Source: Aminobacter anthyllidis (lineage in GTDB: Bacteria; Pseudomonadota; Alphaproteobacteria; Rhizobiales; Rhizobiaceae). From it: a stretch of DNA of 64,000 nt. The translations under genes were made by a program, and so were the position numbers. Under the pieces are notes generated by a model. The model worked only from the letters and a program-made list of their open reading frames with translations, was not told where the DNA came from and made no database searches. Positions 1-64,000 of this stretch are shown here, piece after piece. Location: contig NZ_JAFLWW010000003.1 in assembly GCF_018555685.1 (NCBI RefSeq), positions 310,001-374,000 of the forward strand, given 5' to 3'. Numbering within the stretch: the first letter of the stretch is position 1; each line of letters begins with the position of its first letter.

Positions 1-270
1 GTTGCCATCGTCGACAAGGTCGTCGACAAGCACGGCTCGCGCGATCTGGCAAAGTCCTACCTCGACTTCCTCTACACGCCTGAAGGCCAGCGCATCGCCG
101 CCCAGCACGGCAACCGCGTCCACGAGCCTGCGGTCGCAGCCGAATTCAAGGACCAGTTCCCCGAGGTTCGCCTGGTCACCGTGGAAGATGTCTTCGGCGG
201 CTGGGACAAGGTCCAGAAGGAACATTTCGGTTCCGGCGGCCTGCTTGAAGAGATTTACGGCGAGCGTTGA
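1..270 (+). CDS. Sulfate ABC transporter periplasmic binding protein, C-terminal fragment
   Basis: The window opens inside this gene: frame 1 is open from base 1 to the TGA at 268-270, giving the last 89 residues. The segment carries the features of the end of the sulfate/thiosulfate-binding family (Sbp/CysP), including YTPEGQRIAAQ followed by HGNRV, where the last lobe of the solute-binding fold closes. Permease and ATPase genes of the same transporter follow on the same strand, so the assignment rests on both sequence and context. The start and signal peptide lie left of the window. Whether it prefers sulfate or thiosulfate cannot be told from this end. Confidence 0.85.
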   Translation, partial: VAIVDKVVDKHGSRDLAKSYLDFLYTPEGQRIAAQHGNRVHEPAVAAEFKDQFPEVRLVTVEDVFGGWDKVQKEHFGSGGLLEEIYGER

Positions 271-275
271 CCTCA

Positions 276-375
276 GTGCATGACCCGAAAATCGGTATCG
301 ATTTTCGGAAAAGGATCATGCACAACTCAAAGTGCTACAGCGCCGCGCGTCCGAAAAGGACGCGCGGCGCTGTAG
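276..375. repeat. Composite rhizobial palindromic repeat, copy 1
   Basis: Bases 276-322 form an imperfect palindrome that begins GTGCATGA, has GAAAATCG and CGATTTTC around a short centre, and ends ATCATGCAC. It is followed by a second, perfect hairpin: arms 335-352 and 358-375 are 18 bp each around a GAAAA loop. The same two-part arrangement occurs, degraded, at 61456-61553, and a divergent copy of the first part lies at 8049-8120. This family of palindromes is frequent between rhizobial genes. Here it sits inside the sulfate transporter operon, between the binding protein and cysT. Confidence 0.75.
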
Positions 376-393
376 CCAATACTGGTGAGAATT

Positions 394-418
394 GGAAAGC
401 CGGCCATGCCGGCTTTCC
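394..418 (+). other. Strong hairpin just upstream of cysT ribosome binding site
   Basis: Perfect 11-bp arms (GGAAAGCCGGC at 394-404 and its complement at 408-418) enclose a CAT loop. The T-run is minimal, so it is not a convincing terminator. It ends 13 bases before the AGGAAGG ribosome binding site of cysT. With the two hairpins of the preceding repeat it may attenuate or process the operon transcript so that binding protein exceeds permease. Confidence 0.55.
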
Positions 419-446
419 GCATTGATGTATCCAGGAAGGCATTTCA

Positions 447-1268
447 GTGGCGCGCCGCATTCTGCCGGGGTTTCCCCTGGCACTGGGGATAACCCTCGTC
501 TACGTCTCGATCATCGTCGTGCTGCCGCTCGGCGCACTGGTGTTCAAGGCGGCCAGCCTCGGCTTCGAGGATTACTGGCGCATCGTTTCCTCGCCGCGCG
601 CCGTTGCCAGCTACCGCGTCACCGCGCTTTCCGCACTTGCCGCCACCGCCTTCAATCTCGTCTTCGGCATGGCGCTCGCCTGGGTACTGGTGCGCTATCG
701 TTTTCCCGGCCGTCGCTTCATCGACGCGCTTGTCGACCTGCCCTTCGCCCTGCCGACGGCGGTCGCCGGCATAGCGCTGACGACATTGTTCGCCGAAAAC
801 GGCTGGTTCGGCTCGGTGCCGGCGCATGCCGGCATCAAGGTTGCCTACACCCCGCTCGGCATCATGGTCGCCATGGCCTTCACCAGCCTGCCCTTCATCG
901 TGCGCACGGTGCAGCCGGTGCTCGAAGACCTCGACCCGGCACTTGAGGAAGCCGCCCAGACGCTCGGTGGCAGCGACCGTTCGATCTTCCTGCGCGTGAT
1001 CCTGCCGCTGCTCACGCCTGCCCTTCTTGCCGGCCTGTCGCTTTCCTTCGCCCGCAGCCTCGGCGAGTTCGGTGCCATCATCTTCATCGCCGGCAACCAG
1101 CCGATGTCGACCGAAATCACAGCATTGCTCGCCTTCATCCGGCTCGAGGAATACGACTACCAGGCCGCCGCGGCGATCGCCTCCGTGCTGCTCATCACCG
1201 CCTTCCTGATGCTTGCCATCACCAACATCCTGCAGGCCCGAGCCCTGCGCTACATGGCGAGGGGCTGA
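447..1268 (+). CDS. cysT: Sulfate/thiosulfate ABC transporter permease CysT (CysU)
   Basis: Inner-membrane permease of 273 residues that, with CysW, forms the channel for sulfate or thiosulfate uptake powered by CysA. About six hydrophobic helices are visible, with the first at residues 8-35. The cytoplasmic EAA loop that docks the ATPase lies at residues 167-187 (EEAAQTLGGSDRSIFLRVILP). The start is a GTG at 447, preceded by AGGAAGG at 432-438, and the length is normal for the family. The stop is one base from the cysW start, so the two are translationally coupled. Confidence 0.93.
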   Translation: MARRILPGFPLALGITLVYVSIIVVLPLGALVFKAASLGFEDYWRIVSSPRAVASYRVTALSALAATAFNLVFGMALAWVLVRYRFPGRRFIDALVDLPFALPTAVAGIALTTLFAENGWFGSVPAHAGIKVAYTPLGIMVAMAFTSLPFIVRTVQPVLEDLDPALEEAAQTLGGSDRSIFLRVILPLLTPALLAGLSLSFARSLGEFGAIIFIAGNQPMSTEITALLAFIRLEEYDYQAAAAIASVLLITAFLMLAITNILQARALRYMARG

Positions 1269-1269
1269 G

Positions 1270-2178
1270 ATGAGCAATCCCGTCAAGGGCCGCCCGCCCC
1301 GCGTCGGCGACGCTCCCGCCTTCCGCCGCACCCTGATCGGCATCGTGCTGGCCCTGGTCGCCATCGTCATCATTGCGCCATTGGCCGTCATCGGCTACCA
1401 GGCATTTTCGCAAGGCCTCCAGGTCTATGCGGCGGCGATCGCCCATCCCGACACGCTGCACGCCATCGGCCTGACCGTCGTCACCGCGCTGATCGCCGTT
1501 CCGATCAACACCGCCTTCGGTGTTGCCGCCGCCTGGGCGATCACAAAATTCGACTTCTGGGGCCGTCGCTTCCTGCTGGTCGTCATCGAAATCCCCTTCT
1601 CGATCTCGCCCATCGTCGCCGGCGTCGCCTACCTCTTCGTCTACGGCCTGCAGGGCCTGTTCGGGCCGGCTCTTGACTCGGCCGACATCAAGATCCTGTT
1701 CGCCCTGCCCGGTATCGTGCTGGCCTCGATGTTCGTCACCGCTCCCTTCGTCGCCCGCGAGCTGATCCCGCTGATGCAGGCACAAGGGCGCGACCTGGAG
1801 GAAGCCGCGACATCGCTCGGCGCCTCGGGCTGGCGCACCTTCTTCTCGGTCACGCTGCCCAACATCCGCTGGGCGCTGCTCTATGGCGTGGTGCTGTGCA
1901 ACGCGCGTGTCATGGGCGAGTTCGGCGCGGTGTCTGTGGTGTCAGGCAACATTCGCGGCCAGACCAACACGCTGCCGCTCCATATCGAACTGCTCTACCA
2001 CGACTACCAGACCGCAGGCGCCTTCGCCGCGGCCTCGATCCTGGCGCTGCTTGCCGTCGTCACGCTGATCGCAAAGGTGCTGCTCGAGCGCCAGGGTGCG
2101 GGGCGTGCCCGCCGCCGCCCTGGTCTCGCCGCACCGGCCGTCGCTCCAAAAACCGCTTCCGCAGAGGTTTCGTCATGA
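1270..2178 (+). CDS. cysW: Sulfate/thiosulfate ABC transporter permease CysW
   Basis: Second permease subunit, 302 residues, paired with CysT. The first membrane helix is at about residues 21-43, after a basic cytoplasmic N-terminus. The EAA loop [19 protein letters not shown] lies near residues 174-192, and [12 protein letters not shown] is typical of CysW. The ATG at 1270 follows the cysT stop by one base, within GAGATG. The C-terminal 25 residues are Arg-, Ala- and Pro-rich and probably cytoplasmic. The last codon overlaps the cysA start in an ATGA junction. Confidence 0.93.
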
Positions 2179-3197
2179 AAATCCGCCTCGACAACGTCGT
2201 GAAGACCTTCGAGACCTTCCGCGCCGTGCGCGACGTCTCGCTCGAAATCGAAAGCGGCGAACTGGTAGCGCTGCTTGGGCCCTCCGGCTCGGGCAAGACC
2301 ACCATCCTGCGCATGGTCGCCGGCCTCGAATATGCCGATGCCGGCCACATCTATTTCGGCACGGAAGACGCCACCGACATTCCGGTGCGCGACCGTGGCG
2401 TCGGCTTCGTGTTCCAGCATTATGCGCTGTTCCCGCACATGACGGTCACCGAAAACATCGCCTTCGGCATGAAGGTTTCAAAGGTGCGCCGCGACAAGGC
2501 AGCCATCGATGCGCGCGTCACCGAGCTTCTGCGTCTGGTCCAGCTCGACGGCCTCGGCGAACGTTTCCCCGGCCAGATATCGGGTGGCCAGCGCCAGCGT
2601 GTCGCCCTTGCCCGCGCGCTTGCCGTCGACCCCAAGGTGCTGCTGCTCGACGAACCCTTCGGCGCGCTCGACGCCAATGTGCGGCGCGATCTGCGCCGCT
2701 GGCTGCGCGAGATCCACCAGGAGCTCGGCATCACCACCTTGTTCGTCACCCACGACCAGGAAGAGGCCCTCGACCTCGCCGACCGCGTCGTCATCCTCGA
2801 CAAGGGCCAGATCGTCCAGCAAGGCACGCCCGAAGACGTCTGCCGCAACCCGGCCTCCGCCTTCGTCATGAATTTTTTGGGCGACACCAACCGCTTCACG
2901 GCGGCAGTATCCGGCGGTGTGGCGCGGCTCGGCAACGCCACGATTCCCGCCCCCGGCTTCTCCGACGGCCCGGTCGAAATCTTCCTGCGCCCCAGCGATC
3001 TCGGCTGGAATGTTTCAGGCGAAGGTATCCCCGCGACGGTGGCGCGGGTCATCGATCGGCCGGCCGGCCGGCGCATTCTGGCGGTCACCGCGTCGGGCGA
3101 AGCGGTCGAGCTCGACGTCGCCCCCGAGACCCAGGTCAGCGCCCAAGACAAGGGCATCATCATCATCGAACGTGCCAGGGTCTACGCCGCGGCCTGA
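2175..3197 (+). CDS. cysA: Sulfate/thiosulfate import ATP-binding protein CysA
   Basis: ABC ATPase of 340 residues that energises the CysT-CysW importer. Walker A GPSGSGKT is at residues 35-42, the signature [14 protein letters not shown] is near residue 137, and Walker [13 protein letters not shown] follows. The switch histidine lies in FVTHDQEEA. Beyond about residue 240 is a C-terminal regulatory TOBE-like domain, usual for sulfate and molybdate transporters. The ATG overlaps the cysW stop by four bases (ATGA), so the operon order is binding protein-cysT-cysW-cysA. No clear terminator follows. Confidence 0.95.
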
Positions 3198-3244
3198 TTC
3201 TGGCCAAAAACCCGCAAAACTTACGGAAAATCAACGCGTTTCAG

Positions 3245-3273
3245 CTTGTATATCAAGTCTGTGGAATTTATCT
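3245..3273 (+). promoter_or_regulatory. Possible promoter/operator of the Rrf2 gene (weak)
   Basis: The gap between cysA and the Rrf2 gene holds CTTG-TATAT-CAAG (3245-3257), a short dyad whose first half could act as a -35 (CTTGTA), and an A/T-rich TTTATCT about 16 bases downstream that could act as a -10. Rrf2 proteins commonly bind dyads in their own promoters. The arms are only 4 bp, so this is a weak suggestion. Confidence 0.25.
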
Positions 3274-3369
3274 CTGGTGAAGGCCGGAATGCGATGGGGA
3301 CGAATCGTTATCCTCGGCAAGCAACCTCACGCTGCGACAAGCAGCCGAAGCCGATGACACGCGTTCACC

Positions 3370-3819
3370 ATGCTGACTAAAAAAGGCAAATACGGCCTCA
3401 AGGCCCTCGTCCACCTATCCCAGCTTCCCGCCGGCCAGCTCGCCTTCGTCGGCGACATCGCGACCGCCAACAAGATTCCGAAGAAGTTCCTCGACGCGAT
3501 CCTTGGCGAGCTGCGCAATGCCGGCTTTGTCCAGAGCCGCAAGGGCAAGGATGGCGGCTATCGCCTCGCCAAGCCGGCGACCGAGATCAAGATAGGCCAT
3601 GTCGTGCGCGTGCTCGACGGGCCGCTGGCGCCGATTCCTTGCGCCAGCCGCACCCAGTATCAGCCATGCGACGACTGCGACGAGGCCACCTGCCAGATCA
3701 GGCACATGATGCTCGAGGTCCGCCAGGCGATTGCCGGCGTGCTCGACAATCGCAGCCTCGCCCAGGTCCGCGACGCCGCCAATGACGACATCCTGAGCGA
3801 CGCGCTGCATCACGCCTGA
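3370..3819 (+). CDS. Rrf2-family transcriptional regulator with Cys-rich (Fe-S type) loop
   Basis: Regulator of 149 residues. The winged helix-turn-helix occupies about residues 1-75 and includes the wing sequence RKGKDGGYRL. It is followed by four clustered cysteines (Cys91, Cys100, Cys103, Cys108) and His112, the region where IscR, NsrR and RirA bind iron-sulfur clusters, though the spacing differs from the IscR pattern C-x5-C-x5-C-x2-H. It lies 172 bases after cysA on the same strand and converges with a flavin monooxygenase gene, so control of sulfur or cysteine genes is a reasonable inference. An iron-responsive role like RirA is the main alternative. Confidence 0.85.
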   Translation: MLTKKGKYGLKALVHLSQLPAGQLAFVGDIATANKIPKKFLDAILGELRNAGFVQSRKGKDGGYRLAKPATEIKIGHVVRVLDGPLAPIPCASRTQYQPCDDCDEATCQIRHMMLEVRQAIAGVLDNRSLAQVRDAANDDILSDALHHA

Positions 3820-3829
3820 AGCGGATCAG

Positions 3830-4750
3830 TCAGACGACCCGGCGCAGCACCACCGGCCGCTTGCGCTGCTGCGTCGGCGTCGGCTCATGTCGGCGAAACG
3901 CCTTGCGCAGCGACGGTATGACCTGACGTCCGAATGCCTCGACCGCCTCGGCACCGTCGAGGCCGTGAACGATGAAATCGCTCACCCCGAGTTCGACGAA
4001 GCCTGCAAGGGCCGAAACCATGTGCTCTGGCGCGCCGGCCAGCTGCCAGGCCTGCTGACCGCCTTGGCCGACATGTACCGGCAACGAGAAGCGAATGCGC
4101 CCCGCCCGGCCGAACGGCTCAGCCGCAACCCTCACCCGCCCGATCAGCCGCAGCGTGTCGTCAAAGTCGCCCACTGGCAGCTCGAACCGGTCGGCGTGGC
4201 GGCCTGCGATCTTGAGTGCCGTGCCCGACAATCCGCCGAGCTGCAGCGGGATGGCGGCGCCGTCGACCGCCTTCATCGGCACGAAGCCGCCATGGATGCG
4301 GTAGAACAGGCCTTCATGGTCGAAGGGCTGCGCATTGCTCCACAGCCGCTTGAGCAGCATCAGATACTCGTCCGTGCGCCCCAGCGTGGCGACGAGGCCG
4401 CTGTCGTCATTGGTTTCGCGCAGGTCGCGGCTTGGCGGCACCCGCAACGCCAGCCGGCCGGAACCGATCTGGTCGAAGGCCGCAAACTGCCGGGCCGCCA
4501 CCACTGGCGCAACAACACCCGGCCAATGAGAGACCAGCACACCGATCGACTGCGTGCTGCGCAGCGCAAGCGATGCGAGGTCCATATTGGCAAGCAGGCC
4601 GCCCATGTCGTCGATAAGGACGCGGCTGAAACCTGCCCTTTCGAGTTGGCGCAGCCTCTGCACGGCAACCGCCGTGTCGGAAAAGAAGGAAGAGTGAAGT
4701 TCGTCCTTGTCGGCAACGCCGCCCGGGCAATGGGTGAAGTCGATCTGCAT
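3830..4750 (-). CDS. LLM-class (luciferase-like) flavin-dependent monooxygenase, SsuD-like
   Basis: Protein of 306 residues from the bacterial luciferase-like family, which uses reduced FMN and oxygen and includes alkanesulfonate monooxygenase SsuD. The pattern fits the TIM-barrel fold, with the early strand FSRVLIDD and the LLKRLW and YRIHGGF segments seen in SsuD relatives. I place the start at the ATG at 4750 because AAGGAG sits six bases upstream; an ATG five codons earlier lacks this spacing. It neighbours sulfate uptake and a cysteine-rich Rrf2 regulator, so release of sulfite from an organosulfur compound is plausible. The substrate is unknown and no flavin reductase gene is adjacent. 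Confidence 0.75.
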   Translation of the reverse strand: MQIDFTHCPGGVADKDELHSSFFSDTAVAVQRLRQLERAGFSRVLIDDMGGLLANMDLASLALRSTQSIGVLVSHWPGVVAPVVAARQFAAFDQIGSGRLALRVPPSRDLRETNDDSGLVATLGRTDEYLMLLKRLWSNAQPFDHEGLFYRIHGGFVPMKAVDGAAIPLQLGGLSGTALKIAGRHADRFELPVGDFDDTLRLIGRVRVAAEPFGRAGRIRFSLPVHVGQGGQQAWQLAGAPEHMVSALAGFVELGVSDFIVHGLDGAEAVEAFGRQVIPSLRKAFRRHEPTPTQQRKRPVVLRRVV

Positions 4751-4844
4751 CGCAAACTCCTTCATCTTGTCAGGAACAGTTATTGGCGCCGCCCGCGCCA
4801 GTTCACGCGCTACTGGGTAAAACCTTCTTCAGTTGGGTTGGGAA

Positions 4845-4871
4845 AACTCTGGGCGCCCGCCTCCGGGCACC
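4845..4871 (-). terminator. Probable terminator of the small membrane protein gene
   Basis: Read on the minus strand, an 8-bp stem with one G-U pair (plus-strand arms 4852-4859 and 4864-4871, loop 4860-4863) follows the stop codon at 4879 and is followed by AGAGTTTT. It is modest but well placed. Confidence 0.45.
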
Positions 4872-4878
4872 GGTGGTC

Positions 4879-5031
4879 CTAGTGGACCAGGCCGACAACG
4901 ACGGCCGCGGTGAAGCCGAACGACACCGTGAAGAACAGGTAGGATGCAAGCTGCGCAATGCTGGCAGGCTTGCCCGCCACAGCTGCCGTCTCGGCGACGC
5001 GGCTGTTTGTGAGATACTGGGTCTGTGCCAT
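4879..5031 (-). CDS. Small single-span membrane protein, 50 residues, unknown function
   Basis: A short gene. The protein begins MAQTQYLTNSRVAETAAVAG and ends in one hydrophobic segment (about residues 27-48, ASIAQLASYLFFTVSFGFTA then AVVVGLVH), suggesting a membrane-anchored small protein with a cytoplasmic N-terminus. GGAG stands six bases before the ATG at 5031. Other in-frame ATGs at 5043 and 5046 lack this spacing. A perfect 7-bp dyad lies 22 bases upstream and a hairpin follows the stop, which together make a complete small transcription unit. It lies upstream of the flavin monooxygenase on the same strand. I recognise no family. Confidence 0.65.
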   Translation of the reverse strand: MAQTQYLTNSRVAETAAVAGKPASIAQLASYLFFTVSFGFTAAVVVGLVH

Positions 5032-5052
5032 CGCAATCTCCATCATGCCCTT

Positions 5053-5073
5053 AGTCTATAAAACTAATAGACT
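5053..5073 (-). promoter_or_regulatory. Perfect inverted repeat, probable operator of the small membrane protein gene
   Basis: AGTCTAT (5053-5059) and ATAGACT (5067-5073) are perfect complements separated by 7 A/T-rich bases. On the minus strand the second half contains TATAGA, which could be the -10, so a bound regulator would block the promoter. The nearest regulator gene is the Rrf2 protein at 3370-3819. Confidence 0.5.
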
Positions 5074-5302
5074 TTGTCGATTGCTAATTTTGGCGAGATT
5101 GTGGAACGGCTTTGCCCGAGCCTGCCCGGTGGGAGCAATTTTTCCCTTGCGAGGACTATCTGCCGACGACGGAGCGAGCACTCCAGCGTCGCCGCGCCAG
5201 GGCGCACGAACTCATGAAAACCATTGTAGAACAAATAGATAAGCGAAAGCCAACCTCCAAAGGACCACCAGTTTAGGCAGGCATCCGCGAGATACGAAGG
5301 CA
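5074..5302. other. Intergenic stretch with no recognised feature
   Basis: Between the dyad at 5053-5073 and the terminator at 5303-5340 I find no gene with a plausible ribosome binding site. A minus-strand open frame here would run through the terminator hairpin and shows no recognisable protein character. The region probably holds only upstream promoter sequence of the small membrane protein gene. Confidence 0.4.
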
Positions 5303-5340
5303 AAAAAATGTCCCGAAGGCACTGGTGGCGCCTTCGGGAC
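5303..5340 (-). terminator. Rho-independent terminator of the lipoprotein gene
   Basis: Plus-strand arms GTCCCGAAGGC (5310-5320) and GCCTTCGGGAC (5330-5340) form a perfect 11-bp stem with a 9-base loop. On the minus strand it is followed at once by seven T residues (A7 at 5303-5309). It lies 24 bases after the lipoprotein stop. Confidence 0.9.
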
Positions 5341-5363
5341 TGCATGAAATACGGCTAGCCGGC

Positions 5364-5636
5364 TCAGTAGTAACCGCGCGGGCATTCTGCCAGATAGGTG
5401 CGGCCATAGCGGTCGCGATAACGGCAGCGGTTCGGCTCGTTGGCCCGGCCGATCAGTGCGCCGGCAACGGCACCGACCGCACCGCCAACGAGCGCGCCTT
5501 CGGCGCGGTTTCCAGGGGCAGCAACGGCGCTGCCGATCGCCGCGCCACCGAGACCGCCAATGGCCGCACCTTGTTCGGTCTGCGAGCAGGCTGCCAGCGG
5601 CACCAGTAGTGCAAGACTCAAGACGAGTTTCATCAT
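5364..5636 (-). CDS. Small glycine-zipper lipoprotein
   Basis: Protein of 90 residues. The N-terminus MMKLVLSLALLVPLAAC has a basic residue, a hydrophobic core and a lipobox ending LAAC, so it should be cleaved by signal peptidase II and lipidated on Cys17. The mature part has two glycine-zipper runs (GAAIGGLGGAAIG and GALVGGAVGAVAGALIG) resembling envelope proteins that insert in or span membranes. It ends with a short basic and aromatic tail containing two cysteines. GGGAG lies nine bases before the first ATG. It is monocistronic, with its own terminator. The exact role is unknown. Confidence 0.8.
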   Translation of the reverse strand: MMKLVLSLALLVPLAACSQTEQGAAIGGLGGAAIGSAVAAPGNRAEGALVGGAVGAVAGALIGRANEPNRCRYRDRYGRTYLAECPRGYY

Positions 5637-5975
5637 CACCAATAACTCCCGAAAATGTGTCCCCACCGCCCTACAATGCGTGGCGGCGAAAAACGATCCA
5701 TCGCGCCAATCCAGCGCGTGGACCATAAGGTCCCTTCAACCCAAGGGATGCCTCGGCAATCAGGCAGCATTCAGGCAACGCATGGCTGCAGTGCTCTACG
5801 ACTCAAGGTGACGCAACCGCACCTCGAAACAAACAGCTGATCTCCAGCGGCGCAGGAACCTCGCTTGCCCCTGCCCGGCTGTCTCGCGTGTTCGAGCGGA
5901 CGTTTGCGCATTGGAAATGCCGGTTTTGCTGCGCTAGGCAAGGGTGCAGTCCGATTCGCAATCACGGGATCCGCC
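5637..5975. other. Divergent intergenic region, no recognised gene
   Basis: This gap of 339 bases separates the lipoprotein gene (minus) from the membrane protein gene (plus) and must hold both promoters. Open frames in it have no plausible ribosome binding site or recognisable protein character. I see no strong dyad, repeat or RNA. Confidence 0.4.
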
Positions 5976-6461
5976 ATGAACAAGGCCGCCGCTTCATTTG
6001 CCCTCGTCGCCGTGTTGACGGCGTTGCTGATGGCGATCAGCCTCGCCGTCGCCCGGCATGGCTATCCGTTCGGCGTCATCGGCGTGAAGCGCCTCGACGG
6101 CATCGCCAGCGCCGATAACTTCATGCCTCTGGCCGCAATCTACTTCTTCGCCGCGATGCTGATGATGATCCTGCCGCTCAAGGCCGCAAGTATCGTCTTG
6201 CTCAACGCCGCAGACACGATCCACTGGGTGGTCATCGCACTGCTTGCCACCATTGTCGGCTGTCTCGCGGCGCGCTGGGCCTTCGGCCAGACGAGTGCGC
6301 CCTGGGCCCTGCTCGACTGGCGCTTCCTGTTCGTCGCCGCGATCGTCGGCTGCCACCTCACCATGAACGAACTCCGCCGCAACGTCCTCCTGCGCAGCCT
6401 GTTCTTCGCCCTCTTCGGCCTGGCCACCCTCGCCTGCCTGTTCTGGTCGTTTAGGATCTGA
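5976..6461 (+). CDS. Integral membrane protein, unknown function
   Basis: Protein of 161 residues with about five hydrophobic segments: residues 5-27, 49-68, 72-101, 115-131 and 139-159. No catalytic or binding motif is apparent. The reading frame is open further upstream, but the ATG at 5976 is the first codon followed by typical membrane-protein sequence (MNKAAASFALVAVLTALLMA), and the upstream part looks non-coding. It stands alone between a divergent lipoprotein gene and the tRNA-Lys pair. Confidence 0.65.
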   Translation: MNKAAASFALVAVLTALLMAISLAVARHGYPFGVIGVKRLDGIASADNFMPLAAIYFFAAMLMMILPLKAASIVLLNAADTIHWVVIALLATIVGCLAARWAFGQTSAPWALLDWRFLFVAAIVGCHLTMNELRRNVLLRSLFFALFGLATLACLFWSFRI

Positions 6462-6592
6462 CGGGCTGAGCAGTCTGCCGGACATGAAGATGGCGGCCCA
6501 AGGAGCGCCTCATTGTCACCGCACCCAGCAAACCAAAATGCCTCAACCAAGTTGAAGCAGCGGCACGGCGAATTGCAATTCAAGGGAAAGAA

Positions 6593-6668
<76 letters not shown>

Positions 6669-6695
6669 ACGCGACCGGTAAACCGACCGTGGCCG

Positions 6696-6724
6696 CATAT
6701 AGCCATACCATCTGACGCTGTCCA
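6696..6724 (-). promoter_or_regulatory. Promoter of tRNA-Lys copy 1
   Basis: On the minus strand TGGACA (6719-6724) and TATATG (6696-6701) are separated by exactly 17 bases, upstream of the tRNA. The same pair at the same spacing precedes the second copy. Confidence 0.75.
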
Positions 6725-6881
6725 CCCCATGATCGGGAAGAAAGAGCCGGCAAGCGAAACAGACATGCGAAAGCCTGTGTAAACAGCCGCTCCAGCCGCA
6801 AGTCCGGAAGAGGAACCGCGGGCATCCGCGCGGAGCACGATATACAAGGCCAAGGATATTGAACAAGGACAAGGGAAGAAA

Positions 6882-6957
<76 letters not shown>

Positions 6958-6986
6958 ACACCGACCGGCGAACCGACCGTGGCCGG

Positions 6987-7015
6987 CATATAGCCAAGCC
7001 ATTTTGCGCTGTCCA
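6987..7015 (-). promoter_or_regulatory. Promoter of tRNA-Lys copy 2
   Basis: On the minus strand TGGACA (7010-7015) and TATATG (6987-6992) are separated by 17 bases. The flanking sequence closely matches that around 6696-6724, so the promoter was duplicated together with the tRNA. Confidence 0.75.
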
Positions 7016-7059
7016 CCCCACCGGCCGCTTTTTCTTTCAGTCGGCAAAAATAGCTGGCT

Positions 7060-7974
7060 TCAAACCAGCAGAACGCCTTCGGCCACCCTCACCGCATGTC
7101 CGCCGATACGCGCCGAAACCAGGCTGCCACCCGAAACCTCGAGCTCCAGCCTGATTCTGGATGGCCGGCCCATCTCAATGCCCTGTTCGATCCAGAATCG
7201 CTGCGCTCCATCCATCGGCCTGTCGAACTCCATGATCGCGCCCGCAAAGGCGGCTGCCGCCGAACCTGTCGCCGGATCTTCGTAGGACGGGCTGCCGGGA
7301 ACGATCATGCGGGCATGGAAGGCATTGTCGTGCCCCACCGTCTCGCGGCAATAGACATAGGCGCTGGCGACCGCCGAGTCGTTCTTGCGCGGCGAGAATG
7401 TGAACCACGCCTCGTTGTCGAAGCGGATCCTGGCCGCAGCCTTGGTGTCGGCCACCGGCACTGTGATGTAGGGCACGCCGGCCGACCACAGCGACACACG
7501 ATGGTTTTCAAAGCCGATCTCGTGTGGTGCAAGCCCAAGGGCCGCGGCAACCGCATCGGTGCTGGCGGCCAGCGGCATCGGTTCCGGCAGCTTCGGCAGG
7601 TCGAATTCGGCAAACAGGCTGTCGCCGACCTTGTTCACCGCGCAGCGCACAAGGCCGATATTCTCCTCCAGCACGAAGATGCCGGCGAGATCGTCACCTT
7701 GCGCCATCTCGGTCAGCGCGATCGCCGTGCCAACTGTCGGATGCCCGGCGAATGGCATCTCGTAGTCAGGCGTGAAAATACGCACCCGTGCCTTGTGCTT
7801 GGGGTTTTCCGGCGGCAGCACGAAGGACGTTTCAGACAGGTTGAATTCGCGTGCGATGGCCTGCATCGCGGCTGAACTCAGCCCCTGGGCATCGACAACC
7901 ACGGCGAGTGGATTGCCGGCTAGCCTCTTTTCGGTGAAGACGTCATAGATAAAATACTTGCGTCCGCTCGTCAT
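7060..7974 (-). CDS. PhzF-family isomerase
   Basis: Protein of 304 residues in the PhzF family, relatives of the phenazine enzyme PhzF and of diaminopimelate-epimerase-fold proteins. The catalytic glutamate is in NLSETSFV (Glu48). The MPFAGHPTVGTA and DPATGSAAAAFAG motifs of the two substrate-binding lobes are also clear. The start at 7974 follows AAGGAG by five bases; an open frame nine codons longer lacks such a site. No phenazine genes are nearby, so this is probably one of the many PhzF homologues of unknown substrate. Confidence 0.88.
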   Translation of the reverse strand: MTSGRKYFIYDVFTEKRLAGNPLAVVVDAQGLSSAAMQAIAREFNLSETSFVLPPENPKHKARVRIFTPDYEMPFAGHPTVGTAIALTEMAQGDDLAGIFVLEENIGLVRCAVNKVGDSLFAEFDLPKLPEPMPLAASTDAVAAALGLAPHEIGFENHRVSLWSAGVPYITVPVADTKAAARIRFDNEAWFTFSPRKNDSAVASAYVYCRETVGHDNAFHARMIVPGSPSYEDPATGSAAAAFAGAIMEFDRPMDGAQRFWIEQGIEMGRPSRIRLELEVSGGSLVSARIGGHAVRVAEGVLLV

Positions 7975-8048
7975 GTTTGCTCCTTCTGCGGCCGGCAACA
8001 TGAGCGAAATTTAATTTGAATTTCGGGACCACTCAGCCGATCTGTGAT

Positions 8049-8120
8049 TTTAAAGCATGATCGTCAAACTGGCATCCCGGTTTCAGACAAGATCGTGCTT
8101 GATCAAACCAGCTTAGAGCA
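8049..8120. repeat. Degraded copy of the rhizobial palindromic repeat
   Basis: On the minus strand this region contains AGCACGATCTTGTC, GAAACCGGGA and GATCATGCTTTAAA in the order and spacing of the common rhizobial GCATGATC...CCGGTT...GATCATGC palindrome. It is more diverged than the copies at 276 and 61456, so the match is by pattern. It lies between the divergent PhzF and MacA-like genes. Confidence 0.5.
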
Positions 8121-8135
8121 GGCTCTGAGCGGATT

Positions 8136-9458
8136 GTGGGACCATTGAAAGGGTCTGGCTTGGACCAGCTAACAAATCGCCAGCAGCAGGCGAGCACACC
8201 CTCGATAGAGGTGGCACTCGGCCTCGACGGCAAAGGCCGCGCCACGCGCCGGCGCAAGGGCTGGCTCTGGCTGTTGGCGGCGCTGGTCGCCGCGGCTGGC
8301 GCCTATGCCGCCTATTTCTGGTTCGCAACGCCCTCCGAGAAACTGATCTACACCACGCAAGCCGCCGAGATCGGCGACCTGACCGTCGAGGTGTCGGCGA
8401 CAGGCAATTTGCAGCCCCTCACCCAGGTCGACATTTCGAGCGAGCTTTCGGGCGTCGTCCGTTCGGTCGCGGTGGTCGAAAACCAGCAGGTCAAGAAAGG
8501 CGACGTGCTCGCCGCTCTCGACACCACTCGGCTTTCGGCCCAGATCGAGCGCGCCCAGGCTTCCGCCAAGGCCGCCGCCGCCAAGGTCGAGGATACGCGC
8601 ACCACGCTGTCCCAGAATGCCCAAGCGCTGACCCGCGCCCAGGAGCTGACGAAACGCGGCATGGCCACCACCCAGGCGCTCGAAGCCGCCACCGCCGAGC
8701 GCGACCGGGCCCAGAGCGCCCTCGACATGGCCGAGGCCAACCTGGCGATCGCCGAGGCGGACCTCAAGCTGCAGCAGGCCGACCTTGCCAAGAGCACGAT
8801 CTACGCCCCGATCGACGGCGTTGTGCTGACGCGTTCGGTCAATCCGGGCCAGACGGTTGCGTCGTCCATGCAGGCGCCGGTCCTGTTCGTGCTCGCCGCC
8901 GATTTGTCCCAGATGGAGCTCAAGGCGGCCGTCGATGAAGCCGACATCGGCTCGGTGGCGAAAGGCCAGGACGCCCGCTTCACCGTCGATGCCTTTCCCG
9001 ACCGCAGCTTCAAGGCAACCATCCGCGACATTGCCTATGCCGCGGTCACGACCGACGGCGTGGTCACCTACAATGCCTGGCTCGACGTCGCCAATGACGA
9101 GCTTCTGCTGCGCCCGGGCATGACGGCGACGGTGTCGATCGTCACCCGCGAAGCCAAGGGCGTGCTGACAGTGCCGGCCACCGCCTTCCGCTACCGTCCG
9201 GTACCTGTCGCCCGCGGCGGTGGCTTCAGCCTGCAGAACCTGTTCCTCGGTCGCCCCAACCGCGGCCCGACCGACCGCAGTCGCCCGGCCTCGACGCCGA
9301 CCGACGGCTTGCGCACGCTCTATGTGCTCAAGAACGGCGCGCCGGTCGCGGTCAGGGTCAAGACCGGCTCTACCGACGGCGACCGCACCGAGATCGTCTC
9401 CGGCCTTGCGGCCGGCGATGCGGTCATCACCGCCTCGTCCTCCGCCAGGGCCAATTGA
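8136..9458 (+). CDS. MacA-like periplasmic adaptor (HlyD/RND membrane-fusion protein)
   Basis: Membrane-fusion subunit of 440 residues for the ABC efflux system that follows. A basic N-terminus precedes one membrane anchor (residues 43-63). Then come a lipoyl half-motif (about 80-125, GVVRSVAVVENQQVKKGDVL), an Ala/Gln-rich coiled-coil hairpin (about 130-215), the second lipoyl half (APIDGVVLTRSVNPGQ) and beta-barrel domains. The first in-frame start is a GTG at 8136; a TTG at 8160 with AAAGGG upstream is an alternative. The stop overlaps the ATPase gene. A MacAB-type system would export drugs, siderophores or peptides; the substrate is unknown. Confidence 0.85.
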   Translation: MGPLKGSGLDQLTNRQQQASTPSIEVALGLDGKGRATRRRKGWLWLLAALVAAAGAYAAYFWFATPSEKLIYTTQAAEIGDLTVEVSATGNLQPLTQVDISSELSGVVRSVAVVENQQVKKGDVLAALDTTRLSAQIERAQASAKAAAAKVEDTRTTLSQNAQALTRAQELTKRGMATTQALEAATAERDRAQSALDMAEANLAIAEADLKLQQADLAKSTIYAPIDGVVLTRSVNPGQTVASSMQAPVLFVLAADLSQMELKAAVDEADIGSVAKGQDARFTVDAFPDRSFKATIRDIAYAAVTTDGVVTYNAWLDVANDELLLRPGMTATVSIVTREAKGVLTVPATAFRYRPVPVARGGGFSLQNLFLGRPNRGPTDRSRPASTPTDGLRTLYVLKNGAPVAVRVKTGSTDGDRTEIVSGLAAGDAVITASSSARAN

Positions 9459-10171
9459 GCACGGTCATGGACACCGCGCCGCTCATCGTCTTCGACAAGG
9501 TCTGGAAGACCTATGGCCAGGGTGAGGCCGAGGTGCGGGCGCTCGCCGGCATCGATCTTGCGATCGGCCAGGGCGAGTTCGTCGCCATCATGGGTCCGTC
9601 GGGTTCGGGCAAGTCGACGGCAATGAACATTGTCGGTTGCCTCGATACGCCGACGTCTGGCCGATACGGCTTCATGGGCACCGACGCCGGCCGGCTCGAC
9701 CGCAACCGTCGCGCGGTCCTGCGCAATCTCTACATCGGCTTCGTTTTCCAGGGCTACAACCTGCTGCCGCGCACCACGGCGGCGGAGAATGTCGAGCTGC
9801 CGCTGATTTATCGCGGCGTCGCCGCCCATGAAAGGCGCGCGCTTGCCATGAAGGCGCTCGCCGAAGTCGGCCTCGAAGGCCGCGAGCACCACACGCCGGC
9901 CGAACTGTCCGGCGGCCAGCAGCAGCGCGTGGCGATCGCACGCGCCATCGTCACCCGCCCCACCCTTCTTGTCGCCGACGAACCGACCGGTAATCTCGAT
10001 ACCGCCCGCAGCCACGAAATCATGCAATTGCTGACCAGCCTCAATCAGGATGCTGGCCTCACCATCGTCATGGTCACCCACGAAGCCGACATCGCCGCCT
10101 ATGCCGGCCGCACCATCGCCTTCCGCGACGGCCACATCGCTTCCGACACCAAGAAGCGCGAGGCGGCATAG
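9455..10171 (+). CDS. MacB-like ABC transporter ATP-binding protein
   Basis: ATPase of 238 residues. Walker [10 protein letters not shown] is near residue 46, the signature [15 protein letters not shown] is at about 150, and Walker [13 protein letters not shown] follows, all typical of the MacB/LolD subfamily. In this system ATPase and permease are separate polypeptides, whereas E. coli MacB fuses them. The annotated start is a TTG overlapping the previous stop (TTGA); the ATG at 9467 is equally possible. The permease follows two bases after the stop. Confidence 0.9.
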
Positions 10172-10173
10172 CG

Positions 10174-11385
10174 ATGATCTGGGAAACCGTCCGCCTCGCC
10201 CTTCGATCGGTCCGCCGCAACGCGCTGCGCTCGTTCCTGACGCTTCTCGGCATCGTCATCGGCGTTGCCGCCGTCATCGCCATGCTGACGATCGGCAGCG
10301 GCACCACCGAGAAGGTCAAGGCCGACATTTCGCAGCTCGGCAGCAACCTGCTGATTGTCCGCGCCGGCCGCCCCGCCGCGCCCGGCTCGGGCCCGCAGCA
10401 GACCATCCGCCAGTTCGGCGACAAGGAGGTCGCGGCCCTGACCGCCCATCTCGAAGGCGTGCGCGCTGTTTCGCCGGCCTCGCAGAAGCAGGTGCGCGTG
10501 GTCTTTGGCACCGAGAGCCTGACCTCGTCCATCACCGGCACCGACAACGCCTATCTCGATGCCCGCGACTGGAAGGTCGCTTCAGGAAGGTCGTTCAGCG
10601 AGTCCGAGGTGCGCGGCGGCGTCAATGTCTGCCTGATCGGCGAAACCGTGCGCCAGCAGTTCTTTGGCTCAGGCGACCCCGACGGTGCCGCGATCCGCAT
10701 CGGCCGCGTCAGCTGCAAGGTCATCGGCCTGCTTGAGCCAAAGGGTTATTCCGGCTTCGGCCAGGACCAGGACAATGTCGTGCTGATGCCGCTTCAGGCG
10801 TTCCAGCGCCGCATCGCCGGCAACCGCGACATCGACAACATCTATGTCGCCGCCGACGATGCCACGCCCACGCAGGTCGTCCAGACACGCATCGAAGACA
10901 TCATGCGCGACGTCAGGCGCGTCACCGCCGACCGCGAGGACGATTTTGCGGTCCGCGACATGACCCAGATCGCCGACGCCATGGCCAGCGCCACGGCCAC
11001 CATGACCGGCATGTTGGGTGCGGTCGCCGGCGTCAGCCTGCTCGTCGGCGGCATCGGCATCATGAACATCATGCTGGTGTCGGTTACCGAGCGCACGCGC
11101 GAGATCGGCATTCGCCTTGCCATCGGCGCGCATGAAAAGCACATCCTGATCCAGTTCCTGGTCGAGGCGACGGTGCTGTCGCTGCTCGGCGGGTTGATCG
11201 GTATCGCCATCGGCCTGGCGTTGGCGGGAGCCGCCTCGCTCGCGCTATCGATCCCGTTCGCGCCAAGCCTCGCCGTGGTGCTGCTTGCCGTCGGCTTTTC
11301 GGCGCTGATCGGCATGGTGTTCGGCTTCTTCCCCGCCCTGCGCGGCGCGCGCCTCGACCCGATCGAAGCGCTCAGGCACGAATAG
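10174..11385 (+). CDS. MacB-like ABC transporter permease (FtsX-type)
   Basis: Permease of 403 residues. A first membrane helix at about residues 20-42 (ALRSFLTLLGIVIGVAAVIA) is followed by a large periplasmic MacB-PCD-like domain (about 45-250) and three more helices in the last third. The FtsX signature around TREIGIRLAIGAHEKHI connects to the ATPase. It completes the adaptor-ATPase-permease operon at 8136-11385. No outer-membrane TolC partner is in the window. Confidence 0.9.
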   Translation: MIWETVRLALRSVRRNALRSFLTLLGIVIGVAAVIAMLTIGSGTTEKVKADISQLGSNLLIVRAGRPAAPGSGPQQTIRQFGDKEVAALTAHLEGVRAVSPASQKQVRVVFGTESLTSSITGTDNAYLDARDWKVASGRSFSESEVRGGVNVCLIGETVRQQFFGSGDPDGAAIRIGRVSCKVIGLLEPKGYSGFGQDQDNVVLMPLQAFQRRIAGNRDIDNIYVAADDATPTQVVQTRIEDIMRDVRRVTADREDDFAVRDMTQIADAMASATATMTGMLGAVAGVSLLVGGIGIMNIMLVSVTERTREIGIRLAIGAHEKHILIQFLVEATVLSLLGGLIGIAIGLALAGAASLALSIPFAPSLAVVLLAVGFSALIGMVFGFFPALRGARLDPIEALRHE

Positions 11386-11386
11386 C

Positions 11387-11836
11387 CTATTTCTTCAGCA
11401 GCGTGTTTGCCGTGCCTTCCTCGACCTGGTCGATGACCAGCAGCTTGACCGGCTCGGCACCGACATTGGCGCCCTGGTGCCACGCGCCGATCATCTCGAC
11501 GATGAAGTCGCCCTTCTTGTAGCTGGTGCTCTTGCCGGTTTCGGCGTTGGTCACCTGCAGCTGGCCTTCGAGCACATAGGCGTAGCGCGCCGACGGGTGC
11601 ATATGCACCGGCAGCGACGCCCCGGGCGGAATCTCGAAGGAAGAAACCAGCACCTGCACGTTCTTCTGCGGCAGTGTGATCGGCTGTCCGTTCGCGGTCA
11701 CCGTCGTCGACGCCAGCGGCGTCACCACAACCTTGGCGGCAGGCGTGCTGTCGAGGGCACCGGCAGCGCTGCTCTGGAACAGGGCCAGTGCTATGGCACC
11801 GGACAGAATACTCGCACGTCTAAGAAACATGGCCAT
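11387..11836 (-). CDS. Secreted cupin-domain protein
   Basis: Protein of 149 residues with a signal peptide (about residues 1-27, ending SSAAGALD) and a single cupin barrel. The metal-binding first motif is represented by HMHPSARYAYVLEG and the second by GAWHQGANVG. It is probably periplasmic. A run of six G residues lies five bases before the ATG at 11836. It converges with the permease gene with one base between them. Secreted cupins of this kind have no assigned reaction; small-molecule binding or a dioxygenase-like activity are possibilities. Confidence 0.75.
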   Translation of the reverse strand: MAMFLRRASILSGAIALALFQSSAAGALDSTPAAKVVVTPLASTTVTANGQPITLPQKNVQVLVSSFEIPPGASLPVHMHPSARYAYVLEGQLQVTNAETGKSTSYKKGDFIVEMIGAWHQGANVGAEPVKLLVIDQVEEGTANTLLKK

Positions 11837-11940
11837 CGAATCCCCCCGAGATGCCGCAAGAAACTACGGCAACTTGTGACGCAGCGGCATCGGGCAAGCA
11901 AGGACTTCCAGCAATACTTCCCGGGCGCCAGACAGCGACC

Positions 11941-12654
11941 TCAGCCTTTGGAAAAATGCCATTCCACCAGCGGGCGCATATGCGGCATCAGGTTATCGGG
12001 CAGATCGCCCATGCCGCGAATGATCACCGGCCCTTCGATCTCCGGGTCCGGATCGCCCGCCACGAAGCGCTCGATGCGAGCCGCCACCTCGTCGGCAGTC
12101 TCGGCCAGATGGTAGCAGCGCACGATCGCCGTGCCGGTGTCCCCCGACAACGCATAACAGCGCTCTTCGCCGCGGGCCTCGCCAAGCTCGAGCCCGGTCT
12201 CCTCGCGCACCTCGCGCGCCATGTTGTAGTCGAGGTCGACGAGCCCATCGCGAAAGTCTTCCGGCTCGAATGAGCCGGCGGCGAAGTAGACCTTGCCGGC
12301 ATTGACCGTATGCGCGCCCATGCGGATCGCCACCAGCGCGTTGTCGCTGGAGATCAGCATGGCATGCGCGAAGGAATGTTCGGCGCTGCTGATGGGCTTC
12401 AACTTGCGCCAGAGCATGAAGGTCGAGAAGCGGACGGCGTGGCAGTGTCCGGTCAGCCGGTTCTCGGCATAGGCAAGCTCCGACAGCAGCACCACCGTGC
12501 CGTCGAACATCGCCGGCTTCAGTGCCTTCTCAGCTGCCCAGTTGGCGGCGATCGCCTCGGCATTGTCGCGCTCGAACGGATGCGGCTCGGGGTCGAGGCG
12601 CACGTCGACGACGTCGACCGGCAGGATCTGGTTGCGCGGAATGTCGAATGCCAA
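11941..12654 (-). CDS. NUDIX hydrolase
   Basis: Protein of 237 residues. The core of the Nudix box, REVREETGLEL (near residue 150), is intact and carries the metal-binding glutamates. The upstream Gly and Glu of the consensus G-x5-E-x7-REUxEExGU are not at the expected spacing, so the box is degenerate in its first half. The start appears to be a TTG at 12654 with GAGAG upstream. It follows the EEP-family gene by nine bases on the same strand, so they are probably co-transcribed. The substrate cannot be inferred. Confidence 0.75.
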   Translation of the reverse strand: MAFDIPRNQILPVDVVDVRLDPEPHPFERDNAEAIAANWAAEKALKPAMFDGTVVLLSELAYAENRLTGHCHAVRFSTFMLWRKLKPISSAEHSFAHAMLISSDNALVAIRMGAHTVNAGKVYFAAGSFEPEDFRDGLVDLDYNMAREVREETGLELGEARGEERCYALSGDTGTAIVRCYHLAETADEVAARIERFVAGDPDPEIEGPVIIRGMGDLPDNLMPHMRPLVEWHFSKG

Positions 12655-12663
12655 TGAAATCTC

Positions 12664-13776
12664 TCAGGTGATGCCAAGCGTCACGGCCACCGGGCAGTGA
12701 TCGGAGGCCTTCGGCCTGTCCCAGCCAGCGCGCGGATAACGTTCTACTTCTTGCCCGGGCGGGAAGATGGTGCGCCAGGGCTGGCCGCGACGCACGATGT
12801 CAGGCACCGCCTGCGCATTTGTCCGCGCCAGTGCCGGCGACAACAGGATGTAGTCGAGCTGGCACAAGTGCCGCTCCAGCGGCCCGCGTGTGTGATAAAG
12901 CGTCCAGCGCTCCATCTCGGGGCTTCTTTCGACGATGTTTTCGGCAAAGCCGTCGCCCAGGAAGACATCGAGACAAGAGGCGGTCTCGTTGACGACTGTG
13001 AAATTGTAGCCCTGGTAGGCGTCGCCGCCGATCACCAGCCGCTGGCGATAGTCGTTCATGTCGCCGCAGATGACCCAGCGCTTCTCGCCGGTATGGTCCT
13101 TGCCGAAGCGGTCCTCGATGATCCGCCTGACAGCCTTGGCCTCGGCGACGCGGACCGGCATCGTCGCGTCGCGTCCGTTCAGCCCGTTGCGCGGCGAGCC
13201 CATCGACTTGAAGTGCACCGAATAGATGGTCAACGGCTTGCCGCCGATCTTGACGTCGATCTCCAGGCAGTCGCGCCGGAAAATACGTTCGAACGGCTCC
13301 TGGCCGAGGCCGGCGAGTTCGGGCGTGTGCAGCCCGAATTGCTCGAAGGTGACATGCGCGTGGCTGGTCATGCGCAGGAACTCGATCGGCTCGCCGTGCG
13401 AAGTTTCCGCCCGCATCATCACCGCGACGTCGATGCCGCGCGAATCATTGCCGGAGGTCGTATATTTGTGCTGGTAGCCCTGCCCCACCATCTTGAACAG
13501 ATAGCCGTATTCGAAGGCTTTCAGCGCCTCGATGTTGTCGACCTCCTGCAGGCAGATGATGTCGGCGCGGGTCTCGGCGATCGCCAGTGCCGTCAGCTGG
13601 CGCATGTCGTCGGCATGCGCGATCGCGCGCGCCTGCTCGAGCAACCGGTACTCGGCCTCGCTGTGGATCTCGAACAGAGCGAGCGTTCGATCCTCGTTGA
13701 GCTGATTGCGGTAGCCGGAATAATCGAACCTGTTCATCAGGTTCTCGACATTGAAGGTGGCAAGGCGCAGCGACAT
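12664..13776 (-). CDS. Endonuclease/exonuclease/phosphatase (EEP) family protein
   Basis: Protein of 370 residues in the EEP (DNase I-like) superfamily. The conserved blocks are all visible: ATFNVENL at the N-terminus, ICLQEVDNI with the metal-binding Glu, VHFKSMGSPRNG, VICGDMND, and SDHCPVAV near the C-terminus with the catalytic His. No signal peptide is seen, so it is probably cytoplasmic. The ATG at 13776 starts directly with the first block; a longer frame adds 16 unlikely residues. It is upstream of the NUDIX gene by nine bases. Nucleic acid, nucleotide or phosphoester substrates are all possible. Confidence 0.8.
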   Translation of the reverse strand: MSLRLATFNVENLMNRFDYSGYRNQLNEDRTLALFEIHSEAEYRLLEQARAIAHADDMRQLTALAIAETRADIICLQEVDNIEALKAFEYGYLFKMVGQGYQHKYTTSGNDSRGIDVAVMMRAETSHGEPIEFLRMTSHAHVTFEQFGLHTPELAGLGQEPFERIFRRDCLEIDVKIGGKPLTIYSVHFKSMGSPRNGLNGRDATMPVRVAEAKAVRRIIEDRFGKDHTGEKRWVICGDMNDYRQRLVIGGDAYQGYNFTVVNETASCLDVFLGDGFAENIVERSPEMERWTLYHTRGPLERHLCQLDYILLSPALARTNAQAVPDIVRRGQPWRTIFPPGQEVERYPRAGWDRPKASDHCPVAVTLGIT

Positions 13777-13943
13777 GTCGCGAGCATTGCCTTCATGTCG
13801 GGTCAAACACAAGAGCCCAAACACAAGTCCGCAGGGAAGCGCGTGCGTTCATTCTCCGTTCAGGCTGAAAGGCGGAATATGCCCTATCTCCATCGAAATT
13901 TGGGGGCATGGAGCCTTTGGGATTCGGACATCAGGAGACGATC

Positions 13944-14450
13944 ATGAACCTCTCATCCCTTGCACGTTCCGGGCTCGTCGCGCTCGGTCTTGTCACCGGC
14001 CTGCCGCTGGCTGCATCGGCTTCGCCAGCCGGCATCGGCCAGATGCCGTCGCATGTTCCACAGGCAGCGCAGAACGTCATTCCCGCCCAGAGCCATTTCT
14101 GCCCTCCGGGCAGCCGTTGCTCCGTTCGCCGCGACGGCTGGCGGGGGGACGGTTGGCGCCATAACAACTGGCGTGGCGACCGCTGGCGTGACGACTGGCG
14201 CTGGCGCCATCGCCCGCACCGGCGCCATTTCAGGAGCGGCATCTATCTGAATTTCGGCATTCCGGCCTACCGCTACTACGAGCCGCGCTACTACCAGCCG
14301 CGCTATGTCCAGCCGCGCCGCATCTATCGCGGCGGCGGGTCGGCGCACGTCCAGTGGTGCTACGACCGCTATCGCTCGTACCGGGCCTGGGACAACACCT
14401 TCCAGCCCTACAACGGTCCGCGCCGGCAGTGCTGGTCGCCCTATAGCTGA
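13944..14450 (+). CDS. BA14K-family secreted protein
   Basis: Protein of 168 residues with a signal peptide (about residues 1-27). A Trp/Arg/Asp/His-rich middle follows (repeated WRGD, WRDDW and RYYEPRYYQPRY). The C-terminal BA14K motif is HVQWCYDRYRSYRAWDNTFQ with a second cysteine in RRQCWSPY. BA14K is a lectin-like immunoreactive protein first described in Brucella and is widespread in Rhizobiales. AGGAG lies six bases before the ATG. A terminator follows at 14470, so it is a single-gene unit. It is probably periplasmic or surface-attached. Confidence 0.85.
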   Translation: MNLSSLARSGLVALGLVTGLPLAASASPAGIGQMPSHVPQAAQNVIPAQSHFCPPGSRCSVRRDGWRGDGWRHNNWRGDRWRDDWRWRHRPHRRHFRSGIYLNFGIPAYRYYEPRYYQPRYVQPRRIYRGGGSAHVQWCYDRYRSYRAWDNTFQPYNGPRRQCWSPYS

Positions 14451-14469
14451 GACGGATCGAAAATAACGG

Positions 14470-14499
14470 AAACGGCGTCGCGCGAGCGGCGCCGTTTTT
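14470..14499 (+). terminator. Rho-independent terminator after the BA14K gene
   Basis: AAACGGCG (14470-14477) pairs with CGCCGTTT (14490-14497). The inner CGC/GCG can pair as well, and the stem is followed by TTTTTC. It begins 20 bases after the stop. Confidence 0.85.
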
Positions 14500-14540
14500 C
14501 TGTCAAATGTGATGAACAGCTAAACAACGGCTTTCCGCTG

Positions 14541-14570
14541 CAACAAGCTGTTGTTTACACATGATGTGTA
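14541..14570 (+). promoter_or_regulatory. Two adjacent dyads upstream of the PilZ gene
   Basis: CAACA-AGC-TGTTG (14541-14553) is followed by TACACAT-G-ATGTGTA (14556-14570), a perfect 7-1-7 palindrome. They lie 46-75 bases before the PilZ start, within or next to the probable promoter, and suit binding of a dimeric regulator. The regulator is unknown. Confidence 0.45.
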
Positions 14571-14615
14571 GAACGAAGAATACCGGGAGGATTTTCTATT
14601 CTGGGTTGAGAACTT

Positions 14616-14921
14616 ATGACGGTCGACAACGCCGAGATCGCCGAAAACGAACTGCGCCGCGAGCGTCGTAACCGCGTCCTCAAGGGCGCGGCGATCCTGA
14701 CTGGGATCACCAATTCGGAGATCCGTTGCACCATTCGCAACATGCATCTGAACGGCGCTGAGATCAAAATCCCGCTCGAAAGCCGCGTTCCCGATCAATT
14801 CCTGCTCTATGTGCCTGTCGATGGCATCGCCTATCGATGCATCGTGCGCTGGCGCAAGACCGACCGCATCGGCGTCCAGTTCGAAGGCACCGAGCCCAAG
14901 CCGCACTGGCATTACGGCTGA
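14616..14921 (+). CDS. PilZ-domain protein (c-di-GMP binding)
   Basis: Protein of 101 residues that is essentially one PilZ domain. The arginine-rich N-terminal motif is RRERRNRV (about residues 14-21), and NMHLNGAEI corresponds to the D/N-x-S-x-x-G motif, here with His in place of Ser. The pair binds c-di-GMP in characterised members. The ATG at 14616 is the first in-frame start because a TGA lies just upstream. Two GGDEF proteins encoded at 38950 and 49361 could supply the ligand. The output partner is unknown. Confidence 0.8.
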   Translation: MTVDNAEIAENELRRERRNRVLKGAAILTGITNSEIRCTIRNMHLNGAEIKIPLESRVPDQFLLYVPVDGIAYRCIVRWRKTDRIGVQFEGTEPKPHWHYG

Positions 14922-14946
14922 CCAGCCACCTCCATTTTCAGTCACG

Positions 14947-14980
14947 AAGAAGGCCGGCGGATTGCTCCGCCGGCCTTCTT
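14947..14980. terminator. Bidirectional hairpin terminator between the PilZ gene and ilvC
   Basis: Perfect 15-bp arms (AAGAAGGCCGGCGGA at 14947-14961 and its complement at 14966-14980) close a TTGC loop. T-rich sequence follows on both strands. It serves the PilZ gene and, after a 170-base tail, ilvC. Confidence 0.8.
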
Positions 14981-15050
14981 GATTCTGACGCTTAGTGCCA
15001 ATTTCCCCTGCCGAACCAAGCCGGTCGGCAGGGCAGAATGGAGGCGGAGC

Positions 15051-15091
15051 CTTAGTTCTTGGTCTTGTCGACCAGCTGGTCCCTGGCGATC
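15051..15091 (-). repeat. Duplicated 3' end of ilvC
   Basis: Bases 15051-15080 repeat 15150-15179 exactly, including the ilvC stop codon and the codons for the last residues (LVDKTKN). The match continues to about 15090 with two differences. The offset is 99 bases. The copy lies downstream of the real stop and is not preceded by the rest of ilvC, so it is a partial tandem duplication rather than a second gene. Confidence 0.85.
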
Positions 15092-15150
15092 TCCCGCGCG
15101 CCCGCAGGGCAAAGCCCGAGGACGCGCAAAAGAAGAACTGTGGATCGCTC

Positions 15151-16850
<1,700 letters not shown>

Positions 16851-16890
16851 CGTTCCCGGCCTGCCACGTCACCGGCTCGCCTCAAATGAG

Positions 16891-16910
16891 ACCGTACCGT
16901 ACGTTACGGT
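16891..16910 (-). promoter_or_regulatory. Probable TetR operator upstream of the TetR-ilvC unit
   Basis: ACCGTA-C-CGTACG-T-TACGGT is a 20-bp palindrome with a single mismatched pair, centred on CGTACG. Size and symmetry fit TetR-family operators. It lies 41 bases upstream of the TetR start codon. Confidence 0.6.
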
Positions 16911-17055
16911 TCGGCTTATGCCGCAAAATTATTGACCTCGCAATGGGTAACTTCGCTGCATCCGACGATTGTCCTCCAGTCGCGCAACTTGGCGCGAATG
17001 GACGTGGTGCGTGTCCGTCAAGCTGCCGTGCGCGGACCGACGTGCAGCAGTGCGC

Positions 17056-17976
17056 TCAGCCTTGTCCGGAACCAGCGAGATCAACTGTCTCCACCAGGAA
17101 ATCGAGCAGGGCCCTCACCCGCGCCGGCACTGGGCCGCCGCTGCCCAGAAAGACCGCGTGGACATCTTCGAGGTCGCCGGGATTGGCCTCTTCGAGCACC
17201 GTGACCAATCTGCCGGCCACAAGATCGTCGCGCACCTGGAACGCTGCCATCCGGGCAAGTCCGAGCCCGGCCAGCGCCAGCGCGCGCAAGGCCTCGCCGT
17301 CGCTGGCCTGGGCATTGCCGGTTGGCATGACCTCGACAACGATGCCGTCCTGCAGGAGCGGCCATCCCGGCATGCTGCGGACATAGGACGGCCCGAGCAG
17401 ATTGTGCCCCTTCAACTCGTCGGCGTTGCGCGGCATTGACCGCGTCGCAAAATGGGCTGGCGCGCCGACGATCGTCATGCGGGTTGCGCCGAGTTTGCGC
17501 GCGACGAGGCTGGAGCTCCTCATCGGCCCCGCGCGGATCGCCACGTCGGCGCGTGCATCCAGCAGGTCGACAACTGTGTCGGACAAGGCGACATCCACCG
17601 AGATATCGGGGTACCGGGCCAGGAACTGCGGCAGCAGCGGCAGCAGGAAATGCGTGCCGAACGGCACATTGGTATTGACGCGCAGGCGCCCGCGTGGCGC
17701 CTCGCCGGCTGCCGCGCATTGCTCCGCTTCCCTGAGGTCGGCGAGGATGACGACGCTGCGCTCATAAAAGGCGCAGCCTTCCGGCGTCAGCTGCAGGCGG
17801 CGGGTCGAACGGTTGACCAGCCGCGTGCCGAGCCGGTTCTCCAGCCGCGAAACCAGCTTGCTGACAGCCGAAGGCGACATCGCCAGGGCGCGTGCCGCAG
17901 CCGAAAACCCGCCGCTCTCCACGGCCCGGACAAACACTTCCATTTCGCCGAAGCGGTTGACGTCCACGCGCATCAT
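17056..17976 (-). CDS. LysR-family transcriptional regulator
   Basis: Regulator of 306 residues. The N-terminal winged helix (about residues 8-66) contains GGFSAAARALAMSPSAVSKLVSRLE, followed by a linker helix and a two-lobed effector domain (about 95-295). It belongs to the large DsdA/AaeR-like group that often controls an adjacent divergent oxidoreductase. The divergent neighbour begins 88 bases away and encodes a PRISE-type reductase, the most likely target. No classical T-N11-A site stands out in the short intergenic region. Confidence 0.88.
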   Translation of the reverse strand: MMRVDVNRFGEMEVFVRAVESGGFSAAARALAMSPSAVSKLVSRLENRLGTRLVNRSTRRLQLTPEGCAFYERSVVILADLREAEQCAAAGEAPRGRLRVNTNVPFGTHFLLPLLPQFLARYPDISVDVALSDTVVDLLDARADVAIRAGPMRSSSLVARKLGATRMTIVGAPAHFATRSMPRNADELKGHNLLGPSYVRSMPGWPLLQDGIVVEVMPTGNAQASDGEALRALALAGLGLARMAAFQVRDDLVAGRLVTVLEEANPGDLEDVHAVFLGSGGPVPARVRALLDFLVETVDLAGSGQG

Positions 17977-18064
17977 TGTGAATTCACGTCATAAATCCTT
18001 CGCCAGCTCGACGCCTACTTCATCCTGCTCGCCGCGTCCATATCAACGGTTCACGGAGATATGG

Positions 18065-19120
18065 ATGATGAAACAGAACACTGCACTGATCGTCGGCGCC
18101 CATGGTGTCATCGGCAGCAATCTCGCCAGCCATCTGGCAGCACTCGGCGACTGGAACATTGTCGGGCTATCCAGGCGCGGCGGCCCAAGCCAGGGACAAA
18201 TCCGCCACATCGCGGTGGATTTGCTTGATTTCAGGGACACCAGGGAAAAACTCGGTGGCCTCAAGGAGGTCACCCACATCTTCTATGCCGCCTACCAGGA
18301 CCGGCCAAGCTGGGCGGAACTCGTCGAGCCCAATGTCGCCATGCTGCGGAACGTCGTCGACACCGTCGAGCTGATCGCCAGCAACCTGCGCCACATCAGC
18401 CTGATGCAGGGCTACAAGGTCTATGGCGCGCATCTCGGGCCGTTCAAGACGCCGGCGCGCGAGACCGACGCCAACCACATGCCGCCGGAATTCAACATCG
18501 ACCAGCAGGACCTGCTGCAAGATCGGCAGAAAGGCAAGAACTGGAGCTGGTCGGCGCTGCGTCCTTCAGTGGTCATCGGCCAGGCACTGGGCAATCCGAT
18601 GAACCTCGCCATCGCCATCGCCGTCTATGCCTCGATGTCCAGGGAGCTTGGCCTGCCGCTGCGTTTTCCCGGCAAAGCAGGCGCCTATGACAAGATCATC
18701 GAGATGACCGATGCCGGATTGCTGGCGCGGGCGACCGTCTGGGCCGCGACCGACGAACGCTGCGCCAACCAGGCCTTCAACATCACCAATGGCGACCTGT
18801 TCCGCTGGAACGAGATGTGGCCGAAGATCGCCGCGAGCTTCGGCCTCGACACGGCACCGCCTTTGCCGATGTCGCTCGACACCATCATGGCCGACAAGCA
18901 GCCGCTGTGGGACAAGATGAAAGCCCGGCACGGCCTCGCCGACACGCCCTACGCCGACGTGTCTTCATGGCGTTTCGCCGACTTCGTCTTCGGCTGGGAC
19001 TATGATTTCTTCGCCGACGGCACCAAGGCGCGCCGCTTCGGCTTTCACGAATTCGTCGACACCGAAGAGATGTTCATGCGCACTTTCCGCGAGCTGCGCC
19101 AGCGCCGGATCATTCCCTGA
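18065..19120 (+). CDS. PRISE-type SDR reductase (progesterone 5-beta-reductase/iridoid synthase family)
   Basis: NAD(P)H-dependent enzyme of 351 residues. The dinucleotide motif is GAHGVIGSNLA near residue 13. The segment QGYKVYGAHLGPFKTPARE carries the Lys and Tyr region that distinguishes the atypical PRISE SDRs, enone 1,4-reductases, from the usual Tyr-x3-Lys SDRs. The long C-terminal part with FRWNEMWPKIA and the ending RRIIP also fit. The ATG at 18065 has GGAG six bases upstream; a second ATG follows at once. It is divergent from the LysR gene. The natural substrate, presumably an alpha,beta-unsaturated carbonyl, is unknown. Confidence 0.8.
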   Translation: MMKQNTALIVGAHGVIGSNLASHLAALGDWNIVGLSRRGGPSQGQIRHIAVDLLDFRDTREKLGGLKEVTHIFYAAYQDRPSWAELVEPNVAMLRNVVDTVELIASNLRHISLMQGYKVYGAHLGPFKTPARETDANHMPPEFNIDQQDLLQDRQKGKNWSWSALRPSVVIGQALGNPMNLAIAIAVYASMSRELGLPLRFPGKAGAYDKIIEMTDAGLLARATVWAATDERCANQAFNITNGDLFRWNEMWPKIAASFGLDTAPPLPMSLDTIMADKQPLWDKMKARHGLADTPYADVSSWRFADFVFGWDYDFFADGTKARRFGFHEFVDTEEMFMRTFRELRQRRIIP

Positions 19121-19199
19121 TCCAGCTGGCCTGCCTCGGCCAGATCGGAACATCGGGCGCGGGAAACGTGCGTGGAAACACGCTGCCCCGCCCGCAGGA

Positions 19200-20303
19200 T
19201 CAGTTCAGCTTGACCAGTGCCACGCGGCGGTTCTTGGCCCTGCCCTCGTCATTGTCGTTGCTGGCGACCGGCGCCATCATGCCGGCACCCGCTGCGGTCA
19301 ACCGCCCGCCATCGATGCCGAACTGCGAAACGAGAACCGCTTTCACCGCAGTCGCGCGGCGATTGGACAGGTCGATGTTGTAGTCAAACTTGCCCTGGTT
19401 GTCGGTGTGCCCCACCACCGCCACCGCAAGCCCCGGATTGTCGCCCAACAGCTTGGCGATCTCCTTCAGCGTCGGCTCCGATTCAGGCTTGATGTCGGCG
19501 TTGTCGGTGTCGAAAAAGATGCCGTAGAGCGCAATTCCGCCGCTGGTCGACAATGAGTCCGCCATCTTGGCCGCCTCCACCAGCACCATCTTCTTGTCGC
19601 GCGCCTTGGGCTCCAGCACGTGCACGATGGCGATGGTGCGCGCATTCAGCTCCTTGCAGTAGAGGTCGTCGAGCAACTGGAAGGTCTGCACCGTGACATA
19701 GGCGTCGCCGCCGTCGCGTGGAACCTTGGCGGTGAAATAGCGCTGGTCGGCCACGCCAGACGACGCCACGCAGGCAGCGTTGGAGAACGCCTCGACGCCG
19801 AGGTCGCTGTCGTAGAAGAAGTTCATCATCAGGCTCATGTCGCCGCCGCCGCTTGAAGCCGAGCGCGAGGCGTCGCCGCCGCATTCCTCCTTCTTGCATT
19901 CGAACACCACCTCGCCGCCGGCCGCCTGCACCACGTCCTGGTAGTTGCGCAGCACCTCGAGCGGCGAACGCCCGTCCGGCAGCACATAGAACAGGCGGGT
20001 GAGCGAACCTTCGACCTCTTCCGCCTTCTCCGGCTTGAACACCCGGTTGTTGTTCTTGTCGCGCTTTTCCGGATCGGGATCAGCCTTCAGCGGCGCCAGC
20101 GGCACGCTGAAATCGGTGTAGTCGAGCTTCTGGTGGTAGACGATGAACGAGCCTTCGTAGCGCTTGGCAAGCGCATTGTCGGCGCCACCTTCGATATCGG
20201 CGGTGGGAACCGTCGCATCCGCCAGCGCCGGCATGCAGCTGAGCGCAAGCAGGGCCATCGCCGCAACCGCCTTTCGAATTCCACGCAGCATAAGTCCCCG
20301 CAT
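19200..20303 (-). CDS. DUF4892-OmpA family envelope protein
   Basis: Protein of 367 residues. A signal peptide spans about residues 1-28 (cleavage near ALADATVP). The middle region (about 40-245) resembles DUF4892, and the C-terminal OmpA peptidoglycan-binding domain (about 255-367) has IFFDTDNADIKPES, VVGHTDNQGKFDYN and LSNRRATAVKAVL. GAGGAG precedes the ATG by six bases. It has no lipobox, so it may be soluble periplasmic, held at the cell wall through the OmpA domain. Its partner or cargo is unknown. Confidence 0.82.
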   Translation of the reverse strand: MRGLMLRGIRKAVAAMALLALSCMPALADATVPTADIEGGADNALAKRYEGSFIVYHQKLDYTDFSVPLAPLKADPDPEKRDKNNNRVFKPEKAEEVEGSLTRLFYVLPDGRSPLEVLRNYQDVVQAAGGEVVFECKKEECGGDASRSASSGGGDMSLMMNFFYDSDLGVEAFSNAACVASSGVADQRYFTAKVPRDGGDAYVTVQTFQLLDDLYCKELNARTIAIVHVLEPKARDKKMVLVEAAKMADSLSTSGGIALYGIFFDTDNADIKPESEPTLKEIAKLLGDNPGLAVAVVGHTDNQGKFDYNIDLSNRRATAVKAVLVSQFGIDGGRLTAAGAGMMAPVASNDNDEGRAKNRRVALVKLN

Positions 20304-20355
20304 CGCACGCTCCTCGGTTGAATGTGACGCAACGTAGCCACAACCGCAGCATGGC

Positions 20356-21618
20356 TCAAGCAGGGATCCGGGCAGACCTTTCTTCGCCGCGCTCGGTCCA
20401 ATCGGCCTCCTTGAGGCCGGCCGGCGCGAACGGATCGATCAGAGTTCCCGCAACGATCGCTGCAAGAAGCTGCGGCGCCGGCGGCAGTTTGGCGACCGTC
20501 GCGACCAGCCGGTCGCGCAGGAACGGCAGCAGCACCGAATCCGATTGGTAAAACGGCGTGAAGGCCAGCGACAGCGCCTGGAACAGCCTGATGTGCCAGC
20601 GCCGCGCGCGGACATAAGCCACAAGCGCCGCATCCACGTCACTCGACTGCCGCAAGGCATGGGCGAGCGCTGCAGCATCGAGCAAGGCCATGTTGGCGCC
20701 CTGCCCCAGCTGCGGGCTGGTCGAATGCGCGGCGTCGCCGATGACGGCAAAGCCCCTTGCTGCCGGTTGCGCCAGTGTGTGGTGGCCATAACGGGCCAGC
20801 GTCAGCTGCTCGAAATCGTCGATCTGGTCGAGATAAGGCTGGCATTCGGGCCAAAGCCCTGCCACCTGGGCCTTCCAGCCAGCCAGCCCCTCCGCCTGCA
20901 CGCGCGCTGCATCGGCCGGCTTCAGGCTCCAGAAGAAGGCCGCCATCTTGCGCCCGTCCGCTTCGGCGCGGCCAATCGGCAGCACCCCGATCATCACGCT
21001 GGCGCGGCGATAGCGCTGCGTCAGCGCGCGCTCGTCGAATCCGGCCCCACGCCAGTCGAGCGAGGCCCAGAACGCGCCATAGGCAAGCGGCTTTGATTCC
21101 GTGGGGAAACCCGCGCTGCGGCGCAGCTTCGAGCGCGCCCCGCTGGCATCGATGACGAGATCGAACGACCCAAGGCTACGTCCCGTGGCATCGACCAGCC
21201 GTGCTTGCTCACCAAGCTCGACCACGTCAAGTTGGGCTCCGGTGACGATTTCGATGCCTTCGCGCTGAGCCGCCCGATAGAGCACGCCGAACAGTGCCGC
21301 ACGATGCACAGCGATACCGAAGCGTCCGCCCGGCCGCGCATCGTAACGCACGTCGAGCACCGTGCGCCCGCTTTCGGCGTCAATGCCGTGCAGCCGGTCG
21401 ATCCGACTTCCAAGCTTTGAGATTTCGCCTAACAGGCCGAGATCGGCGAGCACCGAAAGTCCGGTTGGCTGCAGGATCAGCCCTGAGCCCAGCGGCTTCG
21501 GCTCGGCGAAGCGCTCATAGACGGTGACCCGGTGCCCGTCGCGCTTGAGATACAGCGCCGCTGCCAGCCCGGCCGGTCCGGCACCGGCGATGGCGATATG
21601 AAGTTTTCGACCGGTCAT
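20356..21618 (-). CDS. FAD-dependent monooxygenase (UbiH/salicylate-hydroxylase-like)
   Basis: Flavoprotein of about 420 residues. The N-terminal FAD motif is GAGPAGLAAALYL, the DLVIDASGARSKLRR segment corresponds to the conserved DG motif, and the second FAD motif GDAAHSTSPQLGQGAN is near residue 290. These are the marks of group A aromatic hydroxylases. I favour the ATG at 21618, which is preceded by GGATGGG; in-frame starts up to seven codons earlier (21639) are possible. The substrate is unknown; position between OmpA and Kup genes gives no clue. Confidence 0.82.
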   Translation of the reverse strand: MTGRKLHIAIAGAGPAGLAAALYLKRDGHRVTVYERFAEPKPLGSGLILQPTGLSVLADLGLLGEISKLGSRIDRLHGIDAESGRTVLDVRYDARPGGRFGIAVHRAALFGVLYRAAQREGIEIVTGAQLDVVELGEQARLVDATGRSLGSFDLVIDASGARSKLRRSAGFPTESKPLAYGAFWASLDWRGAGFDERALTQRYRRASVMIGVLPIGRAEADGRKMAAFFWSLKPADAARVQAEGLAGWKAQVAGLWPECQPYLDQIDDFEQLTLARYGHHTLAQPAARGFAVIGDAAHSTSPQLGQGANMALLDAAALAHALRQSSDVDAALVAYVRARRWHIRLFQALSLAFTPFYQSDSVLLPFLRDRLVATVAKLPPAPQLLAAIVAGTLIDPFAPAGLKEADWTERGEERSARIPA

Positions 21619-21701
21619 CTGCCCATCCATCAGCGACACAGGTTCACGGATGGGCAGCGCATTGGCAATGCTTCACTTCGTCCCTGAAACCGTCGCAGGC
21701 T

Positions 21702-23618
21702 TCAGATCGACACCTGCGTGCCGACCTCGACGACGCGTCCGGTCGGGATCTGGAAGTACTCGGTCGCATCCGCCGCGGTGCGCGCCAGGCCGATGAACAG
21801 CCTGTCCTGCCACACCGGCATGCCGGAATTGGGCGACGCCTTGAGCGAGCGCCGCGACAGGAAGAACGACGTCGTCATGATGTCGAACTTCCAGCCCTGC
21901 TTGCGGCATATGGCCAGCGCCTTGGGGATGTTGGGCTGTTCCATGTAGCCGAACTTCAGCTTCACCCGCATGAACAGCTCATTGACCTGCTCCATCTTCA
22001 CCCGCTCGCTGTCGGGCACGATCGGCTGCTGCGCCGTCACAACCGACAGGATGACGTTCTGCTCGTGCAGCACCTTGTAGTGCTTGAGGCTGTGCATCAG
22101 CGCGGTTGGTGCGCTGTCGGGGTCGCTGGTCAGGAACACCGCCGTGCCGGGCACCAGATGCGGCTTTTTCTTGATCAGGTTGCCAGCCAGGAAGTCGAGC
22201 GGGATCTCGTTCTTGCGTGTCTTGTCGAACAGGTAGCGGCTGCCGCGCACCCAGGTCCACATGATCAGTATGATCGCAAAGGCAACCGCCAGCGATGCCC
22301 AACCGCCATCGAACACCTTGACGATGTTGGAGGCGAAGAAGCCGATGTCGATCAGGCCAAAGACCAGGGTCGCCACCACAACGGCGGCAACCCGCCAGCG
22401 CCAGATGCGCAGCATCACGACCGAAAGCAGCAGCGTCGTCACCAGCATGTTGCCGGTGACCGAGATGCCATAGGCGGCGGCCAGGCTGCTCGACTCGCCG
22501 AAACCGACGACCAGAAGCATCACCACCAGGGCGAGCAGCATGTTGACGCGCGGCATGTAGATCTGGCCCAGCGTCGTCTCCGAGGTGTGCTGGATGACCA
22601 GCCGCGGCAGCATGTTGAGCTGCACGGCCTGGCGCGTCAGCGAATAGGCCCCGGTGATCACCGCCTGGCTGGCGATGACGGTCGCTGCGGTCGCCAGCAC
22701 CACCATGGGCACCAGCATCCAGCCCTCGTTCATCTCGAAGAACGGGTGGCCGACGACGCCGCCATGGGCGAGCACGAACGCGCCCTGGCCGACATAATTG
22801 AGCAGCAGGCACGGAAATACGATGCACAGCCAGGCAAGCACGATCGGCCGGCGGCCGAAATGGCCGAGATCGGCATAAAGCGCCTCGGCACCGGTTACCG
22901 CGAGGAAGATGGCACCGATGGTGACGAACGACACTTCCGGCTGGTTGACGAGGAACTCGACGATGTAGATCGGATTGACCGCCAGAAGGATTTCCGGATC
23001 GTCGGCGATGTGCAGGATGCCGGAGTAGCCGATGGCCAGGAACCAGATCAGCGTAATCGGTCCAAACACGATTGCCACGCCGCCCGTCCCGAAGCGCTGC
23101 ACCGAAAACAGCGCTGCCAGGATCACCAGCGTCAACGGCACGACATAAGGTTCGAAGGCTGGCGTCACCACTTTCATGCCTTCGACCGCCGACAGCACCG
23201 AGATCGCCGGCGTGATCACCGCGTCGCCGTAAAACAGCGCCGCGCCAACCATGCCGAGCGCCAGGATGATGCCCGAGCGCTTGGGCAAGCTGCGCCGCGC
23301 CAGCGCCATCAGCGACAGCGTGCCGCCCTCGCCGCGATTGTGCGCCCTGAGTACGAACATGACGTATTTGATGGTGACGATGATCGTCAGCGCCCAGATG
23401 ATGAGCGACAGAACGCCGAGAATGTCCTCGCGCGATGCGACCTCACCACCGGCCGACGCCACCAGCGCCTCGCGGAACGCGTAGATCGGACTCGTGCCGA
23501 TGTCGCCGAAGACGACTCCGAGCGCTCCCAGAACGAGTATCCTGATGTCGTGGGAATGGCCGTCCGTCTGGACCGCCTGCCCACTTGTTCCCGCCTTGTC
23601 GGCGCCGGCATCGGTCAT
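21702..23618 (-). CDS. kup: KUP-family potassium uptake protein
   Basis: Potassium-proton symporter of 638 residues with about twelve membrane helices in the first 430 residues and a soluble C-terminal domain. The N-terminal signature [16 protein letters not shown] lies near residue 40, and [17 protein letters not shown] further on is also family-typical. The ATG at 23618 has GGAG eight bases upstream; the frame is open 18 codons further but without such a site. The last segment reads [19 protein letters not shown], as expected for a full-length member. Confidence 0.93.
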
Positions 23619-23730
23619 GAACGACTCTCCGTGAAGCCGCGGGGCTCTACGCTTGCCCTGCCGCAAAAGCAACAGCTGTTTTGCGGCAGCTAATGTTCAG
23701 CCCATGCTTGAGACGCATGGCTTGCCGATG

Positions 23731-24471
23731 TTACCACCCGCAAGCCTTGATATAGCGCCTAATTGTGCCGGCCATGCCATGCTCGAGCGCGTCGGCCGTC
23801 AGCCCATGGCCGATCGAAACTTCCGCCAGTTTCGGAATGCGCTTCATCAACAGCGGCAGGTTATCTACGACGAGGTCATGCCCGGCATTGACGGCAAGGC
23901 CTGCGGCCAGTGCCGCCTCGGCGGTTTTTGCCAGCTTTTCCAGTTCCTTGGCAGCCTTTGCCGAATCATCGAAGCAAGCACCGTAGGGCCCTGTGAACAG
24001 CTCGATCCGGTCAGCGCCGGTATCGCGCGCGGCACTCATTGCCGCGGGATCGGCATCGGAAAACAGCGAAACGCGGAAGCCGCCCTTCTTCAGCCGTGCC
24101 ACCACCGGCTTGAGCAGGCTCGCCTGCCCGGCGAAGTCCCAACCATGGTCGGAGGTTGCCTGCGACGGATCGTCCGGCACCAGCGTCACCTGCTCCGGCT
24201 GGTGCTTTTCCACCAGCTGGAGGAAATCCTCGCTCGGATAACCCTCGATGTTGAATTCGGCCTTGGGAAACTCATCGTCGATCAGTGCCCGTATCTCGGG
24301 CACGTCCGAGAAGCGAATATGCCGTTGGTCGGGGCGCGGATGCACGGTCAAGCCGTGCGCGCCGGCGGCAAGCGCGATGCGCCCCAGGCCGGTGACGCTC
24401 GGCCACGGCAGATCGCGCCGGTTGCGCAGCATGGCGATGGCATTGACGTTCACGGACAGCTTGGCAGGCAT
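23731..24471 (-). CDS. pdxJ: Pyridoxine 5'-phosphate synthase PdxJ
   Basis: Enzyme of 246 residues that condenses 1-deoxyxylulose-5-phosphate with 3-amino-2-oxopropyl phosphate to form pyridoxine 5'-phosphate, the last ring-forming step of DXP-dependent vitamin B6 synthesis. Family motifs include [13 protein letters not shown] at the start, [21 protein letters not shown], and VTLVPDDP with a substrate-binding region. NAGHDL and SIGHGL near the C-terminus are also typical. The ATG at 24471 follows GAGAG; an in-frame TTG two codons upstream is less likely. Confidence 0.95.
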
Positions 24472-24592
24472 CGGCAACTCTCAGCAAAAGCGACACCCAC
24501 GCCACCTATCACGGCTTGGGCGGGAACACAGAGCGCTTTTATGTGTTCCAGTGTCGACGTCGCGACTTGCCGCAACCAACGAGGACACGCCA

Positions 24593-24991
24593 ATGACATC
24601 CATGGATGCCCTGCCGCCGTTCCGGCGCATCGACACCGACAACGACGAGGTCTTTGCCTTCGAGATCGTCGGCCATTTCACCCAGGCCGACATCGAAAAT
24701 GCCTATGGCCTGCTCGACGCCGCCTATGAAGGCCACGACAAGATCGACGTCCTGCTGCGCGCCAGCGGTTATGACGGATTCGACTGGTCGGCTTTGTTCG
24801 ATCCCTTGACCTTCAAGGGCAAATGGAAGGCATTGCATCATATCAGGCGCTACGCACTCGTTGGCGGCCCGGCCTGGATGGGACCTGTGGTCGGCCTGTT
24901 TGCGCCGCTCACCTCGATCGAAACAAAACACTTTGCCGACGCCGACGAGGCCAAGGCCTGGGAATGGCTTGGCGCAAGGCAGGTCGAGTAG
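24593..24991 (+). CDS. SpoIIAA-like (STAS/SEC14-type) domain protein
   Basis: Protein of 132 residues consisting of a single SpoIIAA-like domain (the PF11964 type, related in fold to STAS and CRAL-TRIO domains). The pattern of alternating strands and helices and the final segment HFADADEAKAWEWLGA are typical. These proteins are thought to bind lipids or other ligands; few are characterised. GAGGAC lies upstream of the ATG. The next gene, 47 bases downstream on the same strand, is a PP2C-type phosphatase, and the two may be co-transcribed. Confidence 0.75.
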   Translation: MTSMDALPPFRRIDTDNDEVFAFEIVGHFTQADIENAYGLLDAAYEGHDKIDVLLRASGYDGFDWSALFDPLTFKGKWKALHHIRRYALVGGPAWMGPVVGLFAPLTSIETKHFADADEAKAWEWLGARQVE

Positions 24992-25038
24992 TCTGCGGTC
25001 ACACTCCGGTCACCGGCGCCCGCCAGACAGCTGTCATC

Positions 25039-25911
25039 ATGCCCAGTATCCGCATCATCGATTCGATCACCGCCCCCGGCTCCGCCTCGCGCCCGAATGA
25101 AGACAGCGCCGGCGGCAACGCAACTTGCGCCTTCGTCATCGACGGCGCCACCGGCCTCGGCGGCACCAGTATCGTTGGCCTGCATGGCTCGGACGCCGCC
25201 TGGCTCGCACGTTTTGCCCAAAGCACCTTCGAAGAGCTGGTCCGCAACGGCCGCTCCGTCGCCGATGTCGTGCGCGAACTCAACCAGCGTGCCGCCAATG
25301 TCGTGCACGAGGCCGCCAGCGCCTTGCCGATCGAAGCATGGAACCTGCCCATCGCCAGCTTCCAGATGGTTCGGATCGAAGGCGACGCGCTCGTCACGCA
25401 TGGTCTGGGCGACTGCCGGCTGTTCCTTGTCGATGCGGACGGTGCTGTGATCGAGACCAGCGCTATCAAGGCCGCCTACGCCAACGAGCGCGACGGCGCC
25501 CGCAAGGCCATCGCCCTTTCAGGCGGCTTCGCCACGCATCAGGCACTCGCCGACGCGCCTGTGGTGCGCGAAGAGCTGCGCCGGCGCCGCGCCGCCTATA
25601 ATCAGGCAGGCGGTTCCGTCTGGACGCTCGGCACCGAGCCCGCCGCCGCCGATCATCTCGCCACCGAGCAACTCACCGCAACCCTGCCCGCAAGGGGCCT
25701 GCTATGCTCCGACGGCTTCGCCGCTCTTGTCGACCAGTATCGTCGCTATGGAATTGCGGACCTCGTCCGCGCGGCTGGCGACACGGGCCTTGCCCCGCTT
25801 CTCCAGGAACTGCGGCACATCGAGCGGATCGAAGACCCCGATGGCCAGCAATTTCCGCGCTTCAAGGTTTCGGATGACGCGACAGCGGTGCTTTTCGAGA
25901 TCGTTGCCTGA
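25039..25911 (+). CDS. PP2C-type protein phosphatase
   Basis: Protein of 290 residues matching bacterial metal-dependent Ser/Thr phosphatases. The metal-binding motifs are RPNEDSAG (near residue 16), FVIDGATGL (near 33, where the usual DGxGG is DGATG), GLGDCRLFLVD (near 125), LLCSDGFAALV (near 225) and DDATAVLFEI at the end. The aspartates for two metals are present. The ATG at 25039 has a weak ribosome binding site, so coupling to the SpoIIAA-like gene upstream may matter. The substrate is unknown. Confidence 0.75.
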   Translation: MPSIRIIDSITAPGSASRPNEDSAGGNATCAFVIDGATGLGGTSIVGLHGSDAAWLARFAQSTFEELVRNGRSVADVVRELNQRAANVVHEAASALPIEAWNLPIASFQMVRIEGDALVTHGLGDCRLFLVDADGAVIETSAIKAAYANERDGARKAIALSGGFATHQALADAPVVREELRRRRAAYNQAGGSVWTLGTEPAAADHLATEQLTATLPARGLLCSDGFAALVDQYRRYGIADLVRAAGDTGLAPLLQELRHIERIEDPDGQQFPRFKVSDDATAVLFEIVA

Positions 25912-25965
25912 CTTACTTCAGGTCAGGCCGAGCCAACAATGCAGGCCGGTCTCGCCTGGATTTCC

Positions 25966-27093
25966 CTAGCGCACGATGGTCAGCCGCTCGGCAGCACGCG
26001 TGATCGCCGTGTAGAGCCAGCGCTGGCGCGTCTCCTTGAACGCCCAGCTCTCGTCGAACAGCACGACATTGTTCCACTGCGAGCCCTGCGCCTTGTGCAC
26101 CGTCAGCGCGTAGCCATAGTCGAAATCGTCGTAGCGCTTCTTGGTGCCCCACGGGATTTCTTCGTCGGGGTTCTCGAACACTTGCTTCAACAGCTTGATC
26201 TTGGCGACGCCGCGATCTGGGTCGTCCTCCTCCGGCGCGACCAGAAGGTTGATGCCGGGCTTCACCGTCTCGCGCGACGAGGTCATCACCTTCCACAACG
26301 AGCCGTTGAGCAGCCCCTTGGCCGGATCGTTGCGCAGGCAGACAAGCTTGTCGCCGGCCTGCGGATAGCCCGCCGTGAACCCCTTGAGTTCGCGCAGCCG
26401 CTGGTTGTAGCGCTTGCGTGTCCTGTTGGTGCCGACGAGCACCTGGTCGGCATCGAGCACCAGGTCCTGGGTCACGTCTTCCTTGCCGATCACCTGGGCG
26501 GTGCCATAGTCGCCGCGCATGAATTCGCGGCCCTCGCGCACGTCGAGCGCAAGCCTCAGGATCGGGTTGTCGCGCGCCTGGCGGTGGATTTCGGTCAACA
26601 GGAAGTCCGGCTCGTGCTCGGTGAAGAAGCCGCCACCCGAAATCGGCGGCAACTGCGCCGGATCGCCCAGCACCAGCACCGGCGTTCCAAATGTCAGCAG
26701 GTCGCGTCCAAGCTGCTCGTCGACCATCGAGCATTCGTCGATGACCACCAGCTTGGCCTTGGAGATCGGGCTCTGGCGGTTGAGCGAAAAGGTCGGCGAC
26801 ATCGAAGTCTTGCCGGTCTGCTCGTCGGCGATCGCCTCCTCGCCCTTCGGCCGGTAGATCAGCGAATGGATGGTGCGCGCATTGGTGGCGCCCTTCGAGC
26901 GCAGCACCTGCGCAGCCTTGCCGGTAAAGGCGGCGAACTGCACCTGCCCGTCGACATGCTCGGCGAAATAGCGCGCAAGCGTCGTCTTGCCGGTGCCAGC
27001 ATAACCGAACAACCGGAATATCTGCGGCCTTCCAGTCTTGAGCCAGCGCGCCACGGCCTGCAGCGCATCGTCTTGCTGAGGTGAAAAATCCAT
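25966..27093 (-). CDS. RecD-like superfamily 1 DNA helicase/ATPase
   Basis: Protein of 375 residues. Walker A is GYAGTGKTTLARYF near residue 30, the Q-like N-terminal motif is DFSPQQDDAL, Walker B is KLVVIDECSMVD, and VLVLGDPAQLPP is motif III. YALTVHKAQGSQW and YTAITRAAERL are motifs V and VI. It is shorter than RecD2 and lacks the N-terminal region, resembling the compact Dda/RecD-like helicases. The ATG at 27093 begins directly with the Q motif. It is probably a 5'-3' DNA helicase in repair; no RecB or RecC gene is nearby. Confidence 0.85.
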   Translation of the reverse strand: MDFSPQQDDALQAVARWLKTGRPQIFRLFGYAGTGKTTLARYFAEHVDGQVQFAAFTGKAAQVLRSKGATNARTIHSLIYRPKGEEAIADEQTGKTSMSPTFSLNRQSPISKAKLVVIDECSMVDEQLGRDLLTFGTPVLVLGDPAQLPPISGGGFFTEHEPDFLLTEIHRQARDNPILRLALDVREGREFMRGDYGTAQVIGKEDVTQDLVLDADQVLVGTNRTRKRYNQRLRELKGFTAGYPQAGDKLVCLRNDPAKGLLNGSLWKVMTSSRETVKPGINLLVAPEEDDPDRGVAKIKLLKQVFENPDEEIPWGTKKRYDDFDYGYALTVHKAQGSQWNNVVLFDESWAFKETRQRWLYTAITRAAERLTIVR

Positions 27094-27286
27094 TGTTTTG
27101 ACTGACAGGATTCGTGCTGCGAGGGCAAGGGATTGCGTCTCGAAGCCCCACATAAGCTGACAAGCTGGCCTAACATCGAACCAGTTGCCGTCTTCCTCGG
27201 AAGGAAACCCTTGTTCATCAGCCGACTGCGAGGAAGCGGAAGAAGTATGGTATCTTGGCGAGAATGTATCTGGGAAGGCGACTGCA

Positions 27287-27922
27287 TTGACCAGAAGCCT
27301 GCAAGACGAAGAAGCCGGAACCTGGCCCGCCCTGCTGGTGGCGGCAGAGAGTGGCGACGTGGACGCGGCCAAAGCGGAGCTTGCGGCAGGCGCGGATGTC
27401 AATCAGTCGGACGACGACGGCTGGTCGGCACTTCACCTGTCAGCCCTCAATGCCCATGCCTCGATGGTCGACGTCCTCGTCGGGCACCCGGGAATCGATG
27501 TGAATTGCAGGAACAGATGGAAGAGCACGCCGCTGAGCCTGGCTTCCGCCAAGGGCCACCACGCATGTATTCTCGCCATCGTCGGGCACCCGCAAACGGA
27601 CATCAATGCAAGGGCGGAATATTACGGCAGGACGGCCCTCATCGAAGCCGCGAAGAACGGCCATCTTGATGTCGTCAGCTTGCTCGTGGAGCACGGCGCA
27701 GATGTCAACGCCACCGACAAGAGCGGGCGAAACAACGCCCTCATCGAGGCGATCAAGGGCCGTCACTACGCGATCGCGGAATATCTGCTGGCCACAGGCA
27801 AACTGAACTTCCTCAACAAGGACATCAGGCTGAACGCCCTGATCTGGGCAGGCAACAGCCACGATCAGCCGTTCATAGAACGGCTGGAAACGGCGATCCG
27901 CAAGTTCTTCGACGGCAATTGA
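27287..27922 (+). CDS. Ankyrin-repeat protein
   Basis: Protein of about 211 residues made of four to five ankyrin repeats, with consensus pieces GWSALHLSALNAHASMVDVL, STPLSLASAKGHHACIL, RTALIEAAKNGHLDVVSLLV and EHGADVNATDKSGR. No signal peptide or enzymatic domain is attached, so it should be a cytosolic protein-binding scaffold. I suggest a TTG start at 27287 with GAAGG upstream; the frame is open to 27185, but that part is not ankyrin-like and overlaps the probable promoter region shared with the divergent helicase. The partner is unknown. Confidence 0.75.
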   Translation: MTRSLQDEEAGTWPALLVAAESGDVDAAKAELAAGADVNQSDDDGWSALHLSALNAHASMVDVLVGHPGIDVNCRNRWKSTPLSLASAKGHHACILAIVGHPQTDINARAEYYGRTALIEAAKNGHLDVVSLLVEHGADVNATDKSGRNNALIEAIKGRHYAIAEYLLATGKLNFLNKDIRLNALIWAGNSHDQPFIERLETAIRKFFDGN

Positions 27923-28096
27923 GCGCTGTCAGCGACACCTGCTCGCCTCGCGCCAGCCAGGCGCATCAACGACACCCAAATGAGCTTCCCCCTGAGATGG
28001 CTCGTATTGAGCCACCCCTGTCAGTTTGCTCGGTCTTGCCATTGAGTTTGCATCAGGCTGCCAGTACGCCGTTCAGGATCGAAGAAAGCACCCGCA

Positions 28097-28609
28097 TTGA
28101 CGACGAATCCTGAAACCCTTCGAATCCGACCGCTGATCCCAGCCGACACTTCAGCCGTCCGCGACCTCTACGATCGCGCCGCCGATTTCGTCATGCTGGA
28201 ATCCGGCACCGCGCCTTCGGACACGATGGTGGCGGAGTTCCTCACCGACTGCCCGCCAGGCAGCGATCTCGCCGCGTCCTGCAAGCTCGGCATGTTCACG
28301 CCCGGCGGAGCGCTTGTCGCGATCGCTGACATGGCCTTTGGCTACCCTGAAACCGACGACGCCTATATCGGGCTGCTGCTGATCGACGAAAACTGCCGCG
28401 GCATGGGCCTCGGCCGCACTTTCCTCGACCACTTGATCGCCACGGCACGGGCCCGCAACGCGGCACGGCTGCTGATCGCCGCGCTCGACGAAAACAGCCG
28501 GGGCCGCGCCTTCTGGGAGCGCGAGGGCTTTCGCCTGCTCCAAAGCATCGCGGGTTTCAAAGCCGGCCTGAAAACCCACATCGTGCACCGTATGTGGCGA
28601 CCGCTCTAA
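28097..28609 (+). CDS. GNAT-family N-acetyltransferase
   Basis: Protein of 170 residues with the GNAT fold. The strand-loop YIGLLLIDENCRGMGLGRTFLDHLI contains the acetyl-CoA pyrophosphate-binding R/Q-x-x-G-x-G/A motif as RGMGLG. The C-terminal ENSRGRAFWEREGFRLL is the usual end of the domain. The start is a TTG at 28097 with GAAAG upstream. The 174 bases before it contain no recognisable gene. The substrate is unknown. Confidence 0.78.
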   Translation: MTTNPETLRIRPLIPADTSAVRDLYDRAADFVMLESGTAPSDTMVAEFLTDCPPGSDLAASCKLGMFTPGGALVAIADMAFGYPETDDAYIGLLLIDENCRGMGLGRTFLDHLIATARARNAARLLIAALDENSRGRAFWEREGFRLLQSIAGFKAGLKTHIVHRMWRPL

Positions 28610-28636
28610 GCAAAGCGGCACTCAGAGGATGCCTGG

Positions 28637-28981
28637 CTAAAGCACACTTTCCGGATCATTCTCCAGCAGGATCGGCCGGCCGTGCGGCGTGGCATGCGCG
28701 GCTCGCTCCCACGCGGCGGCGACCGCATCTACCTCGTCATGGCCGGCAAACCCTTTCTCCGCCATCAGCCGTTCGAGCGCCGCAAGCCAGCACCCGTAAT
28801 AGTCGCTGCCGTCGCTTGCAGCATCGGGCTTCTTCACCTCGGCCGACAGCCGCTCGGCCCATTCCGCCCAGGTGAACAGCCCACGTTCGTGCAGGGCCAC
28901 CACCATGGCGAAGGCCTCGGCCTGCCACGGCTCGGAAAACACCGGCTCCTCCATTCCGGCAGGCAACTCATGCCGGCTCAA
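28637..28981 (-). CDS. Nitrile hydratase accessory protein (P14K/activator type)
   Basis: Protein of 114 residues resembling the N-terminal part of the nitrile hydratase beta subunit (EPVFSEPWQAEAFAMVVALH, then FTWAEWAERL), as expected for the small activator or self-subunit-swapping chaperone that delivers cobalt to the alpha subunit. The start is a TTG at 28981 inside the end of the beta gene, with GGGAGA upstream; the two genes overlap by 14 bases. It is the third gene of an alpha-beta-accessory operon. Confidence 0.82.
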   Translation of the reverse strand: MSRHELPAGMEEPVFSEPWQAEAFAMVVALHERGLFTWAEWAERLSAEVKKPDAASDGSDYYGCWLAALERLMAEKGFAGHDEVDAVAAAWERAAHATPHGRPILLENDPESVL

Positions 28982-29627
28982 GATAGCTCTCCCAGGCATC
29001 GATGCTGACTTCCAGGCTGGGGTCGGCGCCCTCGCCCCACAATTCGCCGGCGGTGAACACCACCGTGTAGACCCGTTGCGGGTCTTCACCCTGGCCGGGT
29101 GCGTTGCTGTCGGGGAATACAAAACCTTCGCGCACCGCGTCGATCACGCCTTGCTTGCCGCGAGCATAGCGCGGCAGCCGGGTGTGGCCGGTCGGATGGA
29201 AATTCCTCGTGCGCACCCGCTGGCCCAAGGCAAACAGTGGAACGCCCTCAACTGGCCGGTCGCACGGCCCGCCCTTGGCCAGCACTGCCGGCACGTTCTC
29301 CGCCTTCAGCACCCGCTTGGGCGTTGCTGCCGGATCGACGGCATCGCCCGCCGCCAGATCATTCGCTGTCACGAAATCGTGCCGCTTGAGCAGCGTCTCC
29401 AGCGCCTTGATCCAGATTTCGTAATAGCTCGACGCATAGTAGTCGGCCGGGTGCAGGCACTCCCGCGCATGCCGGCTTTCGTCGATGTTCCAGGCGCCCA
29501 TGGCGCCCGCCGTCAGCGTCACGCCAAGCGCCCGCTTTTCCCATTCGGCGTGGAAATAGGGTTCGTCCTTTTCGGGTGCGACCGGGCCGAATCCCATCTG
29601 CCCGCCGAGATCGTGGGGCCCGTTCAT
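28968..29627 (-). CDS. nthB: Nitrile hydratase subunit beta
   Basis: Beta subunit of 219 residues. It starts [16 protein letters not shown], the family's usual N-terminus (MNGxHDxGG), and contains [13 protein letters not shown]. In the C-terminal SH3-like half are [15 protein letters not shown] and [16 protein letters not shown]. With the alpha subunit it forms the enzyme that hydrates nitriles to amides. The start overlaps the alpha stop by four bases (ATGA). No amidase gene is adjacent, although one is often seen next to nitrile hydratases. Confidence 0.93.
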
Positions 29628-30238
29628 GCGGCCTCCCGCGCCAGGCCCGTGCCGATCATGGAGTCGCGCGTCACCAGATCGGCGAGCTTTTCCGCGCTCC
29701 AGCCGTCAGTGCCTCCGGGGCGCTGCGGCACAACGAGATAGCGCAGCTCGGCGGTCGAATCCCAGACCCGGATCTTCTTGTCCTTGGGCAGCGTGACCCC
29801 AAACTCTTCCAGCACGCCGCGCGGATCGATCACCGCCCTGCTGCGATAAGGCGGTGCCTTGTACCACACCGGCGGCAGCCCCAACACCGACCACGGGTAA
29901 CAGGAGCACAAGGTGCAGACGACGAGATTGTGGGTTTCGTCGGTGTTGAACACCGCCTGCATGTGCTCGCCCTGCCGCCCCGTGTAGCCGAGCGAGGCGA
30001 TCGCGGCGGTGGCGTCGCGTTTCAGCCAGTCGGCGAAGCCGGGATCGCTCCATGCCCTGGCGACGACGCGGGCGCCGTTGCGCGGGCCGATCTTGGTCTC
30101 GTAGGTGTCGACGATGACGTCAATCGCCGCCGGGTCGATCAGGCCCTTGCGGGTCAGGATCGTCTCCAGCGCCCGCACCCGGGCAGCCATCGGGTCCAGT
30201 TCGTTGTCGTGATCGTGGTGATGATGGTCGTGCGACAT
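29624..30238 (-). CDS. nthA: Nitrile hydratase subunit alpha, cobalt type
   Basis: Catalytic subunit of 204 residues. The metal-binding claw is [10 protein letters not shown] near residue 107; threonine between the first two cysteines is typical of the non-corrin cobalt type, whereas the iron type has serine. The second and third cysteines are normally oxidised to sulfinic and sulfenic acids. The N-terminus [13 protein letters not shown] is strongly His-rich and may bind metal ions. The ATG at 30238 is preferred over an in-frame TTG two codons earlier. It is the first gene of the operon with nthB and the accessory gene. Confidence 0.93.
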
Positions 30239-30385
30239 GGGCAAAGGCTAAGCCCGGCCGTGCGTACGCGCAAGCGTCGGCCTTGGTCCAGCATCGCCCG
30301 GCCCAAGAGCCCACGCCTTGCGAAAATTCTCGGCGCACCCCCACTGCCCGCCTCCCAATGCGCTACGGCGCTGTATCGTGTGGGC

Positions 30386-31653
30386 ATGCGTATACTGATT
30401 CTCGGGGCAAACGGCTTCATCGGCGCGGCGGTGGCGAGACGTCTCGTTGCCCGCGGCCATCAGGTGATCGGTCTCGCACGCAGCATCGGGGCCGTATCGC
30501 GCCGCCTTCCCGAAGTCGAGTGGCGACAGGCGGACATCGCCACACTGTCCAAGCCCGAAGACTGGCATCCGCTGTTGTCGGGCATCGACGCCGTGATCAA
30601 CTGCGCCGGAGCGCTTCAGGACGGCGCGCGTGACGACGTCGTGGCGGTGCAGCATGTCGCCATGGTCGCGCTCTATCAGGCGGCGAGCCCCTCATTGCGC
30701 CTGCTCGTCCAGATATCGGCGCGCACCGAAGGTGCTGCCACCCAAAATCCGTTCCTCGCCACCAAGCGCCAGGCAGACGACGCGCTCAGATCGTCGGGCC
30801 TGCCTTTCGTCATCCTGCGGCCTGCCATTGTCATCGGTGCGGCCGCGCATGGCGGCTCAGCACTGCTGCGGGCGCTCGCGGCATTCCCTGTTGTCACGCC
30901 ATTGGTCCATGGCCAGAGCCGCATGCAGTTCGTCGCGCTCGACGATGTTGCCGCTGCAGTGTCCGACGCACTGGACGGAAACATCCCTGCCGGCAGCGAT
31001 CTCGACCTTGCCGCGCCGGAAACACTGACCCTCACCGAGGCCGTGGCGATCCATCGCCGCTGGCTCGGCCTGCCTCCATCGAGGGCGCTCCATTTGCCCG
31101 GCGTCTGCGCTCGGCTCACGTCCAAGGCAGCCGATCTGCTCGGCCATCTCGGCTGGCGCTCGCCGTTGCGTTCCACGGCACTCGAAGTCGCCGCAGGCGG
31201 TGTTTCAGGGCATTCAAGCGGCAGCGCTCCGAAGCCCCTGCGGAACATCCTGTCCAGCCATCCCGCCGGCGTGCAGGAATTGTGGTTTGCCCGGCTCTAT
31301 CTGCTAAAGCCACTGATATTCGCGAGCTTGAGCCTGTTCTGGCTGCTGTCCGGCATCCTCGCTCTGCTGCGCTTCGACGCTTCAACGGCGCATCTGGAGC
31401 AAGCCGGCGCGACCACTGCCGTCGCCGCGGGGATGTCACCAGCCTCGCCGACATTGCACTCGGCATCGGCGTCGCTGTCCGTCGCCATGCGGCTGCGGCG
31501 CTCAAAGGCATGGTCGCTCTGTCTCTGGCCTATCTCGCATCGGCCACGGTGCTAGCGCCCGGCCTCTGGGTCGATCCGCTTGGCCCGCTGGTCAAGGTGC
31601 TGCCGTCGATTGTGCTGACGCTGGTGGCGCTTGCCATACTGGACGAGCGTTGA
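30386..31653 (+). pseudogene. SDR-DoxX fusion oxidoreductase, interrupted by a one-base frameshift
   Basis: The first frame (from the ATG at 30386) encodes an extended SDR with the NAD(P) motif GANGFIGAAVARRL, running through FVILRPAIVIG to a first C-terminal membrane helix. Past 31432 this frame loses the family pattern, while the next frame continues it (DVTSLADIALGIGVAVRRHA, then two hydrophobic segments and the stop TGA at 31651). Adding one G to the GGGG run at 31429-31432 joins both halves as VAAGDVTSLADIA, giving a 422-residue protein. It is a real frameshift or an assembly error. The DUF2269 gene begins directly after the stop. Confidence 0.75.
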
Positions 31654-32130
31654 ATGATGGAAGAGCTTCTCCGCCTCGCCCATGTCCTTGGCGCCGCCGT
31701 GCTGTTCGGCACGGGCGCCGGCATCGCCTTCTTCATGGTCATGGCCCATCGCACCCGCGACCCGGCGACAATCGCCCATGTCGCCGGCACGGTGGTGATC
31801 GCCGACACCGTCTTCACCGCCACCGCGGTCATCCTGCAGCCGATATCAGGCGCCTGGCTGGCATACGAGGTCGGTTGGCCGCTCACCGAGCGCTGGATCG
31901 TTTTGTCGCTCGCGCTCTACGTGCTGACAGGCCTGTTCTGGCTGCCGGTCGTGTTCATCCAGGTCGAATTGCGCAATCTCGCCCGTTCCGCCGCGGCCAC
32001 AGGCAAGGCCCTGCCGGCACGATATTTCAGGCTCTACCGCATCTGGTTCATCTGCGGTTTCCCGGCTTTCTTCAGCGTCGTTGCCATCTTCTGGCTGATG
32101 CTGACAAGGCCGGCGATCGAGCTGTTCTGA
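31654..32130 (+). CDS. DUF2269 integral membrane protein
   Basis: Protein of 158 residues with four hydrophobic segments (about residues 8-28, 42-64, 82-105, 131-152). It matches the DUF2269 family in its opening pattern (LRLAHVLGAAVLFGTGAGIAFFM) and charged loops. The ATG at 31654 follows the stop of the SDR-DoxX gene with no gap, so the two form an operon in which both products are membrane-associated. The function of the family is not known. Confidence 0.78.
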   Translation: MMEELLRLAHVLGAAVLFGTGAGIAFFMVMAHRTRDPATIAHVAGTVVIADTVFTATAVILQPISGAWLAYEVGWPLTERWIVLSLALYVLTGLFWLPVVFIQVELRNLARSAAATGKALPARYFRLYRIWFICGFPAFFSVVAIFWLMLTRPAIELF

Positions 32131-32727
32131 CTATTTCAGCATCGGCCACAGCGTCGCCGCCAGCAGCACGCCCATGGCGATGTTGAACCATTTCAGCCGC
32201 ACCGGATCAGCGAGGAAACCGCGCAGCGCCATGCCGAAGCCGGCCCAGCACGACACGCTCGGCACGTTCACCACGGCAAAGGCGCCCGAGATGATCAGCA
32301 CCGACAGGAACGGCGCTTCGGTGCTGGTGTAGAGCGCCATCGCGGTGACGGCCATCACCCAGGCCTTCGGATTGATCCACTGGAAGGCGGACGCTTCGAG
32401 GAAGGTCATTGGCTGGCCCTTGCTCTCGCCGTCCTTGCCGAGCGAGCGCGACATCGCGATGCGCCAGGCGAGGTAGAGCAGATAGGCACCGCCCGCGATC
32501 TTGAGCACCAGATGCAGCGCCGGAAACGCCGTCAGCACGGCGCCGAGCCCGAAGCCGACGCCGAGCAGCAGCGACAGGAAGCCGAAGCCGATGCCGAGCA
32601 TGTGCGGGATGGTTTTGACGAAGCCGAAGTTCACGCCCGAAGCCAGCAGCATGAAGTTGTTCGGCCCCGGCGTGATCGAGGTCACGAAGGCATAGACCAG
32701 CAGTGCGAGGAATGCGTCGTATGACAT
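32131..32727 (-). CDS. LysE-family amino-acid exporter
   Basis: Protein of 198 residues with about six membrane helices, of the RhtB/LysE family that exports amino acids. The signature ITPGPNNFMLLASGVNFG is at residues 18-35, and FQWINPKAWVMA is at about 115-126, also family-typical. GGGAGG lies five bases before the ATG at 32727. The gene directly abuts the convergent DUF2269 gene. The substrate cannot be predicted. Confidence 0.87.
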   Translation of the reverse strand: MSYDAFLALLVYAFVTSITPGPNNFMLLASGVNFGFVKTIPHMLGIGFGFLSLLLGVGFGLGAVLTAFPALHLVLKIAGGAYLLYLAWRIAMSRSLGKDGESKGQPMTFLEASAFQWINPKAWVMAVTAMALYTSTEAPFLSVLIISGAFAVVNVPSVSCWAGFGMALRGFLADPVRLKWFNIAMGVLLAATLWPMLK

Positions 32728-32848
32728 GTGTCCCTCCCTTGGGTAATTTTATGTCAGTATTACTGACCTTATTTGAAAGATTCGACAACGATCCAGCGAC
32801 GCTCAAGCGCTAAGCCAGATATGCGCTGAACCCCTCGATGGCAGTAGC

Positions 32849-33565
32849 TCAATCACCTCCGCCGCAGCCGCCACCGTCGCCGCTATCGCCGCTGCTGCCA
32901 CCACCGCAGCCGCTGCCGTCGCCAGCCCTGGATCTGCGCCGGCGCCTGATCGGCAGAAGGGACATCGCGGCGATGAGGCAGGCCACGCACAGGCCCACCC
33001 CCATCACTTTTCCGATCACTCCGCGGCTCCAGAGCAAAGAAACCCCGATGACGATCAGGACCAAGGCGATCCCGAAGGTGATTTCTGCCGCATACAGGAC
33101 GATGGATCTTTGGCCGAACATACCGGCCTCAAGGTGTCGCCCCTTGGCGTCCTCACCCGGCCACACGGCGGCCGGCGGCTGCTCGCCAAACTCCTCGGAC
33201 AACAGTTCAAGGGTCCTGGCGTAGGCATCGCGCAGAGCCCCCTGGCTCTCGCTCGCCCCACGGCTCGGATAATGATGGACCTCCTGCCCCAACGTCTCGT
33301 CGCAGAAGCGCTTCCAGTAGTCCTTCGTGTAGGTCAGATGCAGGTGCCAGACCTTGTCGACGTCGGGCGACGGGCTGAGCATGTCATCCGAAACACAGAC
33401 CAGGTAGATGAAGCGCCTGTATTGATCGATCGCCGCCTTCGCACGTCCCGGCGTCCAGCCATTCCCCCGGGACAGCCGCACTGAGAACGGAGCTTCGGCT
33501 TGCGGATCGTCGAAGTCGTAACTGGCGATCTTGTTCCAGAGGTCCGGGTCGGTCAGGTCATTCAT
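32849..33565 (-). CDS. Glycine-rich-domain-like membrane protein with Cys/Gly-rich tail
   Basis: Protein of 238 residues. The N-terminal half (about 1-120) resembles the GRDP/DUF1399-like domain, with the hallmark DVDKVWHLHLTYTKDYWKRF. Two hydrophobic helices follow (about residues 157-176 and 184-206). The protein ends in a basic stretch (RRRRRSR) and a tail GSGCGGGSSGDSGDGGGCGG plus GD, a style also seen in bacterial membrane proteins with cysteine-glycine termini. The first hydrophobic segment and its basic flank suggest the Gly/Cys tail is cytoplasmic. The function is unknown. Confidence 0.65.
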   Translation of the reverse strand: MNDLTDPDLWNKIASYDFDDPQAEAPFSVRLSRGNGWTPGRAKAAIDQYRRFIYLVCVSDDMLSPSPDVDKVWHLHLTYTKDYWKRFCDETLGQEVHHYPSRGASESQGALRDAYARTLELLSEEFGEQPPAAVWPGEDAKGRHLEAGMFGQRSIVLYAAEITFGIALVLIVIGVSLLWSRGVIGKVMGVGLCVACLIAAMSLLPIRRRRRSRAGDGSGCGGGSSGDSGDGGGCGGGD

Positions 33566-33696
33566 CTTGAGGCCGGGGAATTGAGCTTGAACGCCCGGAA
33601 ACTACATCGCCCGGACGTTCTTGCAATGACCTCCAGGCAATCTCAGGCTGCCGACGACTGCTCCGCCACAACGACGACGAGGTCGCGCGCGCGACC

Positions 33697-34269
33697 TCAC
33701 ATCCCCTGCGGGCCGCGGTTCATCGCCGCCACGCCGGTGCGGCAGACTTCGACCAGGCCGAGCGGCTTCATGATCGCGATGAACTGCTCGATCTTCGACA
33801 CCTTGCCGGTCAGCTCGAAGATGAAGTGTTCGGTGTTGGCGTCGATCACCTTGGCGCGGAACGCGTCGGCGAGGCGCAGCGCCTCGACGCGGGCGTCGCC
33901 CGTACCCGAAACCTTGACCAGCGCCAGTTCGCGCTCCAGCGCGCCACCAGTACCCAGTTCCTGCGCCATGACGGTCAGGTCGACGACGCGGTGCACCGGC
34001 ACGATGCGCTCGAGCTGGTGCTTGATCTGCTCGAGCACATGCGGTGTGCCGCGCGTCACGATGGTGATGCGCGACAGATGCTTTTCATGCTCGGTTTCCG
34101 AGACGGTCAGGCTTTCAATGTTGTAGCCGCGGCCGGAAAACAGGCCGATGACACGGGCAAGCACGCCCGGTTCGTTGTCGACAAGCACCGATAGCGTGTG
34201 GTTTTCCGGCTTCTCGGTTTCCTTGGCGATAAAATAGGCCGAACCGGTGGGTTGTAGCTGTGCGTTCAT
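33697..34269 (-). CDS. ilvN: Acetolactate synthase small (regulatory) subunit IlvN/IlvH
   Basis: Regulatory subunit of 190 residues. The N-terminal ACT domain is HTLSVLVDNEPGVLARVIGLFSGRGYNIESLTV (written here in two parts: HTLSVLVDNEPGVLARVIG and LFSGRGYNIESLTV). A second, ALS_ss_C domain follows from about residue 105. It binds valine and restores activity to IlvB. The ATG at 34269 is preferred over a longer frame. A 20-bp perfect palindrome (33679-33698) spans the stop codon and may help end the transcript. ilvB lies 76 bases upstream. Confidence 0.93.
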   Translation of the reverse strand: MNAQLQPTGSAYFIAKETEKPENHTLSVLVDNEPGVLARVIGLFSGRGYNIESLTVSETEHEKHLSRITIVTRGTPHVLEQIKHQLERIVPVHRVVDLTVMAQELGTGGALERELALVKVSGTGDARVEALRLADAFRAKVIDANTEHFIFELTGKVSKIEQFIAIMKPLGLVEVCRTGVAAMNRGPQGM

Positions 34270-34345
34270 AAGATGATTCTCGATCTCAGGCGGTTGCGCC
34301 AACTCGTTGATTGTGCGGCCTTGCATGAAGGCCGCACGCGATCCG

Positions 34346-36130
34346 TCACACCAGTTCGCGGCCCCTGGCGTCGATGGCGTTGGCCACCGCCTCGTCGGTC
34401 GCCTCGTCCGGCAGCAGCATCTCGTTATGCGCCTTGCCCGAGGGGATCATCGGGAAGCAGTTGGCGAGCGTTGCCACGCGGCAATCGAAGATCACCGGCT
34501 TCTTCACCGAGATCATCTCCTTGATCGCATCGTCGAGCTCGTCGGGCTTGTCGCAGCGGATGCCATGGCCGCCATAGGCCTCCGCCAGCTTGACGAAGTC
34601 GGGCATCGCCTCGGTGTAGGAATGCGACAGCCGGTTGCCGTGCAGCAGCTGCTGCCACTGGCGCACCATGCCCATGTACTGGTTGTTCAGGATGAAGACC
34701 TTGATCGGCGCATCATATTGCACGGCACAGCTCATCTCCTGGATGCACATCTGCACCGAGGCGTCGCCGGCAATGTCGATGACCAGAGATTCAGGATGCG
34801 CGATCTGCACGCCGAGTGCTGCCGGCAGCCCGTAGCCCATGGTGCCGAGGCCACCCGAGGTCATCCAGCGGTTCGGCTTTTCGAAGCCGTAATGCTGTGC
34901 CGCCCACATCTGGTGCTGGCCGACCTCGGTCGTGATGTAGGTGTCGAGGTGCCTGGTCAGTTCATAGAGACGCTGCACCGCATATTGCGGCATGATCACG
35001 TCGCTGTTGTGCTTGTAGGCGAAGCTGTCGCGGGCACGCCACTTGGCGATCTGCTCCCACCACGGATACAGCGTCTTCTTGTCGGCCTTGGCGGTCGCCC
35101 GCCACAGCCGCACCATGTCCTCGAGCACGCGGCCGACATCGCCCAGGATCGGCACGTCGGCACGCACGTTCTTGTTGATCGACGACGGATCGATGTCGAT
35201 GTGGATCTTCTTCGAGTTCGGCGAGAACGCGTTCAGGCGGCCGGTGATGCGGTCGTCGAAGCGCGCGCCGATGCAGACCATGACGTCACAGTCATGCATC
35301 GCCATGTTGGCTTCGTAGCTGCCGTGCATGCCCAGCATGCCGAGCCAGTTCTTGCCCGACTTGGGATAGGCACCCAGGCCCATCAGCGTCGAAGTGATCG
35401 GAAAGCCGGTCAGGTCGACGAGTTCGCGCAGCAGCTGGCTCGCCTCTGGACCGGAATTCACCACGCCACCGCCGGAATAGAGGACAGGGCGCTTGGCGCT
35501 CGCCATCAGCGCCACCGCTTCCTTGATCTTGTCCAGGTCGCCCTGGATCTTCGGCTGGTAGGAGGTGCGCGGCGCGGTCTGCGGCGGCGTGTAGGTGCCC
35601 CTGGCGAACTGCACGTCCTTGGGAATGTCGACGACCACGGGACCGGGACGGCCGGTGGTCGCGACATGGAACGCCTCATGCAGGATGCGGGAGAGATCGT
35701 TGACGTCCTTCACCAGCCAGTTGTGCTTGGTGCATGGCCGGGTGATGCCAATGGTGTCGCATTCCTGGAAGGCGTCGGAGCCGATCAGCGAGGTCGGAAC
35801 CTGGCCGGTGATGCACACCAGCGGGATCGAATCCATCAGCGCGTCCTGCAGCGGCGTCACCGCATTGGTGGCACCGGGACCCGAGGTCACCAGCATCACG
35901 CCGGGCTTGCCAGTCGAGCGCGCATAACCTTCGGCGGCATGACCCGCGCCCTGCTCGTGGCGCACCAGTATGTGCTGGACGTCGTCCTGCTGGAACAGCT
36001 CGTCATAGATCGGAAGGACGGCGCCGCCGGGATAGCCGAAGAGATGCTTGACGCCATTGTCCTTCAGCGCCTGCACCACCATCTCGGCGCCGGTCATTTC
36101 GCGTCGTCCGCTATCACTATGTCCGCTCAT
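34346..36130 (-). CDS. ilvB: Acetolactate synthase large (catalytic) subunit IlvB/IlvI
   Basis: Thiamine-diphosphate enzyme of 594 residues, the first step of branched-chain amino-acid synthesis. FGYPGGAVLPIYDEL and the catalytic glutamate in RHEQGAGHAAEGYAR are in the N-terminal domain. The thiamine-diphosphate motif GDASVQMCIQEM...NNQYMGMVRQWQ is near residue 450. The ATG at 36130 (MSGHSDSGRREMTG) has GACGGG upstream. An open frame back to a TTG at 36196 abuts the attenuator and is unlikely. The region upstream holds an attenuation leader. Confidence 0.96.
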   Translation of the reverse strand: MSGHSDSGRREMTGAEMVVQALKDNGVKHLFGYPGGAVLPIYDELFQQDDVQHILVRHEQGAGHAAEGYARSTGKPGVMLVTSGPGATNAVTPLQDALMDSIPLVCITGQVPTSLIGSDAFQECDTIGITRPCTKHNWLVKDVNDLSRILHEAFHVATTGRPGPVVVDIPKDVQFARGTYTPPQTAPRTSYQPKIQGDLDKIKEAVALMASAKRPVLYSGGGVVNSGPEASQLLRELVDLTGFPITSTLMGLGAYPKSGKNWLGMLGMHGSYEANMAMHDCDVMVCIGARFDDRITGRLNAFSPNSKKIHIDIDPSSINKNVRADVPILGDVGRVLEDMVRLWRATAKADKKTLYPWWEQIAKWRARDSFAYKHNSDVIMPQYAVQRLYELTRHLDTYITTEVGQHQMWAAQHYGFEKPNRWMTSGGLGTMGYGLPAALGVQIAHPESLVIDIAGDASVQMCIQEMSCAVQYDAPIKVFILNNQYMGMVRQWQQLLHGNRLSHSYTEAMPDFVKLAEAYGGHGIRCDKPDELDDAIKEMISVKKPVIFDCRVATLANCFPMIPSGKAHNEMLLPDEATDEAVANAIDARGRELV

Positions 36131-36197
36131 CGGTCCGTCCCGTCTTTCCTTCGCCGTTCTCGGCGGTTGCTGCTCGTTTAGTCCTGTTTCGGGCAAT

Positions 36198-36277
36198 AAA
36201 AAAGGCCCCCGAGGGAGCCTTCACATTTGCGCATGGGGGATTTCGCCCGACGGTTACACCGCCTTGCCCATGCGCAA
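36198..36277 (-). terminator. ilvBN attenuator: pairing segments and intrinsic terminator
   Basis: On the minus-strand RNA, TTGCGCATGGG (36267-36277), inside the leader peptide, is perfectly complementary to CCCATGCGCAA (36227-36237). Downstream, AAGGCTCC and GGGGCCTT form an 8-bp stem with a CTCG loop (36202-36221), followed at once by six T residues (36198-36203). This terminator lies about 70 bases before the ilvB start. CCCCC (36237-36241) could also pair with the GGGGG of the terminator, one possible antiterminator. Confidence 0.85.
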
Positions 36278-36307
36278 TCCTACTACGAGAATGAGTGTCG
36301 TGTTCAT
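36254..36307 (-). CDS. ilvBN leader peptide (attenuation peptide)
   Basis: Short reading frame of 17 codons encoding MNTTLILVVGLRMGKAV. Seven of the residues are Leu, Ile or Val (LILVV, Leu11 and the final Val), the end products of the pathway, as in ilv leader peptides elsewhere. The predicted promoter places the transcript start only a few bases before the ATG, so it is probably translated nearly leaderless. Ribosome stalling on the Leu-Ile-Val codons under starvation would stop the terminator at 36198-36221 from forming. No ribosome binding site is visible. Confidence 0.85.
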   Translation of the reverse strand: MNTTLILVVGLRMGKAV

Positions 36308-36316
36308 GGGCGCGGA

Positions 36317-36345
36317 CGTTAGTGCGCGAGACGGCGCGCTGTCAA
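36317..36345 (-). promoter_or_regulatory. Promoter of the ilvBN leader transcript
   Basis: On the minus strand a consensus -35 TTGACA (36340-36345) and CTAACG (36317-36322) are separated by 17 bases. Transcription should start at about 36310-36311, three to four bases upstream of the leader ATG at 36307. Confidence 0.7.
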
Positions 36346-36495
36346 CCGGGCCGCCGCAAATTTTCCGCAGCGTCAGGCGGCGGGTCAAAAAGCTCCAATT
36401 CGAGCGTTGCGCTTAACCAACGCTACACCATCCGCCATCACCCGACCTTAACGGCATCGCGCTATTTTGTTGGTCGGAACTGGGGGATTACTGCG

Positions 36496-38328
36496 ATGTA
36501 CTCGGAACGTCAGGCTCAGGGCGGTGAAACCACCTCGCAGGAGCGGCGCGACCCCAAGCAGGACGATGCCCGCATCCTGGGCCACGTCGTGCAGTGCGAT
36601 GGCGCTCGCGCGGTCATCAGCGCCTATGCCGAAAGTGGCATCGCGGAAGCGAGCGGCCTGTGGACCGTAGGCCGCATGATCTGCATCAATCTCGGCGAAA
36701 CCCGCACCATTGGCCTCGTTTATTCCATCGCCAAGTCGGACCGCTCATGGAGCAGCGAAGGCGACAACCCCATCGAGGTCAATGTCGAGCTGATCGGCGA
36801 GGTCCGTGACGTCGGCGCCGACAAGCACCCTGTCTTCGACCGTGGCATCACCGCCTATCCCTATATCGGCGCCATCGCCCACCGTATCCGCAGCCGCGAC
36901 CTCCAGGCGGTCTACGACCTTGCCGGCCGCCGCACCGTCACCATCGGCCAGCTGTCGCAGGACGACACCATCGACGCCTGCATCGCCATCGACGAAACCC
37001 TTGCCCGCCACTTCGCCGTCGTCGGCACCACCGGCGTCGGCAAGTCGACCGCCGTATCGCTTCTGCTGCGCAAGGCGATCGCCGCGCGGCCCGACCTGCG
37101 CGTGCTGATCATGGATCCGCACAACGAGTTCGCGGCATCGCTGCCGGAACATTGCGTCAAGGTCGACAGCAATTCGCTCGACCTGCCGTTCTGGCTGTTC
37201 CGCCTTGAGGAATTCTCCGAAGTGCTGTTTCGCGGCCGCGAGACCGATGCCGACGAGATCGACGTGCTGCGCGATCTCATCCCGGCCGCCAAGAACCTCT
37301 ACCGCAGCCCGCAAGGTGGCACCTTCCTGCGCCGCGGTGTCGACGCGCTGACCGCGGATACGCCTGTGCCCTACCGCATGGCCGACCTGATCAAGCAGAT
37401 CGACGAACGCATGGGCCTGCTCGAATCGAAGAACGAGCGGCCGATCCTGAAATCGCTGCGCACCCGCATCGAGTCCGCGCTGGCCGATCCGCGCTACCGC
37501 TTCATGTTCCATTCGCGCCTGATCGAGGACACCATCCACGAAACCATCGGCAACATCTTCCGCGTGCCGACGCATGGCCGCCCGGTCACCTGTTTCGAGA
37601 TGGCCGGCATGCCCTCGGAGGTCGTCAATTCGGTCTGCTCGGTGCTCGCCCGCCTTGCCTTTGATCTGGCGCTGTGGAGCGAAGGCCGCCTCAAGCTGCT
37701 TCTGCTGTGCGAGGAAGCGCACCGCTACATGCCCGCCGACCACCGCCTCGGCTTCGCGCCGACCCGCCACGCGCTGTCGCGCATCGCCAAGGAAGGCCGC
37801 AAATATGGCTGCTACCTCGGCGTCGTCACCCAGCGCCCGGGTGAGCTCGACCCGACAATCCTGTCGCAATGCTCGACGGTCTTCGCCATGCGCCTCGCCA
37901 ACGAGCAGGACCAGGCGATCATCCGCTCGGCCATCGCCGATTCCTCCGCTTCGACCTTGTCGTTCCTGTCATCCATGGGCCAGCGTGAAGCAATCGCCTT
38001 CGGCGAGGGCGTCGCCACCACCATGCGGCTGAAGTTCGAAAAGCTCTCGGACGAGCTCATCCCCGGCACCGGCAAGCGCGCCGCGGAGGCACCGACAGGC
38101 AGTGGCGACGACGTCGATCTGGTCGCCATCGTCGAGCGCCTGCGCAACGTTCCCAAGCCGCAGGCCGCAGCCCTCGGCTTTGCCGAAGTCGTCGATGTCC
38201 AGCGCCAGGCCGGCGACACCGACTATCGCAAGCCGGCGACAGCTCCAAGGCCGCAGCCCGACGACGATTTCGACACCCGCTTCGGCCTGCGCCCCTCGAC
38301 CTTCGGTGGCCGCCCGCCGCAGGGCTGA
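36496..38328 (+). CDS. HerA/DUF87-type ATPase
   Basis: Protein of 610 residues of the HerA-FtsK superfamily. An N-terminal HAS-barrel-like region (about 25-150) is followed by Walker A GTTGVGKST at residues 177-185, MDPHNEFAAS, Walker B LLLLCEEAHRY near residue 400, and SRIAKEGRKYGCYLGVVTQR with sensor and arginine-finger residues. The C-terminal tail (about 570-610) is Pro- and Arg-rich. HerA normally works with the nuclease NurA on DNA ends; none is encoded here. GGGGGA stands upstream of the ATG at 36496. It is divergent from the ilvBN leader. Confidence 0.85.
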   Translation: MYSERQAQGGETTSQERRDPKQDDARILGHVVQCDGARAVISAYAESGIAEASGLWTVGRMICINLGETRTIGLVYSIAKSDRSWSSEGDNPIEVNVELIGEVRDVGADKHPVFDRGITAYPYIGAIAHRIRSRDLQAVYDLAGRRTVTIGQLSQDDTIDACIAIDETLARHFAVVGTTGVGKSTAVSLLLRKAIAARPDLRVLIMDPHNEFAASLPEHCVKVDSNSLDLPFWLFRLEEFSEVLFRGRETDADEIDVLRDLIPAAKNLYRSPQGGTFLRRGVDALTADTPVPYRMADLIKQIDERMGLLESKNERPILKSLRTRIESALADPRYRFMFHSRLIEDTIHETIGNIFRVPTHGRPVTCFEMAGMPSEVVNSVCSVLARLAFDLALWSEGRLKLLLLCEEAHRYMPADHRLGFAPTRHALSRIAKEGRKYGCYLGVVTQRPGELDPTILSQCSTVFAMRLANEQDQAIIRSAIADSSASTLSFLSSMGQREAIAFGEGVATTMRLKFEKLSDELIPGTGKRAAEAPTGSGDDVDLVAIVERLRNVPKPQAAALGFAEVVDVQRQAGDTDYRKPATAPRPQPDDDFDTRFGLRPSTFGGRPPQG

Positions 38329-38446
38329 ACAGGCCAGCGGCAAGAGCTGTTCACGTCAGATCGAGCCGAAGACGCGAGTTGCCAGGCGTAAAGATCAGGA
38401 CCGGCATGCGGACGCGCAATCGGCGCACCGCCTGCACGCAGTGTCT

Positions 38447-38758
38447 TCAGATGCCGGATCCGTCCAGCTGTTCTTCGTCCTCGCCTTCCCAGGGTGTCGG
38501 CATCTCGGGCGAGTTCTTGCTCAGATTGGCTTTCGGCAGCGGCATCCAGCACTTCAGCTCCGGGTCGGCATAACCGATGATGCAACCCGGATAGGAATCC
38601 CCGGCGCGCCAGCCTTCGATGCCGAACGCGTCTGGCCGGGCCCAATAAGCCACGTCGACCTCCGCCGGCCCCTGTTCGGACGGCCGCACGGTGACCAGGA
38701 TCCGGCTTCCGTCCCTTGGCGCACTCGCCATGTTTCGCCACCGGTCTGCATCGTCCAT
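38447..38758 (-). CDS. Small acidic hypothetical protein
   Basis: Protein of 103 residues with no signal peptide or membrane helix. The start WRNMASAPRDGSRILVTVR resembles a widespread small domain (W-x-x-M-x-x-A-P-x-D-G-x-x-I-L-V) found in many phage and bacterial hypothetical proteins. The C-terminus is acidic (WEGEDEEQLDGSGI). GGAGG is seven bases before the ATG at 38758. A strong hairpin lies directly upstream of that site. I do not recognise a function. Confidence 0.6.
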   Translation of the reverse strand: MDDADRWRNMASAPRDGSRILVTVRPSEQGPAEVDVAYWARPDAFGIEGWRAGDSYPGCIIGYADPELKCWMPLPKANLSKNSPEMPTPWEGEDEEQLDGSGI

Positions 38759-38774
38759 TCGTCATCCTCCTCTG

Positions 38775-38818
38775 CACTGATCTGGCCGCCGCCACAGCCG
38801 GCAGCAGCCAGATCAGTG
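38775..38818 (-). promoter_or_regulatory. Hairpin in the 5' untranslated region of the small acidic protein gene
   Basis: Perfect 11-bp arms (CACTGATCTGG at 38775-38785, complement at 38808-38818) enclose 22 bases that can also form smaller G-C pairings. On the minus strand the hairpin ends two bases before the GAGGAGG ribosome binding site, so it could affect translation. Confidence 0.45.
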
Positions 38819-38949
38819 TTGCTTCGTTCGAAGGGGACGTCCAGCGGCAAGTTCGGGTGTTGGGCCGCGTGCCGCTTCTAGACAATTCCTGTCGGGGAAT
38901 TCGTCAAGCCGCGTCAGGCGGCCGGCATCACGAACTCAGCGACGGGAAT

Positions 38950-39741
38950 TCACGCGCAGACGCGGTTGCGGCCCTGGCGTTTGGCTTCGTACAGCTGCTT
39001 GTCGGCGCGGCGATAAAACTCTTCGGCGGTTTCTTCGCGGTCCCACAAGGCAAGGCCGAAGCTCGAGGTGACGTTGAGCTGGGCTCCGCCCGTCTCGATC
39101 GCCATGCCGGCAATCGCCTTGCGCATGCGTTCGGCAAAGCGCTGCAAAAGCTCGATGTCCATGTTGGGCGCAACGATGGCGAATTCCTCGCCGCCGAGCC
39201 GCGCCACCACGTCGTGATAGCGGGTCATGCTCTTCAGGCATCTGGCAACCGAGCGCAAAACCTCGTCGCCGGCGTCATGGCCGTAGGTGTCGTTGACCTG
39301 CTTGAAATGATCGAGGTCGAGGATCATCAGCCCGACCGGCCTGTCGATGCGGCGGAATTCGCCGAGATATTCCCTGAGCGCATCGTCGAAATAGCGCCGG
39401 TTCTGCATTCCGGTCAGGCCGTCGGTGAGTGCCGCCTGCTCGAGGCTGCGCGACCGCTCGCTCAGCGACGCCGTCATCTCGCGCAGTTCGCCGCCTTCCT
39501 TCACCTGGGTGCGGATCTGGGGGAAAATGAAGAATGCGCCGTAGACAAGCGTTCCGCTCAAAAGCAGCGCGATCATGAACAGCAGCCGCTCCACCGCCTC
39601 GACGCTCTGGAGCCAGCCGGGCGTGTAAAGGGCCTCGGCCGCCCCCTGAATCTGGCTCCAGGCATAGAAAATCCCCAGCGCCGCCGACATGATCAGCGCA
39701 CTGAAGATGAAAAACGCCGCTTCAGCCCGGTGAAAGCGCAT
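38950..39741 (-). CDS. Membrane-bound diguanylate cyclase (GGDEF)
   Basis: Protein of 263 residues. Two membrane helices (about 8-28 and 53-75) flank a short periplasmic loop, followed by a linker coiled coil (about 82-104) and a GGDEF domain (about 105-263). The active-site motif is GGEEF (183-187), preceded five residues earlier by RYHD, which fits the RxxD inhibitory I-site. It should make c-di-GMP with product inhibition. AGGA precedes the ATG. There is no recognised sensor domain, so the signal is unknown. Confidence 0.9.
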   Translation of the reverse strand: MRFHRAEAAFFIFSALIMSAALGIFYAWSQIQGAAEALYTPGWLQSVEAVERLLFMIALLLSGTLVYGAFFIFPQIRTQVKEGGELREMTASLSERSRSLEQAALTDGLTGMQNRRYFDDALREYLGEFRRIDRPVGLMILDLDHFKQVNDTYGHDAGDEVLRSVARCLKSMTRYHDVVARLGGEEFAIVAPNMDIELLQRFAERMRKAIAGMAIETGGAQLNVTSSFGLALWDREETAEEFYRRADKQLYEAKRQGRNRVCA

Positions 39742-39816
39742 GGCAATCCTAGTGGAACCCCAATCGCACTTATGCCATGCCGCGCCTTACGGAGGGTTAA
39801 TCCTTAACGGCACTTC

Positions 39817-40770
39817 CTATGCATCGGCTGCGCCCGGCTGGCGTCCGGCCTCGCCGCCGATCCGTTGCCATTCCGGCCCGAATTGGTTGCGGAACCACGT
39901 CGATTGCCGTTTGGAATATTGCCGTGTCGCGATCTTGGCGCGCTCGATCGCCTCCTCGAAGCTCATTTCGCCGGCCATCGCCGCCGCCAGTTCGCGCACG
40001 CCGATCGCCTTCATCGCCGGCAGTTCCGCCCCGATGCGCATCGCCGTGATCTCCTTGACCTCGTCCAGCGCGCCGGCCTCGATCATCCTGTCGAAGCGCT
40101 GGTCGATGCGCTTTATCAGCAGTTCGCGCTCCGGCTCGATGACGATGAAACGGGCTGTGGCCAGGTCGATCATCGGATGACCCTTGTCGGCCTGCCATTT
40201 CAGGATCGAGCGGCCCGATGCCTCCAGCACCTCCAGCGCGCGCACGATGCGCTGCCCGTCACTGGCCTTGAGCCGCATCGCAACCGCGCTGTCGACGCTC
40301 ATCAGCACGCGATGCAGCCTGGGCGCTCCCTCCTCGTTGAGGCGCCAGCGCCAGCGCTCGCGGATTTCAGTCGGAATTTCGGGCATTTCCGAAATGCCCT
40401 CAGCCAGCGCCCGGAAATAGAGCCCGGTGCCACCGACGAAGATCGGCGGCTTTTCGGTAAACAGCCCGCTATCGGCCAGCACCGCGACGTCGCGCAGCCA
40501 GCTGCCGGTCGAATAGGCCATCGCCGGCGAGACATGGCCGTAGAGGAAGTGGCGCACGCGCGTCAGCTCATCAGCGCTTGGCCGCGCCGTCAGCACGTCG
40601 AGCACGCCATAGACCTGCATCGAATCGGCGTTGACGATGACGCCGCCGTCGCGCTCGGCGAGCTTGAGCGCCAGCGCCGACTTGCCGCTGGCGGTCGGCC
40701 CGGCTATCAGGGTCGCGTTCTTGATGCGCCCCTCGCTAGTTCCGGAATTTTCGATGCCGCTGATCGCCAC
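39817..40770 (-). CDS. miaA: tRNA dimethylallyltransferase MiaA
   Basis: Enzyme of 317 residues that transfers a dimethylallyl group to A37 of tRNAs reading codons that start with U. The P-loop is GPTASGKSALALKLA near residue 22, then VIVNADSMQVYG and YGHVSPAMAYSTG, and FVGGTGLYFRAL. TRQYSKRQSTWFRNQ is the C-terminal RNA-binding region. The start is probably the GTG at 40770, extending 17 bases into the divergent serB gene. There is no ATG further inside before the P-loop. Confidence 0.92.
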   Translation of the reverse strand: MAISGIENSGTSEGRIKNATLIAGPTASGKSALALKLAERDGGVIVNADSMQVYGVLDVLTARPSADELTRVRHFLYGHVSPAMAYSTGSWLRDVAVLADSGLFTEKPPIFVGGTGLYFRALAEGISEMPEIPTEIRERWRWRLNEEGAPRLHRVLMSVDSAVAMRLKASDGQRIVRALEVLEASGRSILKWQADKGHPMIDLATARFIVIEPERELLIKRIDQRFDRMIEAGALDEVKEITAMRIGAELPAMKAIGVRELAAAMAGEMSFEEAIERAKIATRQYSKRQSTWFRNQFGPEWQRIGGEAGRQPGAADA

Positions 40771-41641
40771 GCTGATTTCCCATCCGGACCGCGCTCTGCT
40801 GGCTCCGTCCCTTGCCGATAAGGCCTCTCGCGCCCTCGGCGCAAGCGCCATTGTTTGGCTGGCGGAGGCCGTTGCCTGCGACATCGCCCTGCCGTCAGGA
40901 CTTTCGGCCGAGGACGCGCATGTGGCACTCGCCGCCGTCCTTGCCGGCGAAGCCATCGATTTCGCCATCCAGGACAACGCGACACGTAGGAAAAAGATCC
41001 TCATCGCCGACATGGATTCGACCATGATCGATCAGGAATGCATCGACGAACTCGCCGACGAGATCGGCGTCAAGGACCGCGTCGCCGACATCACCGCGCG
41101 CTCGATGAATGGCGAGATCGCCTTCGAGCCGGCCCTGCGCGAGCGCGTCGCCCTGCTCGCCGGCCTCGACGCTTCGGTCATCGACAGCATCATCGACAGC
41201 CGTTTGACGCTCGCCTCCGGCGGCAAGAGGCTGGTCGCCACCATGAAGGCGCACGGCGCATACACCGCACTTGTCTCCGGCGGCTTCGACGTCTTCACCT
41301 CGCGCATCGCCGCCAAGCTCGGCTTCGACGAAAACCGCGCCAACCATCTGGTCGAAGTCGATGGCCGCCTCACCGGCAAGGTTTCCGAGCCGATCCTCGG
41401 CCGCGCCGCCAAGGCGGATGCGCTCAACGAGATTGCCGCCCGCCTCGGCCTCACCGCGGCTGACGCCATCGCCGTCGGCGACGGCGCCAACGATCTCGAC
41501 ATGATCCGCCTCGCCGGCTCGGGCGTCGCCCTTCACGCCAAGCCGTCGGTGGCTGCCCAGGCCAGGATTCGCATCGACAATTCCGACCTCACCGCCCTGC
41601 TCTACCTCCAGGGCTACAGCAGCGCCGACTTGACAAGATGA
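40754..41641 (+). CDS. serB: Phosphoserine phosphatase SerB
   Basis: HAD-superfamily enzyme of 295 residues, the last step of serine synthesis. The nucleophile motif is ADMDSTMIDQE (Asp86 and Asp88), motif II is in ALVSGGFDVFTSRIA, and motif IV is AVGDGANDLDMI, with a Lys in RAAKADALNEI. The N-terminal 75 residues are an ACT-like region. The ATG at 40754 overlaps the start of divergent miaA by 17 bases. The stop overlaps the next gene, a GNAT acetyltransferase, by four bases (ATGA). Confidence 0.93.
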   Translation: MPLIATLISHPDRALLAPSLADKASRALGASAIVWLAEAVACDIALPSGLSAEDAHVALAAVLAGEAIDFAIQDNATRRKKILIADMDSTMIDQECIDELADEIGVKDRVADITARSMNGEIAFEPALRERVALLAGLDASVIDSIIDSRLTLASGGKRLVATMKAHGAYTALVSGGFDVFTSRIAAKLGFDENRANHLVEVDGRLTGKVSEPILGRAAKADALNEIAARLGLTAADAIAVGDGANDLDMIRLAGSGVALHAKPSVAAQARIRIDNSDLTALLYLQGYSSADLTR

Positions 41642-42210
41642 AACCGATCCGCACCGAACGTTTGATCCTGCGCAATTGGCAAGAGCGCGACCGCGACCTC
41701 TTCCACCGCATCAATTCGGACGAGCAGGTGATGGAATTCTTCGGCATGCGGCGCAGCCGCGCGGAGAGTGATGAGTTGTTCGATCGCCTGGCCGCCGGCG
41801 TCGAGCGCGACGGCTTCGGCTTCGCTGCCGCCGAGATTGCCGTGTCAGGCGAATGCATCGGCTTCGTCGGCATCCTGCGCACGGACCTCGCGCCCTTCAT
41901 CCCCAAAGGCACAATGGAAATCGGCTGGCGTCTCGCGCCCGAATTCTGGGGCAAGGGTTTTGTCACTGAAGCGGCCGAGGCCTGGCTCGCTCATGCCTTC
42001 GAGGTGATCGGCGACGACGAAGTCGTTTCCTTTGCCGTGTCGAACAACAACCGCTCGACGGCGGTCATGCAGCGGCTCGGCATGCAGCCCGATCCGTCGC
42101 GTGATTTCGACCACCCGCGCGTTCCCGACACCCATCCGGAACTCAAGCGCCACGTTTTCTACAGCCTCACCAAAGACCAGTGGCAAGAACGGAAAAAGGC
42201 GGCAATCTAG
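41638..42210 (+). CDS. GNAT-family N-acetyltransferase (RimJ/RimL-like)
   Basis: Protein of 190 residues. It starts IRTERLILRNWQERD, typical of the RimJ/RimL-type subfamily that modifies N-termini or small molecules, and has MEIGWRLAPEFWGKGFVTEAAEA with the CoA-binding GxG region. SFAVSNNNRSTAVMQRLGM is the C-terminal element. The start overlaps the serB stop (ATGA), so it is translationally coupled to serB. The stop codon lies within the downstream terminator stem. Confidence 0.82.
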   Translation: MKPIRTERLILRNWQERDRDLFHRINSDEQVMEFFGMRRSRAESDELFDRLAAGVERDGFGFAAAEIAVSGECIGFVGILRTDLAPFIPKGTMEIGWRLAPEFWGKGFVTEAAEAWLAHAFEVIGDDEVVSFAVSNNNRSTAVMQRLGMQPDPSRDFDHPRVPDTHPELKRHVFYSLTKDQWQERKKAAI

Positions 42211-42221
42211 CCGCCTTTTTC
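42192..42221. terminator. Bidirectional terminator between the GNAT and Do-protease genes
   Basis: GAAAAAGGCGGC (42192-42203) pairs with GCCGCCTTTTTC (42210-42221) around a 6-base loop, followed by TTTTC on the plus strand, and A-rich on the other side giving a T-run on the minus strand. The GNAT stop codon is inside the hairpin. Confidence 0.88.
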
Positions 42222-42254
42222 TTTTCTTTCAGGGACTTGGCCGGATTTCCGGAC

Positions 42255-43775
42255 TCAATCCATGCGGATCGTCACGAACCGCAACTCGCCAGTCTTCGAC
42301 GCGAGCATCAAAAGCGCATTCTTGCGGCCCTGTTCCTTGAGCGCGGCGATGCGGTCCATCACCTCTTTCGGCGTAGACACCGATTCCTGGGCGATCTCGG
42401 TGATCACCTCACCGGCGACGATGCCGCGCTCGGCGGCGGCCGAATCCTTGGCAACGGCGGTCACGACCGCACCTGACACCTCGGCTGCGATGCCAAACTT
42501 GGCGCGGGTGTCGGCATTGAGTTCGCCGATGGTCATGCCGAGCACGCTTGCGGCGGCAACCTCGGCACCCTTGTCGGCGTCTTCTTCCGGCTTGGCGGCT
42601 TCGCCTTCAGCCAGCTTCTCGCCGTCTTCGAGCCGCCCGAGCGTCACCTTGACGGTCTGCTCGACGCCCTTGCGCACGATCACCACGTCGACAGCCTTGC
42701 CCACCGGGCTTTCGGCGACGACCCGCGGCAGGTCACGCATCTCGACGACGTCCCTGCCGTCGAACTTGATCACCACGTCGCCGGGCAGGATCTGGCCCTT
42801 GTCGACCGGTCCGCCCTTGATGATGCCGGCGATCAGCGCGCCCTTGGCGGTGGCCATGCCTAAGCTCTCGGCGATGTCATCGGTCACCGGCTGGATGCGC
42901 ACGCCGAGCCAGCCGCGGCGGGTTTCGCCGAACTCGGCCAGCTGGTTGACCACGCCAACCGCGATCTCCGCGGGGATCGAGAAGCCGATGCCGATCGAGC
43001 CGCCCGACGGCGAAATGATCGCCGTGTTGATGCCGATGACCTGGCCTTCCATGTTGAACAGCGGCCCGCCCGAATTGCCGCGGTTGATCGCGGCGTCGGT
43101 CTGGATGAAGTCGTCATAGGGGCCGGAATTGATGTCGCGGTTGCGCGCCGAGATGATGCCGACGGTCACCGTGCCGCCGAGGCCGAACGGGTTGCCGATC
43201 GCCATCACCCAGTCGCCGATGCGCATCTTGTCGGAATCGCCGAACTTCACCGCAGTCAGCTTCTTGGCCTTGGGGTCGACCTTCAAAACGGCAATGTCGG
43301 TCTTGGTGTCGGTGCCGACCAGTTCGGCCTTCAGCTTCGAGCCGTCGGAGAAATTCACCTCGATCTCGTCGGCGTCGGCAATGACATGGTTGTTGGTGAC
43401 GACGATGCCCTTTTCGGCATCGACGACGAAGCCGGAGCCGAGCGACTGCACCTTCTGCGAGCCGCCATTGTCCTGGCCTTCGCGGTTCTTTTTGAAGAAC
43501 TCGTCGAAGAAATCCTGGAACGGCGATCCCTCTGGAAGCTGCGGCATCGGGACAGCGTTCTCGTCCTCTCCGCCCCCACTGCCTTTGACGGTCTGCGATG
43601 TCGAGATATTGACGACGGCGCCGAGCAGGCCCTCGGCGAGGTTGGCGACCGACTCCGGTCCCTGCGCCAGGGCAGGCGTGACGAAGGACGGTGCGACCGC
43701 AGCGCCGATCATCAGCGCGGTGGTAGCGGCCAGAGAGGCCTTTCGCATGGCGCGCAAAAGGGGCGTGGAAATCAT
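42255..43775 (-). CDS. Do-family periplasmic serine protease (DegP/MucD-like)
   Basis: Protease of 506 residues. A signal peptide (about 1-37, ending TPALAQG) is followed by the trypsin-like domain with catalytic His (VVTNNHVI), Asp (TKTDIAVLKV) and Ser (RGNSGGPLFN). Two PDZ domains (about 280-370 and 410-500) complete it. GGGAGG precedes the ATG. It lies downstream of hflK, hflC and DUF2065, the usual alphaproteobacterial arrangement. It degrades or refolds damaged envelope proteins. Confidence 0.94.
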   Translation of the reverse strand: MISTPLLRAMRKASLAATTALMIGAAVAPSFVTPALAQGPESVANLAEGLLGAVVNISTSQTVKGSGGGEDENAVPMPQLPEGSPFQDFFDEFFKKNREGQDNGGSQKVQSLGSGFVVDAEKGIVVTNNHVIADADEIEVNFSDGSKLKAELVGTDTKTDIAVLKVDPKAKKLTAVKFGDSDKMRIGDWVMAIGNPFGLGGTVTVGIISARNRDINSGPYDDFIQTDAAINRGNSGGPLFNMEGQVIGINTAIISPSGGSIGIGFSIPAEIAVGVVNQLAEFGETRRGWLGVRIQPVTDDIAESLGMATAKGALIAGIIKGGPVDKGQILPGDVVIKFDGRDVVEMRDLPRVVAESPVGKAVDVVIVRKGVEQTVKVTLGRLEDGEKLAEGEAAKPEEDADKGAEVAAASVLGMTIGELNADTRAKFGIAAEVSGAVVTAVAKDSAAAERGIVAGEVITEIAQESVSTPKEVMDRIAALKEQGRKNALLMLASKTGELRFVTIRMD

Positions 43776-43899
43776 CAGGGAAGCCTCCCGGGGCTGTCAT
43801 GGCATTGATCGCGCCGGGCCGTCCGAACGCGAAGCGTCATGATGGAAACAAATAAGGCCTGTTTGCGACCATTGCTACCGGCACGGAATAAATCGTCCG

Positions 43900-44085
43900 T
43901 TATCCCCGGATGAGCCAAACGATGCCGACACCGACGACGATGGCGGCGAGACCGACGGTCCGGAGCAGCGCCTCGGGCATTTCGGCCGCCTGCGCAGCCA
44001 TCTTCTTGGCCGCGGAAGGAAAGCCGCCATAGACCAGGCCCTCGATGACGAGGACCAGGCCCATGGCGACGATGAAGTCCCGCAC
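43900..44085 (-). CDS. DUF2065 small membrane protein
   Basis: Protein of 61 residues with two hydrophobic helices (about residues 3-22 and 42-59), corresponding to DUF2065, a family commonly encoded next to hflC. It starts three bases after the hflC stop, so it is in the same operon. A role as a small partner of the HflKC complex is a guess from context. Confidence 0.82.
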   Translation of the reverse strand: MRDFIVAMGLVLVIEGLVYGGFPSAAKKMAAQAAEMPEALLRTVGLAAIVVGVGIVWLIRG

Positions 44086-44088
44086 TGC

Positions 44089-45021
44089 TTAGTTGCTGGC
44101 GGCGGGAGCAGCAGCGCCGGCGGCAGGCGCCGGCGTTGCCTTGTTGGCGTCGGGGCTGCGGAAGTAGCGGAAGAATTCCGATTCCGGCGACAGCACCATT
44201 GTCGTGCCGTCGGCATTCAGCGCGGTGCCGTAGGCGCTCATCGACCGATAGAAGTCGAAGAACTCGGGATCGCGGTTGAACGCGTCGGCAAACACCGCGG
44301 AGCGCTGGGCTTCGCCTTCACCGCGCAGAATTTCCGATTCCTTCTGCGCCTCGGCGACGGTCTCGACCACTTCGCGATCGGCACGGGCGCGGATGCGCTG
44401 TGCCGCTTCGCGGCCGCGTGCCCTTAGCCTTTCGGCCTCGGCCAGACGTTCGGCCTTCATGCGGTCGAAGGTCTGCTGCGAAACCTCCTGGGTGAGATCC
44501 GTACGGCGGATGCGGACATCCTGGATCTCGAGGCCAAGCGATGTCGCGTCAGGCTGCAGCTGGTCGCGAACCTCGCGCATCATCGCCGCACGCTCTTCCG
44601 AGAGCGCCGATTCGAAGCCACGCACGCCGTAGACCCGGCGCAGGGCCGCGTCGAAGCGGGTGCGCAGGCGCTGTTCGGCCAGTTCCACGCTACCCGACAC
44701 CGTCGAGCGGAACTTGCGCGCATCGTTGATGCGATAGGCGATGAAGGCGTCGACGTCGTAGAACTTGCCGCCCGAGACCTGGACGCGGATGTCGTCGAGG
44801 TCGAGCCGCATGACGCGGTCCTCGATGACCTGCACGTTGTCGGCCTCGAACATCGAGAACGGCGCCTTGAAGTAGATGCCGGGATCGGTCTTGACGTCGA
44901 CGATCTCGCCGAAGCGCAGCACGATGGCCTGCTGGCGCTCGTTGACCACGAAGATCGACGACCAGATCAGAAACAGAATGATAGCGGCGAAGACGCCGAT
45001 GATGGGAAGACGATTCGACAT
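44089..45021 (-). CDS. hflC: HflC, membrane modulator of FtsH protease
   Basis: SPFH-domain protein of 310 residues. An N-terminal membrane anchor (about 7-26) is followed by the SPFH/band-7 domain with VNERQQAIVLRFGEIVD, and long helices with ERLRARGREAAQRIRARADRE. The C-terminal tail is Ala/Pro-rich (ATPAPAAGAAAPAASN). With HflK it forms a large periplasm-facing cage around FtsH. The start overlaps the hflK stop by one base (TGATG). Confidence 0.94.
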   Translation of the reverse strand: MSNRLPIIGVFAAIILFLIWSSIFVVNERQQAIVLRFGEIVDVKTDPGIYFKAPFSMFEADNVQVIEDRVMRLDLDDIRVQVSGGKFYDVDAFIAYRINDARKFRSTVSGSVELAEQRLRTRFDAALRRVYGVRGFESALSEERAAMMREVRDQLQPDATSLGLEIQDVRIRRTDLTQEVSQQTFDRMKAERLAEAERLRARGREAAQRIRARADREVVETVAEAQKESEILRGEGEAQRSAVFADAFNRDPEFFDFYRSMSAYGTALNADGTTMVLSPESEFFRYFRSPDANKATPAPAAGAAAPAASN

Positions 45022-46124
45022 CAGTTGCCTCCCGCCGCCGGAGCGCGCTTCTGCAATTCAGGCAGCGGCAGATAGGGCACCACGCCCTGGCCGTTGCCCT
45101 GCTCGACGATCACCTTGCCGGAGCCCTGAAGCACCTTTTCCATCGTTTCGAGATAGAGGCGCTTGCGGGTCACTTCGGGCGCCTTGGCATACTCGTCGTA
45201 GACCGAAATGAAGCGCTGGGCCTCACCTTCGGCTTCCTGGACGACGCGGTTCTTGTAGGCTGCCGCGTCTTCGCGGACCTGGGCCGCTTCACCGCGCGCC
45301 TGGCCGAGCTTCTGGTTGGAATACTGGTTGGATTCCTCCACGAAGCGGTCTTCGTCCTGTTCGGCACGCTGCACTTCGTCGAACGCGTCGGCCACTTCAC
45401 GTGGCGGGGCCGCGTCCTCGATCGAAATCGCGTTGACCGAAAGGCCCGCGCCATATTCGTCGAGCGTCACCTGGATGATATCGCGCACGCCGGCGGCAAT
45501 GCCCTGGCGGTCATCGCGGAAGATGTCCTGCGCCGGCCGGCGTCCGACCACTTCGCGCATCGCGCTTTCGGCGATCTGGCGAACCATGATGTCGGGTTCG
45601 GAGACGTTGAACAGATAGGCCTGCGGGTTCGAGACCTGGTAGGCGACGGAGAATTTCACGTCGACGATGTTCTGGTCGCCCGAAAGCATCAGGCCCGACG
45701 ACGTGTTGCCGCGCACTTCGCCGATGTCGACGAGCTTTTCAGCCGTGTTGACCTTCTCGACGGTTTCGATCGGCCACCAATGGAAATGCAGGCCCGGCTG
45801 CGACAATTCCTGCTTCGGCTTGCCGAAACGCAGTTCGACAGCGAGTTCGTCAGGCTGCACGGTATAGATCGCCTGGAACGCCCAGAATGCGATCAGGCCG
45901 GCACCGATAAGGCCGAACAGCATGGCACTCGAGCCGCCACCACCCGGAAGCGCGCGCTTGAGCTTGTCCTGGCCCCGGCGAATGATGTCCTCGAGATCGG
46001 GAGGCGAACCCTGCGGCCCGCTTGGACGCGGTCCCTGCCCCCAGGGGCCACCGCCGCCGCCATTGCCGCCGCCGCCGCCCCATGGGCCACCGCCGCCGCC
46101 TCCACTTTGATTGTTCCAGGGCAT
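45021..46124 (-). CDS. hflK: HflK, membrane modulator of FtsH protease
   Basis: SPFH-domain protein of 367 residues. The cytoplasmic N-terminus is very glycine-rich (PWNNQSGGGGGGPWGGGG, residues 2-19, continuing GNGGGGGPWG), then one membrane helix (about 71-90) and the SPFH domain (VQPDELAVELRFGKP onward). Long helices follow with QYSNQKLGQARGEAAQV. AAAGGA lies five bases before the ATG at 46124. It is the first gene of hflK-hflC-DUF2065-Do protease. A possible heat-shock promoter lies about 70 bases upstream. Confidence 0.94.
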   Translation of the reverse strand: MPWNNQSGGGGGGPWGGGGGNGGGGGPWGQGPRPSGPQGSPPDLEDIIRRGQDKLKRALPGGGGSSAMLFGLIGAGLIAFWAFQAIYTVQPDELAVELRFGKPKQELSQPGLHFHWWPIETVEKVNTAEKLVDIGEVRGNTSSGLMLSGDQNIVDVKFSVAYQVSNPQAYLFNVSEPDIMVRQIAESAMREVVGRRPAQDIFRDDRQGIAAGVRDIIQVTLDEYGAGLSVNAISIEDAAPPREVADAFDEVQRAEQDEDRFVEESNQYSNQKLGQARGEAAQVREDAAAYKNRVVQEAEGEAQRFISVYDEYAKAPEVTRKRLYLETMEKVLQGSGKVIVEQGNGQGVVPYLPLPELQKRAPAAGGN

Positions 46125-46192
46125 GAATGTCCTTTCAACTACGAAACTATGGCGGCCGCGCCTGAGACGGCCGCGCAATTACTGACACCATC

Positions 46193-46220
46193 TATAGGGA
46201 TGCGAGCAAGCGCTTTCAAC
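46193..46220 (-). promoter_or_regulatory. Possible RpoH-type promoter of the hflK operon
   Basis: On the minus strand GTTGAA (46215-46220) and CCTATA (46193-46198) are 16 bases apart and resemble alphaproteobacterial heat-shock promoters (CTTGAA and C-Y-TAT-x-T), though the third T of the -10 box is missing. Heat-shock control of this operon would be expected. Confidence 0.35.
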
Positions 46221-46274
46221 GCGATGGCCCGTAAGTGCCTCGGAATTCACTACATATGTATGAAAACCACACCC

Positions 46275-46793
46275 TCAAAGCACGGCGCGGCGCTTCTCGT
46301 AAACCACATAGCGTGTCGCATGGCTGTCTTTTTCGCCCGCGGGGAATTCGTCTGAGCGTGCGACGGCCCAGATATCCGGATCGATCGCGGGAAAGCGCGT
46401 GTCACCTTCGGGCGATGTCAGCACATGGGTGACATGCAGTCGGTCGGCCAGCGGCAGCGCCTGACGATAGATCTCGCCACCGCCGATCACGCAGATTTCA
46501 CTGACGCCGGGCATGCAGCGGCCCTTGGCGGTGGCCAGAATGATGGCGTCTTCGACCGATTGCACCGTCTCGGCACCATCGATCCGGTAGTTTGGATCGC
46601 GGCTTACGACGATGTTGAGCCGGCCTGGCAGAGGTTTGCCAATGCTTTCATAGGTCTTGCGCCCCATGATGATCGGCTTGCCCATGGTGTCAGCCTTGAA
46701 GCGCTTGAGATCGCTCGACAGCTTCCATGGCAAGCCGTTGTCGCGCCCGATGACGCCGTTTTCGGCAATCGCCACGTAGATCGAAACATCCAT
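46275..46793 (-). CDS. folA: Dihydrofolate reductase
   Basis: Enzyme of 172 residues. The N-terminus VSIYVAIAENGVIGRDNGLPWKLSSDLKRF contains the GLPW motif, with the substrate-binding aspartate of DLKRF near residue 28. MGRKTYESIGKPLPGRLNIVVSRD is the NADPH-binding part, and ICVIGGGEIYRQAL follows. It reduces dihydrofolate to tetrahydrofolate, regenerating the cofactor consumed by ThyA. It lies downstream of thyA on the same strand with 71 bases between them. Confidence 0.95.
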   Translation of the reverse strand: MDVSIYVAIAENGVIGRDNGLPWKLSSDLKRFKADTMGKPIIMGRKTYESIGKPLPGRLNIVVSRDPNYRIDGAETVQSVEDAIILATAKGRCMPGVSEICVIGGGEIYRQALPLADRLHVTHVLTSPEGDTRFPAIDPDIWAVARSDEFPAGEKDSHATRYVVYEKRRAVL

Positions 46794-46864
46794 CAGCCGC
46801 CGCTTCCTTTTCCCTCAACCTTCACCGTGGACGGTCCGGCCGCGTCACGTCCCTTCCGCGCTCC

Positions 46865-47659
46865 TCACACCGCGATCGGTGCGCGGATCGTGGCTTCGGC
46901 GACGTAGTTCTCAAGCCGGAAATCCTCGAAGCGGAAGGCAAACAGGTCCTTCACATCAGGATTGATCCACATCGTCGGCAGCGTCTTGGGCGTGCGCGTC
47001 AGCTGCTCGCCCGCCTGGTCGAAATGGTTGTGGTAGATATGCGCATCGCCGAGCGTATGAATGAAGTCGCCGGGCTTGAGGCCTGTCACCTGCGCCACCA
47101 TCATCGTCAGCAACGCGTAGGAGGCGATGTTGAACGGCACGCCCAGGAAGATGTCAGCCGAGCGCTGGTAGAGCTGGCACGACAGTCTGCCGTCCGAGAC
47201 ATAAAACTGGAACAGGCAGTGGCATGGCGGCAGCGCCATGGCGTCCACTTCCTCGGGGTTCCATGCCGAGACGATCAGCCGGCGCGAATTCGGGTTCTTG
47301 CGGATCTGGTTCAACAGAATCGCGATCTGGTCGATCTCGCCGCCGTCGCGCGTCGGCCACGAGCGCCACTGCTTGCCATAGACCGGGCCAAGATCGCCGT
47401 TCTCGTCAGCCCACTCGTCCCATATCGTCACCCCATTGTCGTTGAGGTACTTGATGTTGGTGTCGCCGGCGAGAAACCACAAAAGCTCGTAGATGATCGA
47501 CTTGAGGTGCAGCTTCTTGGTGGTGACAACAGGAAAGCCGTGCGCCAGGTCGAAGCGCAGCTGATGGCCAAACACCGAGCGCGTACCCGTGCCGGTGCGG
47601 TCGCCGCGATCGGTACCGTTTTCGAGGACGTGGCTGAGAAGGTCGAGATACTGGCGCAT
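46865..47659 (-). CDS. thyA: Thymidylate synthase ThyA
   Basis: Enzyme of 264 residues, the same length as E. coli ThyA, which methylates dUMP to dTMP with methylene-tetrahydrofolate. [15 protein letters not shown] begins the protein. The catalytic cysteine is in [13 protein letters not shown], with [19 protein letters not shown] and the dUMP-binding [10 protein letters not shown]. The ATG at 47659 is chosen because the longer frame back to 47752 adds residues absent from the family. folA follows. Confidence 0.96.
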
Positions 47660-47827
47660 CGGTCGGGCTCGATTCGGGAGTTGCCCGATCATAGCTGACC
47701 AGTGCCGCCCGAGGCAACGAAGGCGCCCGTGCGTATCCAGTTCGGCGGACAAAAGACCCTCGCCAAACGGTCAACGCCGGGCTTTGAGGCCCGGCGCCGG
47801 CAAAATTGACAGCTATGAGGGCGCTGC

Positions 47828-48139
47828 TTAGAGCGCGCCCAGCTTTCCAAGCTCCTTGGCCACCAGATAATAGAAGGTGACGCGGTTCTTGGTATTGTCG
47901 GCCGACATCGCCTTGCAGACCTTCTCAATCGCACCGTCCGCCTTCTTCGCATCCTCGACGCCGAGCTTCTTGGCAATCCAGCCGGCTTTGACGCGGTCGA
48001 GTTCCTTGGGGTCGGTGCAAGAGACCAGTGAAGAATCGCGGTTCCTGAGCGCAATGCCCAGGTGCTTGACGATCTTGGTCACCACCTCTTCCTTGGCGCC
48101 GGCATCGTACTTCTTCACGTCTGCAAGATAGTCGGTCAT
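47828..48139 (-). CDS. DUF2853 family protein
   Basis: Small soluble protein of 103 residues. Family-typical features are MTDYLADVKKYDAGAKEEVV at the start, KHLGIALRNRDSSLVSCTDP, KELDRVKAGWIAKKLGV, and NRVTFYYLVAKEL near the end. GAGGGG lies eight bases before the ATG. The fold is helical and its function unknown. A short G-C hairpin (47775-47796) follows but lacks a T-run. Confidence 0.8.
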   Translation of the reverse strand: MTDYLADVKKYDAGAKEEVVTKIVKHLGIALRNRDSSLVSCTDPKELDRVKAGWIAKKLGVEDAKKADGAIEKVCKAMSADNTKNRVTFYYLVAKELGKLGAL

Positions 48140-48357
48140 GTGAAATTCCCCTCGTCGACGAATTGATCTCATCCCGTGGGGATTGCCGGCCTTGACCGGT
48201 TCTCGCGCAATGCAGGCACCCCAGCGGCCGAAGCTTCGGTTCGCGCAACGCGCGAGTCAACCCTGCGAGTTCGCGTGGTCTCATAAATCTGTTGCGAATG
48301 GCGGCTAAGACTTGCTGTTCCGACCTTTCCTTTTGCTCCCGGCCTCCTTATATCTGG

Positions 48358-48690
48358 AGCGTCAGCTTGTCTGACTATGGCGATAAACTGCCGATGAAAT
48401 AAGCCATTCGGACCCGGGGGCGGTACCCGGCGCCTCCACCAAAAGCTGCCGTGCAGTCGAGCGACGGTTTTTGCTGGGGGCGAAATAGGATCGACGAGGG
48501 TGTAAAGATCGGACTTTTGCCCGGCATAGTACCACCGTTATCGGGCTAAACTTGTAGTTGCAAACGACAACTATGCGGAAGCACGTCTCGCAGCGTAAGC
48601 TGTGCGATAGCTTCAAATTAAGCCCTAGGGGTTCGCACTTCTAGGCGGGGTTCGGAGGTACCTGGCAACAGAAACCTCCACTTCTCTCCC
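48358..48690 (+). ncRNA. ssrA: Split, circularly permuted transfer-messenger RNA (tmRNA)
   Basis: The acceptor piece comes first and ends at CCA (48439-48441), after CGCCTCCA and a T-arm-like stem CCGGG/CCCGG. An internal spacer follows, then the coding piece starts at 48476 with GGGGGCG, which pairs with CGCCTCC of the acceptor piece and gives G3-U70, the alanine identity pair. The tag frame starts at the GCA at 48560 and reads ANDNYAEARLAA before TAA (48596-48598), as in other Rhizobiales. Outer ends are approximate. It rescues stalled ribosomes and tags their products for ClpXP. Confidence 0.93.
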
Positions 48691-48799
48691 AAATCCCCTT
48701 CACATTGTCATTGCCGGCCAACGCCGGTTTGCCGTTGCCAGGCTTCATCCCGGCACCGTCGGCTTGCCCATGGCCGGTCCCGTTCATTCGGAGACTTTC

Positions 48800-49351
48800 A
48801 TGTCCAGAGATTCCAACCGCTTCTTCGTGCTCACCGGTGGTCCCGGTTCGGGCAAGACCACATTGATCGATAGGCTCGCCGCGGCCGGCTTCGCCACCTC
48901 CGTCGAGGCAGGCCGCGGCATCATCAGGGACCAGGTGGCGATTTCGGGCACCGCCCTGCCCTGGCACGACCGCGCGCTGTTCGCCGAATTGATGCTGGCA
49001 TGGGAGATGCGCTCGCACGCGATCGCCGCGACAACGCCCGGCCCCGTATTCTTCGACCGGGGTGTTCCAGACGTCATCGGCTATCTCAGGCTCGTCGGCC
49101 TGCAGGTAGCAGCGCATGCAGAAAAGGCCGCCGAGGAATTCCGCTACAACTCCAAGGTGTTCGTGCTGCCGCATTGGCCCGAAATCTTCGCACGGGACAG
49201 CGAGCGCAAGCAGGACGATGACGAAGCGCGGCGCACCCATGCCAGCATGGTCGAAACCTACGCCGCCTGCGGCTATGAGCTTGTGGAGGTCCCCAAGGCC
49301 CCAGTCGAGGAACGGCTGGCCTTCGTGCTCGACAACGCCACCAGCGCCTGA
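48800..49351 (+). CDS. AAA-type P-loop ATPase/kinase-like protein
   Basis: Protein of 183 residues. Walker A is LTGGPGSGKTTLIDRL near residue 12. FFDRGVPDVIGYLRL contains the DRG motif of nucleoside-kinase-like ATPases, and VFVLPHWPEIFARDSERKQD follows. The pattern corresponds to the AAA_28 (NadR-related) family of predicted ATPases or kinases. GGAGA lies five bases before the ATG at 48800. It lies 110 bases after the tmRNA, but no functional link is evident. Confidence 0.75.
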   Translation: MSRDSNRFFVLTGGPGSGKTTLIDRLAAAGFATSVEAGRGIIRDQVAISGTALPWHDRALFAELMLAWEMRSHAIAATTPGPVFFDRGVPDVIGYLRLVGLQVAAHAEKAAEEFRYNSKVFVLPHWPEIFARDSERKQDDDEARRTHASMVETYAACGYELVEVPKAPVEERLAFVLDNATSA

Positions 49352-49360
49352 CCCGGCGAA

Positions 49361-50506
49361 TCAGGCCGCGTTCGGCAGTTGCACCCCTTCGGCAAAGGTG
49401 CGGTTGCGGCCGGCGCGCTTGGCGGCATAGAGGATCTTGTCGGCGCGGCCGATGGCATCCCAAAGCCCTTCGCCGTCATGGAGTTCGGCAATGCCGAAGC
49501 TGCAGGTGACAGCGAAATCCGCCGGCAGCCCGTCAAAGCGCACGTCGACGATCGCGCGGCGCAGTCGTTCGGCCAACAAGAAGGCATCGCCCACCGGCGC
49601 GTCCTTCATCACGATGACGAATTCTTCGCCGCCGGTGCGTGCCACAATGTCACCCGCCCGCAGCTTTGACTTGATGATGCCGGCAAAGGTCTGAAGCACG
49701 GCATCGCCGGCAGCGTGGCCGAAGCGGTCGTTGATGCCCTTGAAGCGGTCGATGTCGCAGGCAACGATGGCGATCGGCTTGCGCTTGACCAGGGCAAGCA
49801 GGCGCGGCACCCGCATCTGCAGGCCACGACGGTTGAGCAGGCCCGTCAGCGGATCGCTGTCGCGTTCCGCCTTCAGCGCCAGGATCACGTCGGCGCTTGC
49901 CACCACCACCAGCGCAAGCCCCATCGCCACGCCCACAACCGACATGGTGAACTGTGCCCAGACCCAGAATTGGGATTCGAAGAACGCTTCGATATTGTCG
50001 GTGGGAACCGAACCGCCCGTGAGCATGGTCCGGGCAAAGAAGGTCAGCGCCAGACCAGACAGCAACCATAGCATCGCCCGGTCGATGACGCTGCCGCGCA
50101 CCAGATGCCTGATCTTCCAGACGCCGCTCAGGAAGATGCAGCCCATGCCGAAATTAAGCACATAGACACGGACCTGCAGGTCGTTTTGAACGTAGTAGAA
50201 GGAGGCCAGCACCCCAACGATGCCGGCAAACCAGGCGGCATGCTCGACCAGCGGCATCGACTTGCCGGAGCGCGCAAGCACGCCCTCGACGAGAAGCAGC
50301 GGCCCGGCCGAATAGAGCGATGCCGTCACGATGGTGTTGTAGCCGATATCGGCCGGCCATAGCGTCAGCTGTGCGACGGTCGCCACACTGATCGTCAGGA
50401 AGGCCAGCGAAAACAGCAGCAAATGCTGACGCTGGCGCTCGAGCAGCCAGATGCAGAAAAACGTCGCTGCAAACAAAAGCAGCAAGGCAGAAGGGATGAA
50501 CTGCAA
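49361..50506 (-). CDS. Multi-span membrane diguanylate cyclase (GGDEF)
   Basis: Protein of 381 residues. About six to seven hydrophobic helices occupy residues 4-215. A GGDEF domain follows (about 220-375) with the motif GGEEF, preceded by RAGD five residues before, which fits an RxxD I-site. It should synthesise c-di-GMP. The start appears to be a TTG at 50506 with GAAGAAA upstream, and no closer start exists before the first membrane helix. It converges with the AAA ATPase gene. Confidence 0.88.
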   Translation of the reverse strand: MQFIPSALLLLFAATFFCIWLLERQRQHLLLFSLAFLTISVATVAQLTLWPADIGYNTIVTASLYSAGPLLLVEGVLARSGKSMPLVEHAAWFAGIVGVLASFYYVQNDLQVRVYVLNFGMGCIFLSGVWKIRHLVRGSVIDRAMLWLLSGLALTFFARTMLTGGSVPTDNIEAFFESQFWVWAQFTMSVVGVAMGLALVVVASADVILALKAERDSDPLTGLLNRRGLQMRVPRLLALVKRKPIAIVACDIDRFKGINDRFGHAAGDAVLQTFAGIIKSKLRAGDIVARTGGEEFVIVMKDAPVGDAFLLAERLRRAIVDVRFDGLPADFAVTCSFGIAELHDGEGLWDAIGRADKILYAAKRAGRNRTFAEGVQLPNAA

Positions 50507-50657
50507 TTTCTTCGTTGGCCTCGGGCGTTGTCGCTCTACTTCAGGTGGTCCTGGGGAGACTTACCGGCCCATAGGTAAATAAGCCGATATCAAGACTATG
50601 CGAAAGCAGGCGAGGCATTGCACGCGAGGGGCACGATGGGGTGAACGCCTTATGAAA

Positions 50658-50684
50658 CGGGGCCGGATAAAATGCCCGGCCCCG
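50658..50684 (-). terminator. Terminator of the Bcr-type exporter gene
   Basis: Perfect 9-bp G-C-rich arms (CGGGGCCGG at 50658-50666, CCGGCCCCG at 50676-50684) with a 9-base loop follow the exporter stop at 50692 on the minus strand. The T-run is only TTT, so strength is uncertain. Confidence 0.6.
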
Positions 50685-50691
50685 CCAGATT

Positions 50692-51900
50692 TCATTCCGC
50701 CGGCGCTTCGACGGCCACTTCACGCCTGCGGCCGAGCGTCACCTGCGCCAGCACGAAGGCGATGACGGCGGAAATGGTGATGCCGAAGACCATCGGCATC
50801 GGGGTGCCGTCGAAGAACAGGCCAGCCACCGCCATGGCTACAGCTCCGGTGGCGAAGTGCAGCGTGCCCATCAGCGCGGACGCAGTGCCAGCAATCTCGC
50901 CATGTTCTTCCATCGCCAGCACCGAGGTCGTCGGGATGACCAGGCCAAGGAAGCCGTAGCCGATGAACAGCAGCACCGCGAGCACGTCGAGCCTGTCGAC
51001 GCCCGTGGCGAACACCGCCAGCAGAATGACCATCATCGTGGCGTAACCGACAACGGCGACCCGCACCACGCGCTGCAGCCCGAAGCGCTCGGTCAAAAGC
51101 CCCGTCAGCTGCGACATGCCGATGAAGGCCACCGCATTGATCGAGAAGAACACGCTGTAGACCGACGGCGACAAGCCGTAATGGTCGATCAGGATGAAGG
51201 ACGAGTTGGCGAGGTAGACGAAGAAGCTGGCGATGCCGAAGCCGCCGATGAAGGTAAGGCCAAGGAAGTTGCGATCGCCGAGCAGGAAACGATAGCCGCT
51301 GAGCGCACTGCGCACCGAGCTTTCGGCGCGATGTTCGACGGGGCGGGTTTCCTTCAGCGACGTCGACAACAGCACTAGCGCAAGCACCGCGGCAGCGGTG
51401 ACGACCCAGAACACGGCGCGCCAGCCAAAGCCCTCGATGACAAGCGAGCCGGTCAGCGGCGCCAGGATCGGAGAAACCGAAAACACCAGCATCAACAGCG
51501 ACATCAGGCGCGCGGCCTCGGTGCCCGTATGCAGGTCACGCACGATGGCGCGCGGCACGACCATGCCCGCCGAAGCACCCAGGCCCTGGACGACGCGGAA
51601 GAAGATGAGCCATTCGATGTTGGGCGCGAGTGCCGCCCCCACGCCGCCGATGGCAAACAGCACAAGGCCGATATAGAGCGGCGCCTTGCGGCCGATCATG
51701 TCGGAGATCGGGCCGACGACGATCTGCGCCAGGCCCATGGCCAGGAAGAAGACGAGCAGGCTCATCTGCACGGCGGCAGTGCTGGCATTGAGGTCGGCAC
51801 CGATCGTCGGCAGCGCGGGAAGATACATGTCGATCGCAAACGGGCCGATGGCCGACAAAAGGCCGAGCACGACCGCTACGCGGAGAAATTGGGGTGTCAT
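50692..51900 (-). CDS. Bcr/CflA-type MFS drug efflux transporter
   Basis: Protein of 402 residues with twelve membrane helices. The N-terminus AIDMYLPALPTIGADLNAS and GLAQIVVGPISDMIGRKAPL (loop 2-3 MFS motif) are typical of the Bcr/CflA group, and GVGAALAPNIEWLIFFRVVQGLGASAG in helix 4 region supports it. The start at 51900 is preferred over a longer frame. It is divergent from a TetR gene with a shared operator at 52023-52040. The likely substrate is a drug or toxic compound. Confidence 0.9.
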   Translation of the reverse strand: MTPQFLRVAVVLGLLSAIGPFAIDMYLPALPTIGADLNASTAAVQMSLLVFFLAMGLAQIVVGPISDMIGRKAPLYIGLVLFAIGGVGAALAPNIEWLIFFRVVQGLGASAGMVVPRAIVRDLHTGTEAARLMSLLMLVFSVSPILAPLTGSLVIEGFGWRAVFWVVTAAAVLALVLLSTSLKETRPVEHRAESSVRSALSGYRFLLGDRNFLGLTFIGGFGIASFFVYLANSSFILIDHYGLSPSVYSVFFSINAVAFIGMSQLTGLLTERFGLQRVVRVAVVGYATMMVILLAVFATGVDRLDVLAVLLFIGYGFLGLVIPTTSVLAMEEHGEIAGTASALMGTLHFATGAVAMAVAGLFFDGTPMPMVFGITISAVIAFVLAQVTLGRRREVAVEAPAE

Positions 51901-52022
51901 GGCGTGATTCTTTCGGATCTGGTTTCCGCCGCGAAAACACGGCGACGTGTAATCCAAGGACGTTCGGCAAACCGAGATTCCGACTCCTCCCGAACCGGCT
52001 TCTCAGTGCAACGTCCATATTT

Positions 52023-52040
52023 TTAGACATACTTGTCCAA
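52023..52040. promoter_or_regulatory. Shared operator of the exporter and TetR genes
   Basis: TTAGACA-TACT-TGTCCAA is an 18-bp inverted repeat with one mismatch per half. On the minus strand it includes TTGGAC, a possible -35 for the exporter. It lies 30 bases before the TetR start and 123 before the exporter start. Confidence 0.5.
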
Positions 52041-52069
52041 ATCGTCAATCACCTGTATATAAAAATTCC

Positions 52070-52723
52070 ATGACACCTGCCATCGCTCCTGACATCGCGG
52101 TTACCCGCAGCCACACTGCCAAGCGCCACTCGATCCTCGACGCCGCGGCTGGCGTTTTCTGTCGTGAAGGCTTCGCCGGCGCCAACATCGACCTCATCGC
52201 CGCGGAAGCCGGCGTGTCGCGCCAGACCGTCTACAATCATCACGGCGATAAGGAGAATCTGCTCGTCGCAGTGGTCCGGGAAATCACCGAACGCATCAAC
52301 GCGGGCGTTTTCGAGACCCTTGCCACCTTCCCCGACAAGCCGGTCGACCTCGAGGCGGAGCTGGTCGAATTCGCCGTGCGGCTCAACCAGAACTGCATGT
52401 GCAACCGCGACGGCAAGTTCCTGCGCAAGCTGCTGCAGACCGAAGGCGAGCGCTATCCCGATTTGTTTGCCGGCTGGCGCGAACATGGCCCGGCCAAGAC
52501 CTGGGCAGCCCTTGCCGCGCGTTTTGCCCGCCTCGCCCTTTCAGGCTGGCTCGACCTCGACGATCCCGACGTCGCCGCGCGCCAGTTCCTGGCACTCGTC
52601 AATGCCGACCTGCAGATGGCGATGATCTTCGGCGACACCGTCTCGGAAGAGCAGTTGCGTGCTGCCGCAACAAACGCCGTCCGCTGCTTCCTGCGCGCCT
52701 ACGGCAAGCCCCGCCCGGCATAA
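52070..52723 (+). CDS. TetR-family regulator of the divergent exporter
   Basis: Regulator of 217 residues. The helix-turn-helix (about residues 18-62) includes GFAGANIDLIAAEAGVSRQTVYNHHGDKENLL, written as GFAGANIDLIAAEAGVSRQT and VYNHHGDKENLL. The C-terminal domain resembles the AefR-like TetR_C_7 type. It is divergent from a Bcr-type efflux gene with a dyad in between, the usual layout of a local repressor that releases on binding the drug. Confidence 0.87.
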   Translation: MTPAIAPDIAVTRSHTAKRHSILDAAAGVFCREGFAGANIDLIAAEAGVSRQTVYNHHGDKENLLVAVVREITERINAGVFETLATFPDKPVDLEAELVEFAVRLNQNCMCNRDGKFLRKLLQTEGERYPDLFAGWREHGPAKTWAALAARFARLALSGWLDLDDPDVAARQFLALVNADLQMAMIFGDTVSEEQLRAAATNAVRCFLRAYGKPRPA

Positions 52724-52876
52724 TTTCGCGCTGCATCGACATAGGTTTCCGCCTGCGACTGAAAGGCGAGTGTCGGTTGGAATCCCAATCCTCAAATACG
52801 GCATTATATCCGGTTTACGCCGGCCTCAAGCTTGATTACAGGTAGGAGGACGATTCAATCGGACCCGCATCTACAT

Positions 52877-53416
52877 ATGGCCGAAGACCAGATCCGCTAC
52901 GACATTCTCGCCCAGGAGGCACTGCGTGGCGTCATGCGCAAGGTCCTGGCGGAAGTCGCGCGCACAGGCCTGCCGGGCAACCACCATTTCTTCATCACCT
53001 TCATGACCGGCGCGCCGGGCGTGCGTATCTCGTCGCGCCTGCATGAGCGTTATCCCGAGCAGATGACGATCGTCATCCAGTTCCAGTATTGGGACCTCAA
53101 GGTCACCGACACCGGCTTCGAGGTTGGCCTGTCCTTCTCGGACGTTCCCGAAAAGCTCGAAATCCCCTTCTCCGCCGTGCGCGGCTTCTATGACCCTTCG
53201 GTCAACTTCGAACTCGAATTCGAGGTCAAGGCCGAGGCCGTCGCCGCCCCCGAGGAGGTCTCCGCCAAGCCTGAGCCCATCGCGGTCGTCAAGCCTGCCG
53301 AGCGCAAGCCCGCACCGAAGAAAAAGGCCGGCACGACCGAGAAGGAAACCGTCGAAGAGCCCGCTCACGGCAAGGGCGCCGACGTCGTCTCGCTCGACGC
53401 TTTCCGCAAGAAGTAG
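52877..53416 (+). CDS. sspB: SspB, adaptor of ClpXP for tmRNA-tagged proteins (alpha type)
   Basis: Protein of 179 residues. The SspB substrate-binding domain (about 1-118) starts MAEDQIRYDILAQEALRGVM and has HHFFITFMTGAPGVRIS. It is followed by a Pro/Lys/Glu-rich flexible linker (about 125-165) and a C-terminal tail VVSLDAFRKK, where ClpX is contacted in related proteins. It recognises the ssrA tag made by the tmRNA 4.2 kb upstream. The ATG at 52877 matches family starts, but the only strong AGGAGG (52844-52849) is 27 bases upstream. Two small genes follow closely. Confidence 0.93.
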   Translation: MAEDQIRYDILAQEALRGVMRKVLAEVARTGLPGNHHFFITFMTGAPGVRISSRLHERYPEQMTIVIQFQYWDLKVTDTGFEVGLSFSDVPEKLEIPFSAVRGFYDPSVNFELEFEVKAEAVAAPEEVSAKPEPIAVVKPAERKPAPKKKAGTTEKETVEEPAHGKGADVVSLDAFRKK

Positions 53417-53432
53417 CTCCGGGCGAGGTCGC

Positions 53433-53630
53433 ATGGCCGACATCGTCAATCTCCGCCAGTTCAAGAAGCAGAAGGCGCGGACCGAGCGCGAAACGCTTGC
53501 CGATAGCAATCGCGCTTTACACGGCCGCACCAAGGCCGAGAAGCAGCGCGACCAGCTGACATCGGAGCGCGCCGACAAATTCGTCGATGGCCATCGCCTC
53601 GAGCGCGATCCCGAGAAATCCGACCGGTGA
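53433..53630 (+). CDS. DUF4169 family protein
   Basis: Basic protein of 65 residues, starting MADIVNLRQFKKQKARTERE and ending DGHRLERDPEKSDR, which match the DUF4169 family found in Rhizobiales next to sspB. It is predicted helical and highly charged. It begins 16 bases after the sspB stop with GAGG upstream, and overlaps the next gene by four bases (GTGA). The function is unknown. Confidence 0.82.
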   Translation: MADIVNLRQFKKQKARTERETLADSNRALHGRTKAEKQRDQLTSERADKFVDGHRLERDPEKSDR

Positions 53631-53860
53631 GCCTCGTCGAAAAGCGCTCGGTGACCATTCGCGGCCACCGCACCAGCTATTCGCTTGAAAAACCGTTCTA
53701 CGACGACCTCGTCGCCATATCGGCTGCGCGTAACATCCCCCTTGCCGCTCTCGTCGCCGAAGTCGACGCGCAGCGCCCGCGCGAGGCAAACCTCTCCTCG
53801 GCGCTCAGGCTGTTCGTGCTGGAGCAGGCCAAGCGCGGCGCTTCAGCCAGCCCTCTCTGA
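53627..53860 (+). CDS. Ribbon-helix-helix domain protein (RHH_4 type)
   Basis: Protein of 77 residues with the ribbon-helix-helix DNA-binding fold. VEKRSVTIRGHRTSYSLEKPF gives the strand and first helix, and ALVAEVDAQRP the second. It starts with GTG at 53627, overlapping the DUF4169 stop, so it is translationally coupled as the third gene after sspB. It may be a local regulator of the operon or a partner of DUF4169; target sites are unknown. Confidence 0.8.
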   Translation: MSLVEKRSVTIRGHRTSYSLEKPFYDDLVAISAARNIPLAALVAEVDAQRPREANLSSALRLFVLEQAKRGASASPL

Positions 53861-53914
53861 CGCCAACTCACACCCGTTGCCGGCAACGTTCCCGGCGTTG
53901 CAGCCTGCATTTTT

Positions 53915-53964
53915 CGTAATACACTTGTCGTTGACCGGGGTCATTAAACGTAATACATTTAATG
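53915..53964 (+). promoter_or_regulatory. Promoter/operator region of brnTA
   Basis: Direct repeats CGTAATACA-C/T-TT (53915-53926 and 53949-53960) are 34 bases apart. TGACC-GG-GGTCA (53932-53943) is a perfect palindrome with a TTGACC -35-like half. CATTAAA-N9-TTTAATG (53942-53964) is an inverted repeat whose right half contains the brnT start codon. BrnA antitoxins repress their own operon, so one of these is probably its site. Confidence 0.5.
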
Positions 53965-54210
53965 AAGATCGTCTGGGACGAACCAAAGCGGCTGGCCAAT
54001 CTTGCAAAGCACGGCTTCGACTTTGCCTTGCTTGATGACGATTTCTTCATGAGTGCAGTCGTGCAACCGGCAAAATCCAATCGGTTCAAGGCCATAGGCC
54101 GTTTTGCCGACGGTTCGATCGCCGTGATTTTTGCCAGGCTGGGAAACGAAGGCGTGTCGGTCATATCGATGCGCACAGCCAGCCCTGAGGAAAGGAAATC
54201 GCTCAAATGA
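53962..54210 (+). CDS. brnT: BrnT-family ribonuclease toxin
   Basis: Protein of 82 residues. MKIVWDEPKRLANLAKHGFDF is the hallmark N-terminus of BrnT, with later ARLGNEGVSVISMRTASPEERK at the C-terminus where catalytic Arg and His-like positions lie. Characterised BrnT is an RNase toxin neutralised by BrnA. It starts at the ATG at 53962 and overlaps brnA by four bases (ATGA). Confidence 0.88.
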   Translation: MKIVWDEPKRLANLAKHGFDFALLDDDFFMSAVVQPAKSNRFKAIGRFADGSIAVIFARLGNEGVSVISMRTASPEERKSLK

Positions 54211-54512
54211 CTGGAAAGACGTTGCAGAAGAAATTTGAGCCCGGCCATGGCTACACCAAGAAAGATTGGGACGAAGTGTCCGACAATCCGGAATGGACGG
54301 CGGAAGAACTCCAGAGCGCAAAGCCATTCGCCGAGGTGTTTCCCGAGCTGGCCGAAAGCATTCGCCGTGCCCGCGGCCGCCCTGCGGTCGAAGCCCCGAA
54401 GCAGGTCGTCTCCATCCGCCTCGATCCCGATGTCATCGCCAAGTTCAAGGCCACCGGCAAAGGCTGGCAGAGCCGCATCAACGACATTCTGAAAAACGCC
54501 AAGGTCGGCTGA
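54207..54512 (+). CDS. brnA: BrnA-family antitoxin
   Basis: Protein of 101 residues. The N-terminal part (about 1-55) is charged and flexible and should wrap around the toxin. The C-terminal ribbon-helix-helix is QVVSIRLDPDVIAKFKATGK with GWQSRINDILKNA. It starts inside the brnT stop (ATGA), as in most brnTA operons. Toxin and operator binding are expected. It converges with the AsmA gene. Confidence 0.88.
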   Translation: MTGKTLQKKFEPGHGYTKKDWDEVSDNPEWTAEELQSAKPFAEVFPELAESIRRARGRPAVEAPKQVVSIRLDPDVIAKFKATGKGWQSRINDILKNAKVG

Positions 54513-54550
54513 AACGACGAAGGCAGGCGTCGCGGCCCGAGGCCGCCCGC

Positions 54551-57500
54551 CTATTGGCTCTGCAGCGACTTGAAGAAATCGTCGAGGCTGAGCGGCTCCA
54601 GCTTCTTCTTCACCGGAGCGGCGGCAGGCGGCGGCGCGGGTGATGCCGGCACGGCTTCGACAGGCGCATCCATAGGCCGGACCTCCGGCAACGGCGCCCG
54701 CTCGACCTCCGCCGCAGGCTTGGCGGCTTCAGCCTCCAGCTTGGCTTTCCGTTCGGCTTCGAGCCGCACCTTCTCTTCCGTGGCCCGGCGTGCCTTCTCG
54801 GCTTGCAGCCGCGCTTTTTCTCTGTCCGCTTCGGCTTTGGCCTTTTCGGCAGCCTCGGCGCCGCGCCGCTCTTCTTCTGCACGCAACCGTTCAGCTTCCG
54901 CCTTTGCCTTGGCCTCCAGCTCGGCTTTCAGCCTCTCCGCCTCTGCTTTCGCCTTGGCCTCTTCCTCGGCCCTTATCCGCGCTTCCTCAGCCAGTCGCGC
55001 CTCTTCGGCGATGCGCTCGCGTTCCGCCTTGAGGGCCACGAAATAACGCGTCTCGCGCCGCAGCCGCTGCTTTTCCAGCAGCACCGCCTGCATCGCCTCG
55101 ACGCGCGCCTGTTCCTTTTCCAGCGCGCGCTGGGTCAGGAACTGCGCCATAGGCGCGCTGTCGAACAGCTGGACCGTCGCTCCCGGCTCGCCTTCGAGCT
55201 CGAAGTTCATCATCGGCTCCGATCCGACCAGCTGTTCCTTGCCGGGCGCATAGGTGATCGAGCCGCTGGCAGCGACGACACCGGCATTGAGGTCGGCGCG
55301 AAGATCAGCACTCAGCGTCGCCGCCGGGTTTTTCAGCGTCAGCGGCGGCGCGCGCAGGATGCCGCCGGCAATGGTGAAGGCGACGTCGGCCTTGTCGGCG
55401 ACGAAGCTGCCCTCGCCCGCGATCCCGGGGGCGAACTCGGCGACGCGTGCCGCATTGATGTCGCGGCCCAGCGCGTCCGCCTTGGCGATCAGCGGCGCGA
55501 AGGCATCGGGGTTGAAGCCGGGCAAGGATAGTCCAGCGACATCGGCCGTGCCCGAACCGGACAGCGACGCGACGAGGCCCTCGACCGATTTGCCGCTGCC
55601 CGACAGCGTCGCCGAGAAATTGCCCTTGCCGCTGGCCTCGCCTGCCCAAGGCATCGCGGCGACATCGATGCCGTCGAGCTTCAGCTGGCCAGAAATGAAC
55701 GCCGTGCCATCATTGTTCTTGAGTTCGACGAGGCCGCCAAGATCGCCGCCAAACAGCTTGGCCTTGATGTTGGAAAGCCTGAGCGCCTGGCTGTCGATCT
55801 GCAGCGCCAGCACCGCATCATTGGCGGTTGCCAGCGGTTCGGCCAGAAGCGTGCCTGCGACGATTTCGAGGTCGGCGCTGAACGGCGCGACCGGCTTCGG
55901 CGCAAAGGCAGCCGTCGGCCAAGCCCCATCGCCGCTTTCCAGTGCCGTAGCACCCAGCGTCATTTCGGCAAACGGCCTGAGGTCCAGTTCGTCGAGGGTG
56001 AGCGAACCACTGAGATGCGGCAGGCCCTTGTTCAGCTCGGCCTTGAGATGGCCGACCACCGCCCCTTCATTGACGGTGCCGTCGAGCCTGTCGAGCGCCA
56101 GAACCCCGCCGCCAAGGCTGGCATCGGTGGCAAGTTCCACCTGCATGCCCGTTCCCATGCCCGGCAGCGTGACCGTCGAGGTCATCAGCCATGGCTCGAG
56201 GTCGGCGGCCTGCAGCGTCGCCCGTCCCTTCAGGCTCGGAATGCCGTCGCGCAGCGCCACAGTGCCGGCAAAGCCTGCCGAGGCATCGTCGCCCTTGAGG
56301 CTCGCAACCACTTCAAGGCCATTTTGCACGGCACCTTTCGCGCTAAGCGCAAGCTCCCCAGGCCCGGTGACGCCGAGCGGCAGCACCGGCAAGCCCGCCA
56401 GCGCCAGCAGGCTGGTGGCGTCTTCGTTGCGGGCGGAAAATTCGAGCTTCAGCTGCGAGCTTGCAAGCGCGCCCGGAATCGCCTGCGCCGACAGTGTAGC
56501 AAGCAGATCCGACCCGCCGGCCTCGCCCTGCCCGCTGAGCGCGATCCCCGTCGTCTTGTCGCCATTGTCGACGGCACTTGCGACGAAGTCGATCCGCGCG
56601 TCGGCCAGCAGGCCGGGATAGGCTGCGGCGCGGGCAGCCAACCCGTTCAGCAATTTGTTGTCGGGCGCCTGCTTGGCGGCAAGGGCGACCAATGGCGCGA
56701 GATCGACGGCCACCACCGATGCATCCAGGTTGCCTGTCGGTGCCTCGGGGAAATCCTTGATCCGCCCGGTGGCGCTCAGCGACGCCCCGGCCAGTCCGCC
56801 AACGGAGAGCTTGTCGATCTCCAGCACGCCCTCGCGCAGCCTGAGCGCGGTGTCGACTGTGTCGGCGCTGAGACCGGCAAAATTCAGCGGCCCCGCCTTC
56901 ACCGCAAGGTCGAGATCGGCGTCACTGAAGCGGTTGGCGCCCTGGTCGGTGACGAACAACGAGGCAAAGGCACGCAATCCGTCGAGATCGAGTTCGCCGC
57001 CATCGAGTTTCATCATCACCGACGCCCTGGAATCATCGGGCAGCATGCTGTCCAGTTCGCCGGTGAACCTGGCCTTGCCGAGGATCAATTCGATGCCGTC
57101 GAACGTCTGCTGCTCGCGCGTCAGCCTGACCTTGGCCTTGAAGCCCGCTGCCGGAAGCTTGCGCACCGCCTCGTCGACGTCCTTGGCCACCCAGGCGGCA
57201 AAACCCGAGGGCTGGCCGACGGCCAGCAGCATCTGCCCGTCGAAACCCAGATTGTCTTCGGTGCGCAGGAAACCATCGGCCTCCAGGCGCGTGCGCCCGG
57301 GCAGCGTCGCGGCCATCGACTTCAGCTTCCAGCCGCCCTCGCCCGGTTCCGCCGAAAGCTTAACGTCGCGCACGGTGGTGTCGCCGGCGACAACCGCCGG
57401 CAGGTCGACTTCGACGGTGCCCGGGATCGAAGGCCGCGGCAGCTCGACCAGTACCTTTTCGAGTGCCGTCAGGCGTTGCGGGATCGAAAAGCCTGGGCCG

Positions 57501-58504
57501 CCCGCCTTTTCGCCGCCCACGGCCTCATCGAAACGCACCTGCGCGCCGTTGGCGGTAATCGCAAAATGCGGCTCGGTGCCGAGATCGACCTCGGCCGTGC
57601 CGTCGGCGGTATAGGGATCATCCAGCGGACCGCTTTCGAAGCGGAACTCCTCGACGCCGAGCTTGGCGTGGTCGAGCGCGAACTTGCCTTTCAGCCGAAA
57701 GCCCGGCTCGACTGGCTTCGCCGGCGGTTTGGGCTTTTCGCCATCGGCGGCTGCCGCGGGCTCCGGCTGGGCCTCGACGACACTGAACCCGCCCGAATAG
57801 AGCGCCCTGCCCTTGTCCATCGAGGCGTTGCCGTCGCTTTCGACCACGAAGCCGTAGCGTTCCGGCGCGGCCCGCACCCTGAGCCGCATCTGGCCTGTCG
57901 GATCGACCGAGCCGGTCGAAGCCGACAGCTGGGTCTTCATACCGTCGATGCGCAGCGAGCCGTCGACCCGCCACGGACCGGACAGAGCCCTTGCCGACAC
58001 CGAGGTGTTGATCTCCGACAGCAGGTGCTCGCGCCCGCTCGCCGCGTGGCGCAGCCGCACCTGTCCTTCGGTGATGGTCAGCTTCTCGATCGAGATCTGC
58101 TTGGCGTCGAACGGCGCCGACGGACGAATCGCCCAGTCGACAACCCCGTCGGCGGCAAGGTCGATGATCGCCTTCGGCCGCACCAGCCGCATGTCGTAGA
58201 TCAGGAACTCGCCACTCAAAAGCGGCGCAAGCTCCGCATCCATCGAAAATGTCTCGACGGTCATCGCATTGTTGCCGCCTGTGCCGCCACCGACGATCAC
58301 ATCGGAGAACGTGACCGAGGGAAACGGCAGGATCCGCGCCGTCACCTCGCCCTGCACCACAACCTTGCGGCCGAGTATGGCGCTGGCCTCGCGCTCGAAT
58401 TCGGCCTTGTAGCCCGACCAGTCGATAAAGTACGGCCCCACCAGCCCCGCACACAGCGCCAGTACGAACAGTCCTCCGAATATGACAAACAGGCGAGCGA
58501 GCAT
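54551..58504 (-). CDS. Large AsmA-family protein with charged coiled-coil C-terminus
   Basis: Protein of 1317 residues. An N-terminal membrane anchor (about 5-25) is followed by AsmA-type beta-rich domain (FDWSGY-like YFIDWSGYKAEFEREASAIL, then GRKVVVQGEV), long repetitive beta-structure to about residue 1100 with the AsmA_2-type segment, and a long helical tail (about 1110-1260) of Ala, Glu, Lys and Arg heptads. A short Pro-rich end ends DDFFKSLQSQ. AsmA proteins help lipid transport to the outer membrane. The tail's charged helix is unusual. It should lie in the periplasm. Confidence 0.85.
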   Translation of the reverse strand: MLARLFVIFGGLFVLALCAGLVGPYFIDWSGYKAEFEREASAILGRKVVVQGEVTARILPFPSVTFSDVIVGGGTGGNNAMTVETFSMDAELAPLLSGEFLIYDMRLVRPKAIIDLAADGVVDWAIRPSAPFDAKQISIEKLTITEGQVRLRHAASGREHLLSEINTSVSARALSGPWRVDGSLRIDGMKTQLSASTGSVDPTGQMRLRVRAAPERYGFVVESDGNASMDKGRALYSGGFSVVEAQPEPAAAADGEKPKPPAKPVEPGFRLKGKFALDHAKLGVEEFRFESGPLDDPYTADGTAEVDLGTEPHFAITANGAQVRFDEAVGGEKAGGPGFSIPQRLTALEKVLVELPRPSIPGTVEVDLPAVVAGDTTVRDVKLSAEPGEGGWKLKSMAATLPGRTRLEADGFLRTEDNLGFDGQMLLAVGQPSGFAAWVAKDVDEAVRKLPAAGFKAKVRLTREQQTFDGIELILGKARFTGELDSMLPDDSRASVMMKLDGGELDLDGLRAFASLFVTDQGANRFSDADLDLAVKAGPLNFAGLSADTVDTALRLREGVLEIDKLSVGGLAGASLSATGRIKDFPEAPTGNLDASVVAVDLAPLVALAAKQAPDNKLLNGLAARAAAYPGLLADARIDFVASAVDNGDKTTGIALSGQGEAGGSDLLATLSAQAIPGALASSQLKLEFSARNEDATSLLALAGLPVLPLGVTGPGELALSAKGAVQNGLEVVASLKGDDASAGFAGTVALRDGIPSLKGRATLQAADLEPWLMTSTVTLPGMGTGMQVELATDASLGGGVLALDRLDGTVNEGAVVGHLKAELNKGLPHLSGSLTLDELDLRPFAEMTLGATALESGDGAWPTAAFAPKPVAPFSADLEIVAGTLLAEPLATANDAVLALQIDSQALRLSNIKAKLFGGDLGGLVELKNNDGTAFISGQLKLDGIDVAAMPWAGEASGKGNFSATLSGSGKSVEGLVASLSGSGTADVAGLSLPGFNPDAFAPLIAKADALGRDINAARVAEFAPGIAGEGSFVADKADVAFTIAGGILRAPPLTLKNPAATLSADLRADLNAGVVAASGSITYAPGKEQLVGSEPMMNFELEGEPGATVQLFDSAPMAQFLTQRALEKEQARVEAMQAVLLEKQRLRRETRYFVALKAERERIAEEARLAEEARIRAEEEAKAKAEAERLKAELEAKAKAEAERLRAEEERRGAEAAEKAKAEADREKARLQAEKARRATEEKVRLEAERKAKLEAEAAKPAAEVERAPLPEVRPMDAPVEAVPASPAPPPAAAPVKKKLEPLSLDDFFKSLQSQ

Positions 58505-58715
58505 TACCTCGGGGCAAATCTTTCATGCGTCCCAGGCGACTAAGCGCAGGAGCGTGGTCATTTGGTGGCATGTTGGGCTGTGCGCTGCAGCACGTCAACG
58601 CCGCGCGACGCCCTGTCCCGCGAAAAGCGGTCACGTCGCATCAGGCCGACCATCGTGGCCGGACCCTGCAAGCGGCCCAAATGGATGCGCCGCGATTCAG
58701 ATCAGCTGAATTTCT

Positions 58716-59240
58716 CTATTTTGCGTCGCGCTTGGCTTGTGAAACCGCCGCCGCCTTGCGCAGGCGCCCGCGCTCCATCGGCCTGGCAAGGCTTTTGGCC
58801 TTGGCGTTTTCGACAGCCCGCATGCCGAGATGGGCTTGCCGCGTGTTGAAATCGGCGGCACGGGCCGGCTTCTTTTCCTTGCTCAGCGCCAAGGCGTGGC
58901 GCGCGTTCTCGACGAGATCGATGCGCGCGGCGAGCTGGCGCCGTCGCTCATGTTCGCCATTGAGCCTGCGCATGCTCATCGCCAGCACGCCGAGCTTTGC
59001 CTTGGTGCCGTGGTCCTTGGTCGCCGGCTGCGCACCCTTGGCCGCTGCCTTGCCACGCATTTCGCGGCGTTTGCGATTGGCCTCGCCCTGCGCCCGGTCA
59101 CGCCGCTCGCGCACCGCCTTCAACAGGTCGCGCAGCTCGGCATCCGACAGCTCCTGCACCACCGGATGGTGCGAATTCTGCACCAGCTTCCACTCGTCTT
59201 CGCTGAGGGCTCGTTCTTCCTGCTTCCTGGAAACCGCCAT
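58716..59240 (-). CDS. Basic, helical hypothetical protein
   Basis: Protein of 174 residues, rich in Arg, Lys, Ala and Glu, with no signal peptide or membrane helix. MAVSRKQEERALSEDEWKLV begins the protein, followed by segments such as ERRDRAQGEANRKRREMRGK and DLVENARHALALSKEKKPAR. The composition suggests nucleic-acid or ribosome association, but I recognise no family. GAGG lies eight bases before the ATG at 59240. A strong hairpin lies 20 bases upstream. Confidence 0.7.
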   Translation of the reverse strand: MAVSRKQEERALSEDEWKLVQNSHHPVVQELSDAELRDLLKAVRERRDRAQGEANRKRREMRGKAAAKGAQPATKDHGTKAKLGVLAMSMRRLNGEHERRRQLAARIDLVENARHALALSKEKKPARAADFNTRQAHLGMRAVENAKAKSLARPMERGRLRKAAAVSQAKRDAK

Positions 59241-59259
59241 GTTCTGGTCCTCGCCTTTC

Positions 59260-59300
59260 ACAGTCCGGTTGCCCCAAAAAGCGCGGGGCAACCGGACTGT
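59260..59300. other. Long perfect hairpin between the GNAT and basic-protein genes
   Basis: Arms of 16 bp (59260-59275 and 59285-59300, with AGTCCGGTTGCCCC and its complement) enclose a 9-base loop. It lies 32 bases after the GNAT stop and 20 bases before the basic-protein start on the minus strand. No T-run follows, so it may be an imperfect terminator or an RNA processing or control element. Confidence 0.6.
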
Positions 59301-59331
59301 CCGCCCGAACCAGGGCGGGGTCAAGCCGACC

Positions 59332-59784
59332 TTAGCGGCGGCGCATCCGGATCACCTTGAGCGGCCGCCCCTCGTCGTCCTGGTCGTGCCTGAGCGTTTC
59401 CGCAAAGCCGATGCGGTTGTAGAAGGCCACCGCCGCTTCGTTGTCGGCATAGACCTCGACGTCGAGCGAACCCTTCAGTTTCGCCGCATGCAGCACCAAC
59501 GCCTTGCCGAGGCCGTGGCCATGGGTTGCCGGGTCGACGAACAGCCCGCCGATGAAGCTGTCGATCAGGCCGATGAAGCCGGCCGGCCGGCCGTCGATCT
59601 CGGCCACCCAGTTCTCCGCCTGCGGCAGGTAGATGTCCCGCACCTTGGCCAGTTGTCCGGTCAGATCCGTCTCTGTCAGGAATGGATGACCGATCCGCGA
59701 AGCCTCAAGCCAGATGTCGGCCAGGCAGTCGCGATCGGCCGTGTCGGAATAGGCGCGTATCGTCGCGCCGTGAGCGTGTGTCAT
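59332..59784 (-). CDS. GNAT-family N-acetyltransferase
   Basis: Protein of 150 residues. The CoA-binding region IGGLFVDPATHGHGLGKALVLHA has the HGHGLGKA motif. The C-terminal element LDVEVYADNEAAVAFYNRIGFAE is typical. A short Ala-rich start follows the ATG at 59784. The substrate is unknown. It lies upstream of the basic-protein gene on the same strand, separated by a hairpin. Confidence 0.82.
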   Translation of the reverse strand: MTHAHGATIRAYSDTADRDCLADIWLEASRIGHPFLTETDLTGQLAKVRDIYLPQAENWVAEIDGRPAGFIGLIDSFIGGLFVDPATHGHGLGKALVLHAAKLKGSLDVEVYADNEAAVAFYNRIGFAETLRHDQDDEGRPLKVIRMRRR

Positions 59785-59949
59785 GGAATTATCCTAGGAA
59801 TTTGCGTATCAGAGAAAGGCGCGCAAGCGCCCGCTTTGGCCTCTCGGCCCATCAGCACTTGGCCGACGCTTCAGCGATGGAAGTCTCTGCGCATAAAATC
59901 CCTTGTTGGACGGCGCCGAACTAGCAGCACCGCCTCAGCCAGTCAACGC

Positions 59950-61365
59950 CTACTCTGCCGCAGGCAAGACCTTGCCCGGGTTGAGAATATTCAGCGGATC
60001 GAGTGCGGCCTTGATCGCCCGCATCACCGAAACGCCATGGCCGTGCTCGCGCTGCATAAGCCCCATCTTGCCCTGGCCGATGCCATGCTCGCCGGTCGAG
60101 GTGCCATCCATCGATATCGCCCGTTCGGCCAGCCGCTTCACGAACTCCTCGGCACGGCCGATGTCTGCCGGATCGTTCGGATCCATAAGCACCAGCGTGT
60201 GGAAATTGCCGTCGCCGACATGTCCGACGATCGGCGCGACCAGCCCCAGCCGAGCGATGTCGGCCTCGGTCTCGGCGATGCACTCGGCGAGCCTGGAGAT
60301 CGGCACGCAGGCGTCCGTCGACAGCGCGCGTGAGCCCGGCCTCAGCGTCTGCGACGCCCAATAGGCGTCGTGGCGTGCCTTCCACAGCTTCGCCCGTTCC
60401 TCGGCGACAGTGGTCCAAAGGAACGGCCCGCCGCCATATTCGGCCGCGATCTCGCCAAAGCTCTCCGCCTGTTCGGCAACGCTGGCGTCGGAACCGTGGA
60501 ATTCGAGGAACAGGCACGGGCTTTCAGGGTAATCGAGCTTCGAATAGTTCTTCATCGCCCGCATCTGCAGCGCGTTGACCAGTTCGATCCGCGCCACCGG
60601 AATGCCCATCTGGATCGTGGTGATGACCGCCTGGCACGCCGCCTCCACGGTCGGGAACGGGCAGACACCGCCCGAAATCGCCTGCGGAATGCCCTGCAGC
60701 TTGAGCGTCACCTCGGTGATGATGCCAAGCGTGCCTTCCGAACCGACCAGAAGCCTGGTCAAATCGTAGCCGGCAGAACTTTTGCGCGCGCGGTGCGAAG
60801 TAACCACCTCGCTGCCGTCGGCCATCACCGCCCGAAGCGACAGCACGTTCTCGCGCATCGTGCCGTAGCGCACCGCATTGGTGCCCGAGGCCCGCGTCGC
60901 CGCCATGCCGCCGAGGCTGGCATTGGCGCCGGGATCGATCGGGAAAAACAGGCCGGTGTCGCGCAGATAGCTGTTCAGCGCCTCGCGCGTCACGCCCGCC
61001 TGAACCGTGCAGTCAAGGTCGTCGGCATTGACCGAAATCACCTTGTCCATGCGCGAGGTGTCGACCGAAATGCCGCCCGCCGGCGCGTTGACATGGCCTT
61101 CGAGCGAGGTGCCGGTGCCGAAGGCGATGACCGGCACGCGGTGTTCGGCGCAAACCCGCACCACCTCCTGCACGTCGGCCGTGCTTTCGGCGAACACCAC
61201 GCCATCGGGCGCCTGGTTGGGCAGATAGGTCGTGGTGTGGCCATGCTGCTCGCGGATCGACTGGCCGGTCTGGAAGCGCTCGCCGAACTGCTGCTTGAGG
61301 ATGCCCAGCGCAGCCGCGATGCCCTCCTCGTTCCGCGCCATCGCCTTCAGGTCGCTCAGAGCCAT
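59950..61365 (-). CDS. FAD-binding D-2-hydroxyacid dehydrogenase (D-lactate dehydrogenase/GlcD-like)
   Basis: Flavoenzyme of 471 residues. The FAD-binding PCMH domain (about 50-230) contains VIAFGTGTSLEGHVNAPAGG and PIDPGANASLGGMAATRASG, where FAD sits. The C-terminal domain (about 235-470) has the metal and substrate motif HVGDGNFHTLV and GEHGIGQGKMGL. It oxidises a D-2-hydroxyacid, most likely lactate or glycolate. GGAGGA is four bases before the ATG at 61365. No GlcE or GlcF partner genes are present, which favours a single-subunit D-lactate dehydrogenase. Confidence 0.88.
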   Translation of the reverse strand: MALSDLKAMARNEEGIAAALGILKQQFGERFQTGQSIREQHGHTTTYLPNQAPDGVVFAESTADVQEVVRVCAEHRVPVIAFGTGTSLEGHVNAPAGGISVDTSRMDKVISVNADDLDCTVQAGVTREALNSYLRDTGLFFPIDPGANASLGGMAATRASGTNAVRYGTMRENVLSLRAVMADGSEVVTSHRARKSSAGYDLTRLLVGSEGTLGIITEVTLKLQGIPQAISGGVCPFPTVEAACQAVITTIQMGIPVARIELVNALQMRAMKNYSKLDYPESPCLFLEFHGSDASVAEQAESFGEIAAEYGGGPFLWTTVAEERAKLWKARHDAYWASQTLRPGSRALSTDACVPISRLAECIAETEADIARLGLVAPIVGHVGDGNFHTLVLMDPNDPADIGRAEEFVKRLAERAISMDGTSTGEHGIGQGKMGLMQREHGHGVSVMRAIKAALDPLNILNPGKVLPAAE

Positions 61366-61455
61366 CTTTTCCTCCGCGTTTGGAACAGCCTGGCGCCTTG
61401 CCGGCACCTTATGCTGCGGTAATCTGCCAGCCCCGGCAGTTTGTCCAGCGCCGCC

Positions 61456-61553
61456 GTGCATGACCCCGAAAATCGGGATTTTCGGAAAGGATCATGCACA
61501 AACTTAAAGTGTGACAGCGTCCTTTGCACGTCCTGCCGGACGCGCGGCGCTGC
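61456..61553. repeat. Composite rhizobial palindromic repeat, copy 2
   Basis: GTGCATGACC (61456-61465) and GGATCATGCAC (61489-61499) flank CGAAAATCGGGATTTTCGG. They are followed by a degraded second hairpin (about 61513-61553) related to 335-375 of copy 1, sharing ACAGCG at its start and GGACGCGCGGCGCTG at its end. It sits between the divergent D-lactate dehydrogenase and thioesterase genes. Confidence 0.75.
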
Positions 61554-61573
61554 CAAGTCGAAGAGGATCGTCC

Positions 61574-62053
61574 ATGCCAGTCCCGTTCGTCTCGAGCCTC
61601 ATGGAGGTCGACCAAGCCTGGCTCGACTACAACGGCCACATGAACATGGCCTATTACAACGTGCTGTTCGACCGCGGCGGCGAGGAGGCGCTCGACCTGC
61701 TCGGCATGGGCGCGGCCTACGCCCGCGACCGCAAGCTCACCACCTACACCGCCGAGATCCATGTCTGCTACGTCAGGGAACTGCACCTTGGCGACAAGGT
61801 CACCGCCACTTTCCACCTGCTCGACCACGACGAGAAGCGTTTCCGGGTCTACCAGGAACTGCATCATGTCGACGGCTGGCTGTCGGCGACGTCGGAGACC
61901 CTGTCGCTCCATGTCGACATGAACGGCCCGAAGGTCGCGCCTTTCCCTCAAGACATCATGGCCGCCCTCGATGCCATGCGCGCGGCGCACGCCGCATTGC
62001 CGATGCCCGAGCGCGCCGGCCGCTCGATCGGCATCAGGCGCAAGCCCGCATAG
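61574..62053 (+). CDS. Thioesterase (4HBT/hotdog fold)
   Basis: Protein of 159 residues with the hotdog fold. The catalytic-site region is VDQAWLDYNGHMNMAYYNVLFDRG, with an active-site Asp in WLDYNGHMN, and YTAEIHVCYVRELHLGD follows. It belongs to the 4-hydroxybenzoyl-CoA/YbgC-like group and probably hydrolyses an acyl-CoA. GAGG is seven bases before the ATG at 61574. The stop codon is within a 16-base sequence repeated 30 bases later (AAGCCCGCATAGTGGC). Confidence 0.82.
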   Translation: MPVPFVSSLMEVDQAWLDYNGHMNMAYYNVLFDRGGEEALDLLGMGAAYARDRKLTTYTAEIHVCYVRELHLGDKVTATFHLLDHDEKRFRVYQELHHVDGWLSATSETLSLHVDMNGPKVAPFPQDIMAALDAMRAAHAALPMPERAGRSIGIRRKPA

Positions 62054-62232
62054 TGGCTTCCGGGCGGGCGGAAGCCCGCATAGTGGCCCCAGAGCCACAG
62101 GCGGTTAACCTTACCTGTTCATAACCTGCGCCACAGCCTGAGGTTCGTTGATCGCCCCTCGCTGCCCTCCGACAATCCCACGCAAGCGAAGTTGAGTCGC
62201 GGCGGCGGGCACCGGACGGCTTGAGGCAAGGC

Positions 62233-62430
62233 ATGCACACTGACATCGAAGCAACGGCCAACAAGCTCGCCTGCGACCCCCGCATCAGCGACTACGACTT
62301 CTGGCGTTCGCTTCGCAACATCAACAACGAGCTGTTCGAGATCGCCAACAACAACCGGCCGATCCCGATCGAGATGCTGCGCTGGCGCGTCATCCTGCGC
62401 CAGGCCCGCTCCAAGCGCGGCGTGGCCTGA
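62233..62430 (+). CDS. Small hypothetical protein, 65 residues
   Basis: Protein of 65 residues, starting MHTDIEATANKLACDPRISD and ending RWRVILRQARSKRGVA. It is predicted mostly helical with a basic C-terminus and no membrane helix. GAGG is six bases before the ATG. The reading frame is open upstream only to a TTG four codons away. A two-part hairpin follows. I do not recognise a family. Confidence 0.65.
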   Translation: MHTDIEATANKLACDPRISDYDFWRSLRNINNELFEIANNNRPIPIEMLRWRVILRQARSKRGVA

Positions 62431-62488
62431 AGCGGCCGAAAGGCGCGCCAGCCGCGCCTTCGCCGCTTGCCTGATCAGGCAAGCTTTT
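62431..62488 (+). terminator. Two hairpins ending the small hypothetical gene
   Basis: AGCGGC-CGA-AAGGCGCG-CCAGC-CGCGCCTT-C-GCCGCT (62431-62467) forms a long stem. Then a 20-bp perfect palindrome centred on GATC (62465-62484) makes an 8-bp stem followed by TTTTCC. The stop codon of the convergent dienelactone hydrolase gene is inside the second. Confidence 0.7.
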
Positions 62489-63353
62489 CCTTGAAGAACG
62501 CCACGGTACGCCCCCAGGCCAGCTCAGCCGCTTCCTTGTTGTAGCGGGCCTCCGAGGTGTCGTTGTTGAAGGCGTGCTGGGCGCCGTCATAGACGAATAC
62601 CTGGAAGTCCTTGCCTGCCTTTTCCAGCGCCGCCTTGTAGGCGTCGATGCCGGCATTGATGCGATCGTCCTTGCCGGCATAGTGCAGCAAAAGTGCCGCT
62701 TTGATGTTGGCGATCGCTGCCTCGTCCTTGGGCTGCGCACCATAATAGGCGACGCCGGCGCCGAGGTCCGGCGCGTTGACGGCGAGCAGGTTGACCGTGC
62801 CGCCGCCCCAGCAGAAGCCGACAGCGCCGACCTTGCCGTTGCCGCGCTCATGGCCTTTCAGAAAGGCCACCGTCGCCACGCCGTTGGCCACCGTCTGAGC
62901 GGCATCCAGCTGGCCGAACATTTCGCGCGCCTTCTCCTCGTCCGGCGGCGTGCCGCCCAGCGGCGACAGGTAGTCTGGCGCCAGTGCGACGAAGCCTTCG
63001 AGCGCGATGCGCCGCGCCACGTCGCGGATATGCGGGTTGAGGCCCCTGTTCTCGTGGATGACGATGACGGCCGGCAGCTTGCCGGCGTTCTCGGCCGGCT
63101 GGACGAGATAGCCCTTCATCTCGCCCGAGCCGCCGGGATAGGCGATGTCCTCGGCCTTGAGCCGCTTGTCGTCGTCGGCAACGATCGCGGCACGTGCCTG
63201 GCTGGCCGAGAGCAGCGGCGCGATCGCCGCCGCGGCGGCGCCCGAGCCGGCAAGCTTGGTCAGCTTCTCCATGAAGCCGCGCCGGTCGAGCGTCAGGTGG
63301 GTGTATTCGTCATAGGCATCGATCATCGCCTGGGTGATGGCGGGTCTTGTCAT
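62475..63353 (-). CDS. Dienelactone hydrolase family protein, Tat-exported
   Basis: Alpha/beta hydrolase of 292 residues. A twin-arginine signal (DRRGFMEKLTKLAGSGAAAA, residues 23-42, with ASQARA before the cleavage site) indicates export in folded form. The catalytic Cys is in GFCWGG, with a later Asp and the His in AQHAFNND. An upstream Glu in HENRGLNPH fits the family. The start is the ATG at 63353. Periplasmic dienelactone-hydrolase-like enzymes have varied ester or lactone substrates, so the reaction is not assigned. A tandem repeat lies 50-100 bases upstream. Confidence 0.87.
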   Translation of the reverse strand: MTRPAITQAMIDAYDEYTHLTLDRRGFMEKLTKLAGSGAAAAAIAPLLSASQARAAIVADDDKRLKAEDIAYPGGSGEMKGYLVQPAENAGKLPAVIVIHENRGLNPHIRDVARRIALEGFVALAPDYLSPLGGTPPDEEKAREMFGQLDAAQTVANGVATVAFLKGHERGNGKVGAVGFCWGGGTVNLLAVNAPDLGAGVAYYGAQPKDEAAIANIKAALLLHYAGKDDRINAGIDAYKAALEKAGKDFQVFVYDGAQHAFNNDTSEARYNKEAAELAWGRTVAFFKEKLA

Positions 63354-63403
63354 GGCTCGCTCCCATTTTTGCCTGTCATTCCAGCGAGCTTAACGTATGC
63401 AGA

Positions 63404-63451
63404 TGTAGTTGGGTTCACGGTTGCTGTAGTTGTCTTCACGCTTGCGTGAAG
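63404..63451 (-). repeat. 21-bp tandem repeat and adjacent palindrome upstream of the dienelactone hydrolase gene
   Basis: TGTAGTTG-GG-TTCACG-G-TTGC (63404-63424) and TGTAGTTG-TC-TTCACG-C-TTGC (63425-63445) are directly adjacent copies that differ at three positions. CTTCACGC-TT-GCGTGAAG (63434-63451) is a perfect palindrome overlapping the second. They begin 51 bases upstream of the start codon, and would suit paired binding of a regulator. Confidence 0.55.
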
Positions 63452-63526
63452 AGCGCCTGACAATGGCAAATCAGAAGCATCCCCGCGCCGTGCGGCGCAA
63501 GGATGCCCTCGAAAGCCGTCGTTGGC

Positions 63527-64000
63527 TCAGTCCTGGCTTTCCATGAAGCGGATGCGATTGCCGAACGGGTCGATCACCTCGCACTCCAGCCCCCAGTCCT
63601 GATGCTGCAGGCCCGGGCGGTTGTATTTGTAGTTCTTGGCGATCAGCCCCTTCTGGAACGCTTCCACGCCCTTCATGTAGCAGACCGCTGTCGCGCCCGG
63701 GCTGGCGTCGCCGGAATGCTCCGACAGATGCAGCTTCAGGCCACCGCGCGACACCTGGCAGTACAGCGGCGCGCCGGGATGGAAGCGATGCTCCCAGTCG
63801 ACGGCGCAGTCGAGGAAGCCTGCGTAGAAGCCCCTCGCCTTGTCCTCGTCGAAGATGCGGAAGATCGGCACCGGCTGGGTGAAGCTGACCCCGCCAGCGG
63901 CAACATCCTCCGGTTTTTCCAGCTTGCTCGCCAAGATGTTCCAGGTCTCGACGCCGAATTGCCTGGCGACGATCTCCAGTGCCTCGCTATGGCTGACATC
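63527..64000 (-). CDS. Glyoxalase superfamily (VOC) protein, N-terminus outside the window
   Basis: The frame stays open to the right edge, so the visible 157 residues lack the true start. The first visible part (SHSEALEIVARQFGVETWNI) is the end of the small helical domain found in front of VOC domains in a family of glyoxalase-related proteins. The VOC domain (FTQPVPIFRIFDEDKARGFY onward, with HQDWGLECEVIDPFGNRIRF at its end) follows. Bleomycin-resistance-like or unknown lyase activities are typical; the exact function is not clear. It is not a short 135-residue protein starting at 63934. Confidence 0.82.
   Translation of the reverse strand, partial: DVSHSEALEIVARQFGVETWNILASKLEKPEDVAAGGVSFTQPVPIFRIFDEDKARGFYAGFLDCAVDWEHRFHPGAPLYCQVSRGGLKLHLSEHSGDASPGATAVCYMKGVEAFQKGLIAKNYKYNRPGLQHQDWGLECEVIDPFGNRIRFMESQD

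Follow-up and report, generated by a model that had tools for sequence, protein, structure and literature searches.

The DNA upstream of ilvB in Aminobacter anthyllidis raises the question of whether the gene is governed by its own leader and, if so, how a short reading frame, two stems and a terminator would work together. We examined this in a window of 64,000 nucleotides (contig NZ_JAFLWW010000003.1, positions 310,001 to 374,000), which is the whole stretch of DNA analysed. In our view, the leader is very probably a ribosome-mediated transcription attenuator of ilvBN and a member of the Atu_C8 RNA family. The features concerned are the following.

36317..36345, minus strand: sigma-70-like promoter, TTGACA (36345-36340), N17, CTAACG (36322-36317)
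36254..36307, minus strand: leader peptide uORF MNTTLILVVGLRMGKAV, 17 codons and stop, ATG at 36307, stop at 36256-36254, probably leaderless
36281..36295, minus strand: control codons CTC ATT CTC GTA GTA (L5 I6 L7 V8 V9), used in the core-codon counts
36267..36277, minus strand: 5' arm of stem P1, UUGCGCAUGGG, within the uORF, identified with covariation
36227..36237, minus strand: 3' arm of stem P1, CCCAUGCGCAA, identified with covariation
36249..36263, minus strand: P2 hairpin, GGCGGU-GUA-ACCGUC, with the stop codon starting in the loop; 7 of 7 pairs changed on both sides in alignment A1
36198..36222, minus strand: intrinsic terminator, stem 36222-36201, with U6 at 36203-36198
36187..36308, minus strand: match to Rfam RF02502 Atu_C8, model positions 1-122 of 122, 98.6 bits, cut-off 50
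34346..36130, minus strand: ilvB, acetolactate synthase large subunit, with TPP enzyme N, M and C domains
33697..34326, minus strand: reading frame downstream of ilvB, start approximate, which from its position and sequence features we take to be ilvN (small subunit)

A preliminary description of this DNA had reported the promoter, the 17-codon frame rich in Leu, Ile and Val, the 11-bp pairing and the terminator with its T6 run before ilvB, and all of these were confirmed in the sequence. Seven of the 17 residues of MNTTLILVVGLRMGKAV are I, L or V. In P1, UUGCGCAUGGG (36277-36267) pairs with CCCAUGCGCAA (36237-36227) at 11 of 11 positions. The terminator sits between the uORF and ilvB, its end 67 bases before the ilvB ATG (36130). 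The leader folds better than its shuffles (z of -2.85; 1 of 200 equally good). The -10 element is weak; inspection allows an alternative register, TAACGT at N18, and a consensus promoter scan missed the promoter, giving instead another 9-of-12 site at 36388-36360. This site was set aside since it has a counterpart in just 2 of the 111 leader matches, among which the window's own stretch is present twice (L001 and L022). The region 36345-36496 that carries the ilv promoter is common to a divergent gene, with an in-frame ATG at 36496 and a reading frame ending at 38328, which by its sequence features is presumably a HerA-like ATPase.

A cmscan of the window gave five matches, the one at the ilvB leader being to RF02502 over the full-length model and well above the curated cut-off; the genome contains a single RF02502 match. 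Phe_leader (RF01859; E 0.19, 22 bits against a cut-off of 55) and ctRNA_p42d (RF00489; E 0.1, 19.5 bits against 50) were considered at the leader and rejected as too weak. The window also holds an alphaproteobacterial tmRNA at 48322-48682 (RF01849, 305.7 bits). Atu_C8 reportedly originates from Wilms, 2012. The leader has the same stems and terminator as the Rfam family, but the Rfam line describes a Rhizobiales sRNA and mentions neither a uORF nor ilvB. A literature search from which most subscription papers were absent found none linking Atu_C8 to ilvB or to an exporter, which is weak evidence of novelty.

Matches to RF02502 at E <= 0.001 occur in 47 of 61 relatives (the window's genome counted). 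At this threshold the window's family yields 290 matching genomes out of 297, of which 283 exceed the cut-off, and the order 161 out of 297, of which 49 exceed it; in the class, 6 of 289 genomes match. One of these six is the window's own genome and another is of the same order; the four outside the order include one strong match, which precedes an exporter gene. The searches over 40 genomes had stricter filters and lost weak matches. The seven family genomes with no RF02502 match are 1.2-2.0 Mb in size, and five of them have no intact close IlvB: a search of G662 and G678 gave no IlvB match, G633 has a short fragment, G200 has pieces with stops and G014 has a 28% identical relative. In the other two, G750 and G807, IlvB is present at about 70% identity and no leader was detected, which counts against our interpretation. 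IlvB was present in 7 of 7 leader-bearing genomes compared, most of them small.

Using nhmmer, we found the leader in 80 of 80 loci chosen by IlvB alone (the best 80 of 593) and in 111 of 111 loci overall, L042 being matched in part. These loci, L001-L111, comprise 31 taken by kinship (window's genome or family) and the 80 chosen for their IlvB similarity, whose titles mostly name Rhizobiaceae or related genera. The window's IlvB is 96-97% identical to its best Aminobacter matches, A. niigataensis and A. carboxidus, and two genomes of the window's genus have leaders identical to those of these two species over 135 nt (L016/L032 and L025/L062). In L042 (1525-1589), which is a short MAG contig, the uORF continues directly into the 3' half of the terminator and the hairpin region is missing, perhaps through an assembly error. 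A chance ORF beside a chance hairpin is ruled out by homology (98.6 bits; 80 of 80 loci) and covariation; against chance, homology is stronger evidence than the fold z-score.

Further afield, 57 of the 62 listed leaders precede ilvB. This list was drawn from 80 matches, ten being omitted as already in the first set and eight further matches lying outside it (L121, L122, L130, L132, L133, L136, L137 and L157). Forty stretches were fetched, selected for spread over families and including some second copies; L209 was dropped as a probable false match (22-30 bits, no IlvB or exporter adjoining). We note tandem ilvB-like genes in L150 (G296) and L201/L207 (G259); they lie about 2.7 kb apart, and every one has an Atu_C8-like leader of its own. 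A second ilvB follows the Atu_C8 copies in L187, L189 and L191 and both copies in L150.

The almost leaderless peptide had been called unusual, a view that the relatives do not bear out. Among the 107 distinct sequences of loci L001-L111, TTGAC lies 35-38 bases before the ATG in every one (1.5% in shuffles), TA as the start of the -10 element follows at a spacer of 17 (64 sequences), 18 (42) or 16 (one), and position -1 is C in 99. Shine-Dalgarno-like motifs occur in 3 of the 107, against 10.9 in shuffles. The promoter spacing thus places the ATG where transcription should begin, its A being the nearest usual purine. We infer from this spacing that transcription begins at the AUG or no more than about three bases from it; the A of the ATG would be as likely a first base as one 3-4 bases earlier, or likelier. 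Among close relatives the leaderless layout appears to be the rule. Leaderless mRNAs are widespread in the Alphaproteobacteria, with 171 reported in S. meliloti and 375 in Caulobacter. Of 50 ilvB leaders from other families (49 loci; one leader, L143, is from another order), nine have the TTGAC spacing, 27 a Shine-Dalgarno-like motif, two both and 16 neither; shuffles of these leaders gave a mean of 6.7 such motifs and a maximum of 13 in 200. The mode of initiation thus seems to vary from lineage to lineage, with the RNA body preserved.

In the ilvBN and leu attenuators of E. coli, the control codons are those of the pathway's products and show a strong synonymous bias, and the same is found here. 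Over 106 leaders, with five core codons in each, 482 of the 530 core codons encode I, L or V. The core Val codons (n = 222) are GTA 93, GTG 111, GTC 5 and GTT 13, the Leu codons (n = 132) CTC 69, CTT 62, CTA 1 and CTG 0, and the Ile codons ATT 82 and ATC 46. By comparison, 78 ilvB genes use GTA for 1.5%, GTG for 28% and GTC for 57% of Val, CTG for 58%, CTC for 29% and CTT for 6% of Leu, and ATT for 14% of Ile. The window's ilvB has GTA at none of its 45 Val codons; its leader has GTA GTA. In 48 leaders of other families, not counting L125 and L178 as apparent wrong start picks, GTA makes up 61 of 88 Val codons and CTC with CTT 61 of 68 Leu codons. GUC and CUG, which the ilvB genes prefer, are therefore avoided in the control codons. 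Picks of the uORF took the frame nearest the homologous place, one set also requiring at least four I/L/V, and so are not on their own proof of the frame. Among the 47 tRNA genes found in the genome there are one tRNA-Val(UAC) and one tRNA-Leu(GAG); tRNA-Ile(GAU) is absent from these 47, and the assembly is therefore probably missing some tRNA genes. For attenuators in general, selective charging may account for codon choice better than rarity alone does (PMC1183508).

The preliminary description had also suggested comparing relatives for conserved codons and covarying stems, and both were found. In alignment A1, made with MAFFT, 13 of 26 stem pairs changed on both sides, a count that 0 of 500 shuffles reached; slid controls gave 2-6 such pairs and 27-48% pairing, against 96.6% in the true register. 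In A2 (80 matches) 22 of 26 pairs changed on both sides, 7 of the 9 P1 pairs show compensatory changes, and the top 13 scores of a covariation scan all fall within P1, P2 or the terminator. Unlike A1, A2 was fitted to the structure of the model, so its results lean towards that structure. The shuffles ignore relatedness, and the counts are therefore not probabilities. On these alignments we regard P1, P2 and the terminator as covarying elements. The residues after Val-Val vary with P1 (RMG, RTR, RTT, RAA, RVA and others): in L028 and L031 RMG becomes RTR with compensatory changes in P1, and in 18 of 105 leaders Met becomes Val as an A-U pair becomes G-U.

This bears on the possibility that Atu_C8 is mainly a trans-acting RNA, or the source of a trans-acting peptide, with attenuation secondary; the preliminary description had suggested, by analogy with Sinorhizobium, that the RNA and peptide could also act in trans. 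The S. meliloti reports (PMC7298713, PMC10117765) describe a trpL RNA (rnTrpL) and peptide (peTrpL) that act in trans; there, a leaderless uORF is part of an attenuator from which a small RNA is produced as well. The layout here is similarly leaderless, and Rfam files RF02502 as an sRNA gene. In contrast to our leader, trpL has Trp codons and precedes trpE(G), and it is for trpL that action in trans has been shown. The peptide tail, as judged from the alignments, seems to follow the RNA pairing, and its conservation can be put down to that pairing, which weakens the case for a trans-acting peptide without excluding it and lends it no support. With 57 of the 62 listed leaders preceding ilvB as well, we consider a mainly trans-acting role very unlikely.

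The preliminary description had recognized the standard layout of end-product attenuation, and ribosome-mediated attenuation of ilvBN is well supported by the uORF, control codons, stem, terminator and conserved place before ilvB; the RF02502 match also speaks for it. Such control has precedents in the class: Corbino (2005), citing Vitreschak (2004), states that a leader peptide had been described for an alphaproteobacterial ilvB (PMC1273637), and an ilv leader of Caulobacter, which has tandem Ile and Val codons as well as a terminator, is put forward as an attenuator (PMC4117421). As described, both resemble the present leader in having a leader peptide before ilvB or ilvBN.

The proposed course of events would be as follows. 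RNA polymerase would start at the AUG itself or up to about three bases away, and the uORF would be translated as a leaderless message. With Leu, Ile and Val tRNAs charged, the ribosome would reach the UAA and cover the 5' arm of P1; the terminator would then stop transcription, leaving an RNA of about 110 nt that would be the Atu_C8 small RNA. Uncharged tRNA-Leu(GAG), tRNA-Ile or tRNA-Val(UAC) would stall the ribosome at codons 5-8, P1 would form ahead of it, as modelled below, and polymerase would read through into ilvB.

To follow P1, the ribosome was placed codon by codon on the window's leader in a fold model. The probability of P1 with the A site at codons 5, 6, 7, 8 and 9 was 0.93, 0.93, 0.85, 0.59 and 0.00; it was 0.85-0.93 over codons 4-7 and 0.00 from V9 onward. 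P1 would thus be a read-out of ribosome position. The V9 stall speaks against our scheme, as it blocks P1 in the model though Val-Val is among the most constant features. The terminator probability was 0.91-0.95 at every modelled position, and with 0-84 nt masked from the 5' end its mean stayed at 0.86-0.94 in 105 close leaders (the scan was run without L042, which has no usable T-run region) and 62 further leaders, single leaders being lower. Masking and ribosome placement thus gave no equilibrium switch in the window or in the means of these 105 and 62 leaders.

The preliminary description had left the antiterminator unresolved by eye, and our searches in the window's branch have not established one either: masking, cut RNA, arm swapping and covariation found none that shares bases with the terminator, in which the leader is unlike the E. 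coli ilvBN and leu attenuators. An arm-swap test for an upstream partner of the terminator 5' arm found none specific (own -7.05 kcal/mol against -7.18 kcal/mol for swapped; 955 of 1000 permutations did as well), and for the 3' arm 518 of 1000 permutations were as good, against 0 of 1000 for the positive control. The A2 scan gave no covarying alternative helix; a two-pair antiterminator candidate (columns 32-45 and 33-44) was rejected as weak, resting on near-invariant bases. P1 and the terminator share no bases in the window's branch, and they are separated by 5-9 nt in 105 of 105 A1 rows with letters there and by 3-9 nt in A2.

In six distant leaders (L143, L208, L215, L216, L217 and L220) P1 abuts the terminator, and these were folded under masks. 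Masking the P1 5' arm raised the terminator probability from 0.74-0.81 to 0.98 in L143 (1499-1623) and from 0.35-0.61 to 0.96-0.98 in L208 (1488-1612). For L217 the increase was from 0 to no more than 0.72, a doubtful case because the unmasked fold keeps a hairpin, shorter and in a different register, ahead of the U run. In L215 and L216 it stayed at 0.92-0.99, and in L220 it dipped to 0.77 and then recovered. P1 may therefore compete with the terminator in some distant leaders (L143 and L208), unlike in the window's branch; that P1 itself opposes the terminator is suggested in silico for leaders in which the two abut and is not established for the window's branch.

Two other readings of P1 have to be weighed. 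P1 could be an anti-antiterminator, which a stall at the control codons would break, freeing its 3' arm or neighbouring bases for a putative antiterminator. The loss of P1 with the ribosome at V9 would fit this, as would the lack of shared bases in the window's branch. When the RNA was cut after the terminator 5' arm, mean pairing of that arm was 0.21 at mask 33 and 0.44 at mask 42, where the P1 5' arm is masked, with 7 and 32 of 105 leaders, respectively, above 0.5; this weak rise fits an anti-antiterminator better than P1 as antiterminator. However, no mask brings the rise to more than 35 of 105 leaders, much longer masks give an equally high value, neither a covarying alternative helix nor an arm-specific partner was found, P1 is wholly or partly formed with stalls at codons 5-8, and P1 competes with the terminator in L143 and L208. 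We regard this role as unlikely. Alternatively, coupling of translation to transcription might alone set read-through, P1 and P2 serving RNA stability or polymerase pausing, in keeping with a terminator whose formation is insensitive to upstream folding at equilibrium. The compensatory changes in P1, its place where a terminating ribosome would cover it and its distance of 5-9 nt from the terminator throughout A1 argue against this account, to which we give little credence. On the strength of the ribosome-position modelling and the competition in distant leaders, we favour P1 as an antiterminator-side structure, with modest confidence; attenuation as such is much surer than this assignment.

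Some genomes have a second copy of the leader, and not all copies precede ilvB. Ten RF02502 matches over the cut-off, in ten genomes (65.7-107.9 bits), are each followed by an MFS gene: L123, L124, L141, L185 (same stretch in L194), L186, L188, L202, L204, L205 and L206. L141 is from another order and is the only listed match of that genome; L185 is from the window's genus. Four of the ten MFS proteins were scanned, and the best NCBIfam match was TIGR00710 Bcr/CflA in all four, over the cut-off in two; the other six were identified by similarity to these. Val-Val before P1 and TTGAC at the leaderless spacing are present in 10 of 10 of these leaders. Of 30 loci fetched by MFS similarity, six have a leader match (E <= 1) before the gene and 24 do not; among the six, L210 equals L123, L219 equals L186, and L217, L220, L215 and L216 are weak (E 0.075 for L215 and 0.4 for L216). 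No leader match at E <= 1 precedes the gene in L211, a 61% identical relative, and the link between leader and MFS gene is not general. L208 is a further weak leader match (30.5 bits). In L203 (1139-1273), at the end of a contig, an Atu_C8 leader (105.3 bits with model R1, 99.8 with RF02502) immediately precedes a gene that resembles an ABC exporter; this gene is below every NCBIfam cut-off shown. A tentative reading, which we think possible and would not yet favour, is that Atu_C8 is a transferable stall-sensing cassette, in which slow decoding of isoacceptor-specific Val codons (through amino-acid shortage, perhaps through translation inhibitors) opens pumps and P1 serves as a position read-out with no bases shared with the terminator.

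The interpretation of the ilvB leader as an attenuator gives Atu_C8, a catalogued small RNA, a clear setting, and the codon bias yields a sharp prediction of which tRNAs are sensed. The missing antiterminator and the exporter copies are the parts of most specialist interest. The RNA family also provides a natural series, since a single attenuator body occurs in leaderless form in some bacterial families and, it appears, behind a Shine-Dalgarno sequence in others. If the cassette reading is true, a leaderless uORF with Val-Val, P1, P2 and a terminator would have been placed before pumps (Bcr/CflA-like MFS and, once, ABC) in several families.
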